Assembly: GCA_029582155.1 (NCBI GenBank)
Contig: CM055909.1
Span: 50,487,818-50,551,817 of the forward strand
DNA from: Panopea generosa
Taxonomy: Eukaryota; Mollusca; Bivalvia; Adapedonta; Hiatellidae
DNA: 64,000 nt
Direction of reading: 5' to 3'
A program made the translations under genes and the position numbers. Each line of letters begins with the position of its first letter. Position 1 is the first letter of the stretch. Under the pieces are notes generated by a model. That model did not search any database and was not told where the DNA came from. It worked only from the letters and a program-made list of their open reading frames with translations. This document shows, one piece after another, positions 1-64,000 of this stretch.

Positions 1-602
1 TTTATCCTATCTTGCCTGCAATATAATTCAATAGATAAGAAATATAAACATTTCACATGATAAATTAGTTACTTTCACTGCAATGATTCACAAGTTTCAA
101 GGAGACCGCAGCTGTGTTTTATTATAGCCCAAGCAATTGTCGAAAATGTCACCATTTGATGTGTTTTACATTTGGAATAAGTGTTTTATGTGTTCATATT
201 ACGTAACGCTGGATGTCCCTGCATAATCAGTTGGATGCACTAACGGCTTCTGTGTGAACTGGAAGTCTACAGTACAGGACTTAGAAAAACAATGAGTTCT
301 GTTAAAATATACATTGGAATAGATAAATTGTGTACAGTAATATTAAAAGTCAGCAGTTGGATTGTGTCACATGACAGGCAGTTTTGGATGTAGGAAATAT
401 TGTTAAAAAATTCATTTTATATAATTATAAAGTAAGTAAACAGGTAAATGATTTCACATAGATAAGAAGTATATAAATATATTTATGGTAAACTAAGTAC
501 ATACATTAATTCAATTGGCAATTAGATTAGCTCAGTTGGACCTTAGTAGCTGGTAAGTCTGTGCAAAATAGTGAACCTGGGTCTGAAAGTTCTTAAAGGT
601 GA
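1..602. other. Upstream intron or 5' region, no gene seen
   Basis: AT-rich non-coding sequence. A SINE-like tRNA head (GATTAGCTCAGTTGG) occurs near 525-540, just before the first minisatellite. No exon or promoter could be supported. Confidence 0.5.
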
Positions 603-835
603 GCTTAGAAAAGTTGCATGGTGGGCCTGGAAAAGTTGCATGGTGGGCCTGGAAAAATTGCATGGTGGGCCTGGAAAAGTTGCATGGTGGGCCTGGAAAA
701 GTTGAATAGTGGGCCTGGAAAAATTGCATGGTGGGCCTGGAAAAGTTGCATGGTTGCATGGTGGGCCTGGAAAAAATGCATGGTGAGCCTGGCAAAGTTG
801 CATGGTGGGCCTGGAAAATCTCTTGAGCTTCCTGT
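603..835. repeat. Minisatellite, 22-bp unit, about 10 copies
   Basis: The unit reads GCATGGTGGGCCTGG followed by AAAAGTT. Copies start about every 22 bp from 616, with one irregular short copy near 751. Open frames across it on both strands are artefacts of the repeat. Confidence 0.9.
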
Positions 836-879
836 ATAAGGCTCGGGGGGGAAAACTCTGGCGACCTAAAGGCAAGTGG

Positions 880-1118
880 GCCTAAGACAGCTGATGGGCC
901 TGTGATATCTGGTGGACAAGGGCAGCTAGTGAATCTGTGGTTACTGGGGTATAACTGGTGGGCCTAATACAGCTGATGGGCCTGTGATGTCTGGCGGACA
1001 AAAAACAGCTAGTGAATCTGTGAAACCTGTGGTGACTGGGGTATAACTGGTGGGCCTAATTTTAAGACAGCTGATGGGCCTGTGTTGTCTGGTGGACTTA
1101 AAGGCACAGCAGATGGGC
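880..1118. repeat. Degenerate tandem repeat, about 100-bp unit
   Basis: Two and a half copies of a unit containing ACAGCTGATGGGCCTGTG, a GTCTGGTGGACA stretch and GGGGTATAACTGGTGGGCC. The second copy begins near 968. It shares the GTGGGCCT word with the array just upstream, so the two may have a common origin. Confidence 0.75.
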
Positions 1119-1681
1119 CTCATTGAATTATAAACCATATAACTTAAATATTATCTCACAAATAATTATGCATACTTCCGCATATCAAAACTTGTAAATG
1201 CTGTCTGGTATGCATGTTGACATGCAATTCAAGATGTGAAACATGCATGTTTACTGCATGTTTGTTGATTGACATGCTAAAAGGAATGCAGATTTTTCAC
1301 CTAATGTGATGTGAACATTATGGTGATGGTCAGACAGTCTTGTCAATGTTCAAATTGCCTGCTACACACATCATATGTTAAACAGTTTAATGAGTAGTAA
1401 CATTATTATAAATTGCCAGGTTTTCATAATTATAAGGTAGGGTAAAATGGGATCAAACATGATTTCTCTGTCTGTTTTATTGGGTGTCGCGATGACTTTG
1501 ATACACCAGGGTTTTTTCAGTGATTATGTGAGTGCAATGTGATGGTGTGATTGCATGACTGTCACCGTGATCAATGTTATCAATCAACTTGTTTAAATTG
1601 AACTCCTTCCCCAGACCCGAATGAGTCACTTCTGTTTTAAGTCAATCATGATCAAAACTAGAACTCTAATTGTTGACATCA
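1119..1681. other. Non-coding, nothing recognised
   Basis: AT-rich unique sequence with no exon-like stretch, dispersed element or tandem repeat that I can support. Confidence 0.5.
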
Positions 1682-2250
1682 AGGTGAACAGGCCGACATC
1701 ATAGTTAACAGGCCGACATCATGGCAAACAGGCAGACAATTCATAGCGTACAGGCCGACATGGCGTACAGGCCGACATTGTGGCATACAGGCCGACATAG
1801 TGGCGTACAGGCCGACATCATGGCGTAGAGGCCGGCATCATGGCGTACGGGCCGACATCATGGTGTACAGGCCGACATCATGGCGAACTGGCCGGCATCA
1901 TTGTGTACAGGCAGGCGTCATGGCGTACAGGCCAACATCATGGTATATAGGCCGACATCATGACGTTCAGGCCGGCATAATGATGTACTACAGGCAGGCA
2001 TCATGGTGTACTACAGGCCGGCATAATGATGTACTACAGGCAGGCATCATGGTGTACTACAGGCAAGCATCATGGTGTACTACAGGCCGGCATCATGGTG
2101 TACTACAGGCCGGCATAATGATGTACTACAGGCAGGCATCATGGTGTACTACAGGCAGGCATCATGGTGTACTACAGGCAGGCATAATGATGTACTACAG
2201 GCAGGCATCATGGTGTACTATAGGCAGGCATCATGGTGTACAGTATTTTT
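1682..2250. repeat. Minisatellite, 20-23 bp unit, about 26 copies
   Basis: The first half has units of about 20 bp (ACAGGCCGACATCATGGCGT). From about 1980 a longer 23-bp form with an added TACT dominates (GTACTACAGGCAGGCATCAT). The subtype switch along the array shows expansion of a derived variant. The long + frame over 1800-2366 arises from the repeat and is not a gene. Confidence 0.9.
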
Positions 2251-3390
2251 ATTTACTTGCCATTGAAGAATGGTCAAGGGACATCAAGTGTTACCCCTGT
2301 CTGTCAATACTTTCCTCTCTCCATCTTAATTTCACATCAATAATTTCTGTTGGAGTACCTGTATAATTATGAAATAAAGGGCTGATTTAGTTTGATATTT
2401 GTTAATGTTGGTTAAATAAAGATGAACTGTGGTATTGTAATTCTGCATGATACTCTGCACTAGTTCACACAGAAAGAGTGTCCTTGTGACCTTACGTTCA
2501 TTGCTTAGTTGTCTGCGGTCATATTTATTTCCAGTGAAACACACCCGAACACTCCCAATCTGGTGCCCAATTTGGTGCCCAATCTGGTGCCTGGTTTAGA
2601 GGAACTGAGGAACTGATGCAGCTTATTTCTAAATCAATGAGAAAAAATTATCCTATTCATAATTACTTCCGATATGGCTGAACCAAAGGCACAATTTTAG
2701 AATTATTGACTGCATGTGCAAGCATGCATTGTTTCCTCGATTATTATCTTTCAGTCTAAAAAGCAGCGGAGGCCAGTCATATTTATTACGTTATCTCACT
2801 CATTCTAAATACTCTAATGATTTATGAAGAAGTTTTTCAAATAATATAAAAAACACAAGAGAACTTATAATTACCTTAACCTTACAAATGATGCTATTGT
2901 ATATTATTGTTACAATGATTCAGTTGTTTGAAACAAAACTTGGAAGTTCAAAGGCGATCTTCGGGCAAATCTGAAAGATTGAGAAAAAAAGAAAAAAAGG
3001 AGAAGAGTCAAGCTGGCTTTTATTGTTATCTTTTTACTGGACTGTGAAATGCTTCAGTTCAGCTTGACTAGTCTGTCAGATAGATTGATCTGTATAAGTA
3101 CAGGTTGGGCGAACATTTCTGTGAGAAAAAAGGGATAAATGTGTGACAGGCCATAGTATAGAAACACTAGTAGGATATGTTGCATGTGCTACTCTTGGAT
3201 TGTTGCATAAGACTATAGTAGAATAAGATTTTTATCCCCTGGTTGAGCGGCTAAACTATTATCCCACAAGACAGTAGGTTTGGGAGGATAGGGACCAGAG
3301 TATCTGGGATTTATTTTTTATGTCAAAATGAATCGGGGATTACCAAGTGGCTTATTGGAGTAACTCAGGATGAAGCGGATCTATTACACA
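2251..3390. other. Non-coding, nothing recognised
   Basis: Unique AT-rich sequence. A short tandem duplication of CAATCTGGTGCC / CAATTTGGTGCC lies near 2555-2595. No exon or named element is visible. Confidence 0.5.
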
Positions 3391-3506
3391 GGGCCCCAGA
3401 TAACTTTTTTAATACAAGGGTAATTTACCCCCAAAATGGAAAAGATACGGGTATTTAACTCCCAGATTTTCAAAGAAGCATATAAGATACATTATTTATC
3501 TGGGCC
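3391..3506. mobile_element. Candidate short MITE with GGCCCCAGATAA-type ends
   Basis: The left end GGGCCCCAGATAA is matched at the right by TTATCTGGGCC, which is its inverted complement with one base missing. The element of about 116 bp has no coding capacity. The flanks ACACA and ACTG do not give a clear target duplication, so the class is not assigned. Confidence 0.5.
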
Positions 3507-4009
3507 ACTGAATTACAGTTTTTGGAAAAGTTTTTTGTTTGTTTAACTTTGTATACCGGGTAGTTGTAATATGAATTAGCTAATCATAGTTTGGAAATGC
3601 TGTTGGAACGTTCACATACTTTCTCAATTGATTATTTAAAAAATTAGGTTTTCATATGCAAATTAATGCAAAATGGAGCAACCATTGAAATGGGACGGAA
3701 GTTTACATCATTACCTGCGCTAAGTAATGATTACCCAGTTGTGAGATTGAATAAATAATGCTCCTGTGGGTATGATTAAACAGTTGAATTACAAATGTTT
3801 GGAGATTTTTTTTTCTGATAATAATTACTAATTATAATGTTAGAGAGCTGGTTTGTTTTGTGCATCACCAGGTGTTTTGTTCAGCAGTCTGTGGTTGGTA
3901 TGTGTGATTTATAAGAATCTGTTGTGAAAGGGTATTTAATATAGTATAATGTACAGTAAAGAGTTTGTATATTGTGTATACCTGCATGTTATATATTTGA
4001 GGGTTGGGC

Positions 4010-6355
4010 AATAGAGTCTGGTGAAAGTCATTTTCAGTTTAAATAAGAGTTTGATCACTTGCTGGGTCATGACAAACACTTTAGAAATGGTAGTAAAAGC
4101 TTCCTGTCATTTAGTTCTAGGTCTAGTCAGCCTGGTGTCAGTATAATGTGACTGGCATTTAGTTCTAGGTCTGGTCAGCCTGGTGTCAGTATAACGTGAC
4201 TGGCATTTAGTTCTAGGTCTGGTCAGCCTGGTGTCAGTATAACGTGACTGGCATTTAGTTCTAGGTCTGGTCAGCCTGGTGTCAGTATAATGTGACTGGC
4301 ATTTAGTTCTAGGTCTGGTCAGCCTGGTGTCAGTATAATGTGACTGTCATTTAGTTCTAGGTGTGGTCAGCCTGGTGTCAGTATAATGTGACTGGCATTT
4401 AGTTCTAGGTCTGGTCAGCCTGGTGTCAGTATAATGTGACTGTCATTTAGTTCTAGGTCTGGTCAGCCTGGTGTCAGTATAATGTGACTGTCATTTAGTT
4501 CTAGGTCTGGTCAGCCTGGTGTCAATATAATGTGACTGTCATTTAGTTCTAGGTGTGGTCAGCCTGGTGTCAGTATAATGTGACTGTCATTTAGTTCTAG
4601 GTGTGGTCAGCCTGGTGTCAGTATAATGTGACTGTCATTTAGTTCTAGGTGTGGTCAGCCTGGTGTCAGTATAATGTGACTGTCATTTAGTTCTAGGTGT
4701 GGTCAGCCTTGTGTCAGTATAACGTGACTGGCATTTAGTTCTAGGTCTGGTCAGCCTGGTGTCAGTATAATGTGACTGGCATTTAGTTCTAGGGCTGGTC
4801 AGCCTGGTGTCAGTATAATGTGACTGGCATTTAGTTTAAGGTTTTGTCAGCCTGGTGTCAGTATAATGTGACTGGCATTTAGTTTTAGGTTTTGTCAGCC
4901 TGATGTCAGTATAATGTGACTGGCATAAAGTTATAGGTCTGGTCAGCCTGGTGTCAGTATAATGTGACTGATATTTAGTTCTAGGTCTGGTCAGCCTTGT
5001 GTCAGTATAATGTGACTGGTATTTAGGTTTAGATCTGGTCAGCCTGGTGTCAGTAAATTGTGACTGGTATTTAGGTTTAGGTCTGGTCAGCCTGGTGTCA
5101 GTATAATGTGACTGGCATTTAGTTCTAGGTCTAGTCAGCCTGGTGTCAGTATAATGTGACTGGCATTTAGTTCTAGGTCTGGTCAGCCTGGTGTCAGTAT
5201 AATGTGGCTTACATTTAGTTCTAGGTCTGGTCAGCCTGGTGTCAGTATAATGTGACTGGTATTTAGTTCTAGGTTTGGTCAGCCTGGTGTCAATATAATG
5301 TGACTGGTATTTAGTTCTAGGTCTGGTCAGTCTGGTGTCAGTATAATGTGACTGGTATTTAGGTTTGGTCAGCTTGGTGTTGTCAGTATAATGTGACTGG
5401 TATTTTGGTTTAGGTCTGGTCAGCCTGGTGTCAGTATAATGTGACTGGCATAAGGTTATAGGTCTGGTCAGCCAGGAGTCAATATAATGTGACTGGCATT
5501 TAGTTCTAGGGCTGGTCAGCCTGTTGTCAGTATAATGTGACTGATATTTAGTTCTAGGTCTAGTCAGCCTGGTGTCAGTATAATGTGACTGGTATTGAGT
5601 TCTAGGTCTGGTCAGCCTGATGTCAGTATAATGTGACTGGTATTAAGTTCTAGGTCTGGTCAGTCTGGTGTCAGTATAATGTGACTGGTATTTAGTTCTA
5701 GGTCTGATCAGCCTGGTGTCAGTATAATGTGACTGGCATAAAGTTCTAGGTCTGGTCAGCCTAGTGTCAGTATAATGTGACTGGTATTTTGGTTTAGGTC
5801 TGGTCAGCCTTGTGTCAGTATAATGTGACTGGCATAAAGTTCTATGTCTGGTCAGTCTGGTGTCAGTATAATGTGACTGGCATTAAGTTCTAGGTCTGAT
5901 CAGCCTGGTGTCAGTATAACGTGACTGGCATTTAGTTATAGGTTTGGTCAGCCTGGTGTCAATATAATGTATGTGACTGATATTTAGTTCTAGGTCTGGA
6001 TAGCCTGGTGTCAGTATAATATGACTGGCATTTAGTTTTAGGTCTGGTCAGCCTGGTGTCAGTATAATGTGACTGATATTTAGTTCTAGGTCTGGTCAGC
6101 CTGGTGTCAGTATGTGACTGATATTTAGTTCTAGGTCTGGGTAGCCTGGCGTCAGTATAATGTGACTGGCATTTAGTTCTGGGTGTGGTCAGCCTGGTGT
6201 CAGTATAATGTGACTGATTAGGGTTTCATATCATGTGTCAGTTGCATATTACTACAATGTGGCAGTGCTCAGAATACTGTCTCAAGTAAATGTTGTGAAA
6301 TGACAGAAAAATTGTTGAAAGCAAAGCTAAACACCATAGATTACAACATGATGTA
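4010..6355 (+). mobile_element. SINE-B copy split open by a 2.1-kb internal minisatellite
   Basis: The left part (4040-4100: GAGTTTGATCAC, GGGTCATGACAA, AAGCTTCC) matches the B-box and body of the SINE-B copies at 23190 and 44558. The right part (6260-6355: GTGGCAGTGCTCAGAATACTGTC, here quoted only as GTGGCAGTGC and AATACTGTC, then AATTGTTGAAAGC and GCTAAACACCATA) matches their 3' end. Between them the body segment is repeated about 44 times. Confidence 0.85.
4095..6215. repeat. 48-bp minisatellite, about 44 copies, derived from SINE-B body
   Basis: Each unit runs CATTTAGTTCTAGGTCTGG, TCAGCCTGGTGTCAG, TATAATGTGACTGG. A single copy of the same segment exists at 23290-23335 in an unexpanded SINE-B (GATAGTTCTAG, GGCCTGGTATCAG, TATTGTGACTGG). 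Variants (GTGTGGTC, TGATATTTAG, TGGCATAAAG) cluster in neighbouring units, as expected from local duplication. Confidence 0.93.
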
Positions 6356-6374
6356 TTATTACACTTTATACTGG

Positions 6375-6545
6375 CTGCGTAAGAAGGAAGGTGTGGTGCA
6401 TAGTAGCTCACATTAGAGGTAGCGGGTTTCATCTCATCTTCAGCCTGTTGGTCTCTCAAACACAAAATTCTGTACTGGTTTTACCCGGGAAGCTCTGAGC
6501 TTCAACTTCCAACTTGCCACTCAAGCGTACATAAATTAGTACAAA
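6375..6545 (+). mobile_element. SINE-D copy
   Basis: Contains TAGAGGTAGCGGGTTTCATC, CTGTACTGGTTTTACCCGGG and ACATAAATTAGTAC. The same blocks recur at 27840, 58635, 61745 and 63085. The head carries a degenerate tRNA B-box (GCGGGTTTCATCTC). Confidence 0.6.
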
Positions 6546-6599
6546 CGCATGCTTAAACTGGCCGAGTTGTTTAATAAGCATTTACTTGACTTAGAGTAT

Positions 6600-6790
6600 A
6601 TGGATGCTCTGTTGCCTTTTTATCTAAGGCACGATCTTCTAATGACCTCTGACCTCAAACGACTGAGGTCATGGGTTTGAGCACAGCTTGGTCCAAAAAG
6701 TTTTATGTAACAAAATTTGGGAGTTACTTGTGGACAGACGGGTCATTTTAACTGAGATTCATAATTCTGCACCAATATGAACTTATGGCT
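6600..6790 (+). mobile_element. SINE-C copy, diverged
   Basis: Blocks ACTGAGGTCATGGGTTTGAG, CAGCTTGGTCC and GAGTTACTTGTGGACAG match the SINE-C copies at 55905 and 57310. Confidence 0.6.
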
Positions 6791-8124
6791 TAATGAAATC
6801 ATCTTAAGTGGAGATATAATGAGGTACTTTGTCACAGTCACACCATGATTGACATGTGATTGACATATATTTGCAACGAGCGAAGAATAAGTTAAATTTA
6901 TAAGTACTACCGTGTTGCCAAGTGTGTCAACAAAATTAATGTAGGGCCAAAAAATATAAAAAAAAATTCTGTACATGTATACCAATGTAAAAAGCCCAAT
7001 ATATTTTTAAGTTTATTGTTTTTTTTTTAATTATATAATATTATGATATTCTTTTTTAAAATATTTTACTTTAATTACATAAATACTTTTACATCTTTCA
7101 TAAGACAAAGATGAACAATGATAAACCCATTACTAACTACCCACCCTGACTTGTGAAATCCTCGGTTGGGAGACAGCAAACAGAATTTTCTAAGGATGCC
7201 CTTATTGTTATTTATTTACGCACAACCACCCCGTCACAAATGCATGATTATTATACTATACATGCAAGTAGCTTGCCATTCACAAATGGAAAAAAAATTG
7301 TAAAGGAGGTAGAGTTTCTTAAACCTCACAAAAAAACAGTCTGGCCTTGCAGAAGTATACATATTTCGTAATACATAGATCTTATATTAATCTGTGTCAA
7401 AATAACTTCGGGCAATATCAAAACAAACAAACAGTGTAACAAGTTTGGATATCCCAGCTACCACTTGCTTTATTACAGTCTGTTTTATTGAAACTTTTAA
7501 CACTAAGTAAATATGTACACAACATGTTTTATACACCTACCTGTAGGCTAATTAACACAGACATCAAAATTTCCTTTGATTTTCGATCTACATGCCTCGC
7601 CCTGGGGGCACAGTTAGACACTAAATACTGATGTTTTGACCACATTTACGACTTTCGACCCTGGAAGCATGTTAAAACGGTCACAGATTGCAATGGACAG
7701 TGAATAATTATAGATATTACCTGTCGGACACTGTGCCTTACTGACCACATATCATTGTTTACACTTACTTACCACATAAAGTACTGTATGTACTACATGG
7801 TAACTGGTAATGATTTCATTCATTCATGTCAGGTTTTCACCATTAAATGGTTTTGATGATTCGGCAAATTCTTTATACATTGTTCTGTTTTGTTATCTCT
7901 GTTCAGTAAATTAATTAATTTTGTTTCATTGTTTTGTGTTGAACACAGAGGAAAAGTCATTGTTTACATGAGTATATTCTTGTGCTGTTTTGGATTATCA
8001 CAGGAATTATATCTAAGGATTTAATAATTATATTTAGGCGTACGATGTAAGTAGAAGTTCTATTTTTCATACAATTAATGTTGTAATTATTTAAAATTAT
8101 TATAGTGTTTTAAGGCACTTCCTT
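6791..8124. other. Non-coding, AT-rich, nothing recognised
   Basis: Very AT-rich intronic sequence with homopolymer tracts near 7010-7080. No exon, SINE or array could be supported. Confidence 0.5.
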
Positions 8125-8460
8125 TTAATGCCCATTGACCTCTCACTGCTGCGGTTGTGGGTTTAAGCCGGGCCCCGGTTTCACAAAAATACTTAAGTCT
8201 CTTATTTTACTTAAACTTGATAGTGTGCTCAATTTTATACTTAAATTGAGGACACTATTTGAGTTTAAGTAAAATAGCAGACTTTAGTATTTTCGAGAAA
8301 CTAGGCCCTAGCTCTATCCAAAAACTTTATAAAGATAATTTCCCAGTTACTTGCAAAGGACAGTGGTTCTTAGATTCGTTCTGAGGTCTTCCTCCACCAA
8401 TAAAATTGGATATGACATATGTAAACTTGTCTTGTGTTTAAACCATGTCAATCCTTTTAT
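8125..8460 (+). mobile_element. SINE-C copy interrupted by a foldback MITE
   Basis: The left part (CCTCTCACTGCTG, GTTGTGGGTTTAAGC) and the right part (CTATCCAAAAACTTTAT, CCCAGTTACTTGC, GAGGTCTTCCTCCACCAATA) form one SINE-C once the MITE at 8170-8308 is set aside. Confidence 0.75.
8170..8308. mobile_element. Foldback MITE, about 139 bp
   Basis: The element is almost a perfect inverted repeat. CCCCGGTTTCACAAAAATAC and TATTTTACTTAAAC at the left pair with GTTTAAGTAAAATAG and GTATTTTCGAGAAACTAGG at the right. The GGGCC/GGCCC ends resemble short palindromic DNA-transposon derivatives. It is non-coding and nested in SINE-C, so it is younger than that copy. Confidence 0.75.
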
Positions 8461-9179
8461 GCCCTAGTTTGATAATATTAACTGATTTCAAATTTGAATG
8501 CAGTACAGTATGTGTAGTTACTTTGTTTTATACTCTGAATAATGTCAGTTTATTTTGTTGTTGGTAATTAAAGCTTTGGAAGAAATAATGTTGTAGTTTT
8601 TGTAACCACCTGCAATGAATTGTATCTGTCAGAAATGCTGTGTGAGTGCAGTTCATCATAAATCCTCAAGTAGTTTCTTCTGTAAGATCATCTCAATGGC
8701 ATCCAGTGTCATCATGATGCACTGATGCAGTCAGCAGTGTTATACAGCATATCAATTAGGTGGATCAGTCTACGAAGATGTTGCGCAATATTTATAAATC
8801 TTCATCACATTTGATCCTTTGTGCAACTTTTAACAGATGATGAATCTAAGGAGACGTCTGAGATGGTGCACCATCCATCAAGTGTTGTAGTTGTACTATA
8901 ACCGAACGTTACACGTGCTTCATGTTTGCATGTACGATGCAATACATCATCTTTATCATCATTATATATGTATTACGTTACTCAGCCATCTTTTTTACAT
9001 CACGTTTTTGAAGTGATCATCTTTTCATGTCTGGTCCAGTGGTAGAGGACGGGACCCATGATCGGAGGGTCATGGGTTCATTCCTCCTTCACAACCATAG
9101 TTACACCAAAGATGTTTTTTGATAAAGAACTTTCAGGAAACTAAATAAATTATTTATAAGAAATATGTTTATATTTTAG
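8461..9179. other. Intronic, with a tRNA-like SINE head near 9030-9100
   Basis: Mostly unique sequence. At 9033-9095 a head-like stretch (TCCAGTGGTAGAGGACGGGA, GGTCATGGGTTCATTCC) has A-box/B-box character. It lacks tRNA cloverleaf pairing at the ends, so I read it as a SINE remnant. Confidence 0.45.
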
Positions 9180-9323
9180 AGCGATGGTCAGCCAGGCCGA
9201 GGTCGAGTGAGCACGCCCTGGAATGGTCCAAGATCAGTCATCATTCCAAGAACTGATCGTGGGTATGGATTTACCCTTAGGCATTTTATTGTATACCCGC
9301 CAGAACCAAAGGACTTTCTGAAG
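9180..9323 (+). CDS. ARHGAP21/23-like: RhoGAP21/23-like gene, exon with N-terminal half of PDZ domain
   Basis: This exon of 48 codons starts and ends between codons (phase 0-0). The acceptor is ATTTTAG at 9173-9179 and the donor is GTATGT at 9324. The translation holds the PDZ carboxylate-binding loop GYGF (exon residues 28-31) followed by [12 protein letters not shown]. That stretch is highly characteristic of ARHGAP21/ARHGAP23, PDZ-PH-RhoGAP proteins that act on small Rho-family GTPases at Golgi and junctional membranes in vertebrates (family knowledge). The other two frames contain stops. The exon opens in mid-protein, so a start-codon exon must lie upstream, and I could not recognise it in 1-9179. 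The phase and the continuation of the PDZ fold in the next two exons make the assignment firm at family level. ARHGAP21 and ARHGAP23 cannot be separated here, and an invertebrate probably has a single co-orthologue. Confidence 0.92.
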
Positions 9324-9394
9324 GTATGTAGGCTAAAAAGGGTATAATTTACCCCCACCAAATAAATGGTGAATTATTGGTGGTGGATAATATA

Positions 9395-9835
9395 ATTGTC
9401 TCTATACACATATACATTTGTGTATCATCTTTACACACATGTATTTTTGTGTATTATCTCTGTACACACATATATTTATGTATTATCTCTATACACATAC
9501 ATGTATGTGTTATCTTTATGCACATACATTTGTGTATTATCTTTTCACATACATTTGTGTATTTTCTCTATACATGTTCATTTGTGTATTATCTCTATAC
9601 ACATTTTTTGTGTATTATCTCTGTACACACATACATTTTTGTATCATCTCTATACACATACATTTGTGTATAATCTCTGCACATACATTTGAGTATTATC
9701 TCTATACACATGCATTTATTTATCATCTCTATACACATACATTTGTGTATTGTCTCTACACATACATTTGTGTATTATCTCTATACACATATTTGTGTAT
9801 TATCTTTATTCACATACATTTGTCAAATAAATATT
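9395..9835. repeat. Minisatellite, about 29-bp unit, about 15 copies
   Basis: Units of TATACACATACATTTGTGT with ATTATCTC, variable in length. It begins about 70 bp after the donor of the first PDZ exon. Open frames in all three + frames come from the repeat and are not genes. Confidence 0.88.
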
Positions 9836-10589
9836 TATACAAAGGAACTAAATATTCAATGAGTTACATACATTCCCACAAGGTGTTAATTTGCGTTAAA
9901 AACTGTGGGTTTGATCCCAGGCTCAACCTGATCTCCTCTGAAAAAAACACTGAAAACTGAATCTAAATATAATACTGCATTTCAGAAGTTACACACATTT
10001 GATAAGAGACTGAAAGACTGATGAAAGCAATACTAAACCTGCTCTAACAGTTTTAATTAACTTTGATATTTTTCACCAACTTATAACAGCCACGGAGGTG
10101 GGAAATCATCACTGTTGTTAACAGATACATAAAACACACACTTGTCTCTGATTGATCACTAAATCAACTCCAGATTTTACCTGGAGTATACATGCAGGTT
10201 TTTCTCATAGATCGTTATTGGAATGTATCCACCAAAGACTTGTTTACAAATCCATCCGCACTTCATCGTGTCAAACATCAGACTGGTTTACCAGTCCATC
10301 CGTGCTGCATTCTCCGTTTATATTGTGGAATATATTTGTGCTTCTTTGGTAATTAAATTTTTGTTTTTGCCAACTTATCCATCATCTGGTTTGATAATTA
10401 GATTCCGGTGAGCTCTTCTTTGAGGTGTAAATTGTTAAATATTGCCCCTAAGATTGTTAGATGTTACGGTTAACAGTAGGGTTTTCTAATTACCTACCTT
10501 CTTAGTCCTGTTTTAACATTAAAGACTGTTTAATTAACCTTTTAATATAAAGCCTGCCATATTGGAGGAGGACGATCCAAGATGCATAA
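9836..10589. other. Intronic, nothing coding
   Basis: Contains a SINE-D-like fragment (GTGGGTTTGATCCCAGGCTC, near 9903-9925). Otherwise it is unique AT-rich sequence. Confidence 0.45.
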
Positions 10590-13135
10590 TACATGAGCCT
10601 ATATAATATCACCTCCCTGTCACCAATCACCTCCCTGTCACCATTATACATGAGCCTATGTAATATCACCTCCCTGTCACCAATCACCTCCCTGTCACCA
10701 TTATACATGAACCTATGTAATATCACCTCCCTGTCACCAATCACCTCCCTGTCACCATTATACATGAACCTATGTAATATCACCTCCCTGTCACCATTAT
10801 ACATGAGCCTATGTAATATCACCTCCCTGTCACCAATCACCTCCCTGTCACCATTATACATGAATCTATGTAATATCACCTCCCTGTCACCAATCACCTC
10901 CCTGTCACCAATCACCTCCCTGTCACCATTATACATGAATCTATGTAATATCACCGCCATTGTCACCAATCGCCTCCCTGTCACCAATCACCTCCCTGTC
11001 ACCATTATACATGAACCTATGTAATATCACCTCCCTGTCACCAATCACTTCTGTCACCATAATACATGAATCTATGTAATATCACCTCCCTGTCACCAAT
11101 CACCTCCCTGTCACCATTATACATGAGCCTATGTAATATCACCTCCCTGTCACCAATCACTTCTGTCACCATTATACATGAATCTATGTAATATCACCTC
11201 CCTGTCACCAATCACCTCCCTGTCACCAATCGCCTCCCTGTCACCAATCACCTCCCTGTCACCATTATACATGAACCTATGTAATATCACCTCCCTGTCA
11301 CCAATCACCTCCCTGTCACCATTATACATGAACCTATGTAATATCACCTCCCTGTCACCAATCACCTCCCTGTCACCAATCGCCTCCCTGTCACCATTAT
11401 ACATGAGCCTATGTAATATCACCTCCCTGTCACCAATCACCTCCCTGTCACCAATCGCCTCCCTGTCACCAATCACCTCCCTGTCACCATTATACATGAA
11501 CCTATGTAATATCACCTCCCTGTCACCAATCACCTCCCTGTCACCAATCGCCTCCCTGTCACCAATCACCTCCCTGTCACCATTATACATGAGCCTATGT
11601 AAAATCACCTCCCTGTCACCAATCACCTCCCTGTCACCAATCGCCTCCCTGTCACCAATCACCTCCCTGTCACCATTATACATGAGCCTATGTAATATCA
11701 CCTCCCTGTCACCAATCACCTCCCTGTCACCAATCGCCTCCCTGTCACCAATCACCTCCCTGTCACCATTATACATGAGCCTATGTAATATCACCTCCCT
11801 GTCACCATTATACATGAGCCTATGTAATATCACCTCCCTGTCACCAATCACCTCCCTGTCACCATTATACATGAGCCTATGTAATATCACCTCCCTGTCA
11901 CCAATCACCTCCCTGTCACCATTATACATGAGCCTATATAATATCACCTCCCTGTCACCAATCACCTCCCTGTCACCATTATACATGAGCCTATGTAATA
12001 TCACCTCCCTGTCACCAATTGCCTCCCTGTCACCAATCAACTCCCTGTCACCATTATTCATGAATCTATGTAATGTCACCTCCCTGTCACCATTATACAT
12101 GAATCTATGTAATATCACCTCCCTGTCACCATTATACATGAACCTATGTAATATCACCTCCCTGTCACCAATCACCTCTGTCACCATTATACATGAACCT
12201 ATGTAATATCACCTCCCTGTCACCAATCACCTCTCTCACCATTATACATGAATATATGTAATATCACCTCCCTGTCACCAATCACCTCCCTGTCACCATT
12301 ATACATGAACCTATGTAATATCACCTCCCTGTCACCAATCACCTCTGTCACCATTATACATGAATCTATGTATTATCACCTCCCTGTCACCAATCACCTC
12401 CCTGTCACCATTATACATTAATCTATGTAATGTCACCTCCTTGTCACCATTATACATGAATCTATGTAATATCACCTCCCTGTCACCAATCACCTCTGTC
12501 ACCATTATACATGAACCTATGTAATATCACCTCCCTGTCACCAATCACCTCTGTCACCATTATACATGAATCTATGTTATATCACCTCCCTGTCACCAAT
12601 CACCTCTCTGTCACCATTATACGTGAATATATGTAATGTCACCTCCTTGTCACCATTATACATGAATCTATGTATTATCACCTCCCTGTCACCAATCACC
12701 TCCCTGTCACCATTATACATGAATCTATGTAATGTCACCTCCTTGTCACCATTATACATGAATCTATGTAATATCACCTCCCTGTCACCAATCACTTCTG
12801 TCACCATTATACATGAATCTATGTAATATCCCTCTTTCTCACCATTATACATGAATCTATGTATTATCACCTCCCTGTCACCAATCACCTCCCTGTCACC
12901 ATTATACATGAATCTATGTAATGTCACCTCCTTGTCACCATTATACATGAATCTATGTAATATCACCTCCCTGTCACCAATCACTTCTGTCACCATTATA
13001 CATGAATCTATGTAATATCACCTCCCTGTCACCAATCACCTCCCTGTCACCATTATATATGAATCTATGTAATGTCACCTCCTTGTCTCCATTATACATG
13101 AATCTATGTTATGTCACCTCCCTGTCACCATTTAA
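10590..13135. repeat. Composite minisatellite, 18-bp and 39-bp modules, about 2.5 kb
   Basis: Two modules alternate: an 18-bp core CACCTCCCTGTCACCAAT, and a longer module that adds TATACATGAACCTATGTAAT. The number of 18-bp cores per long module varies from 1 to 4. In the right third, diverged forms (CTCCTTGTCACC, ATGTAATGTC, CACTTCTGTCACC) recur together as a higher-order block. Both strands are open over hundreds of codons (for instance 11150-12206), purely because of the unit. Confidence 0.95.
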
Positions 13136-13179
13136 GTGTAAGCTTTCTTATATAGACTTAACACTAAGCAATGTTCCAC

Positions 13180-14265
13180 AGTGATGGGAGGTAAGTGACC
13201 TTTTATACCCTGATCACAGTGATGGGAGGTAAGTGACCTTTTATACCTTGATCACAGTGAAGGGAGGTAAGTGACCTTTTATACCCTGATCACAGTGAAG
13301 GGAGGTAAGTGACCTTTTATACCCTGATCACAGTGATGGGAGGTAAGTGACCTTTTATTCCTTGATCACAGTGATGGGAGGTAAGTGACCTTTTATACCT
13401 TGATCACAGTGATGGGAGGTAAGTGACCTTTTATACCTTGATCGCAGTGATGGGAGGTATTAAGTGACCTTTTATACCTTGATCACAGTGATGGGAGGTA
13501 AGTGACCTTTTATACCTTGATCACAGTGATGGGAGGTAAGTGACCTTTTATACCTTGATCACAGTGATGGGAGGTAAGTGACCTTTTATACCTTGATCGC
13601 AGTGATGGGGAGGTATTAAGTGACCTTTTATACTTTGATCACAGTGATGGGAGGTAAGTGACCTTTTATACCTTGATCGCAGTGATGGGGAGGTATTAAG
13701 TGACCTTTTATACTTTTATCACAGTGATGGGGAGGTATTAAGTGACCTTTTATACCTTGATCACAGTGATGGGAGGTAAGTGACCTTTTATACTTTGATC
13801 ACAGTGATGGGGAGGTATTAAGTGACCTTTTATACCTTGATCACAGTGATGGGAAGGTATTAAGTGACCTTTTATACTTTGATCACAGTGATGGGGAGGT
13901 ATTAAGTGACCTTTTATACCTTGATCACAGTGATGGGAGGTAAGTGACCTTTTATACTTTGATCACAGTGATGGGGAGGTATTAAGTGACCTTTTATACC
14001 TTGATCACAGTGATGGGGAGGTATTAAGTGACCTTTTATACCTTGATCACAGTGATGGGGAGGTATTAAGTGACCTTTTATACTTTGATCACAGTGATGG
14101 GGAGGTATTAAGTGACCTTTTATACCTTTATCACAGTGATGGGGAGGTATTAAGTGACCTTTTATACCTTGATCACAGTGATGGGGAGGTATTAAGTGAC
14201 CTTTTATACCTTGATCATAGTGATGGGGAGGTATTAAGTGACCTTTTATACTTTGATCACAGTGC
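13180..14265. repeat. Minisatellite with 5'-splice-site-like motif, 27 copies
   Basis: Units of 37-42 bp: CACAGTGATGGGAG, GTAAGTGACC, TTTTATACCTTGAT. By direct count 13 units carry the donor-like GGGAGGTAAGTGA. Another 14 carry an insertion giving GGGGAGGTATTAAG. The GTAAGT form fills the left end and the insertion form fills the right end, with a mixed zone at 13440-13990. Confidence 0.95.
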
Positions 14266-14337
14266 CACTTGATCAGGTTAATAAGAAAACCAATTTTAAA
14301 TATCGCCACTTTGCATTTATCTGTCACTCCAAGTCAC

Positions 14338-14600
14338 TGGTCCTGCTAGCTTAGTAACAGTTTTTACTGCAAACCCAGGGATCATGAGTTTGAATCCTCA
14401 CCAGACCACAGTCTCTGTGATGATTGGTCATGAATTTTGTCCATGAGTCTCCCACCTGTTAATTTTAGTGGAAGAAGTCAGATACTTGCAGAGATTGGAG
14501 GTGTTTCTAGTGCTCTTTAACTGCTCAGCGGATCCCAGGTACAATATTTGGTACGCTACTATGCTTAACACTGTTTAAAGTAACTGAAAACAGCTGAAAA
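14338..14600 (+). mobile_element. SINE-A copy, diverged
   Basis: Contains CCAGGGATCATGAGTTTGAA, CACAGTCTCTGTGATGATTG and GTGGAAGAAGTCAGA, which match the better SINE-A copies at 21766 and 33477 in the same order. Confidence 0.65.
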
Positions 14601-15887
14601 AATCATTATATAAACATAACAGTTTTATTAGGTAAACGGTAATTTAAAATATTAATGATCACAATTATAGATGTTTCCCAGAATTGATCTGTGATATGTT
14701 GAAACTGCTGTTGTATATAACTCCCCACCCCTTTTCCTCATTTACATGTGTGTAATGTTGTGATATGTGATATATATATATTATGTGCACTTTCAAGAAT
14801 CCATTAAGCTTCAGAGTCCCCTGGATAGATTTTACTAGATTCATTGGTAAAATAATTGGCACTACAGTTTTGTACTAAAGAATCAAAAGCAGGAAAAACA
14901 TTGAGGTAAAAACGATAAGCAACCCCCATAAAGCAGCATAAGTAGGGAAACTGTATGGCATGTGACCAGGCATTGGCCATAAATCAGATAACAACAGTTT
15001 TGTTTATCACTAATTGGCTACTGTTTTATTTCCCTGCAGGTTACTAATTGTCTACTAATTGGTTGATAAAGTAGCCGCCTACATGTTATTACTTAATAAC
15101 CTTCACCATGAAGATTATACAGAAAATAAGAATGGGAAATTAACTTTCTTGTGAAAAGAATATGATAAAAATATGTTTTGTGTGTTTTAAGAATATTAAG
15201 GGATTGAAAATATGAATAATAAAGGCACCTCCTCTAAACTGGTCCAATGATTTTTTTAACAAAATCCGAGCTAAAACTTTTAACACGTTACTAATTCAAT
15301 CAACACATTATGTCTGCTTAATCCATTAAAAATATAAATGAAAACCATTAAAGGCACAATGTAACATTATTTTGTCTATAAATGTTGAATTATAAGCATG
15401 AAAATCATGTTAAACAGTAAAATGAAAACATTTTGCAAATGTTTTGTGTTTGTCTATTTTTGAAAATGTATTGCCCCAGGGATATTTAATACTAGGAATT
15501 AAGGGCATGTTTAGATAATTGCAAGTCAAGTTACTGCAATATTGAATACTGCAATATTGAATACTGACTACTAACTAGATTATCTTTCCTACTAACTTGG
15601 TACTGAAACATTGGGGGATGTATTGAATTTCTCCTGACATTGCCAAATATGTCAAAGAAAATCAAGTAAATGACATTTCAGTAATGCTACACAGAGCTGC
15701 CAAAAGTACCAGGTCACCCTCACCAGTGACAGTAATAATAACATCGTGGTTGTTTTTTCGCCCCCTCCCCAGCTTTTAGTAATGACTTTGCACTGCTGCA
15801 GTGCCTGATAATGTGTTGTTGATTGGTATTTACTGAAAAAACATGCCTGTGTAAACAAAAACAAGTCTTACAGAAAATTGACTGCTT
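14601..15887. other. Intronic, nothing recognised
   Basis: AT-rich unique sequence. A small duplication CTGCAATATTGAATA lies near 15535-15565. No supported gene or element. Confidence 0.5.
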
Positions 15888-16010
15888 TTATTGCCGTATG
15901 CTCTTGTACTTGTTCTTGAATGCTTCCTGTAGTCGTTCCGGTATGGAGTTGAGGTATGACTGCAGGCTCTGTAAGACAATCCGCACCAGCTCCTGCAGGG
16001 AGTTCCATTT
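15888..16010 (-). pseudogene. Minus-strand coding-like fragment with natural stop
   Basis: Read on the minus strand from 16010 to a TAA at 15890-15888, a 40-codon frame gives an amphipathic, Leu-rich C-terminus-like peptide including LQELVRIVLQSLQSYLNSIP and ending YKSIRQ. The local composition is clearly richer in GC than the surroundings. A TAA lies immediately upstream in the same frame, and no acceptor separates them, so it does not look like an intact exon. It may be the decayed 3' end of a transposase or a retrocopy. I cannot name the family. Other frames of the same stretch are also open, which weakens the case. Confidence 0.3.
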
Positions 16011-16317
16011 TTACTGTTTGCCAACAGCACATTCTCAGGTGTACATCACCAGAAATATCAGAAGGTTGAAATATGTGGTTGTAGGTTTCTCCCAGTGTAA
16101 CAAGTGTCTGGCAGGTGTTACAGTCTTTTTTTAATGTTTAGTTATCTCCCTTTGATCTTAATTGGTGTAGTTTGTGAATTCAAACAGTTGGTGATAAAAA
16201 TGGTAAATGTCTATTTTAGTTACACCTTAGCTTCAGTAATATGGCAAGTTGCATTTTTAGAAAATATAGTTGGTGCATTAGCAAAATAACAACTTTCATA
16301 TACCAGTACACATTTAG

Positions 16318-16370
16318 TATCCCCAGAAACATTTAGTATCCACAGAAACATTTAGTATCCACAGAAACAT
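16318..16370. repeat. Short tandem repeat, 20-bp unit, 2-3 copies
   Basis: ACATTTAGTATCCACAGAA is repeated with one C/A variant. Confidence 0.8.
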
Positions 16371-17859
16371 ATGTAAATCAATGTGAGAAACTCAACCTTT
16401 TCAAATGTGTATATTGCATGTCCAACATATTCATTCATGTTTTACCCTCCATAAATATTTTCTATGTTGTTTAGAAGCTTAAACTTTGAAGTTTAAATTG
16501 ATATGTAAAAATTCATTATTGACCATTAACCCTATTCAAAAAAAGATAAAAACAAATAAAAAGAGAAGATCTTTGAAAAAAACATAATTATTGAAACAGC
16601 TTTCTTAAAGATGGTATATCAGGAAACAATGCTACAAATAAAATTACTTTTCAAATGCGTACAAAGCATCTCATTATCAGGGCTTACTAGAGATTAATAT
16701 CCAAATGGTTTGTATGTCAAATCCACCAAAATGTGATAAAGTCAATATTTTAATCAGAGTGGTAAATTTGAAACGAAATCCCCATTCTAAACATAGACAG
16801 CATTTAAATACTTCTTGACAACCATCACATCGTCAGTCAACACTTGGATGAAAGAAATTCTACAACATGCAAACCAGTATGACTGATCAAATCGAAATTA
16901 AAACAAAATCACACAACTCAATTGATACATCAAAATGTGTGGCAATTTTAAGCCAGGAAATCTATTTTTTCTTGCTATTTCATAGCCCAAGTTAATTAGG
17001 GAGATATAGGTATGATTTATTGGAAAAAAATTTGTTTAGCTTATTTTAAATTAAATTAATTATTAAAGGATGAAAACAGTATAAACATTCACAATAGTAA
17101 CTGTTATTCGTTCTTTTACATAAAAATGATGCTAAACATCAGTCAATAAATTTTTCTTTTTATTTATATTTTTATTATTGAAAAAGGTTAATTTGCATAT
17201 TTGATATGCAATTAAAAAATTCCAGAACCAGTCTAATATTATCTTGATCATTTGGATGTTTATCAAACATTGAAGTGTTTCAGAAGTATTGAAGTTACAA
17301 TTAGTGCATGTGACATATTACATCAGGTCATTTGTACCTGGAACCAGTTTAACATCACGATCAGTTGGATGCTTATCAAACATTTAAGAGTTTGGCAAGT
17401 ACCAGTGTTTGATTAATGGGTTACAATCATGCACTGTGTCATATATCCTGATTGCTACTTCAAATGGAATCTTGGAGAAGAAACAACAACAATTAAAGTG
17501 CTAGATCTATAGTGCTGTAATAGTCGATGATTTCTAAACCACAACTGTGTCATAGAAAGCTCATTATTTAGTGTCATTCTAATAGTACATTAATAAACGA
17601 GAATAATAACAGTAAACTGAATTCCATGTATTAACTAGTATTTATTATTGGGCCATACATTGTTTGTTTTTTTGTAAACAAGAAGTACATCTAATAAAGG
17701 TGTTGTAAGTAAATACCTCTGAAAACATCAGCCATACTTGTATAATATTTGTATTTGGACTGAATTTATTATATTTTATTTTGTTGGGAATGTTTGTACA
17801 TGAACGTTATTTAATAGATTAAAAGTAAGACAAAAGATTCATACAATTATAAATGTCAT
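16371..17859. other. Intronic, nothing recognised
   Basis: AT-rich unique sequence. Two loosely similar blocks (GAACCAGTCTAATATTATC near 17225 and GAACCAGTTTAACATCACG near 17341) suggest an old duplication of about 115 bp. Confidence 0.45.
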
Positions 17860-18285
17860 CAGTAGCAGCAACATAAATAGCAGTAACACCAGTAGTAGAA
17901 ACAGTCATAGCATCAGCAGTAATATCAGCATTAACAGAAGCAATAGCAAAAATAGCAAAAGCAACAGCAAAAGTACCAATAGCCATAGCAGCAGCAGCAC
18001 ATAGCAACAGCAGTGGCAGCAGTGTTATTGGCAGTAGCATCAGCAATAGGAGCAGAAGTAACAATATTATCAGCAATCAAAGCAACAGCAGTAACAGCAG
18101 CTCTGTGGACAGTAGGTGCAGCAATAGCAGTAGCAGCAGTTATAGTGATAGCAGTAGCAGCAGTTGTAGTGATAGCAGTATCAGCAGCTGTAGTATCAGC
18201 AGTTATAGTGATAGCCGTAGCAGCAGCTGTAGTATCAGCAGTTGTAGTAATATTAGTAGCAGCAACAGCTGGTCAGCATTATTCT
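17860..18285. repeat. Trinucleotide-rich repeat (AGC/AGT/ACA)
   Basis: Imperfect triplets such as GCAGTAGCAGCAGTT recur over about 425 bp. They give Ser-, Ala- and Val-rich false open frames on both strands. No flanking splice signals support an exon. Confidence 0.85.
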
Positions 18286-18869
18286 GACTGTATATGGCTG
18301 TGATAGATTACATAATCTGCGTGTTATACAAGAGAGAGGTTGAATCCTTCATTCCACACTGACATTCCTTCAGCATCCATCAGCAGGTACATGGGAGTGG
18401 GGGGGGGGGACTTACCTGTTGTACAATGTGTGTTACATTGTATACATACTGTCTAATGCATAGATACATGTACAGATTGTCTGAGCAGCATAGGAAATAG
18501 AAAGTGTGAATTCTCTCTCATTCTGTGTCTCTCTGCCATGTTGTACATTTCTGCCATTGCATATGAATTTTCAAATTGTTTGATAGATTGGTTGATTGCA
18601 GTATGTGATTGTTTGGCGTTGTCATTTAGCCTGCCAGCATGGGGGGTTTTATTTTTTTAAAAAATGTACCGAAATAATAAATATTTTATAAGCGTTTTGT
18701 TTTAACTGTTATTTTTATCACTTTATTCATGTTGAACCTAATCATACTTACCAGGGGATAAGTTCGAATTAGACCATTAAGTAACACCTTCCTTCGTCTG
18801 TAGAGAGTAACTTTACAACATTACTTATAATAATAATGTCGTGAAGAGCTCAAGTTAATTTTTTTATGC

Positions 18870-19420
18870 TCCCCCAAAGTGGGGAAGCATATAGTCGCTG
18901 CTTCATCCGTGTGTGCGTTCCCACATTTTTGTCCGGGCTATTTCTCTACAACCTCCGGTTGGAATTTTATGAAACTTGCCAGGATGCATCATTACCAAGT
19001 GCAGATGCGCAAATTGTCTTTGTGATCACGTTCGAAGATTATTCACGGACTTATGGCCCTTTGATTCTGTCTGTGACCAAATTTTTGTCTGCTCTATTTC
19101 TCTACAACTCTTTGTTGGAATTTTATGAAACTTGCTAGGATGCATCATTTCCAAGTGCAGATGTGCATTTTGTCTTTGTGTTCTGTTTCGATTAATTTTC
19201 ATAGAGTTATGGCCCTTTGAATCTGTCTGTGACCAAATTGTTGTCCCCGCTATTTCTCTACAACCTCTGATGGAATTTTATGAAGCTTGCTATGTTCGTG
19301 TTCCGGTTCGATGATTTTTCACGGAGTTATCGCCCTTTCATTCTGTCTGTGACCAAACTCTTCTCCGCTCTATTTCTCTACAATCTCTGGTTGGAATTTT
19401 ATGAAACTTGCTAGGATAAC
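18870..19420 (+). repeat. Tandem/dispersed repeat, about 4 copies of a 120-160 bp unit
   Basis: The blocks CTATTTCTCTACAACCTC, TGGAATTTTATGAAACTTGC and ATTCTGTCTGTGACCAAA recur at about 18940, 19095, 19250 and 19370. This repeat type feels familiar from bivalve genomes (memory only). Short + open frames here are repeat artefacts. Confidence 0.75.
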
Positions 19421-20219
19421 AACTGAATCTTTATAATGAAATCAGTAATTATATCCATCATTGAATGTATATTTGTAATAACAATTTGCTGAAATGTTTG
19501 ATCACAGGTCATAATGACCTATTTCAAAGTATGTTGTACAATGTATTATATCACGGCATAAAAAATAATGTATTGACTTCCCTTTAGAACTCTCACAGTT
19601 ACTTCCCCCGTTCAATATCATTACCATTTGATACAGAGTCAAACACTCAGTGACTCACTTAGGGGAGCATCCATAGGTTCCACCAATATTTTCTTGTTTA
19701 ATATAAATATGATATCATCATTGTAGATTCTATTTACAAAATATCCTATCACAATTTGGTGTTTTTTTCCCTCTATATACCATTGAGAAAGACTTTATAA
19801 CATTACTTATATATAAATAATGTTGCGAATATCTCCCATTCATTTCTTTAGTATATATTAAAATTTTGATATCATCATTATAGATTCTATTTATAGAATA
19901 TCCTTTCACAGTTTGGCTTGCATTTTATTGGTATGTGATTGCATAGGTTAATATTCTGGCAAGGAAAACAAACAAAAAATGCAAGAAAATGCATTGTGTC
20001 TGTTTTACATTGATTTCCACCCAGAGGAATGATTGCATCAAATATTTGGTAAAGGAAGGCAAACTGATTGTATCAGCCTGATCATCAACTGTATAGGAGA
20101 GTATATGCTATCTCGGTGTGGGATTCCTTCATTCCAGATGGGTGAGAAAGATGTATTGTGATTCCAGGAGGTACTGGAAGTCTTGGCAACAGCTCCTGTA
20201 ATCATAAAGTACCTGCTCG
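19421..20219. other. Intronic, nothing coding
   Basis: Two diverged copies of ATATCATCATTGTAGATTC, with a CTATTTA continuation, near 19710 and 19870 suggest an old duplication of about 160 bp. Nothing else was recognised. Confidence 0.45.
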
Positions 20220-20520
20220 ACACTCACTTTATGTCACTCCAAGCGGGTGGGGTACTTTCACTTTTCCGTCTGCTGCTAAGCATGTTTTTTGCACTTTTTC
20301 TCAGTCACTGGATTAATGCGTGATTTTGAGGACGGATTTGTCATGTGTTTTTAATGGGCACTCGAAGTGGGTGGGGTACTTTCACTTTTCTTACACAAGC
20401 CAGCTTCTGCTGAGAATTGTTTTTAGCCTTTTTCTCAGTCACTGGATTAATGCATGATTCTGATGATCTGTCATGTGTTTTTACAGACACTTGAAGTGGG
20501 TGGGTTTGTTTGACATGCAG
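20220..20520. repeat. Tandem repeat, about 120-bp unit, 2.5 copies
   Basis: GGGTGGGGTACTTTCACTTT and CTCAGTCACTGGATTAATG recur at about 20240, 20360 and 20495, with lower similarity in the last copy. Confidence 0.8.
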
Positions 20521-21344
20521 GTGAACATTAGGTAGATGAGGATCAGTCTTTAGACGGTGAATCCATGATGTATACTGTTGTGTGATGACAAGAATGCAAT
20601 CACAGTGTTTATAGAGAGAAGACTATGATGAAGTGTGATGGGGGAATTCTTTCATGTTTTAAGATAAACTTTTGTAGATTCCAGCATGGGAGTAATCATT
20701 TCGGTCATCATTCCACACTTCCGCCATGTGTTGCACAGACAGGCTGATATTATCGACATGTTTTAGAAGCATCTTGGATAAAGATACTGCAGCATATTTG
20801 TGAAATAAATGTTAACATAATATTCCTTTTTACTGAGTCTGTATAAATATTTGTGTAAACTTATATATAGTTAACCTTTATCTGAAGAAGGTGAAACCAA
20901 CAGACTTCATTTAAAATAATACTTGTTTACTTTGGAGGAGTGGAGATTTTCAGGTAAATCTCTGACTGGAACGAGTCCTCAAATTCTTAGGTAATGGGAT
21001 TGTAGGGGTCAAAATATATCTCTCTTTTTTCCGTCACTTTGGTTATATTCAAGTCTCGGAGGGAGTCCTAGATATGCTAGTGGTTTAAAATTGCCTATAA
21101 AGTTCTGTTGGTGTGATATTTAATATATGTTCACTTCTGATTATTTTCCTTTTCTTATAAATTGCACCATTGTTCCTTGATGAAGTTTTGACATGACCAC
21201 ATTTGTTTACTTGTAATGACCATAGTTGTGTGCCTGTGTCAAGGGCCATGCCAGGCTTTCAATTGCCATGAGAGGTTAACAGGCCAGCTGTCAAAAGGAG
21301 ATGGATGGACTTCTTTATATTTATCATAACAACTTGTTGGAATT
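20521..21344. other. Intronic, nothing recognised
   Basis: Unique AT-rich sequence with no supported feature. Confidence 0.5.
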
Positions 21345-22850
21345 GTTTATAGTGTTTAAGACAGGTTTCGCTGTGTATAGTGTTTAAGATAGGTTTCGCC
21401 ATGTATAGTGTTTAAGACAGGTTTAGCCATATAAAGTGTTTAAGACAGGTGTCGTCATGTATAATGTTTAGGACGGGTTTTGCCATGTACAGTGTTTAAG
21501 ACAGGTTTCGTCATGTATAGTGTTTAAGACAGGTTTAGCCATATATAGTGTTTAAGACAGGTTTTGCCTTCTATAGTGTTTAAGACAGGTTTTGCCATGT
21601 ATAGTGTTTAAGACAGGTTTAGCCATATATAGTGTTTAAGACAGGTTTTGCCATGTATAGTGTTTAAGACAGGTTTCGCCATGTATAGTGTTTAAGACAG
21701 GTTTCACCATGTATAGTGTTTAAGACAGGTTTTGCCATGTAAAGTGTTTACGACAGGTTTCAGCTGGGCCTGATTAGCTCAGTCGGTTACGCGTCTGACT
21801 ATCAATCCAGGGGTCGTGAGTTTGAAACTTGTCCGGCAACAGTCTCCATGATGATTGATATATGACATTGTGTCTCATTATCATTCGTCTCTCACCGCTG
21901 ATTCAAGTGGGAAAGTTATCAGTTACTTACTGTGATGGGGTGTGCTCGAGTACTGGTTAATCCCAGGAAACAGTGGTTAGGTTAACTGATCGTCTGTTAG
22001 CCCTCGATGGCATAAAAATGACAATAAATATTCAATAAAAATCAATCAATCACTTAAGACAGGTTTTGCAATATATAGTATTAAAGACAGGTGTTGCCAT
22101 GTATAGTGTTTAAGACAGGTGTCGCTATGTATAGTGTTTCAGACAGGTTTAGCCATGTACAGTGTTTAAGACCGGTGTCGTCATGTATAATGTTTAGACA
22201 GGTTTTGCCATGTACAGTGTTTAAGACAGGTTTCGTCATGTATAGTGTTTAAGACAGGTTTAGCCATATATAGTGTTTAAGAGAGGTTTTGCCATGTATA
22301 GTGTTTAAGACAGGTTTTGCCATGTTTAGTGTTTAAGACAGGTTTCGCCATATATAGTGTTTAAGACAGGTGTCATCATGTAAAGTGTTTAAGACAGGTT
22401 TTGCCATGTGTAGTGTTTAAGACAGGTTTTGCCATATATAGTGTTTAAGACAGGTGTCATCATGTAAAGTGTTTAAGACAGGTTTTGCCATGTAAAATGT
22501 TTAAGACAGGTTTTGCCATGTATAGTGTTAAATTCAGGTTTTGCCATATATAGTGTTTAAGACAGGTGTTGTCATGTAAAGTGTTTAAGACAGGTTTTGC
22601 CATGTATAGTGTTTAAGACAGGTGTCGTCATGTAAAGTGATTAAGACAGGTTTTGCCATGTATAGTGTTTAAGACAGGTTTGGCCATATATAGTGTTTAA
22701 AACAGGTGTTGTCATGTTAAGTGTTTAAGACAGGTTTCACCATGTATAGTGTTTAAGACATGTTTTACCATGTATAGTGTTTAAGACAGGTGTCGTCATG
22801 TATAGTGTTTTAGACGGGTTTCGCCATGTAAAGTGTTTAAGACAGGTGTG
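21345..22850. repeat. 28-30 bp minisatellite, about 40 copies, interrupted by a SINE
   Basis: Units of TGTTTAAGACAGGTTT followed by TGCCATGTATAG. The array runs 21345-21765 and resumes at about 22052-22850. The two halves share the same variants (TGTCGTCATG, AGCCATATA), so it was one array before the SINE landed. Confidence 0.93.
21766..22051 (+). mobile_element. SINE-A, near full length, inserted in the minisatellite
   Basis: A tRNA-derived head (GGGCCTGATTAGCTCAGTCGG, quoted as GGGCCTGATTAGC plus TCAGTCGG; then GGGGTCGTGAGTTTGAAAC as B-box) is followed by the body (CAGTCTCCATGATGATTG, CACCGCTGATTCAAGTGGG, GTTAGCCCTCGATGGC) and an (AATC)n-type tail ending in AATCAATCAATCA. Pol III transcription of an active source is inferred from the boxes. 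Confidence 0.88.
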
Positions 22851-23189
22851 GCTTAATTGAGATAATAAATACTACTAGCAATTAAATGTGTGACTGCTTT
22901 GTTTCATTTCTGTAGAAAACGATGGCCCCTTTCATCCCTGAGTGGGGTATAATACATATATAATCTTCAATAAATCACAATAAATGTTGTTATTCTTCCA
23001 TTGTAATAAAACATGTTTTTATAGTAGTGTTACAAGGCTCTCTCAGGTAACTGAATTAACATAAACATAACTTCATTGAACTACTTATGCATACTTTGTT
23101 CTTTTCAGAAATCAGACACAATTATTTTTATGTAGCATTCTTATTGTGAAAGTATAGTTGCTTGTTTAACAAAAGTGATTCTTTTGAAT
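22851..23189. other. Intronic, nothing recognised
   Basis: Unique AT-rich sequence between the minisatellite and a SINE-B. Confidence 0.5.
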
Positions 23190-23462
23190 TAAATGCAGAA
23201 GGTGTTGGGTTTGATCCCTGGCCAAGTCATAACAAAATACTTGAAAAATGGTACAAGAAGCTACCTTGCTTGGCACTCGGCATTATGACGATAGTTCTAG
23301 ATCTTGTCGGCCTGGTATCAGTATATTGTGACTGGGTGAAGTGTCGTACCATGTGTCTGCGGCGTGATTACTCGAGTATGGCAGCACTTACAATAATGTC
23401 TAAAGTAGACACAGTCGCGATACAACTGAAAAATTGTTGAAAGCAATGCTAAACACCATACA
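23190..23462 (+). mobile_element. SINE-B, unexpanded reference copy
   Basis: The head has the B-box GGGTTTGATCCC (23206-23219). The body has GATAGTTCTAGATCTTGTC, GGCCTGGTATCAG, TGTGACTGGGTGAAG and TGTCTGCGGCG. The 3' end has ACTGAAAAATTGTTGAAAGC and GCTAAACACCATAC. This single-copy body shows what segments were amplified in 4095-6215, 36455-37828 and 37905-38165. Confidence 0.85.
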
Positions 23463-24010
23463 ATAACAATCCTTTTGATTATTAAACATAAGTCTGCCTT
23501 ATGATAAAATGTGTTGTTATTTTTGGTGCTTCATTAGTGGTGGTAGCAAGAATGTTTCAAGTTTAACAAGTGACTGAAGTATAAGTAGAAGCTCTTCTTT
23601 CCATCACCCCTTGGTTACTATGGTTACATATTTTTTAGACGAGAAATCAAATATTTTGTATCAGACCCTCTAGTTGAATAACAATTCATACATAAACTGT
23701 AATAAACACAGATGCTACTACAATCATACCAGAACAGTTTGAACACCCCTCTTATAAGCTCTTCTTTTGCACATATTTTGCTATTTTGCATTCTTTCTGT
23801 TTATAGTGTTTGGTATGCCATATATTTTTATATATTACACAGGAATAATACCAATAACTATTTTGAAGCAGGATGGAATTGTGGGCTATTATGGGGTTTT
23901 GGCTAATCGCGTCATAGGTCACGGGTTCAATCCCAGCCCTGATCTGCTTATGCAGATATTGTCACAATGGGCATTTTGCACTGTCCAAAAGACAAGTTGT
24001 GTCCACCCAC
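23463..24010. other. Intronic, with a small tRNA-like SINE fragment
   Basis: Near 23905-23935 the stretch GGTCACGGGTTCAATCCC has a perfect-looking B-box, followed by a short non-tRNA body. The rest is unique sequence. Confidence 0.45.
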
Positions 24011-25558
24011 ACAGTTTCTAATTTAGTATCCATCCCAGATGTGATAGACAGAGAGGTGGTAGTTGCATTTTTTGTTGCTGCATTACAATAAGTAAAGAAC
24101 CCAGCATCAGCTCTGTTGTGCCGTAAATCAGCTGACATTGGGAACAGAGTAAGAGCACTTTGTCACTAAACTTGCCACACATTCTTCACCATAGCTTCAC
24201 TGGTAACTTCACTAGTTTGGCAGAGTACAGTGTCCTCAGCGCAGATTCTGTGAAGGCAATTATTGCCAAGTGGCGTAGAAACTCGTAGAAGTAACATGAT
24301 GTCATTCTGAGATTCCTTCTCGGTGAGATGATTGTTTGTTACAAAGTATGCAAATATGCTCATCAGAATTATCAGTTGGATTAACCAAAATCCACATTAC
24401 ACAACTCTTTTTACATGCATTTCGATCTTTTCGAAGGGAGCAGCTAGCATGGATATGTCATAAATATGAAAGCATTAATATGCATTCACTAATTACAGCA
24501 CTTAATTAGGAACTTATTACCTAGCAAAACATTGAGCTAATGTAATACATGAATGTTTTTTGTTTCAAGTGTTAATTAAGTGTTGAAAGTAGAAAGCTGG
24601 AAAGCTGTCATTTTGCATAAAGTCATTCTGTGTGCGGCACACTGTGGAAGTTTCTGGATTTCATTGTCTTTTACTTCCATGTATGAGCTGGCGTCTTTCG
24701 ACACAAAGGGCAGTGTGATGATCACGAACATGTTTGGGCAGTTATTACTTTGGTCTGGTTTTAACGCTCTGATTAAGCTGAATTTGATCCAGAAAACTTA
24801 TTACCATAATTATAATGTCTTGAAAACATGAAAATGCAAATTTATTGAATTGCGAGAATAGGACAAAACAATTAAAAATAAGCAACTATTCTTTTTACTT
24901 ATTATACTTTAATTATTAGCTGACAATAATTACTGGTAAAACTTAAAAAGACTATGATGTAGAGAAGAAATATTAAATGGTTACAAATGTGAGGGAAGCC
25001 TGATGCAATAACCATAATAAATGAGATGAATGAAACATTTGAACTAGAGTGATGAAGAATAACCATTGTGTTTATTGGATTCGTAACGGAGAACAATATC
25101 TTTAGATTAATACATACCTGCGGAACACATGGTTGGAAGTTGTACAAAAAGCTTAATTTTTTCCCGTAAAGTAGGTCATTCATGAACGATGTTGGTATCA
25201 AATATGCTGTAATTTACAAGGCTAGAAATATCTGGAAATATCTTCCATTTTATTTTATTATCACTTGGTTGTCATTTGTTAGAAGTTGGATTGCATCATT
25301 GCAAACTGTGAAGCAGTATTAAAATGTGAATGATTAAAGGAAATATTACCAGTAATTCCTGATTCAGAGAGAAAATATAAGAAAACTGTGGGGGAAAATA
25401 AAATCATGTGGATAAATTCTTAATAGATATTTTCAAAAGGAATTGTAGAGCATTGGCTGGAACTTAATTTGTAAAGTTATTCTCAAAATGGGATGGAAAG
25501 AAAAGTTTAAAACTGAAATTTAAATTGGAAAAAAAAATGACAACCTTGATGGAGATAA
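24011..25558. other. Intronic, no gene supported
   Basis: Two stretches, 24160-24365 and 24590-24760, have less AT and are open for 60-80 codons. They lack matching splice phases and recognisable motifs, so neither is called a gene. Confidence 0.4.
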
Positions 25559-25639
25559 ATGAGTAAAGAGGACATGTATTCACTCGCGGAATTCGATGAG
25601 AATGAACCAGAGCTGGAGATGTTGGAATGGGCAGGATTG
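25559..25639 (+). CDS. Candidate alternative first coding exon (27 codons)
   Basis: An ATG directly preceded in frame by TAA opens 27 codons, MSKEDMYSLAEFDENEPELE then MLEWAGL, ending exactly at a strong donor GTAAGT (25640) in phase 0. It lies in the intron before the 35919 exon, which also begins in phase 0. Splicing would give an acidic N-terminus followed by EREYASDDEDTE and the second half of the PDZ domain, without the GYGF loop. The composition (Glu/Asp-rich, a GC-containing stretch in AT-rich intron) looks coding. I do not recognise the peptide, no promoter element is obvious, and it could be chance or the first exon of another transcript. Confidence 0.4.
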
Positions 25640-26244
25640 GTAAGTTAGAATTGCCAAGTTTTGTAATATTGCCAAATTTTATAAGTGAACTATTAAACAG
25701 TATTGTGAGGTGTTCATAAATTAATGTCTATTGACAGTCATTAACTGGTAAATTTGATCATTTAAAAATAAATAGTGGGACGGGACATCATTGTCATGTG
25801 ACTGTATTTTTTTATAGCCTTAACCATCAGGTCCCATTATAAATTTATTCCTCGATTTTCATTCAGACAACGGACACCGTAATTTGGAAAAATGGTGCCA
25901 CGTTTTAAACTTTTTGAGCTTCATAATGGTTTTCATTTATTTCAAATACAACACTTCCATTTTAAAATCTGAAAATTAAAAAATTAAGTTGCACTCCCCC
26001 TTCCAGTCACCCGCGTTAATTAATAGATTACGGCCTGTAACACAATGTTAATAGGTTATTATTATTGACACCATGGTACTATTGTAACTGCCTGACCCTT
26101 GAAAACAATTACTGAGATTATGTCCCAATTTCCAGAAACTTGTTGACCATTGAATCTCGTTATTGTGAAGTTGTTTGTAGATTTGAGAAACCACACATCA
26201 GGAGCGGAATCATGGCATATTGGGATTCTTTTCTTGGCCAATAT
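25640..26244. other. Intronic, nothing recognised
   Basis: Unique AT-rich sequence downstream of the candidate alternative first exon. Confidence 0.45.
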
Positions 26245-26545
26245 TTATCTCTTCTGTGTCAGTTATTGTCTCTTCTGCTTTGGTATTTATCTCTGTGTCC
26301 GTGTTTGTCTTTTCTGTGTCAGTATTTGTCTCTGTGTTCTGTGTCAGTATTTGCCTCTGTGTTCTGTGTCAGCATTTGTCTCTTCTATGTTGGTATTTGT
26401 CTCTTCTGTGTTGATATTCGTCTCTGTGTAAGAATTTGTCTCTTCTGTGTCAGTTTTTGTCTCCCTGTTGGTATTTGTCTCTTCTGTGTCGGTATTTATT
26501 TCTGTGTCAGTATTTGTCTCTGTTTTGGTATCTGTCTCTTTTTTA
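26245..26545. repeat. Minisatellite, about 24-bp unit, about 12 copies
   Basis: Units of TTCTGTGTCAGTATTTGTCTC with length variants. It is Cys/Leu/Phe-rich in all three + frames, which explains the overlapping open frames there. Confidence 0.85.
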
Positions 26546-26939
26546 TAAAAAATTCATGTATTTGTTTTCTCCATGTAGATTTGTAGGCTATAAAGTGTTG
26601 AAATAAATGACATTAATCTTAGTGAAGAAATCATCCAAATAACCTAGCTAGAGATTAATTTTGTTATTTTGATATAAAAAGGCACAGTCACATTGATACA
26701 TTCCATGTTGAAGGTCATCTGAATCTGAGAGTAAAAATTGTAGACATTTATTGGTCAAAGAGATTGTTTGACTGATAAACAGTCTCCAATGTGTCCAGCC
26801 CCATTAACTGATACAAATCATAAAACTTTCATGTGATGTGTCCACCTGAGGTCAAGCAAAATGATGAGCCTTATTGAAGGTAGTTTTCCTGTAATAGAAA
26901 TTTAATAATTATATTGATGTAGGGCTAATAAAATTGACT
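26546..26939. other. Intronic, nothing recognised
   Basis: Unique AT-rich sequence. Confidence 0.45.
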
Positions 26940-27610
26940 TTGTAATACTATGTACTTTATAATCTGATCACTGTAATCAATTATATGTACTTTATAATCT
27001 GATCACTGTAATCGATTGTATGTACTTTATAATCTTATCACTGTAATTGATTGTATGTACTTTATAATCTGATCACTGTAATTGATTGCATGTACTTTAT
27101 AATCTGATCACTGTAATCAATTGTATGTACTTTATATCATCTGAGCACTGTAATTGACTGTATGTACTTTATAATCTGGGTACTGTAATTGACTGTATGT
27201 ACTTTATAATCGGAGTACTGTAATTGACTGTTTGTACTTTATAATCAGAGTACTGTAATTGACTGTATGTACTTTATAATTGGAGTACTGTAATTGACTG
27301 TATGTACTTTATAATCAGAGTACTGTAATTGACTGTAACTATGTCCTTTATAATCAGAGTACTGTAATTGATTATATGTACTTTATAATCAGAGTACTGT
27401 AATTGACTGTATGTACTTTATAATTGGAGCACTGTAATTAACTGTATGTAATTTATAATTGGAGCACTGTAATTAACTGTATGTACTTAATAATCAGAGT
27501 ACTGTAGTTGACTGTATGTACTTTATAAATGGAGCACAGTAATTAACTGTATGTACTTTATAATTGGAGCACTGTAATTGACTGTATCTAGGTACTTAAT
27601 TGACTGTAAA
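26940..27610. repeat. Minisatellite, 34-35 bp unit, about 19 copies
   Basis: Units of TGTATGTACTTTATAATC followed by AGAGTACTGTAATTGAC. Left-end units carry CTGATCACTGTAATC, and right-end units carry TTGGAGCACTGTAATTA, so the subtypes are ordered along the array. Confidence 0.93.
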
Positions 27611-28602
27611 AATAGACAGTCATTAATGTGTACCTTGCTGCAGATTCCCTGGTTGCTATATAATTCTGGATTTCATCAAAAATCAAGTAAAAACCGCTAA
27701 AAACAAAATCAGTATTTATAATCAAATACCTTCAAAAAGGAAAAAAATCAGTTCTAAAAATATACACATGTGTGTGTGTGTGTGTGACTTTAGGTGTCTT
27801 CTCAAGGTACTGTACCTAGCAGACATATCATGACAGGCCATTGGTGTACATGGTGGACAGGGTATTGTCACATCAGAGGGCGCGGGGTTCAAGTATATGT
27901 AACCAGGTATGGTTGGATGATCTGTCAAAAACAACACCCAGTTCTGGATCTACCAGCTAAAATAAGTTTGTATATACCAAACATTAGTGCTAATTATTAA
28001 GCTGCATTGAACTGTAATTGCGGTTTGTTATCAGATGGGAATGTAAACCCGAAATTTCTATCAGATATAATATCTCGGTCAGCACCTTCCCTGAGGTCAG
28101 CACTGTATTGTTTGATTTATACTTATTTATTTTTTTAGCTTAATCCCAAATAATCTCAGAGTTTCTGTGTATCGGTTCCTGATTATGTTAATGAGAGGCT
28201 GTCATATAGAAGTGTAGGACATAACCTGCAACCGTTGGCATAGAACAGGTTCAACACTCTACCCATACCACCACTCCTTGGCCTAATATATTGTTTCTAG
28301 CTATGTTTTTGTCTGTTATTTATAGTCAAGTGCCAGATTTTCGAAGAAACTCACCTATTTTGCAGGTGCGAATGCATCAAAGCCTCACGCTATCTCAGTA
28401 TTTTCTTTGAATATTCTGTCTTTGAATTTTCTTATCATTTAGTGTTTTACTGATTTTAACCTAGAAATTTTGCCAGACTTGTTTGTTTTACATTCCAGTA
28501 AATTTATGTTATTCAGTAAAAACTGTAAGTTCTCATGAATTGTTAAAGTCTACTTTCTGTCCTTATTTGACCTTAATCCCTTATTCCATTAGTGTAGCTT
28601 GG
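27611..28602. other. Intronic, containing a SINE-D and a short (GT)n
   Basis: SINE-D blocks at 27840-27985 (GAGGGCGCGGGGTTCAAG, AACACCCAGTTCTGG, TACCAGCTAAAATAAG) lie beside (TG)8 at 27771-27786. The remainder is unique. Confidence 0.55.
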
Positions 28603-28858
28603 TCAAGCTAGCTGAGAGTCAGTAAAGTGTCTGATTATTTTTCCAGGGATCACAAGTTGGAATCCCCACCAGGCCAGTCTTGTGTAATAATTGATATAAT
28701 GACATTACATCTAATTGTCATTCATCTCTCGAGCTGATTCAATTGAGAAAGTTAGCAGTTACTTGTGGAGATGGGCATACTCTGAGTAGTGGTTATGTCA
28801 ATTGATTGGCTGTTAGCCTGTGATGCCATAAAAATTATGCTCAATATTCAAACAAACA
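28603..28858 (+). mobile_element. SINE-A copy
   Basis: CCAGGGATCACAAGTTGG, GAGAAAGTTAGCAGTTACTTG, here read as AAAGTTAGCAG plus TTACTTG, and GCTGTTAGCCTGTGATGCC follow the SINE-A order. Confidence 0.7.
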
Positions 28859-29749
28859 ATTCTGACCAGTGTCTGTTGACATTGATACTTACAAACACTC
28901 CTAATTCTTTGGCAGACATAGATAACTTTTCTTGCCAAGTGCATTATACATGAAGTGAAAGTTTTGTTGGAGCTACTTTCTGTAATCTGCCAAGTCTTGT
29001 AAACCCTGACCGCCTCTACTAACTTAAGGCTGGTATTAAAACTTTGCTTATCATATTGGTATCTCCACTGTCTAGATATAACAATAACTTAATCCTAGCG
29101 GAAGCCCAAGAGATCAAAGGTAGTACGGATTATCTCTCCCTGAAAAAACAGATGCAAGCCCCAGAGTGTACTGAGCCTTCTGCAGCATACAAGGGCACTA
29201 TAGAAAATAAGGCTAGAACTTATGTATGCGTCATTTGATCTGGAAAATGGAATTTATAATGTTATAGACAAATAGACAAAAGATTGTGTAGACATTATAA
29301 GATTCAGGTAATTAAAAAATAGATGAAATTAGTGATAAAAATTACAATATATTTTTACAATACAGGAATACACATTTAAATTGTGAGATACGGAAGGATT
29401 ATACATTTGTGAGTGTTTTAAGTTGTGTTTGATACTGCAGGACATTAGTGTAGTGGAGATCTCACAGATGATCAGTTATCCTAACTACTATTGCCGAGGA
29501 TCCTCAAAGGTTAACCACCTACTGAAGCACAACTGTCTCCACAAGTAACTGATAACTTTTCCACTTGGATCAGTGATTACAAATGACAATGAGAGGCACT
29601 GTTATATAGTATGTATATATCAATCATATTTTTGATACGCAAAGAGTTAACATGATACATTTTGTGAGTTAAAAAGTCAACTTGTTAACTCTCAGTAGAT
29701 TGATACAATTATAAACAATGTAGACCCTTCCCAGCCAGCAAGTAACTCA
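28859..29749. other. Intronic, with a minus-strand SINE-A fragment
   Basis: At about 29455-29625 the inverted SINE-A body is visible (GATGATCAGTTATCCTAAC, AAGTAACTGATAACTTTTCC). The remainder is unique sequence. Confidence 0.55.
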
Positions 29750-30690
29750 GAGCATTCTGTTTGCACCCCTTCTCAATGGTAATAGAATTATCCAATTACA
29801 GGGGTTGTCAATAAATATTTTGTTAACTCCCCTTCTCAATAGTAATAGAACGGTCCAATAACAGGGATTGTTAGAAAATAATTTGTTTGCACCTTTTCTC
29901 AATGGTGATAGAATGATCCAATTACAGGAGTTGTCAGTAAATATTTTGTTTACACCCCTTTTCAATGGTAATAGAATGGTCCAATTACAGGGATTGTCAT
30001 ATATCTTTTGTTTACACCCCTTCTCTATGGTAATAGAATAGTCCAATTACAAGCGTTGTTAGTAAATATTGTGTTTACACTCCTTCTTAATGGTAAAAGA
30101 ATGATCATATTACAGGGGTTGTCAGTAAATATTTTGTTGACACCCCTTTTCACTGATAATAGAATGATCCAATTACAGGGATTGTCAGTATATCTTTTGT
30201 TCACACCCCTTCTAAATGGTAATAGAATGGTCCAATTACAGGGGTTGTCAGTAAATACTTTGTTTACACCGCTTTTCAATGGTAATATAATGGTCCAATT
30301 ACAGGGGCTGTCAGTATACATTTTGTTGACACCCCTTCTCAATGGTAATAGAATGATCCAATTACAGGGATTGTTAGTAATTATTTTGTTACACCCCTTC
30401 TCAATGGTAATAGAATGGTCCAGTTACTGGGGTTGTCAGTAAATTTTTTGTTGACACCCTTTCTCAATGGTAATAGAACGATCCAATTGCAGGGGCTGTC
30501 AGTAAATATTTTGTTTACACTATTTCTCAATGGTAATAGAGTGATCCAATTACAGGGGTTGTCAGTAAATATTTTGTTTACACCCTTTCTCAATGGTAAT
30601 AGAATGGTCCAATTACAGGGGTTGTCAATAAATATTTTGTTTACACCCCTTCTCAATGGTAATAGAATGATCCAATTACAAAGATTGAAG
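29750..30690. repeat. Minisatellite, 63-bp unit, 15 copies
   Basis: Units of CTCAATGGTAATAGAATGG, TCCAATTACAGGGGTTGTC, AGTAAATATTTTGTTTACAC. The unit is 21 codons long, so frames stay open for about 100 codons on both strands. Copies are moderately diverged, and there is no sign of selection on any one frame. Confidence 0.94.
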
Positions 30691-30827
30691 GGTCCTTGAC
30701 ATTCAGCTAGTTACAGACCAATGAATGAAATAAGATTGATATAAATGTCAAGTGTATCTACTTATAAAGGCTAAAATAATGTGTGTAATATTACAATTAT
30801 TGTAAGAAGAGAAAATGTAAAGTTTGC

Positions 30828-31000
30828 TGGGCCCGGTTAGTTCAGTCAGTAGCATTGTTGACTATCAGTCCAGGGGACATGTTTTTGAATTGCTGCCTGG
30901 CCACAGTCTCTGAGATGATTTACTTAGAACATTGCACCGCATTGTCATTCATATCTCAGTCCAACTCTGTGCTTGTAACTGTTCATATAACTGGTAGTTG
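30828..31000 (+). mobile_element. SINE-A, 3'-truncated
   Basis: The head GGGCCCGGTTAGTTCAGTCAG and the TATCAGTCCAGGGGAC segment, then GGCCACAGTCTCTGAGATGA. The body fades out after about 30980. Confidence 0.65.
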
Positions 31001-31144
31001 TTCACTACATCACTTGTAACTTGCTACTTATAGTCTGACCCATCTCAGCTTGATCATCATATAAATTGTTGGGCTCACTGTAAATCCAGGGTAGTTCCTT
31101 GTTCATAGGTCCATTCTAACCAACAATACCTGTCATTACAGTGG

Positions 31145-32330
31145 TTTTTTTTACCATTTTGGGAAGATGATCGGGGCATACACGTGAAATTTTGATTTTA
31201 GTGATGTTTTCATTAAAATTGGGAAAACTGTTTAAGATAAATTTATTCCAACATTATTATAACTTGTACACTTAATTAACTGACCATTTAATAAAAAAAG
31301 CAGTTTCATACTCAATTGAGAATGGTGACACCTTTCTCAAGGAGTTACGGCCAGTTTCACTATGTACAATAATATTATTGTGAAACTTTCTCAAGGAGTT
31401 ACGGCCAGTTTCACTATGTACAATAATTTATATATTGTTGAAACTTTCTCAAGGAGTTACGGCCAGTTTCACTATGTACAATAATATTATTGTGAAACTT
31501 TCTCAAGGAGTTATGGCCAGTTTCACTATGTACAATAATTTACTATTGTTGAAACTTTCTCAAGGAGTTACGGCCAGTTTCACTATGTACAATAATATTA
31601 TTGTGAAACTTTCTCAAGGAGTTATGGCCAGTTTCACTATGTACAATAATTTACTATTGTTGAAACTTTCTCAAGGAGTTACGGCCAGTTTCACTATGTA
31701 CAATAATTTACTATTGTTGAAACTTTCTCAAGGAGTTACGGCCAGTTTCACTATGTACAATAATTTACTATTGTTGAAACTTTCTCAAGGAGTTACGGCC
31801 AGTTTCACTATGTACAATAATTTATATATTGTTGAAACTTTCTCAAGGAGTTACGGCCAGTTTCACTATGTACAATAATTTACTATTGTTGAAACTTTCT
31901 CAAGGAGTTACGGCCAGTTTCACTATGTACAATAATTTATTATTGTTGAAACTTTCTCAAGGAGTTACGGCCAGTTTCACTATGTACAATAATTTACTAT
32001 TGTTGAAACTTTCTCAAGGAGTTACGGCCAGTTTCACTATGTACAATAATTTATATATTGTTGAAACTTTCTCAAGGAGTTACGGCCAGTTTCACTATGT
32101 ACAATAATTTACTATTGTTGAAACTTTCTCAAGGAGTTACGGCCAGTTTCACTATGTACAATAATTTATTATTGTTGAAACTTTCTCAAGGAGTTACGGC
32201 CAGTTTCACTATGTACAATAATTTACTATTGTTGAAACTTTCTCAAGGAGTTACGGCCAGTTTCACTATGTACAATAATTTATTATTGTTGAAACTTTCA
32301 ATTGATTATAAAATTTATTTAGAAAAGAAT
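31145..32330 (+). mobile_element. Element E copy with internal 57-bp expansion
   Basis: The left part (ATTTTGGGAAGATGA, TTTTCATTAAAATTGGGAAA, TACTCAATTGAGAATGG) matches the copy at 51515-51850. That copy has the AAGAATTATGGCAAGTTTCAA segment only once, where this copy has the array. The class is unknown and no coding remnant is visible. Confidence 0.7.
31330..32300. repeat. 57-bp minisatellite, about 17 copies, very homogeneous
   Basis: Units of CTTTCTCAAGGAGTTACGGC, CAGTTTCACTATGTACAATA, ATTTACTATTGTTGAAA. Near-identity between copies points to recent expansion. The unit length is 19 codons, which produces the long + open frames. Minor subtypes (TTATATATTG, AATATTATTG) recur at regular spacing, suggesting a multi-unit duplication. 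Confidence 0.95.
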
Positions 32331-33476
32331 GTTCCCTTATTCCATTATGTTGTAATGTCCATGTAGACACTTTAATGTTGTTTTAATTATTTTTAAATGG
32401 ACATGCAATTTATGATGAACTCAACAAATTGTGCATACTCCTTGGCAATATTGTTTCTATCAAACATGCAAAATGCGATCTCATGGTCATACACAAAGCA
32501 CTCACAAACAATGTGCATGACCCAAGTGCACATACCTTTACTTTATCTGGCATATGTAGCATGAAACAGCCAAGCTTCTTGTAGAGGAGATGATAATGTT
32601 TGTGAGGGGTCAGTTATAGATGAAGGTATTTATCAGACCTGGGCATTCAGCAACATGTAAAGCAGTGCAGATCGTGTTGCAGAGGTCACCTTGATGACGT
32701 TGGTAAATTTGTATAAATCAGAAGACATGAATCTTACAAGGAACCTACTCACAGTGTATCCATTTACAAGAGGTACTCACAGTGTATCCATTTGAAATGA
32801 AAGCAGAGGAGAGTATTCATATCTGTGGAAAGCCTAATCATGGGTAGAAGGGTCCCGGGATCATGGGTAGAAGGGTCCCGGGATCAGTATCCGAACTCCC
32901 ATGTGCTTGTAGCTCTATCTGCATATGCTTAGGTACTGGTTTTTTAGGTAGGCTTGGAGAGTGATTGGGCAAGTCAAGTGTTTGTTTCACAATTGATGTA
33001 AAATAAAATCAGATTATATTTGCACTTCTCTGCTCCAGTCAATCTAAATTAATTAGCATCAAGTACTATATTCATTTCTCTTTTTCCATATTTCATTTGT
33101 AGATAAAATTATTTTTGTGATGGATTCCCCTTCCACATGTGTATGTGTCCTATGTTAGTACTTATTGAAGCCATGAGATTTGAAACATGGATATAGAGGT
33201 AACCCTCACATTGTTTCAATTGAAATGTCTACAATTGATAATACTGCTGCAATATTGTTTAGAAGTGGTGGTAGCAATGATAATGATTCACGGACTGGGG
33301 GCCAAACATTGACAGTAGAACCTGTCTTAAAAAGCCAGTAAAAGGAAAGAGTCAAAGGTTCATTATAAGACAGTTTGTTGCTTGTTATAATGTTTGATAC
33401 AGGTTTATTTGTTCTGAAAGCATAGAAATGCAAAATAGCAACTGTGCGGCTCTTTAATAGAGGTGACTGATCTGTC
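32331..33476. other. Intronic, nothing supported
   Basis: Unique sequence with a 23-bp direct duplication at 32835-32885 (ATCATGGGTAGAAGGGTCCC twice). No gene is called. Confidence 0.45.
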
Positions 33477-33755
33477 GGGGCCCGATTAGCTCAGTCGGTT
33501 ACGCATCTGATTATCAATCCAGAGGTTGTGAGTTTGGCAACAGTCTCCATGATGATTGACATACGACATTGTGTCTCATTACTATTCGGCTCTTACTGCT
33601 GATTCAAGTGGGAAAGTAATCTGAGTTACTTGCGGAGATGGGATGGGCTCGAGTATTGGTTAACCTTTCAGGATCCCAGGAAACAGTGGATAGGTTAACT
33701 GATCTTCTGTTAGCCCTCGATGGCATAAAAATGAGGTTAAATATTCAATCAGAAT
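33477..33755 (+). mobile_element. SINE-A, near full length with small head deletion
   Basis: GGGGCCCGATTAGCTCAGTC, then TTATCAATCCAGAGG, GTGAGTTTGGCAACAGTC (the end of the B-box is deleted), then the standard body through GTTAGCCCTCGATGGC. Confidence 0.85.
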
Positions 33756-34844
33756 CTGATCATCACTGGAAGTGAGGCTGGTCTAGAACTTCAGTGATTG
33801 TATTTACAGTTGAATCTACTACAGGAAGATGATTAAACTTGAGTGCAGAAAAAACAGCATTCAAATTGCTGATTTCATCACCACAGCAAAATGTGATGTT
33901 TTTGGTTGCCTTATCATGCATTAATTCAGATAGCAGGATTGAGAGATACACAATTATTTAAAGTTTACCAAGATAGGGCCATGTAATTTGAACCAGCCGT
34001 AGCTTGCTAGAAATATCGTACCACCACAATACTTGTGGTTGTAACTCATTATATACTTTATTCACCCAATTGTGTACTTTATAAATCGACAAGTGTAGCT
34101 CATTTGTGGTTGAAAATTGATGCATTTTGTGTTGAATGTGTTTTTTCTGTGGTCATTTATACTTGAGAGATAATTTAGTCGGAGTCATTATTACTTGGTT
34201 TGTTACACACTGCGACACATTGTTAATTGTTAATGTTTTCGCTGTTGCACTCACTGTGTCATTATGCCACTTTGTTAATTGTTAATGGGGTGAAATTTAG
34301 ACGATCTTAGAGGATAACTCACTTCGGTCTTCGTGCCACCCTGGATTAATATAATTATATTGTAATTCTCAGGTAACCAAATTGTTGTTATTTTTAAATA
34401 ATTGCTGATTTCTTTGATTCGCCTCCCTATTTAAACCATGGCAGGCATTTAGTCAAACAGAGCATCTCTTTATCTGTTATAGCTCAATGTCATAATGTCA
34501 CCAACAGTTCATGATTTGTCTGACGTCCAACATAACCTGCGACTGTAATAATGATTCTTGTTTACTAAAACACACAGGTACTGTTGAGTTTTACAATGTA
34601 CACCCATGTCAGTTTGCATGAGGTTAAACCCAATTTATGTCCTGTTCCCCCCCACTTCCCTCCGCCAAATTTTTTAAAATAAAAAAATACCCGAACAATA
34701 ATATTTATTATTTATGATGAATATTTCAGAATATTATCTTGATTATCTTGCAGTGAAAAGTGTACAGGTCCCGTTTCATAACTTGAGATTTTCCTCAATC
34801 AGATTTTCGCAATGTCGTTGATTTTTTTACATGTTATCCATTAC
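33756..34844. other. Intronic, nothing supported
   Basis: Unique sequence. CAGGTCCCGTTTCATAAC at 34769-34786 resembles the end of a foldback MITE of the 8170 type, but no partner end was found. Confidence 0.4.
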
Positions 34845-35225
34845 CTGAATGTGCAAAGATTCAATTTATTGTTATGATTTCATATCTGTGTAGTCATTTA
34901 CTGACTGAAATGTGTAAAGATTCAATTAATTGTTATGATTTCATATCTGTGTAGTCATTTACTGACTGTAATGTGTAAAGATTTAATTAATTGTTATGAT
35001 TTCATATCTGTGTAGTCATTTACTGACTGTAATGTGTAAAGATTTAATTAATTGTTATGATTTCATATCTGTGTAGTCATTTACTGACTGTAATGTGTAA
35101 AGATTTAATTAATTGTTATGATTTCATATCTGTGTAGTCATTTACTGACTGTAATGTGTAAAGATTTAATTAATTGTTATGATTTCATATCTGTGTAGTC
35201 ATTTACTGACTGTAATGTGTTCAAG
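34845..35225. repeat. 60-bp minisatellite, 6 copies, homogeneous
   Basis: Units of GTGTAAAGATTTAATTAATT, GTTATGATTTCATATCTGTG, TAGTCATTTACTGACTGTAA. The first two copies are the most diverged. Confidence 0.95.
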
Positions 35226-35918
35226 TTAATTATTTAGATAACTTGAAGGAAAGGAAAACCTCAGTTTGAGATATTTAGTGAAACCTGCCCTTGTAACTTA
35301 ACTTGACGACCTATTTAACAGTGCATATGAAGCATATTTTGAGATGAAAAATCTAATATGCAAAGCTGTGAATTACGAATGCCAAGCTGCATTACCCCAA
35401 ATTTAGTATCGCATAAATAACTTTCTGATAGGTGATGCGTATTTGTGTTATCTATTGTTCAGATCTTTAATAGAATACATGAATGGCTTGTGTCGGTTAG
35501 TTTTATGTGTTATATATAATATCATATGTTTGATTTTCAAGTGCATCTTGAATGAAAATTGGTTCAACTAAACCAGAACCTTGTATATATACATATTTGC
35601 TCAATCAGTGGTTTATTTTTATGCTCCGTAGCATGTTACTATGCCTTGATACCTGTATATACTAATTTATAACAAATGTGGGTGATTGAAATGTTGGGAA
35701 TTATCATTTTAATGATTAAATGGTATAGTATGGTTGTGGTTTTCTAGGATAGGTAAATGGTTCACTCTCGATCAACATGGGGTTGGTGATGGGGGACTTA
35801 GTATGTTTTTGTATATTGGTTTGAAAGCACAAAATAAGGGGGATCAATCTTTGTGATTTTTTATTTTGTTGTTGATTCTTTTTGTTGGAATAACAAGTGT
35901 TTTTCAATGTCATTTCAG
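35226..35918. other. Intron end before the microexon, nothing recognised
   Basis: Unique AT-rich sequence ending in the acceptor at 35918. Confidence 0.5.
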
Positions 35919-35955
35919 GAGAGGGAGTATGCCAGTGATGATGAAGACACTGAAG
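35919..35955 (+). CDS. ARHGAP21/23-like: RhoGAP21/23-like gene, 37-nt microexon in PDZ loop
   Basis: The acceptor is CATTTCAG at 35911-35918 and the donor is GTAATA at 35956. The exon enters at phase 0, encodes EREYASDDEDTE and leaves one base (G). That base joins AA of the next exon to give Glu, so the phases agree exactly. In the protein the acidic segment lies between the GYGF/beta-2 strand and beta-3, the usual place for variable PDZ loops. It sits between a 26.6-kb intron and a 9.6-kb intron. At 37 nt it is not a multiple of three. Skipping it would shift the PDZ frame to a stop (TGA) 32 codons into the next exon, so it should be constitutive. Confidence rests on the phase match and on the fit with the acidic loop. 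Confidence 0.8.
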
Positions 35956-36190
35956 GTAATATGTCTGTTTGTTTATCTCACTGTTTGTTTATCTGTCCAT
36001 TTGTTTATCTCTCTCTTTGTTTATATCTGTTTGTCCATTTATTTTAATCTCTATCTCAAACAATCAACCAATCTTTTTCTCTGTCTGTCTCTCTCTTTCT
36101 CTTTCATTCTCTTGAACAAAATCCATTTCACTCTCTTTCTTTCTCTCTCTCTATCTCGCTCTCTCCATTTCTGTCTCTCAATTTCTCACT
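35956..36190. repeat. Pyrimidine-rich short repeat abutting the microexon donor
   Basis: Directly after the GTAATA donor, units of TGTTTGTTTATCTC (about 14-18 bp, about 5 copies) run into CTCTCTTTCT-type polypyrimidine tracts. Confidence 0.75.
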
Positions 36191-36440
36191 CATTAATTGT
36201 GCTGCTCTTTTACATGTCCTATACATTTTACCAACAAATTTATTAAATTTGACAATAAATAAACATACATGTAAGATCCTCTGTGCACATTTGTTCCATT
36301 ATTAATGTTACATATGAACAACAGTCATCAACACAATTATTCAGTATAGATTTACAGAAACCCCTCATCACTATTTACAGTATTGTGATCATTTCAGAAT
36401 TATTTCTCATTCATTTCGTGGTTAGAAGGTAAACATTACA
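36191..36440. other. Intronic, nothing recognised
   Basis: Short unique stretch. Confidence 0.4.
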
Positions 36441-36454
36441 AACCAAATATGGAG

Positions 36455-37828
36455 TTTAACTGTGTCGGTTGTAGTGGTTGTATGGTGTTTAGCTGTGTCA
36501 GTTGTAGTGGTTGTATGGTGTTTAGCTGTGTCAGTTGTAGTGGTTGTATGGTGTTTAGCTGTGTCAGTTGTAGTGGTTGTATGGTGTTTAGCTGTGTCAG
36601 TTGTAGTGGTTGTATGGTGTTTAGCTGTGTCAGTTGTAGTGGTTGTATGGTGTTTAGCTGTGTCAGTTGTTGTGGTTGTATGGTGTTTAGCTGTGTCGGT
36701 TGTAGTGGTTGTATGGTGTTTAGCTGTGTCGGTTGTTGTGGTTGTATGGTGTTTAGCTGTGTCAGTTGTTGTGGTTGTATGGTGTTTAGCTGTGTCAGTT
36801 GTAGTGGTTGTATGGTGTTTAGCTGTGTCAGTTGTAGTGGTTGAATGGTGTTTAGCTGTGTCAGTTGTAGTGGTTGTATGGTGTTTAGCTGTGTCAGTTG
36901 TAGTGGTTGTATGGTGTTTAGCTGTGTCAGTTGTAGTGGTTGTATGGTGTTTAGCTGTGTCAGTTGTAGTGGTTGTATGGTGTTAAGCTGTGTCAGTTGT
37001 AGTGGTTGTATGGTGTTAAGCTGTGTCAGTTGTAGTGGTTGTATGGTGTTTAGCTGTGTCAGTTGTAGTGGTTGTATGGTGTTCAGCTGTGTCAGTTGTA
37101 GTGGTTGTATGGTGTTCAGCTGTGTCAGTTGTAGTGGTTGTATGTGGTTGTATGGTGTTTAGCTGTGTCAGTTGTAGTGGTTGTATGGTGTTTAGCTGTG
37201 TCAGTTGTAGTGGTTGTATGGTGTTTAGCTGTGTCAGTTGTAGTGGTTGTATGGTGTTAAGCTGTGTCAGTTGTAGTGGTTGTATGGTGTTTAGCTGTGT
37301 CAGTTGTAGTGGTTGTATGGTGTTTAGCTGTGTCAGTTGTAGTGGTTGTATGGTGTTTAGCTATGTCAGTTGTATGTGGTTGTATGGTGTTTAGCTGTGT
37401 CAGTTGTAGTGGTTGTATGGTGTTTAGCTGTGTCAGTTGTAGTGGTTGTATGGTGCTTAGCTGTGTCAGTTGTAGTGGTTGTATGGTGTTTAGCTGTGTC
37501 AGTTGTATGTGGTTGTATGGTGTTTAGCTGTGTCAGTTGTAGTGGTTGTATGGTGTTTAGCTGTGTCAGTTGTAGTGGTTGTATGGTGTTTAGCTGTGTC
37601 AGTTGTATGTGGTTGTATGGTGTTTAGCTGTGTCAGTTGTAGTGGTTGTATGGTGTTTAGCTGTGTCAGTTGTAGTGGTTGTATGGTGTTTAGCTGTGTC
37701 AGTTGTATGTGGTTGTATGGTGTTTAGCTGTGTCAGTTGTAGTGGTTGTATGGTGTTTAGCTGTGTCAGTTGTAGTGGTTGTATGGTGTCTAGCTGTGTC
37801 AGTTGTAGTGGTTGTATGGTGTTTAGCC
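36455..37828. repeat. 33-bp minisatellite, about 40 copies, from the SINE-B 3' end
   Basis: The + strand unit is TGTGTCAGTTGTAGTGG with TTGTATGGTGTTTAGC. Its complement contains GCTAAACACCATACAAC, the terminal sequence of SINE-B. A longer variant with an extra TGTATGTGG recurs at 37140, 37370, 37505, 37600 and 37705, marking a higher-order period of about 100 bp at the right. At 11 codons per unit, several frames stay open (Val/Cys-rich false proteins). Confidence 0.95.
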
Positions 37829-37904
37829 TTGCTTTCAACAAATTTTTAGTCATCGCAACGGTGCCTACTTGGCATAGTATTTTATAAAGGTGCTGAGACA
37901 CTTG

Positions 37905-38165
37905 AGTATCATGTGACAGTGATATGGTATGGTACCCCACCCAGTCATATAACAGTGACACCGGGCAGTGATATAATATGATACCCCACCCAGTCATATA
38001 ACAGTGACACCGGGCAGTGAAATGGTATGATACCTCACACAGTCATATAACAATGACACCGGTCAGTGATATGGTATGATACCCAACCCAGTCATATAAC
38101 AGTGACACCGGGCAATGATATGGTATGATACCCCACCCAGTCATATGACAGTGACACCGGGCCTA
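37905..38165. repeat. 49-bp minisatellite, 5 copies, from the SINE-B body
   Basis: Units of GTGATATGGTATGATACCCC, ACCCAGTCATATAACAG and TGACACCGGGCA. The complement aligns with GGCCTGGTATCAG ... TGTGACTGGGTGAAG in the 23190 copy. It is a second, independent expansion overlapping the segment amplified at 4095-6215. Confidence 0.9.
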
Positions 38166-38225
38166 CCAGAAATAGAACTATCCTCGAGCAAGCTTCTTGT
38201 ACTACTTTTCAAGTTGAGGTCAGCT

Positions 38226-39164
38226 CTGTGTTAGGGTTAAATATAAAATGTTATCTATTTATCAATTCATTATCATGGCTTACAGTCATACATACCATTT
38301 TTATTCACATGCTGTATACCATCGAATAAAAGCTTACATGAATCCGAGAAGTAAACATTTAACTTTATAGTTGTGTAAAATGTCACAAAACTCATAGTAA
38401 TGAGACTTTAAGTCAACTTTAAAATGTTTGAACCAGACATGAAATCTATGTGTATTTACTTCCAGAGGTTTAAGTCAATTTATTAGGGGAGGAGAGTTTA
38501 TTCGGGTGCATGTGGTATATGTCCTTGATACCAATTTATGTTATCCTTATATCTGCTGTATTAGTAACAATAAAGGGAAGGTTTGCCACACATATATATA
38601 AGTTACTTCGGTATTTGCTCCAATGTTAATAGAGAACAAACAAAAGTTAAGTGTTTTACCTGTGGGTTTTTAACAAAAAAAGGGTAGGTTGGTTTTTGTG
38701 GGAGGTGGGGTGGGGGGTGGGGGGTCTTTATTTTATTTTGTGTGAAAATAGATAATTTTACATTGTATGATACATTGTCACAAAAAATAATCTAATTTTT
38801 TAAAAAAAAAAGGTGATTATCTTCATAATATATTAAGAACTGAATGTTTCCTTCAGCACTGCACATAAGCAGAATGATGCAGTGTAGTGAATAGGGTGAT
38901 GTCTGCTCACTCAGAGGTTGTGTGTGCAATCCCAAGCTTGACCTAATGGCATCTCAGTGATAAACAACACACATTTCTTGTTCAATTTCCCAGGAAACAC
39001 CTTCAGAGCGAGAAATCAAAACTGTTGTATTTAAACTCTTATATACGTCTATGAAAATTTGTTTCACTTTCCCTTTAGTTTTTACTCTTAAAACATTTCT
39101 TATGCACAAATTATGTAGGTGTTGCGTTCCTCTGAAGAAGAATAGTTTTACATGCCTCAAGATC
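38226..39164. other. Intronic, with a SINE-D-like fragment
   Basis: AT-rich sequence with G-rich GGTGGGGTGGGGGGTGGGG at 38705-38723. A SINE-D-like tRNA-type piece (CTCAGAGGTTGTGTGTGCAA) lies at about 38880-38980. Confidence 0.45.
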
Positions 39165-41290
39165 TCTTACCTCTCACCGCTGAAGTGATGGGTACCAGTC
39201 TACTTACCTCTCACTGCTGAAGTGATTGGTACCAGTCCACTTACCTCTCATCGTTGAAGTGATGGGTACCAGTCTGCTTACCTCTCACCGCTAAAGTCAT
39301 GGGTACCAGTCCACTTACCTCTCACCGCTGAAGTCATTGGTACCAGTCCACTTACCTTTCACCACTGAAGTCATGGGTACCAGTCCACTAACCTCTCACC
39401 GCTGAAGTCATGGGTACCCGGTCCACTTACCTCTCAACGCAGAAATCATTGGTACCAGTCTACTTACCTCTCACCGCAAAGTCATGAGTACCAGTTCACT
39501 TACCTCTCACCACTGAAGTGATGGGTACCTGGACTACTTACCTCTCATCGCTGAAGTCATGAGTACCAGTCCACTTACCTCTCACCACTGAAGTCATGGG
39601 TACCATTCCACCAACCTCTCACTGCTGAAGGCATGGGTACCAGTCCACTTACCTCTCACAGCTGAAGTCATGGGTACCAGTCCACTTACCTCTCATCGCT
39701 GAAGTCATGGGTACCAGTCCACTTACCTCTCACCGCTGAAGTCATGGGTACCAGTCCACTTACCTCTCATCGCTGAAGTCATGGGTGCCAGTCCACTTAC
39801 CTCTCACCGCAGAAGTTATGGGTACCAGCCACTTATCTCTCACCACTGAAGTGATGGGTACCTGGACCACTTACCTCTCATCGCTGAAGTCATAGGTACC
39901 AGTCCACTTACCTCTCACCACTGAAGTCATGGGTGCCAGTCCACTAACCTCTCACCACTGAAGTCATGGGTACCAGTTCACTTACCTCTCACAACTGAAG
40001 TCATGGGTACCAGTTCACTTACCTCTCACCACTGAAGTCATGGGTACCAGTCCACTTACCTCTCACCGCTGAAGTCATGGGTACCAGTCCACTTACCTCT
40101 CACCACTGAAGTCATGGGTACCAGTCCACTTACCTCTCACCACTGAAGTCATGGGTACCAGGCCACTTACCTCTCACCACTGAAGTCATGGGTACCAGTC
40201 CACTTACCTCTCACCACTGAAGTCATGGGTACCAGTTCACTTACCTCTCACCACTGAAGTCATGGGTACCAGTTCACTTAATCTCACCACTGAAGTCATG
40301 GGTACCAGTCCACTTACCTCTCACCGCTGAAGTCATGGGTACCAGTCCACTTACCTCTCACCACTGAAGTCATGGGTGCCAGTCCACTTACCTCTCACGG
40401 CTGAAGTCATGGGTACCAGTCCACTTACCTCTCACCGTTGAAGTCATGGGTACCAGTTCACTTACTTCTCACCACTGAAGTCATTGGTACCAGTCTACTT
40501 ACCTCTCACCGCTGAAGTCATGGGTACCAGTTAACTTACCTCTCACCGCTGAAGTGATGGTTACCCGGTCCACTTACCTTTTACCGCAGAAGTCATGGGT
40601 ACCAGTCCACTTACCTCTCACCGCTGAAGTCATGGGTACCAGTCCACTTACCTCTCACCGCTGAAGTGATGGTTACCCGGTCCACTTACCTCTCACCACT
40701 GAAGTGATGGGTACCTGGACCACTTACCTTTCATCGCTGAAGTCATGGGTACCAGTCGACTTACCTCTCACCACTGAAGTCATGGGTACCAGTACACTTA
40801 CCTCTCACCGCTGAAGTCATAGGTACCAGTCCACTTACCTCTCACCACTGAAGTGATTGTTACCCGGTCCACTTACCTCTCACCACTGAAGTGATGGGTA
40901 CCTGGACCACTTACCTTTCATCGCTGAAGTCATGGGTACCAGTCGACTTACCTCTCACCGCTGAAGTCATGGGTACCAGTCCACTTACCTCTCACCGCTG
41001 AAGTGATGGGTACCAGTCCACTTACCTCTCATCGCTGAAGTGATGGGTACCAGTCGACTTACCTCTCACCACTGAAGTCATGGGTACCTGGTCCACTTAC
41101 CTCTCATCGCTGAAGTCATGGGTACCATTCCACTCCTGAAGTGATAGGTACCAGTCCACTCTGCCTATTTCAGGAAGTTTGTCAGCTACTTGAGGTGGGA
41201 AGGATCGTGATTCTTTACTCAGATTCATTCAAATATTTTAACTGGATGCCATAAAATTACCACCTGCAATGTGTTAAAAAATGGTGTTAA
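39150..41290 (+). mobile_element. SINE-C copy with 2-kb internal expansion of its head
   Basis: The array unit equals the SINE-C head (CACTTACCTCTCACC ... GAAGTCATGGGT). After the array the normal SINE-C body follows (GTTTGTCAGCTACTTGAGG, CTCAGATTCATTC, AACTGGATGCCATAAAA, AATGGTGTTAAAGCC). Confidence 0.8.
39165..41155. repeat. 37-bp minisatellite, about 54 copies, from the SINE-C head
   Basis: Units of CTTACCTCTCACCGCTGAAG then TCATGGGTACCAGTCCA. The complement of each unit contains GAGAGGTAAGTGG, a consensus-like 5' splice site on the minus strand. Variants (CACCACTG, CATCGCTG, GTACCTGGACC) occur in runs and in repeated multi-unit blocks, for example around 40680-40740 and 40870-40930. Confidence 0.95.
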
Positions 41291-42084
41291 AGCCATTTAA
41301 AAGGAAACATATATCTGGTTCTTACAACCAGTGATATTAGACCTATATTAAAGAGCATACTGATGATTACTCAGTCACTGATGTTTTACAATTACAGCTG
41401 CTGTATGCCATGAATGGAGCTACCCGATTAAAAAAAATCCATCTAAAGAAACGTCAAATACATTTGATTATCTGTTACTTTTCAAAACACATTATTTTAG
41501 GGGCAAAAGGTTTTATATTTAAAACTGTATCCATGGTGTTGTAACATTGATTTATCGCTGTGGAATGTGTAACATGTGTTACAACTAGTCCTTTGTTATA
41601 ATGTGATCTATTAATGTCATGTGTTAATTTTATATATAATTGGTGAAATATGACAGGTAGTACTGCCGAGAAGAATGTGACCTTTCACCTTCCATATTTG
41701 TTTACATTATAAAAACTGCCTTTTACCTGCACTTTGAGGGCAAAGATATTAGTTTCAAAGGCCGGAAAATAGGCTTTGTGCTGGCTATGAAGTTAGACAG
41801 GGGTATAGAGAGGAGATGATTATCATGTAAGGATATAGGAAGATCAAATATTTGCTCAAAAGGACTTAATTTTAATCCATGTAAGATAACAACAACAACA
41901 ATATCAACAAAGGAATATTTAGCCACTTATGCCAGTGACTGTTATGTTTTGTCAGATCAAGTGAAACTGCATGGTTTGGGATGTTTAAGGTTTTTTTGAA
42001 TAGGGTTTGTAAATACAAGTAATGTCATCCAGTTTTATTGTTGGAGGATTTGAATTTGTGTGATTATTAAGAGTCATCTTTATT
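41291..42084. other. Intronic, nothing recognised
   Basis: Unique AT-rich sequence. Confidence 0.5.
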
Positions 42085-42310
42085 CCATCAAGTGCCAACA
42101 GATAATCAGTTAACCTAACCACTCTTTCCTAGGATCCTGGAAGGTAAACCAGTACTTAAGTTCACCCATCTTCGAAAGTAACTGATAACTTTCCCACCAG
42201 AATCAGCAGTGAGATAAGAATGAGATGCATATATTATTACCATCACTCAGTGGCCAGACAGGGATTTGAACTTGTGATAGAGCCTGTGAAATCCCTTGGT
42301 CACGGCCACC
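42085..42310 (-). mobile_element. SINE-A copy, minus strand
   Basis: The complement order is intact: the head near 42300 (B-box complement GGGATTTGAACTTGTGA), the body (AAGTAACTGATAACTTTCCC) and GATAATCAGTTAACCTAACC near the 3' end. Confidence 0.75.
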
Positions 42311-42439
42311 GAGGTCCTTGCTTGTAAAAAAATTTCAATTTTATTATTTAGACAAAAAATCGAGTATTCATGTATTAATGACTTAAATTGCGTGTGTTCT
42401 GATTGGTCCAGTGAGCTGTCTCAAGATGCGTCACACAGC

Positions 42440-42925
42440 AGAAGTCCTGTCCTTGTGGAAGGATGGTCCAGTTCTATGTTAGAATGTTTGCCAGTTACTT
42501 GTGGAAGGATGGTCCAGTTCTATGTTAGAATGTTTGCCAGTTACTTGTGGAAGGATGGTCCAGTTCTATGTTAGAATGTTTGCCAGTTACTTGTGGAAGG
42601 ATGGTCCAGTTCTATGTTAGAATGTTTGCCAGTTACTTGTGGAAGGATGGTCCAGTTCTATGTTAGAATGTTTGCCAGTTACTTGTGGAAGGATGGTCCA
42701 GTTCTATGTTAGAATGTTTGCCAGTTACTTGTGGAAGGATGGTCCAGTTCTATGTTAGATATTTGCCAGTTACTTGTGGAAGGATGGTCCAGTTCTATGT
42801 TAGAATGTTTGCCAGTTACTTGTGGAAGGATGGTCCAGTTCTGCTAATATTCCTGAAATCTTCCTCCAACAGTAAATACAACTGGAAGCCATATATAAGC
42901 TGTAATGTGTTAGACTCCATTAATT
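42440..42925 (+). mobile_element. SINE-C copy with internal 46-bp expansion
   Basis: The array is followed by the regular SINE-C end (AAATCTTCCTCCAACAGTAA, AACTGGAAGCCATATATAAG, TGTAATGTGTTA). The repeated segment GCCAGTTACTTGTGGAAG is single-copy in other SINE-C elements. Confidence 0.8.
42465..42845. repeat. 46-bp minisatellite, 9 copies, from the SINE-C body
   Basis: Units of TTGTGGAAGGATGGTCCAG, TTCTATGTTAGAATG and TTTGCCAGTTAC, almost identical apart from one unit at 42755 with a 4-bp loss. It looks recent. Confidence 0.95.
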
Positions 42926-44149
42926 TTAAAGAAAAATTGTAAATACAAATACATGTAATACTTAATTTCTATTAGCACTTTTAATAAATCTTTTTTATAG
43001 AATTTGCCATAAAAGGTACAGACCTGACACAGTCATAAAATTGGCAGCTTATTTAGACTATTTGGTTATCGTTTATCAGAAATGTCATAATTTCACATCT
43101 ACAATTCAAGCTGTGATGATTTGACTGTTGAGTTCAAAAGACACTGTTTCGCATTACAGATTTGAGTTTCAGATATGAGAGTTTGTGTTGGGCTATTGAC
43201 AATCATAATTGTTACTGCTAGGTGGTCAAAGCCTACATTACTTAGTTGGTCTAGATGGGGTCTTGATAAGATAGTTATGATAAAATACATCAGTTCATTG
43301 TAGATTGGATAGGACGGTTTTGTCAGTCAGCAATATGTGTTGATTTAGGGTGAGTAGTTGGCTCCTTAGTAATGGATTGACCCCTGATCCTTAAAATGTT
43401 GCTTTAATTACATTATTATATTTTAATTCATACTAATTCATTTTAGCTGGATTGCGAAGAAAGTGAGAGTTTATATGAATCACTATCTGGGTAGAACCAT
43501 TGCTGATTTTTTTTATGAGAGACCTTTGGGTTCAGACTGGGATCAAACCTGCAACCTCTGACTGCAAGAATGAACTTATCCTTATAACCTATTTCATTGA
43601 AAAAGCATTTAATAAAACAGAGCACGTAATAATTATCTGCACTGACAAGAATTAAAATTCTTTTATGGAAATGAATGGGTTTTGGTTTTCTGCAGACTTG
43701 TACTGGTGCAAAGTTTAGTTAATTTATACATTTTGTACCGTTGGGATCCTGGTTCATAATATTTTATTGTATATATCTGCAAGTAGTTTGCCAGATTCTA
43801 TGACTGTCTGTCTAAGTTCATTCTTAAAAATAATGTTTGTTTTGCAGTGCTCCTACCTAGCCAATTTTTTATTGACTTTCACAGCATTGACATTTTTCAG
43901 GATTTGTGACCATTTTTTTGTCCAAAATGACACTTAGAAATCCAAATCAGGCTTCCGAGTAGAAGGGGTTGGAGTGGGTGAGGGGGACTTAAGCTTGCCT
44001 GCCTTAGTACCTACATGGTAAATACATGTATTGGGTTGAAGAAAAGTAGACAAACATTTTTTAAAGGATGGCCTTAGTTACAAATATTCAAAAAACAACT
44101 AGTTTACTTATGAAACAATATTTTAATCACTGTGGTGTTATGTTGTGGT
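42926..44149. other. Intronic, nothing supported
   Basis: Unique AT-rich sequence. A short tRNA-like/SINE fragment on the minus strand (GGGATCAAACCTGCAACC) lies near 43530. Confidence 0.45.
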
Positions 44150-44345
44150 AGAGAGGTTGTTGTCCCTTAGGCCCGTGATTGTAGGACCAGTCCAGTGGGT
44201 GTTGTCCCTCAGGCTCAAGACTGTAGGACCAGTCCAGTGGTTCTACTTGGGTTCATTGAGGTCTTCATCCACCAATAAAACTCAATATTGTTAATAATTT
44301 ATTACCTGTCATGTAATTAAAAGGGTGTTAAACCACATAGGAAAA
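44150..44345 (+). mobile_element. SINE-C copy with a local duplication
   Basis: GTAGGACCAGTCCAGTGG occurs twice (near 44185 and 44222), then GAGGTCTTCATCCACCAATA and GGGTGTTAAACC. This may be an incipient two-copy stage of the expansions seen in other SINE-C copies. Confidence 0.65.
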
Positions 44346-44557
44346 AAGGAGAACTGTTGTCCTTACTTTCGACATTAGGCTATCAAATATGCTGATAATA
44401 AAGTGTAAAATTGCTGTAAATTCATATAAAATCAATCACTTGCATTGTACAGTTACAAATACAAAGATGTTATCTTATCCAGATTCAAACCAGATACCTG
44501 AAATCATTTTATTGTACACATAGGCACCTAGTTAGTTCTTTTATGTTTCATAAAAAC

Positions 44558-44860
44558 ACAGCGATGGTCAAGGAGTAGAATGTCTGCCTTGTGAAGGGTT
44601 GCGGGTTTGATCCCTGGCTTGGTCATGTCATAGACTTGAAAAATAAATGGAATAAGAAGCTTCCTCACTTTGCGCTCAGCATTTTGAGGATAGTTCTGGG
44701 TCTGGTTCACCCGTTGTCAGTTGATATCATACAATGTGTCTGCGGCATGGTACTCCAGTGTGGCAGCGCTTGGAATACTGTCTCAAATAGACATGTATCA
44801 CCACAATTTACCTGAAAAATTATTTAAAGCAAAGCTAAACATCAAACAGATGTTTCATAA
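44558..44860 (+). mobile_element. SINE-B, full length
   Basis: A tRNA-like head (GCGATGGTCAAGGAGTAGAA, B-box GCGGGTTTGATCCCTGG) is followed by the body (GATAGTTCTGGGTCTGG, CACCCGTTGTCAG, TGTCTGCGGCATGGTACTCC) and the 3' end (ACCTGAAAAATTATTTAAAG, GCTAAACATCAAAC). No internal expansion. Confidence 0.85.
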
Positions 44861-45336
44861 AGCAAAAGACATAATGAAACAATCAAGTGAGTGCACCAAT
44901 TTATCATAATTATGAAGACATCATTGAGTGATGCAATATGTGGAGCAATATAGATGTTTAATGTGAGATATAACAGAACATTGAGATTCCTGTCTCTAGT
45001 ACTACAGTTCTATTTTAGGATGTAATAATGTTTAATACTTGGCACAGTCAGCCGAGGTTTTAACCAAACTGTTTAGATAATTAATAGCTGTAGTATATAC
45101 TGAACTGTTGTGTTTTATAATTTCATTTTATTTCTCCACCTGTGAATCTCTGTCAGTTGGTGCTACATTATGGTGTAGCTGGAGAGAAATACACCTAACA
45201 GGTACACCAAAAAGAAATGGTTTCAATTTTTCATATTTGTATTGGTATTTTATACAGACAGTGACTGGATGATGAAAGACATGACAAGAAAAGCGAACAT
45301 GTGCATTTTAAAACTTTCCATTTACTTGTATCAGAT

Positions 45337-45337
45337 G

Positions 45338-45377
<40 letters not shown>

Positions 45378-45520
45378 AGTGTATTGATAGATTGGATATT
45401 GGCATCATTTTTATGCCATATATCAATCATCACAGAAATGGCCGCCAGGCTCACTACTCACTACCCTTGGATTGTTGGTAAGATGGGCTACCAACAGAGC
45501 TAACCAGGCCCACCATGCCT
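45337..45520 (-). mobile_element. Internally deleted SINE-A just upstream of the PDZ exon
   Basis: The minus strand begins GGCCTGGTTAGCTC (complement of 45507-45520) and keeps the CTGTGATGATTGATAT block. It then jumps to GGCATAAAAATGATGCC and ends in an (AATC)n tail, seen on + as (TGAT)n at 45337-45376. About 100 bp of body is missing. It sits 60 bp from the 45581 exon. Confidence 0.75.
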
Positions 45521-45580
45521 GAAGGTAAACAATTTACAATATTATCCACTGTCTTTATTTTTTTAATTTTCTACTTTCAG

Positions 45581-45822
45581 AACTTTACTTTCAAAGGATC
45601 CAACAAGGCAGCCTCGAACCACTGGATACGATTTTCGTCAAAAACGTCAAGGATGGAGGACCTGCCCACAAAGCAGGACTGAATCCTGGGGACCGGATAA
45701 TATCTGTTAACGGGGAACCAGTGACAGGAAAGTCATACGGACAAGTTATAAATCTTATACAGCAAAGTAATGCGGACCTGAACCTGCTGGTGGTACCCAA
45801 GGAAGAAGATATTCTACAATTA
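45581..45822 (+). CDS. ARHGAP21/23-like: RhoGAP21/23-like gene, exon with C-terminal half of PDZ domain
   Basis: The acceptor is CTACTTTCAG at 45571-45580. With the carried G, the exon encodes 81 codons ending ILQL, at the donor GTACGT at 45823 (phase 0). It supplies the rest of the PDZ fold: [12 protein letters not shown] (beta-3), [21 protein letters not shown] (the GDxI turn and beta-4), then [11 protein letters not shown] (alpha-2) and the final strand LNLLVVP. The spacing and the words match the ARHGAP21/23 PDZ domain, which binds C-terminal peptides of partner proteins. The last bases of the exon and the donor are repeated many times in the intron just downstream (see the array at 45812-46905). 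The frame therefore stays open past the donor as far as 46260. A truncated minus-strand SINE ends about 60 bp upstream of the acceptor. The alternative donors at 45877-45985 are a real possibility. Confidence 0.93.
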
Positions 45823-46905
45823 GTACGTAACTTTTATGTTCTACACTTGGCACGTAACTTTTATATTCTAAAACTGGTATGTAACTTTTATATTCTACAT
45901 TTGGTATGTTACTTTTATACTCTACAATTGGTACGTAACTTTTATATTCTACATATGGTACGTAACTATTATATTCTGCAATTGGTATGTAACTTTTATA
46001 TTCTACAATTTATACATAACTTTTATATTATTTACAATTGGTACGTAACTTTTATGTTCTACATTTGGTACGTTGCTATTATGTTCTACAATTGGTACGT
46101 TACTTTTATGTTCTACAGTTGGTACGTAACTTTTGTGTTCTACAATTGGTACGTAACTTTTATATTCTATACTTGGTATGTTACTTTTATGTTCTACACT
46201 TGGTACGTAACTTTTATGTTCTACACTTGGTACGTAACTTTTATGTTCTACACTTGGTAGTAACTTTTATACTCTACAATTGGTATGTAACTTTTATGCT
46301 CTACAATTGGTACATAACTTTTATATTCTACACTTGGTACGTTACTTTTATATTCTACACTTTGTACGTAACTTTTATGTTCTACACTTGGTACATAACT
46401 TTTATGTTCTACACTTGGTACGTAACTTTTATATTCTACACTTGGTACGTAACTTTTATGTTCTACACTTAGTACGTAACTTTTATATTCTACAATTAAT
46501 ATGTAACTACACTTGGTACGTAACTTTTATGTTCTACACGTTGTACGTAACTTTTATGTTCTACACTTGGTACGTAACTTTTATATTCTACACTTGGTAC
46601 GTAACTTTTATGTTCTACACTTGGTACGTAACTTTTATGTTCTACACTTGGTACGTAACTGTTATGTTCTACACTTGGTACATAACTTTTATATTCTACA
46701 ATAGGTACGTAACTTTTATTTTCTACAATTGGTACGAAACTTTTATACTCTACAAATGGTACGTAACTTTTATACTCTACAATTGGTACGTAACTTTTAT
46801 ACTCTACATTTGGTACGTAACTTTTATACTCTACATTTGGTAAGTAACTTTTATGTTCTACACTTGGTACATAACTTTTATACTCTACAATTGGTACATA
46901 ACTTT
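45812..46905 (+). repeat. 27-bp minisatellite seeded on the PDZ-exon donor, about 40 copies
   Basis: The first unit spans the exon end and donor: TTCTACAATTA (exon) then GTACGTAACTTTTAT (intron). Downstream units read TTCTACACTTG then GTACGTAACTTTTAT. I count 18 exact GGTACGTAAC words plus GTATGT and one GTAAGT variant (46849). The first seven units keep an exact 27-bp register. A 28-bp unit near 46030 shifts the frame, and a stop occurs at 46258-46260. Confidence 0.95.
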
Positions 46906-47566
46906 ACATGGGTAGTGGACCAATACTGTATTTGTTAGTTTATTAACAATACAAAACCCCAAAATCTCATACTAAGTGCACTTAAAAAACATTTAAATAA
47001 TTCAAATAGCTTCACATTTTGTGCAAAGTCATATTCTGTGCGGAGGCTGTACATTTATATATATCAGTTATTTTAATTGACCACAATTTTCCGGTTGGAT
47101 TATACAAAAAATCAACTTTTAAAAAAGTCTAAATAATTTGATACTGTAAGTTTTCATTTTTAACGCTGTCATCTAGTCTTCCTTTTGGTTACTCATACTT
47201 TGACATGATCACAAATTAATGATACAAACATTGGTACTGCACTACACTTCTTCAATAGTATTTATTTACTGGAACAGGGTTACAGCACATTTTCAACACC
47301 TCTTCAAGGAGATTCATTACTGGATGAACTGATTCCAGGAGAGCAAGTCTGATTTTGTATTCTTTATCCAAAATAATGAAATGTTCTCAAGTTACTGACA
47401 TGTTAAGAAGAATGGATTCATTATTGTTCTGAATGGTTTCTATGACATAATGGAGATCATGAGTGTGTTACTTAAGACCGTTGATAATTTTCTCACTTGC
47501 AAAATGGTGATATTTACTTACCAGCTGTACTTGGTGCATGCAGCTTTTGTTTGATACCCAGCCTAC
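46906..47566. other. Intronic, nothing recognised
   Basis: Unique AT-rich sequence. Confidence 0.45.
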
Positions 47567-47842
47567 TGGGCTTGGTTTGCTCAGTTAACAGAATGTCTGA
47601 CTGTTAATCCAGCGGTTGTAAGTTGGAATCTCCACCTGCCAGCAGTCTCCATGATGATTGATATACATGATTTGGTCTCATTGTCATTCTTCTGTCACCG
47701 CTGAATCAAGTGGGAAAATTATCAGTTACTTGCTGAGATGGGTGTGCTCAAGTACTGGTTAACCTTTCAAGATTTCATGAAAGAGTGGCCAGGTTAATTG
47801 ATAGTCTGTTAGTCCTTGATGGCATAAATATTGTGCTAAAAC
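47567..47842 (+). mobile_element. SINE-A, near full length
   Basis: TGGGCTTGGTTTGCTCAG, CAGCGGTTGTAAGTTGG, CAGTCTCCATGATGATTG, CACCGCTGAATCAAGTGGG and GTCTGTTAGTCCTTGATGGC follow in order. Confidence 0.82.
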
Positions 47843-49080
47843 CTCAGAAAGTGTGGTATGCATTCCATGTAGCAAGTACAACAAAACTAGACCAAAACAG
47901 TATCTTTATCATCATACTTAAGATGAAAAGTGCCTAATTGCCTGTTTTCATTACAATCATGAAAGGTTCTGATGGAGGCAGATTTGTATGTAATCAATGT
48001 CACTTTATGGCATATCACATCATGAGGCAAGTCACCATTATGTTTTGATAACCAGTCACTCAGCCCCCACTTTTGTCATATATAAAGTGTAGTGTAAAAT
48101 AACAATTAATCCATCAACTATAACAGCATCAGACATGACACAAGCTTTTGTAATGGTTTCACATTCTTGACCCAGCCGACCCTACTGACTAAAATTACCA
48201 GTGAGCACTTGATAAATTGTTTTGAAGTTGGTAAGCTAATCTTTGCCAACTTGCCGGTTATAGGTTGTGTGCTTAGAAGGAAGGCAACATGAGCAGGAAA
48301 ATGGAGTGAAAATGAAAAAATTGATTTTGATTTAAGGTTTCTTCGTTTTGTCTATCTAAATCATGGGATCAAGCAGCTCATTGGTTTATTTAGAAGTAAA
48401 TGTTGGTAGGCAGTCACGTGTGGGGATTATGTATACTTGCATTTGATCGCTCACGTGGGTCATTCTCAGGTAAACAAAATACAAATGTAGTATTTTAGTT
48501 TTGTTGGCTAATATTTTATTAATAAATTTTGTGGATATTCGATTCTTGTAAGTAGATTTTCTTTTGATGTACAAACTTTTAAAATGTTGGAGATCTAATA
48601 TACGTGATACATGATATTCATTCCGTTCTTTTGCATGGTCATTGTCCAACATACCATTTAATTAAGGACAATGTAAGGAATCTGTCATGATCAGTATTTG
48701 ATGAGTTAATAACATGAAGTCTATCACAACACGAGATTGTTGATTTAATGGAGCTGGGTACCATGGCTAGCTCCATCAGTAGTTTTAATCCTCTCCCAGC
48801 CGAAGTCTCTTTGGTAATTTATCATGAAACTTTGTTCTGCAGCCATAATTCTCCTTCCCCACTCGGAATATGTGGGAAACTAGCCTTTGACTTGCAGAGA
48901 TACGATGCATCTGGTAAACTGACTAACAAAAACCAGCCACGATGATTATGTGCACTGACTGCCATTAATTAATTAAAATACTGTTTTAAATTCCATATAC
49001 CTGTAAACAAATTGATTAAATTGGGTGAGAGAATGTAATAAAGTGATATATATTCAATTCCTATCCCTCTGATATTTCAG
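47843..49080. other. Intron end before the large exon; one open stretch not called
   Basis: At 48748-48945 a 65-codon frame starting ATGGAGCTGGGTACC is somewhat less AT-rich. It has no donor at its end, no recognised motif and no phase match, so it is not annotated as an exon. Confidence 0.4.
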
Positions 49081-50866
49081 GCTTACCAGAATTCTTCCCA
49101 GTCATACGACTCTGACTATGGGGTCAACAGAGATCCCATTAGTGCCCTCTCACAAAGCGTGAACGTGGCCCAATACCAGCCTTACGACACCCATTCGTCA
49201 ATGGAAAGAAATCCCTATTTATCTAGTTCTGGTAGAGATAGAAAAGTTTTATCAACAAGTTCTTTAGATAGCCGCCTTCTCGAAGGTTCCGATTCTTTTG
49301 GAAAATTCGACCGTGAGGTTCCTCGACGAACGTTGACAACCTCCACGTCTTATACGTCCGGTTTAAGTGTCTATCGTGATCAACAGCCTGAAGAAAATAT
49401 GAATAAAACGGTGTTTCTCGATCGTAAACGAGAGTTTGAGACACGCGCAGCTCAGGAGAATGTGAATCCAAACAGTGCCAAATATTCATTCGGATTATAT
49501 TTCCCAAAAAAGGAGAGTAGGGTAAATAGTGCTGAAAACTTGTCACGATCCGTTGTGATTCGCAGATCAAGAGAAAATGTGTTACAGCCTACAGATTCTC
49601 AGGAAAACATATCAAAACTACATTCATCGAGGACGCGTAACGTTCCCATAGAATATAGGCATAGTGGCACTCCTGATCAGAAAACTGCCGACAGATTTAG
49701 GTCACAAGAAAGTTTAGGACATGAAGGGGAAAGTAGTGCGAGAAGTTCACAGCAACGATATGGTCAACAGGGTAGTTCTATTCGTCATAGCTTTCCTGAC
49801 TCTGGGGTTCAGATTTGGACCTCTCCCACACGGAGGTGTAGTGAAACTAACAGTCCTTACGGATTTGATCATGGGACATCAACTCCGGACAACTCTGCAA
49901 ATAAACGTGATAGTTACAGTTCAGCACGGCAGTATGTACCTGTCATCAATGAGTCATCAATATCTCGGAATCAAAAGATGTCTGCAAGTGTTGACAGTAT
50001 TGACCCAAGATCAAACGTGTTTCACACGGAGCATCATTTGCGGACAGCTTACAATAATAGCTCACAAAATTCTGAGCAACAAAATCAAAACGGGAGCTCG
50101 CCGAGTCGGACATTTATTGTGAAAATAGGCGATCCTCAGGAGAGGGGTAATGCGCCGAACATAACCCATGGTGCCACAGGGCAGGCTGGAAACCATTCCT
50201 ATGGGACAGCATTTGCTGTAACACGTTCCCCTGCTTCAACTGAAATTGAAATTTCTGGTAGGCAAAAGAGTGAACCTAGGATTCTTGTTTCACACCGAAA
50301 GAAACAGTTTGAAAAAAGAACTGATATTACTCCTCCACCTAATGGCGGTGGAGCTGTCAATCAAAACAGATATAAAAGTGAGATTGAAAAGATGACATTT
50401 AGAAAATTTGACAGTGTGCAGTCCAGGTTAGCATCTTTTGAAAAAAGCGGAAATGGCAGCTCCGAGCCCATGAGATCTAGGTCACAGACGCCTGTATCTG
50501 CACAACCTATAAGTAAAGTGAGGCGCATGTCACAAGAGCGCCTCCAGTCACCAGAACCCTCACAGAATTCAAATACTCAAATCGCTCAGGGAAACAGCCA
50601 ATCAAATTATCAAGATTCTGCTCCAATCAGAATATACGTGTCTCAAGGAAATTCAAGTTCCTCAGGATCACCTATTGTAGAAATAGTTCCTATGCAGTCC
50701 ACGGGATACGACCATCCTGACTCGAGAATTCAGGACCAGTATGTGGGTCATGGCAAGCAGACGGACTCGATGAGAGACATTAGAGATCAGGGGGATGCAG
50801 ACGGCAGCCACAAACCTGTGCGAAAAGCATCGTTCCTTTCTGCTGTTAACGCCCCCTACAGTAGAT
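49081..50866 (+). CDS. ARHGAP21/23-like: RhoGAP21/23-like gene, large disordered central exon
   Basis: This is by far the largest exon: 1786 nt, 595 codons plus one base. The acceptor is GATATTTCAG ending at 49080 and the donor is GTAAGT at 50867. It starts AYQNSSQSYDSDYG, continuing directly from ILQL. The frame is open throughout, with codon use unlike the AT-rich introns. The product is rich in Ser, Arg, Gln and Asn with no predicted fold, as in the linker between the PDZ and PH domains of this family. Visible features are a short basic/amphipathic stretch RKFDSVQSRLASFEKSGN (from 50401) and basophilic-kinase or 14-3-3-like sites in RRMSQERLQSPEP (50521) and VRKASFLSAVN (50818). Partner binding and phosphorylation are inference. 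Open frames on the other strand and in a second + frame within this exon are shadows. Confidence 0.95.
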
Positions 50867-51514
50867 GTAAGTATCCAACTGAAATATTTTGTTGTTAAAA
50901 TTGCGGGAACCAATATAATTCATATTTCAAAGTGAATGTTTTTACACCCTCGACTGTTGCCATAGATTGTTGTAATCGTTTTTTGCCTATATATGTTGTG
51001 GCTATAGCTCCTACTTTATGTGTCACTGTTGTAAGCAGGGCTCCCAAAGGTCAGGAAAAATTAAAGGAAGGGAATTACATGAAGGTTAGGGGAATTCATT
51101 ATTATTGGGGAATTTCAAAGCTGGTCAAAAAAAGGTTAGAATTAAGCAAAATGTCATAAAAAAATTTAATTTATTTAATTCAGTTTTGTTTTCATAATTT
51201 TCAGACCTTGCCTTTTTATCCAGACTGTTTTATCAAACAACTCCAATTTTTTAAAAATCTGGTGTTCGTGAATTAAATTACCCAAATCATGTGAAATCAG
51301 ACATTGTGGGTGGTTAAAAGGTGGAAAATTGCTCTCAATGGAAGTTGTTTCATCTGAATTGTTGACATTTTTTATAGACATTTTATCGTTACGATTGAAA
51401 AAGTTGACACAGAATATATCAGTCACCATTTCCAGTCAGTGTAAAGACAACTTAAGATGTGATCATTATCACAACATAAAGGCAAAACAAAAGCATATTT
51501 CTTTTATCAGTGTT
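50867..51514. other. Intronic, nothing recognised
   Basis: Unique AT-rich sequence after the large exon. Confidence 0.45.
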
Positions 51515-51850
51515 TTTTTTTCACCAGTTTGGGAAGATGACCCATACCCTTGAATTGGGAATTTTATCCGCGTTTTCATTAACATTGGGAAAATTTTTGC
51601 ATTAAATTGATTTGTTCAACTTCATAAAAATGTGTACACCTGCTTCTCTGGCCATTTAATTAAAGAATCAATGTCATACTCAATTCAGAATGGGGAAAAC
51701 TTTATTAATTTTATCAAAGAATTATGGCAAGTTTCAATTTACAATTATTGAAACTTTCATTTGGGAATTTTTACCACTCAATTGGGAAAAAAAGATACTA
51801 TTTGCCATTGGGAATATGACCCAGTAACGGCTATAAAAATGGCCGAAAAA
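51515..51850 (+). mobile_element. Element E, unexpanded copy
   Basis: TTTGGGAAGATGACCC, GCGTTTTCATTAACATTGGG, CATACTCAATTCAGAATGGG and AAGAATTATGGCAAGTTTCA, each once. This copy defines the ancestral single-copy state of the 31330-32300 array. Confidence 0.65.
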
Positions 51851-51995
51851 AAACACTGTTTATTTTGTATATAATTATGACTTTTCAATTCTCAGCTGTG
51901 TAATAAGTGTTAACTGATATCTTCAAACTCAAATATCTTTTTTAAAATCACTAGTTTATATCCAAACACACTTATATGGTACTGATATATGATTA

Positions 51996-52280
51996 GTCGT
52001 GTCAAGAAAGCTCAGTTGGTAGCGGGTCTGAATATCAATCCAGGGATCGTGAGTGTGTATCCCTGCCAGGCCACAGTCTATGTGATAATTGATATACAAC
52101 ATGGTTTCCCATTGTCATTCCTTTCTCACTGCTGATTAAAGTGGGAAAGTTACTTGCAGTGATGGGGTGTGCTTGAGTACTGGTTAACATTCCAGGATCA
52201 CAGAAAACAGTGGTTTGGTTAACTGATTGTCTGTTAGCCCTTGATGGCATAAAAACAAGATTAAATAATTAACCAAATCA
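51996..52280 (+). mobile_element. SINE-A copy
   Basis: GAAAGCTCAGTTGGTAGCGG, TATCAATCCAGGGATCG, CCACAGTCTATGTGATAATTG and GTCTGTTAGCCCTTGATGGC are present in order. Confidence 0.8.
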
Positions 52281-52431
52281 ACAAAAGTGATATATGATTA
52301 TGACTGGTTTGCAACCAAGCAGTCAGTAAGTTTACAATCAGTTGTGAAATATAAACTTAGACTTTATTTGACATCTATACAAATGTCCCATCACCGTTAA
52401 ATCATTCCTATTTATTTGTTGTTATTTTTAT

Positions 52432-52463
52432 CCCCCCCCCCCCCCCCCCCCCCCCCTAACCCT
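52432..52463. repeat. C25 homopolymer followed by two CCCTAA units
   Basis: There are 25 consecutive C (52432-52456) and then TAACCCTAACC. The complement is a strong G-quadruplex-type G-run. Two CCCTAA words are too few to call a telomeric tract. Confidence 0.9.
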
Positions 52464-52479
52464 AACCATATAGTAATTG

Positions 52480-54110
52480 CAGCGTCCGTCCTTCCGTCTG
52501 GTATTTTGTTTCCGGCCTGTATCTTTGTCATGCCTAGATGGACTTTGTTGATCCTTGGTACAAATGATCAACATAACATGACAACGTGTCGTGAGTAAGA
52601 TCCTAAACTGTACCTCAAAGGTCAAGGTCACAATTTCAGTTTGTTTGAATACACTTTGAGTCTGTGTGAGATTTTGTATCCGGCCTGTAACTTTGCCATG
52701 CATAGTTGAATTTTAATGATACTTGCTACAAATGATCAACATAACATGACGACGTGTCATGAGTTAGACCCACACCCGTAACTCAACGGTCAAGGTCACT
52801 ATTTGAGTTCGTTTGACAACACTTCGAGTTTGTGTGAGATTTCATGTCCGTTCTGTAACTTTGTCATGCATAGACGGATTTTATAAATACTTGCTACAAA
52901 TGATCAACATAACATGACGACGTGTAGCAAGTAAGACCCACACCTGTACCTCAAAGGTCAAGGTCACAATTTGAGTTTGTTTAACAACACTTTGAGTCTG
53001 TGAGATTTTGTGTCCAGCCTGTAACTTCATCATGCATAGATAGATTTTAATGATACTTGCTACAATTGATCAACATAACATGACGACGTATTGGGAGTAA
53101 GACCCACACACATACCTCAAAGGTCAAGGTCACAATTTGAGTTTGACTACACTTTGAATCTGTGTGAGATTTCGTGTCCGGCTTTGTCGTGCATAGATGG
53201 ATTTTTATAAATACTTGTTTTAAATGATTAACATAACATGACGTGTTGCACTTAATACCCAAACTCCCACTTCAGCAGTCAAGGTCACAATTTAACCCTT
53301 TACTCCACTCCATTACTCCACTCCATAGATACACGTTTTACCGCACCAATCACAGAAGGCCTTTGAAAACAGTGCAGGAAGAGTTCAGATTGCTCTTAAC
53401 AAGCAATCTGAACACTCCCTGCACTGTTTTCCACTTTGTCAGTTAATATGAACATAATTCACCCAATAATTCAAAAGCCTGCTATTAGAGGTGTCAAAAG
53501 GCGTCTATATTAGAGGTGTCCAAAGGCGTCTATATGAAGTAAAGGGTTAACTTTGTTTGACAACACTTTTAGTCATTTTGACATTTCTTGTCCGGTCTGT
53601 TATCTATTGATAAATTCTAAAAACACTTGGCTCAGTTGATCAACATGACATAATTAAGTGTCGCATGTAAGACCCAGAATCATTCCTCAAAGATCAAGGT
53701 CGCACTTTCAATTTGTTTGATAGTGTGTGTCTGGTCTGTGACTTTGCCTTTAACTTGGCTCAATTTATCAAGATGACATGTCAACGTGTCATAAGTATGA
53801 CCTAGACCCGTACCCCAGAGGTCAAGGTCACACTTTTAGTATGTATGACAACACTTTGAATATGTTTGATCTTTCAAGTTCGTCCTTTAACTTTATCATA
53901 CATGGATGGAAATCAGAAACACTTGGCTCAATTTATCAACAATTGATCTGTTACATTGTCTTACATTTAGGGATTTTAAAATAGCTTAACACAAGTGATC
54001 AGCATGTCATGATGATGTTTCGGCAGCATTTAACTGTTGAAATACCCAGACCATTACATCAGATGTCAAGGTCAAGGTTACACAAAGGTCAAGGTCACAC
54101 TTTAATGTAA
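52480..54110 (+). repeat. Tandem repeat, 155-172 bp unit, about 9 degenerate copies
   Basis: Each unit carries CTCAAAGGTCAAGGTCACAA, TTTGAGTTTGTTTGACAAC, TGTGTCCGGCCTGTAACTTT, GTCATGCATAGATGG and GATCAACATAACATGACGAC. Five units keep a perfect AGGTCAAGGTCA. The right half is more diverged. A MITE interrupts the fifth unit. Confidence 0.88.
53296..53546. mobile_element. piggyBac-type MITE (TTAA target site), copy 1
   Basis: The element begins CCCTTTACT and ends AGTAAAGGG, with TTAA at 53292-53295 and 53547-53550. Removing it restores a continuous repeat unit of the host array (CACAATTTAAC joined to TTTGTTTGACAAC). Inside is a long hairpin, GAAAACAGTGCAGGAAG ... TTCAGATTGCT / AGCAATCTGAA ... 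CTGCACTGTTTTC. It is non-coding. The CCCTTT ends and TTAA duplication are piggyBac hallmarks. Confidence 0.85.
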
Positions 54111-54474
54111 TAAAACATGAAGTTGCATGTCTAGCCTGAAACATCAGTCCATTACTCTTTATATACATGGATACATCGCTGCCTATTATAACATAATTAT
54201 ATTGTTATTTTTCAACGACCATTTGTGGGGCATGCCACACTTACCAGTGACATTTCTTGTTTTGCTTTGCTACATGTGTGTGCATATCCTGCTGTTCTGC
54301 TATATGTTTGATTATGTCATTAAAATATAGGATATTTTGTAAATTCTACCTTTTTTTAAATTCTTCAATATTTCGCTTCTAGTGCACCAATAATTTACGC
54401 TACTTCCTATTTTTCTAATTTTCATTGATGTGCTTTCTGTGTTGTGCTTATTTGAGATGGTCTGCGTGCTATAT

Positions 54475-54570
54475 TTAGAATTTTGATGTGCTATATTAAG
54501 AATTTTGCTATTTTTAGATTTTTTATGTTGTGCTATTTTTAGATTTTTGATGTTGTGCTATTTTTAGATC
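54475..54570 (+). repeat. Tandem copies of the 54568 splice acceptor
   Basis: TGCTATTTTTAGATTTTT with TATGTTG or GATGTTG spacers occurs twice before the real acceptor TGCTATTTTTAGATC. A further diverged copy (GTGCTATATTAAGAATTTTG) lies upstream. The period is about 28 bp. Confidence 0.8.
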
Positions 54571-54738
54571 TGCCACAGACAGGTTATGACAATGAGACTC
54601 CAGTTACAGATGTGACACCTAAGTCATCAAGAGTTAAATATTCATCCAATCAGAGCTTATCCTCTAGAGACAGGCATGATGGAAATGCCACCCCCACCAA
54701 CTTTCAGTGGGCTGGACGCACACCAAGCCCCGCTCGTG
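54568..54738 (+). CDS. ARHGAP21/23-like: RhoGAP21/23-like gene, linker exon
   Basis: The acceptor is CTATTTTTAG ending at 54567 and the donor is GTATTG at 54739. The carried T plus AT makes Tyr, then LPQTGYDNETPVTDVTPKSS and on to WAGRTPSPAR, leaving one base. The stretch is Ser/Thr/Pro-rich and contains SPAR and TPK proline-directed phosphosite-like motifs. It continues the disordered linker and has no domain of its own. Both flanking phases agree. The acceptor is preceded by two close copies of the same TGCTATTTTTAGAT stretch (54490-54566). Use of either copy would bring an early stop, so the annotated acceptor is the only productive one. Confidence 0.88.
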
Positions 54739-55139
54739 GTATTGTCATTTATTCCTTGCACATTGCTTTAAGCTTGGCATTGCTTCAGGGTTAATTATGT
54801 TAACAAGAAATACTGGTACATATGCTATATATAGTGTAATTACAGCATTTGTTAAAATGAAACTATTAAAGGGAATAAAATGAAATGGAATTATAACATA
54901 ATATAAACAAAAAAATAGAAAGTCATATTGGGTGTCTTGGGTGAGGAAGCAATCTTCCAATGCCTGTGTTTTCTTTTACCCTCAGATGTTGTGTTTTTGT
55001 CAAACTACTTTATCAAAATGACCCTCATTAGTTTCCCAATCTCCTATAAAGTCTCATCATATCGGGGACAAAATTTAATGACTTTCAATTTCAAAGTGTG
55101 AGGGAAAACACTGTAATACTTATAAAACCTAACTCTGTT
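54739..55139. other. Intronic, nothing recognised
   Basis: Unique AT-rich sequence. Confidence 0.45.
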
Positions 55140-55545
55140 GGTCACTTGCTAGTGTGCCTTGCTCGCATGGTTTGATCCCCAGGTCATACCACAAAATTGA
55201 AGAATGATGCTAGAAGCTATTTCCCTTGGTGCTTGGCATTTATATGATAGTTTTAGGACCTGTTCAGTGGTTTGAGGTCATTTTACTATATTGGTAAAAT
55301 AACCAAAGTGTCATTTTATTATTACTAAAGTAATTTGACCACTGGGTTATTTCACAGAGGTGTCAAATTAATACACAACACTGCTGTCAGTAAAATGAGA
55401 CCGAATGGAAAGTCGTACCATGCGAAGTCTGCTGCACGATATTCCCCTGTGACTGACAATGTTTAGAATACTTTCTCAAACAGAGGCGCTTGTGACATAT
55501 CTGAAAAAAATGTTGAAAGTGAGGCTAAACACCATGATTGTACAA
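55140..55545 (+). mobile_element. SINE-B copy with an insertion
   Basis: The head has the B-box ATGGTTTGATCCCCAGG. The body has GATAGTTTTAGGACCTG, and the 3' end has ATGTTGAAAGTGAGGC and TAAACACCATG. The body is interrupted at 55269-55401. Confidence 0.75.
55269..55401. mobile_element. Candidate small MITE in SINE-B
   Basis: The left end GAGGTCATTTTACT and the right end AGTAAAATGAGACC are inverted complements with a 2-base gap. The 130-bp insert is absent from other SINE-B copies. The target duplication is unclear. Confidence 0.5.
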
Positions 55546-55904
55546 TGTTAAAATAACATAGTCAGCTAAAATTATATTTGTGAGAATACCCATCCTCTGC
55601 TATCTTTTTGGCAAAAATCTCATCTGCTGGTTTAATTTGAAAATTGATTTTGGTATAGTTAAGTTTGTAACTAATAAAAGTGCCGTATTGAAACAACGGG
55701 GAAATTAAAATGATGTCTGATCATTACTCATCAAATTAAGTTCAAGAATAAAATGATTATTTTTTACTCTTTTGGGAATGTGGTTGTGGGGCCATACAGA
55801 GAATTGAATGTACAGTTAGTTTTTATTTAAAATTAAAAAATAAGAAACAATGTCTTTCATAAACATTGGCTTTCCATTTGCAAATATATTTTTCTTTTCC
55901 CAGT

Positions 55905-56140
55905 TTTGTGCAGTTTGTTGATCGCTTACCTGTCGCTACTAAGGTCGTGAGTTCAAGTACAGCTTGGGCCCATACCTTTATGTGAGAAAGTTTGCCAGTA
56001 TACTTGTTGAATGAAGACGGTTTTGTTCTGAGTCTCTCCTCCACTTATAGATCTGATTGCTATATATATATATATAACCGTTTTTTTGTTATAAGATTTA
56101 AGATTCAAAAATGTTAAAAATGGTGTTAAATCCCATTCAA
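55905..56140 (+). mobile_element. SINE-C copy
   Basis: TCGCTTACCTGTCGCTACTA, AGGTCGTGAGTTCAAG, CAGCTTGGGCCCATACC, AAAGTTTGCCAGTATACTTG and AATGGTGTTAAATCCC. It is interrupted by an (AT)n stretch near 56060. Confidence 0.75.
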
Positions 56141-56814
56141 TCTAGGTATGGGGTACTTTGAATATCTATGCTGACACCAAAAATAACTTTTATCCCCTGT
56201 TCGTCTGTTTGTGCGACCATCCCAAAATAGTTTCTGCTCAGTAATTGTTTGACAAGTTTATAGAGAGTATCGCATTTAATAAAATTTGGATTCATTTTTT
56301 TTTCAAGGAATAAAATCATCTGGTTATATTTAATTTTAATGCTTCATAAGCATGTCATTAATGATGAACCTATTAGCTATTTTTTATGGCTTTATTATGC
56401 TAATTTATGTATGTTTAATTTGTCCTAATAATACAGAGTGAATGAAATGGTCTGTCGGCTTTGACATGCCTTATTCAACATAGGTATAATAGCTAGACTA
56501 TACTGAGAATATATGATGGAGCAAAGAGGACCATTTTATGCGATGAATTTAAATGAGATGAACTTATAGATTTTATAATTTGATACTCTCATTAAACAAT
56601 GTTCAAGTACAGTTCAGTAGCTAGACATGCAGCACTTTCTAAAGGGACCATTTGCAATGTTTATCTCTATTTTACTCATGTTCATGTCACTCATGTTTGC
56701 TTCTTCCCATGACTGGCTGCTTAAGACAGGTTTGACTGTATGTGACAAGATGACAAAGTTACCAGTCTGGGACTAGTCTGAAATCATGATCATCCAGTTA
56801 CACAAACCTTTATA
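56141..56814. other. Intronic, nothing recognised
   Basis: Unique AT-rich sequence. Confidence 0.45.
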
Positions 56815-57164
56815 CTGCAGCTATTGTCACACTGCAATGTCACCCTAGCTTCTTTAGATATATCTTTGATGATCATTCCACAGTAATGTCACCCTCTCTA
56901 CCATTAATATGTCTCTGTCACTATTTTATAGCAATGTGCATATTTCTGTTTCTCATTCCACTGAGCAATGTAACCCACCTCGGTAAGTTTATCAATCTAA
57001 TTCTTATTCTACAGCAATGTTGCCCTCTATACAAAGTATACATAATCTAATTCTTATTCTACAGCAATGTTGCCCTCTTTACAAAGTATACATAATCTAA
57101 TTCTCATTCTACAGCAATGTTGCCCTTTTTACAAAGTATACATAATCTTATTCTTATTTTACAG
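56815..57164 (+). repeat. Tandem copies of the 57165 splice acceptor, exact 50-bp period
   Basis: TTCTTATTCTACAGCAATGT occurs with AG at 57014, 57064 and 57114 (the last with TTCTCATT), each 50 bp apart. The real acceptor AG is at 57164 (TTCTTATTTTACAGCAATGT). Older diverged copies run upstream (CCACAGTAATGTCACCC near 56880, TTTATAGCAATGTGC near 56927, GAGCAATGTAACCC near 56965). Confidence 0.92.
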
Positions 57165-57281
57165 CAATGTCTCCCACCAATATTGGTTCCACCAACAGCA
57201 TTACCATAACATCTAGTTCAGTAGTTACCCCACCTGGTCGTGATATCACAACAACTGTGCGACTTCGAAACAAACCAGAGA
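57165..57281 (+). CDS. ARHGAP21/23-like: RhoGAP21/23-like gene, linker exon
   Basis: The acceptor is TATTTTACAG ending at 57164 and the donor is GTGAGT at 57282. The carried G plus CA makes Ala, then MSPTNIGSTNSITITSSSV and further to VRLRNKPE, ending one base into a codon (39 codons). It is more low-complexity Ser/Thr linker upstream of the PH domain. Three further copies of the acceptor with the first exon bases lie exactly 50, 100 and 150 bp upstream. I chose the last one because the others run into stops. The phases to both neighbours agree. Confidence 0.87.
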
Positions 57282-57309
57282 GTGAGTATGAAGCATGGTT
57301 GTTGTTATA

Positions 57310-57530
57310 AAGTCTTTTACAGGTCACTTACCTTTCATCACTGAGGTTGTAGGTTTGAGTCTTGTTTGGTCCAAAAGCTTTATGTGAGAAAGTTTGCCAG
57401 TTATATGTTGAAGTAGTGGTTATACTCAGATTCATTCTGAGGCCTTCTTCCACCAGTAAATCTGGATATGTCGTATATAAACTGTCATGTGTAGGAAATG
57501 GTGGTAAACCTCATTCAAGAAAAAACAATG
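57310..57530 (+). mobile_element. SINE-C copy
   Basis: GTCACTTACCTTTCATCACT, GAGGTTGTAGGTTTGAG, TTGGTCCAAAAGC, AAAGTTTGCCAGTTATATG and GGCCTTCTTCCACCAGTAAA. Confidence 0.8.
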
Positions 57531-57837
57531 ACAGCAATCTTGGCTTTCTCAATGGGAGTCGAACTCTTGAGTTCATTGGTGTGCTCCCATTGGCCTTTGC
57601 AGTGTAATTAATAGTTAATTGTTCATTTGAATTAAGACTTTAAATCATAAATTGTTTCAAACTTACATAGTCCATTGGTCATTATATAAAGTTTATGTAA
57701 TGAACAAATACTTCTGAGTAATATATGCAACACAAAGTAAAAATATAAAGGGAGACCACTTCAGTTGTTAAAGCATAATCTTACAAGTAAGAGTTGTCTT
57801 TCCTAAATTGCAATATATTTTACCTTTCTGTTGTCAG

Positions 57838-57961
57838 TTTCTGCAGAAGATTATGAGACAAAACTCCATCGACGGACCTCTTATCTCATGGCAACAGCGA
57901 AGGACAGGTCAGCAGTCAGCTTGACAATGTCACCCAACTCAGCAGTGGCACTGGACCCGAA
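57838..57961 (+). CDS. ARHGAP21/23-like: RhoGAP21/23-like gene, pre-PH exon
   Basis: The acceptor is TCTGTTGTCAG ending at 57837 and the donor is GTAAGC at 57962. The carried A plus TT makes Ile, then SAEDYETKLHRRTSYLMATA and further to VALDP, leaving two bases (AA). The RRTSYLMAT stretch resembles the conserved short block just before the PH domain of ARHGAP21/23. I judge this from family memory, not from an alignment. A basic motif (HRRTS) offers a kinase-site-like sequence. It connects through a 437-bp intron to the next exon. Confidence 0.88.
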
Positions 57962-58398
57962 GTAAGCAATATTTGGATTATATTGTTTTTGCTATTTACA
58001 TGCAGCTCCAACTGCCACATACAAGCTGCAAGATGGATCTGGGCTTGTTTTATATAAATCCATACATGACTCAAATCAGAGAACCCTTTTCATTATAACT
58101 GGGGGATCTTTGTGACTTAACTTTATTATAATGAATTATCTTAGTAATTAAGTGTAAATTTTGTAAGAAACGAAATATTTCCAATTTAGATAAGCAGTAA
58201 AGTCCTAATAACTGGCACTATGATTTTTTTAAGTAAAGCTAACATGTTTAGTGTTTGTATTTTTTGTTGTTCTTTTCTCTCGAAAAAAAATCATTAGATA
58301 ACTGAAGTGACAGATATTTTTAATTGTATAATTATTTTTCTTCACTAAACTTGTATATGTGATCAAACGTGTCAGTATAAAAATTTCTATTTTTGCAG

Positions 58399-58462
58399 CA
58401 CCCCTGCTACTCTCAGCAAACACAAGAGTATGAGAAAACTAAAGGATTTCTTTGGAGAAAAG
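58399..58462 (+). CDS. ARHGAP21/23-like: RhoGAP21/23-like gene, short RKLKDFFGEK exon
   Basis: A 64-nt exon with acceptor TATTTTTGCAG ending at 58398 and donor GTGAGC at 58463. AA carried over plus C makes Asn, then TPATLSKHKSMRKLKDFFGEK, ending in phase 0. The block MRKLKxFFGEK is a recognisable ARHGAP21/23 signature just upstream of the PH domain. It is short but well supported by both splice sites, both phases and the motif. Confidence 0.9.
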
Positions 58463-58634
58463 GTGAGCTGCAAATCCAGGGTCTTTGATTTACATGGTTA
58501 CACTTTGTAAATAGCATAGTAACAATTGTAAATTTGTTTTAGCTTGCTATTGGGTAACTCCACCAAACCCAAGTGTTCCTAAAAATAGTTTTTCTCAAAG
58601 TGGCATTTACTTATTGCCTTCAGGTATTGTACAT

Positions 58635-58775
58635 TTCATAAGTTATAGACTCCAGAGGTAGCAGGTTCGATACCAGACCTGGTGGCCTCACAAAAACAAC
58701 ACTTAAATACTGATACAGAGGACACAGATTTGAGAGCAGTCCATATAACCTCTCATATTAATTCACAATCAAGCT
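58635..58775 (+). mobile_element. SINE-D copy
   Basis: AGAGGTAGCAGGTTCGATACC has a good B-box (GGTTCGATACC). CAAAAACAACACTTAAATACTG and TGAGAGCAGTCCATATAACC (each quoted in part) follow as in the 63085 copy. Confidence 0.65.
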
Positions 58776-59043
58776 TAGGCATTAGTGTCAACCAAAAGAT
58801 ACAGAAAATAGCTTTTAGTGATTCTACAAAGCATTATTAGTAGGGTATATGCTTCCAGTTTGATTTTGCATGCACAGTTATTATTACAATTTATTATATA
58901 AAAAAATGTAATACCCTATTAGAAAATGTTTTGTTAAAAACAATACAGTACATGAAAGGAGGTGTGGTAAAAACATCTGAATGTACGCTTTTTTTCCGTA
59001 ATCTGTTTATTATGAGTTCTATAAGTATTTACGTTTATTACAG

Positions 59044-59163
59044 ACCCCTAAGATTGCAGAAGCTACTGAGAAGAGACATGATCCTGCTGGACCAGCAAGC
59101 CCCATGCAGCAGGTGACCAAAGAAGGAGGTTTAGGGGTCAAGATGGATATGATAGATGGAAAG
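59044..59163 (+). CDS. ARHGAP21/23-like: RhoGAP21/23-like gene, exon leading into PH domain
   Basis: A phase 0-0 exon of 40 codons. The acceptor is TTTATTACAG ending at 59043 and the donor is GTTTGT at 59164, a slightly weak donor. It encodes TPKIAEATEKRHDPAGPASP and then EGGLGVKMDMIDGK. The second half should be the first strand region of the PH domain (G-x-L-x-V-K), which continues directly in the next exon. PH domains of this family bind ARF1-GTP together with the adjoining helix (family knowledge for ARHGAP21). Confidence 0.87.
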
Positions 59164-59194
59164 GTTTGTATATACCTACGAATGTGTAGCTTGC

Positions 59195-59345
59195 CAATTT
59201 AAAGAACTGTCTTGTTGAAGGTTTTTACATAAATTAAACCAAGTAACTTTTTATAAAAAAACTTCCTTTTATTTAAATACATTCTGAGTTTTTCCTCCAA
59301 CAATAAAACTGGATGTTATATAAACCATAATTTCTGTTTTAAAAA
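59195..59345 (+). mobile_element. SINE-C 3' fragment
   Basis: CATTCTGAGTTTTTCCTCCA, ACAATAAAACTGGATG and TTATATAAACCATAATTTC match the SINE-C end. Confidence 0.5.
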
Positions 59346-59375
59346 AATCACAACATATTTAACAATGATTATGTC

Positions 59376-59570
59376 AGGTCAGGCCAGCTCTGTCGGTTAT
59401 GTGTCTGATGGCCAGTCCAGGGATTGCAAGATTGAATCCCTGTGTGACCACAGCCTCTGTAAAGATTGGCGATGAACATTGTTCTTGAATCTCCCATCTC
59501 TGAGTATGTGGGAAGGTGTGTCTGGTGCTTTCCAGGAATGGTGATTGGCTGAACTGACCACTGTTACATT
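59376..59570 (+). mobile_element. SINE-A variant, truncated
   Basis: GGTCAGGCCAGCTCTGTCGG, CCAGTCCAGGGATTGC and CCACAGCCTCTGTAAAGATTG. The body ends early at the (TGTC)n microsatellite. Confidence 0.65.
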
Positions 59571-59599
59571 ACTGAAGTTGGCACAAAGTCTATCAAGCA

Positions 59600-59600
<1 letters not shown>

Positions 59601-59672
<72 letters not shown>

Positions 59673-59673
59673 G
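59601..59673. repeat. (TGTC)18 microsatellite
   Basis: About 73 bp of perfect tetranucleotide repeat, likely length-polymorphic. Confidence 0.97.
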
Positions 59674-59914
59674 AGGGAATTTCTCATTTAACCCAGGTAG
59701 AGTCAGCAACTAAAAATGTTTCAAGTCATAAAACTCTTGTACTTTCATTATGATTATGATGTCTGGTAATTTTTAGAGACTTGTGCTCCCTGGATATAAA
59801 ATATGTTTTTATTTGATTAATACTGTCACGCTGTATTGCAATAAACAAAACTGTATTTTTTTGTATTAGTATTTATTGGCACACACTGTATTGAAGTACT
59901 GGTGTCATGTTACA

Positions 59915-60315
59915 GCCCTACCAGTAATACACCCTGGTATGTACCAGTAATACACCCTGGTATGTACCAGTAATACACCCTGGTATGTACCAGTAACACA
60001 CCCTGGTATGTACCAGTAATACACCCTGGTATGTACCAGTAATACACCCTGGTATGTACCAGTAATACACCCTGGTATGTACCAGTAATACACCCTGGTA
60101 TGTACCAGTAATACACCCTGGTATGTACCAGTAATACACCCTGGTATGTACCAGTAATACACCCTGGTATGTACCAGTAACACACCCTGGTATGTACCAG
60201 TAATACACCCTGGTATGTACCAGTAATACACCCTGGTATGTACCAGTAACACACCCTGGTATGTACCAGTAATACACCCTGGTATGTACCAGTAACACAC
60301 CCTGGTACGTACCAG
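59915..60315. repeat. 23-bp minisatellite, about 17 copies, next to the PH exon
   Basis: Units of CCAGTAATACACCCTGG and TATGTA, nearly identical (T/C variants only). Three unit lengths equal 69 bp with no stop, so all three minus frames are open for 114-137 codons. These are false proteins. The array ends about 60 bp before the 60379 acceptor. Confidence 0.96.
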
Positions 60316-60378
60316 CATACATCATCTGGTAAACTTCAAACTTATGACTTTTTTTTAATTACATGTATCTCTATTCAG

Positions 60379-60468
60379 AGAGCCAGTGACAGGTCCTGGC
60401 GCCCAGTCTGGGCCGTACTACGAGGTCATGCCTTGTATTTGTGTAAAGAGAAAAGGGATCCAGCAAAT
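60379..60468 (+). CDS. ARHGAP21/23-like: RhoGAP21/23-like gene, PH domain exon (partial domain)
   Basis: A phase 0-0 exon of 30 codons. The acceptor is CTCTATTCAG ending at 60378 and the donor is GTAAGT at 60469. It encodes RASDRSWRPVWAVLRGHALY and LCKEKRDPAN, the classic PH-domain beta-2/beta-3 signature (W..VWAVLRG..LYL.K). This is the last exon recognised. The remainder of the PH domain and the RhoGAP catalytic domain, with its arginine finger, must lie beyond the window, so catalysis cannot be judged here. A 23-bp tandem array ends about 60 bp upstream of the acceptor. Confidence 0.93.
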
Positions 60469-60499
60469 GTAAGTATAATTTAAATTTCTGATTTATGTT

Positions 60500-60770
60500 A
60501 TAGAGAGGTTGATTGATAGAATTGACAATGAATGTTGTCCATAGATAACATATAAACTGTGGGTTGGAATTCTTTCTTTCAGTCTCAAACTGAATGCTTG
60601 ATGATTGATATTGAGTCCCATTGTCAGTTGTACCACTGTTTCAAGTGGGAACGTTATCAATTGTGGAAATGGGTGTGCACGAGTACTGGTTAACCTTCCA
60701 GGAGCCCAGGAAAGAGTGGTTAGGTTAACTGATTGTCTGTTAGCCCTTGGTGGCATAGATATAACAGCCA
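60500..60770 (+). mobile_element. SINE-A, 5'-degenerate copy
   Basis: TTCAAGTGGGAACGTTATCA, GCACGAGTACTGGTTAACC and GTCTGTTAGCCCTTGGTGGC match the SINE-A body. The head is not recognisable. Confidence 0.7.
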
Positions 60771-60873
60771 AAAAATAAATACAAATAAATGCACGTTTTA
60801 ATTTGTATAACCTTCACACTGTAAGCCTTGTTCTTGGAAGTAACAAATAGATATAACAACACATTTCAGTTAA

Positions 60874-61089
60874 CCCTTTACTTCATATAGACACCTTTGG
60901 ACACCTCAAATACTGAAAGCATTAATTCACCAGTCATGGGTGAATTATGTTTATATTAACTGACAGAGTGGAAAACAGTGCAGGAAGTGTTCAGATTGCT
61001 TGATTACGAGCAATCTGAATTCTTCCTGCACTGTTTTCAAAGGCCTTCTGTGATTGGTGCGGGAAAACGCGTATCTATGGAGTAAAGGG
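60874..61089. mobile_element. piggyBac-type MITE (TTAA target site), copy 2
   Basis: CCCTTTACTTCATATAGAC starts the element and GAGTAAAGGG ends it, with TTAA at 60870-60873 and 61090-61093. Its inner hairpin (GAAAACAGTGCAGGAAG ... CTTCCTGCACTGTTTTC) matches copy 1. The two copies are in opposite orientation relative to their unique arms. Confidence 0.87.
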
Positions 61090-61093
61090 TTAA

Positions 61094-61744
61094 TGAACAT
61101 TGTAAGGGAACTTGGATCTTCTGATGGAGCATCACATATTAATTGCAATAAAAATTTTTAGTAAAGCTTAAACTATCAAGCCATTCTGAATATTTGTTTT
61201 TCTGCTGGCTCCCAGCACAGTGAGTCAGGGAGAAATTGGTAGTAAAACAATTTATTATTTGTTGTCTAATTCCGGTTTAAAATAAATAGATTAGTAATAT
61301 AAAAATATTTTTTTTATTAATCTTAAAAACTTAAAAAGCTCTTTAATGTTGTGCAATAGTGTCCATACCCAATTGTTGGTAAGATAATAGCCAATCAAAA
61401 GTTTAAATCATTGGCTGAAAAAAGGAAAACTACCTACCCTGGCATGTGCTGAAACTAGCAATAAACAAGTCATAATATCAAACCATTCAGTTTAAGTATA
61501 TGTTGTGAATTCTAAGTTCACTGTTCATCAATAATATTGTAGCTGCTGATAATAATATAAATCTACTGAGAGGCAAACATTGTAGACCTTATGTGGTCAG
61601 ACTGCGAAATAATGACTTCATTAATATTACTGAACTCAGGGATGATGTAAATATACTGACTGAGATTGTAGGCCCTGATCATATGACTTCAATGAACAAG
61701 ATCCACTTGCAAATTAAATATTGAAAAAGACGGAGTGGTTGTAT
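61094..61744. other. Intronic, nothing recognised
   Basis: Unique AT-rich sequence. No further PH or RhoGAP exon was found. Confidence 0.45.
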
Positions 61745-61905
61745 AGTGGACAAAGTGTTAGTTTATCATAACAGAGGTTGCTCATCTTCAGTTTGACACT
61801 ACACTCGGTACTGGTTCTGCCCTGGAAGTGAACTTGAGAGCGGTTCATATAAGCTCTGAGCTTTCTTTGCAATCCAGCTAAAATAAATTAGTATAAACTT
61901 TCTAT
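61745..61905 (+). mobile_element. SINE-D copy
   Basis: CAGAGGTTGCTCATCTTCAG, GGTACTGGTTCTGCCC, TTGAGAGCGGTTCATATAAG and CAGCTAAAATAAATTAG. Confidence 0.65.
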
Positions 61906-63084
61906 TCGAATTCTATCAGAATTTACATTGGTTGCTTCCCAGTCAGTCTATTTTATATTATTGCTGATTTTAATAATAAATAGAATGCTCTTAAAATGGG
62001 CTGTTATAGAGAAAGTTTGAAGAAGCTAAGGGTCAGTGTTGATTCTCATGGTTTATTTAGATGTTGTATTAACCTTGATGTTGTCGAACTCATTATTATT
62101 ATTATTACAGTATGTAGTACACGCTTTATCTGTAAAAGTGCGTGTAGGTAACTCCCAGGTGTGTATAGAGTGATTTCCCTTTGCATATAGTTTGTAGATT
62201 ATCTCCCCTGACCACTGATGTAGACTGGTATTCTTGTTTGCTGCAATTCTCTCCTTGCTTTCCTGTGCAGAAGTTCCTTGCCGCCATTCAATTAAAAATT
62301 GATGTAAATTATTGTGACTTTTTATCTTGTTGAAAATATTTCTCTTTGAAGATGATTAAATCTTGGAATGGATTGGATTTTATGAGATTAGATTAAATCC
62401 AATACAACAAATATAAAAAAAACACTATTTAATGGTGAGATTTATTATCAAAACTTGGAGATAGTGCTACAATGTTTCAGCTAGATGGCTAGAATAAGAA
62501 ATTAATGCTATAGGGATTGAAACATTAATAGTCATTAATGTTAATTAACATAGTAGTCATTGTGGAAAACAATGTTTTTTGCATGATGGCAGTTTGAATT
62601 CCTATAGCCATGTGATGTTTTGTTTTTGTCTTCAGGACATGTTATCATGTTGTTGTTTTCTTGTTATAATTATGTCATCTTTAAAGAGAAATTATCTTAA
62701 CAAGTTTATTTAAATTGAACAAAACAAAAAGTAATTAATGATCCGTGTACTGGCGTTTTTATAGTCTTGGCAGTCATTCATACTGACTTATAAGCCATTA
62801 TGTGAATTTATAACAAGACTGTGAGCTACTGTGGGACATTTGTCAAATTGTCACACGAAAAGAAAAAGCAGATATATCTTGTATTTGTATCTCACTGGTA
62901 AGGCTTTGCCTTGTTCCTATATATGTCCCTGGACAACACCCTGTTAATACTTTAAAATTGTCCTGAGTAATGTGTAATATTTTGTGCATCTACATACATA
63001 AACTGTAACATTGTATTTCGTAATTCTGGCCAGCCAATCGTTCTCCTGGTAGACTGTTACAGCTGTATGTTGATAAACATTACT
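61906..63084. other. Intronic, nothing recognised
   Basis: Unique AT-rich sequence. I looked specifically for the rest of the PH domain and found no exon-like stretch. Confidence 0.45.
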
Positions 63085-63260
63085 GTAACAAAGCAGGCTG
63101 GTAGTGTGGTGATAACTGTGTTGTCAGCTCATGTTAGAGGTTGCTGGTTTGATCCCCAGCTCAACCTGATACCTTTCAAAAACAACACTCAGTACTGGTT
63201 CTACCCAGGAAACTGACTTGAAAGTGGTTCAAATAAACTTGAGGCTTTTTCGCAATCGCC
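63085..63260 (+). mobile_element. SINE-D, full length
   Basis: A tRNA-like head (GGCTGGTAGTGTGGTGATAA, B-box GCTGGTTTGATCCCCAGC) is followed by AACACTCAGTACTGGTTC, TACCCAGGAAACTGAC and GTGGTTCAAATAAACTTG. Confidence 0.7.
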
Positions 63261-63369
63261 AAATCCACCTCGATCTCCTTTGTAAGTCATTTTCTTAAGA
63301 CAAAATTTATTAAAATTATATTAATTTAAAAGGGGTACTTGATGAAGATGTTGGGTTTAAGGGGTCTTT

Positions 63370-63510
63370 ACAAAATCACTTACCTACACCAGTTAGGGTC
63401 CAAAACTGCAAGTTATTACAGTAGGAGAGTGATTTGACCATGATTCATGAGTCTGAGGTCTGCATCCACCAATAAAACTGAATCTCATGTATTTAACGTT
63501 CATTGTTCAT
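63370..63510 (+). mobile_element. SINE-C fragment
   Basis: CACTTACCTACACCAGTTAG, TGCAAGTTATTACAG and GAGGTCTGCATCCACCAATA. Confidence 0.55.
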
Positions 63511-63639
63511 GATTTTTATTTCATTATTGTTTTCATTCAAACCCACATAAATGTTTTGTATCCAACCATATTTCTTCTGAATCCCAGCTTTGCTTTACAT
63601 AAGATAGAAGTAAAAGAAAGAAAAAGTGTGCATCTCAGA

Positions 63640-64000
63640 AGTCTATTATATGAAAAAGAGCTTTTAATGATCTAGAAATATTTTATATGTAAAAAAAAAA
63701 AGAGCTTTTAATGATCCACAAATATTTTATATGTAAAAAAGAGCTTTTAATGATCCAGAAATATTTTATATGTAAAAGAGAGCTTTTAATGATCCAGAAA
63801 TATAATGTATATATAGCAAAAGAGCTTTTAATGCTAATAAATATAATTGATAGTTTTATATAGAAAATGAGCTTTAATTCTTTCAGAAATATAGTTAAAA
63901 GTAGAAGAGCTTTTTTAAGTGCCAAGAAATTTAAAAGTTCATATATAGAAAAGCGACTTTTAATGCAGCAGCAATAAGTTTCCAACTAGAAGAGCTTTTT
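63640..64000. repeat. AT-rich minisatellite, about 40-bp unit, runs off the window
   Basis: Units of AAAGAGCTTTTAATGATCCA and GAAATATTTTATATGTAAA. About 9 copies, diverging to the right, with the last one cut by the window edge. The minus-strand 100-codon open frame is a repeat artefact. Confidence 0.88.

Follow-up and report, generated by a model that had tools for sequence, protein, structure and literature searches.

A 27-bp Minisatellite Spanning the 5' Splice Site of a PDZ-Coding Exon in an ARHGAP21/23-like Gene of Panopea generosa

The PDZ-Coding Exon and Its Host Gene

The window analyzed in this study, a stretch of 64,000 nucleotides from the genome of Panopea generosa, carries on its forward strand an exon (45581–45822) that encodes only part of a PDZ domain. 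This exon follows an acceptor AG at 45579–45580 and ends at the native donor GTACGT at 45823 (TTA/GTACGT; here and below, the slash marks the exon end). The best solved relative of its PDZ segment is human ARHGAP21 (2yuy, E 2.9e-22). The residues DILQLAY, encoded at the end of the exon, lie beyond the point at which the 2yuy alignment ends and are presumably shared by human ARHGAP21.

Upstream, a predicted exon with putative limits at 9180 and 9323 and the donor AAG/GTATGT at 9324 (forward strand) would encode the N-terminal part of the PDZ region, and another exon may lie between it and the exon beginning at 45581. Downstream on the same strand, the next exon starts in phase 0 at 49081 (GCT TAC CAG) and probably ends at 50866, as deduced from the donor GAT/GTAAGT at 50867. 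Furthermore, an exon beginning near 60379 was labelled PH-like by eye, and matches to the RhoGAP domain were located on the same strand at C16:50556071-50558769, approximately 4 to 7 kb past the window. The signs of a PDZ domain with ARHGAP21 (2yuy) as best match, of a PH exon (by eye only) and of a downstream RhoGAP domain follow each other along the strand as separate matches. Based on the PDZ match to ARHGAP21, the PH-like exon and the same-strand RhoGAP matches downstream, the host gene is provisionally classified as ARHGAP21/23-like. A search of the genome (1.47 Gb, 39 contigs) for a close paralogue of the PDZ exon yielded none, three weak PDZ matches being the only ones retrieved.

Structure and Probable Seed of the 27-bp Array

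At its 3' end, the PDZ exon runs into a minisatellite of about 41 units of 27 bp (45809–46905, forward strand; TRF period 27 and unit alignment), which includes the last 14 exon bases as well as the 5' splice site. In the wrap-around alignment, units start at 45823, 45850, 45877 and onward in 27-bp steps. In the first-pass annotation of this stretch, the array had been described as taking in the last 11-12 exon bases together with the donor; the inclusion of exon end and donor was borne out, whereas the start reported by TRF (45809) sets the true overlap at 14 bases. Copies of the native GTACGT at 45823 had been placed at 45850 (with GC), 45877, 45904, 45931, 45958 and 45985, and they were indeed found at these positions, all offsets being multiples of 27. 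A phase break, which had been attributed to a 28-bp unit after approximately 46030, is likewise present, but the unit in question measures 29 bp, covers 46012–46040 on the forward strand, contains ATACAT in place of the GT donor and is followed by the next unit at 46041. The array shows two further irregularities: the unit at 46257 measures 26 bp, and that near 46496 is broken. At 46111–46118, one unit has TTCTACAG ahead of TTGGTACGT, an arrangement that by eye resembles an acceptor beside a donor copy.

When the 14 bases at the exon end are compared in register with each of the 36 full-length units, 10–13 of 14 positions agree, with a mean of 11.4. Among 4122 neighbouring 14-mers outside the array, none reached this mean or the maximum of 13, the highest mean being 9.5, and of 100000 shuffled versions of the exon-end 14-mer, one attained the observed mean when compared with five units. 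Since the in-register match to the units exceeds that of all 4122 neighbouring 14-mers, the end of the PDZ exon is the likely seed of the array, which would have drifted later. The agreement between the exon end and the majority consensus of the whole array is weaker (11 of the last 15 bases), and shuffled units equalled it in 94 of 200000 cases in the same register and in 2253 of 200000 cases in any register.

This modest match to the consensus in any register would also be in line with a different origin, namely an unrelated intronic minisatellite that touches the exon by chance and perhaps belongs to a family of AT-rich genome repeats. Arrays with weak similarity (68–74% identity) do occur elsewhere in the genome, on C13, C6, C4 and C9; three of the similar arrays were inspected (L004, L006 and L007, with units of 25, 27 and 24 bp, respectively), the match on C9 lying outside this inspection. 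However, L004 and L007 differ from the PDZ-exon array in unit length, and the 27-bp array L006 is built from another unit sequence. Moreover, the exon end matches the actual units in register better than any of its neighbours, and a chance meeting of exon and repeat is regarded as highly improbable. These weak matches were the only ones returned when the whole genome was searched for relatives of the array.

Copied Donors and Their Predicted Strength

Donor scores were derived from human donor frequencies and the U1 5' end; on this human-frequency scale, absolute values are therefore rough. Beyond the native donor, 37 of 39 copies retain GT, the exceptions being the first copied donor at 45850–45851 (GC, score -0.4) and the copy at 46012 (AT). 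The native donor TTA/GTACGT obtained a score of 1.7 and is outscored by 29 of the 39 copies, among them 18 of the form TTG/GTACGT, each with a score of 5.6. The highest value was calculated for the copy at 46840–46841 (TTG/GTAAGTAA, score 8.4, predicted U1 duplex -10.7 kcal/mol), which is located on the forward strand past the in-frame stop.

On the human-based scale, the native donor at 45823 is weak. Within 24 bases of it, the best site, at 45827, reaches 1.96. Across the 80 exon ends of the survey presented below, the median best site was 6.9, and 8 of the 80 had a best site of 1.7 or less; for these values, the highest-scoring site in the 24 bases around each match end was taken, a procedure that is biased toward high scores and gave a median of 1.1 for control windows, 56% of which remained at or below 1.7. 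For three further donors of this gene, scores of 7.4–8.9 were obtained.

The five GT donors that are in frame, all on the forward strand, score 5.4–7.6 compared to 1.7 for the native site. They comprise the second copied donor at 45877–45878 (CTG/GTATGT, score 7.6), predicted to add 54 nt or 18 residues, and the copies at 45904, 45931, 45958 and 45985 (45904..45986), with predicted inserts of 27, 36, 45 and 54 residues, respectively. Because the copy at 45850 offers just a low-scoring GC and the one at 45877 outscores the native donor, the latter copy appears to be the most credible candidate for an alternative donor, and its use at a low level is plausible.

Duplexes with the U1 5' end were predicted at -4.1 kcal/mol or lower for 34 of the 39 copies (with -10.7 kcal/mol at 46840), as compared to -3.0 kcal/mol for the native donor. 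Such values are consistent with a regulatory U1-binding array, in which the donor copies would hold U1 snRNP near the exon and thereby assist the weak native site or suppress premature polyadenylation. However, the donor columns of the unit show no clear excess of conservation: variability was 0.065 in these nine columns versus 0.086 in the remaining ones, the donor columns thus being slightly less variable, while 11 of the 27 columns are invariant and the CpG within GTACGT is altered in 10 of 36 units. Moreover, arrays of the same class are situated at acceptors, where they need no U1 role. A regulatory function of this type would accordingly be a very improbable explanation of the array.

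Reading Frame and the Repeat Peptide

The exon frame is open from 45583 to a TAG stop at 46258–46260 (forward strand; translation and unit alignment), in agreement with what had been annotated at first reading. The inserts of 18, 27, 36, 45 and 54 residues proposed there for the five GT donors were reproduced as well and agree with the phase 0 start of the exon at 49081. Donor copies between 46041 and 46230 are shifted by 2 and those between 46283 and 46472 by 1; copies from 46516 on are in phase again, yet they lie downstream of the stop.

These features had led to the proposal of a length-variable PDZ linker, according to which the in-frame copies would serve as regulated alternative 5' splice sites, with polymorphism in array length setting the lengths of the linker. 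The geometry, the phase and the potential for in-frame extension on which this proposal was founded hold up, and all five GT donors within the open frame are predicted to be stronger than the native site. Furthermore, a precedent was reported for the minisatellite of human IFI6 (6-16), in which two downstream repeat units serve as splice donors and give rise to three mRNAs (PMC4526556, describing Turri et al. 1995).

As a function, however, the linker found no support, and nothing in the in-frame units points to coding constraint. In the exon frame, the first seven units differ by 2 synonymous and 14 nonsynonymous codons, whereas 22% synonymous differences are expected from random single changes of the unit; the observed share (2 of 16) does not deviate from the random expectation (binomial p 0.39, computed with 24%). 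Among the later units, 3 synonymous and 61 nonsynonymous codon differences were counted (64 in all), and the synonymous shares of the first seven and the later units (2/16 vs. 3/64) are not significantly different (Fisher p 0.26). The first seven units thus show no synonymous excess, in a sample of 16 codons that is small and leaves room for weak constraint. The open frame itself is largely a property of the unit and not special, because two of its three forward frames lack a stop and, on the opposite strand too, the array is open over long stretches.

Two further results argue against a functional linker. The predicted 54-residue extension would be hydrophobic (mean hydropathy +0.75) where the 54 residues that normally follow are polar (-1.21), and the two other donor-side arrays detected in this genome have units that are no multiples of three. 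A regulated linker of variable length, as suggested by repeat geometry and donor scores, is possible, but it is considered very unlikely.

Splice-Site-Copying Arrays at Other Exons of the Genome

A set of 84 loci, comprising all 42 RhoGAP matches, 38 of the 81 myosin matches and four PDZ exons, was analyzed by TRF in strand orientation. The exon of the window (L009) and three loci judged by coordinates and scores to be segmental copies (L012, L022 and L025) were dropped, leaving 80 exons; the 78 listed PDZ matches were placed outside the survey, save those already included. Exon ends were defined as the match end +/-25 bases, and the control windows, taken 200-1200 bp away, may contain other exons. 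Some of the loci overlap or represent neighbouring exons of one gene, and L017 and L019 may be recent copies; counts are therefore not fully independent.

Arrays copying a splice site were found at 6 of the 80 exons, two of them on the donor side and four on the acceptor side. Both donor-side arrays belong to myosin exons, one ending in ESKFPK followed by GTAAGT (L050, 41-bp unit, C14:10774245-10774481) and the other in LTLKAEQ followed by GTAAGC (L068, 34-bp unit, C13:10362653-10362859), and each presents five donors including the native one. Their native donors are strong, and 7 of the 8 extra donors, four at each exon, are out of frame. A unit length divisible by 3 was observed for one of three donor-side arrays, that of the PDZ exon; a triplet unit is not a rule, because the units of L050 and L068 measure 41 and 34 bp, respectively.

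On the acceptor side, L016, L055 and L067, located at RhoGAP and myosin exons, copy the 3' splice site and the first exon bases in units of 54, 44 and 60 bp, respectively. The fourth array, L080 (93-bp unit, 2.1 copies; G000:C16:50556323-50559430, acceptor near locus position 1477), lies at a RhoGAP exon of the same gene as the PDZ exon. The L080 repeat duplicates the 3' splice site and approximately 50 exon bases upstream, and use of the upstream copy would add a stop codon. Arrays at L013 and L064 adjoin an acceptor without copying exon sequence.

With these included, arrays were present in 8 of 160 exon-end windows. In the flanks, 95 of 960 control windows carried one, and none occurred in 60 exon middles. 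The comparison of exon ends with controls gave a Fisher p of 0.054 for all eight arrays and of 0.011 when only the six splice-site-copying ones were counted. Exon-end arrays are thus not enriched over the flanks and are, if anything, depleted, which fits minisatellites that form all over the genome, with selection eliminating some of those at exons.

Relation to Known Boundary-Spanning Repeats

Minisatellite-like tandem duplications of exon-intron boundaries, termed mirages, were described in amphioxus for Adh3 and the globin genes BflGb6 and BflGb9 (PMC3087553). According to that description, they comprise the 5' or the 3' boundary, are unstable in length and are said not to disturb regular splicing. 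The features shared with the arrays reported here are a tandem duplication of the boundary at the 5' or 3' side, AG or GT in many copies and an occurrence in several genes of one genome: the PDZ-exon array spans the boundary and starts 14 bases inside the exon, GT is contained in 37 of 39 copies, and six more arrays in the genome represent both kinds of boundary (two donor, four acceptor). It differs in that another gene is involved and that it consists of about 41 short units with an open frame, known from the sequence of one assembly.

Among human genes, the VNTR in intron 18 of ABCA7 has a 25-bp unit, the first two bases of which correspond to the donor of exon 18, and retention of one unit was observed (PMC5954066). 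It has in common with the PDZ-exon array a tandem repeat at the native donor carrying donor copies, one of which was seen in use; by contrast, it is described as starting at the GT, so that exon bases are excluded, and its 25-bp unit shifts the frame on retention. The repeat units of IFI6 likewise carry multiple donors. In human duplicated genes, internal tandem repeats at exon-intron boundaries were reported to alter gene structure or introns (PMC2812944); minisatellite size, boundary position and altered gene structure are shared features, whereas the reported cases concern young paralogs and the PDZ exon has no close paralogue found. The human examples are documented by transcripts, in the case of ABCA7 by RNA together with population variation, whereas for the PDZ-exon array sequence geometry provides the evidence. 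A narrow literature search on minisatellites in mollusc introns revealed no related case, although printed ones may exist. By its sequence features, the PDZ-exon array matches the amphioxus mirage class and resembles human ABCA7 and IFI6.

Proposed Origin of the Array and Its Implications

Direct observation covers the array itself, the register of its units, the way it extends into the exon and the presence of the same class of array at other exons of the genome. Taken together with the comparisons above, the PDZ-exon array is very probably a mirage-type minisatellite that arose by chance tandem duplication, is mainly neutral and is mostly spliced out with the intron. A 27-bp segment astride the boundary (14 exon and 13 intron bases) would have been duplicated in tandem, and slippage or unequal exchange may then have expanded the array to about 40 units. 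The native site at 45823, being the 5'-most donor and the one giving the ancestral join, would be expected to stay the main splice site, and the array would be expected to leave with the intron. With many copies outscoring the native donor, a leak through 45877 (+18 residues) may plausibly occur on occasion.

More generally, leaky mis-splicing, i.e., low-level use of some copies without a function, is compatible with the mirage explanation and was not counted apart from it; its chance is placed somewhat below even. Copies past the frame break, if used in this way, would lead to premature stops and probably to mRNA decay. The unit retention observed at the exon 18 donor of ABCA7 (25-bp VNTR; PMC5954066) is in line with such a leak, as is the combination of a weak native donor with 29 of 39 higher-scoring copies, the top one at 46840. 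On the other hand, regular splicing of the amphioxus Adh3 and globin genes is reported to proceed undisturbed by their mirages (PMC3087553).

Some observations are less easily reconciled with a mainly neutral mirage. Splicing from the copies could go beyond leakage, because the native donor is weak and 29 of 39 copies score higher. Moreover, all but two of the 39 copies have preserved GT, a finding tempered by the 11 of 27 invariant columns and the near-equal variability of the donor columns. The first seven units also have a slightly larger synonymous share than those that follow, but the difference is not significant.

Splice-site-copying arrays, previously described in amphioxus and in a handful of human genes, are not rare in the genome of P. 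generosa, as indicated by six more among 80 sampled exons, and through them exons might be lengthened or introns gained. Since a single array of this kind supplies numerous donors or acceptors together, it allows the choice of the splicing machinery among near-identical sites to be studied in a natural setting. The ARHGAP21/23-like PDZ exon is a good test case, because its native donor scores below most of the copies. In this repeat-rich genome, minisatellites seeded at exon boundaries might even constitute a standing supply of extra splice sites, and the PDZ-exon array, whose in-frame copies outscore a weak native donor, might be a case in which PDZ linkers in RhoGAP proteins of individual animals are lengthened in steps of nine residues depending on allele length; the probability of this is rated as very low.

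The window as a whole is very rich in minisatellites, with 103 overlapping TRF rows between positions 608 and 63833 and several arrays exceeding 1 kb.
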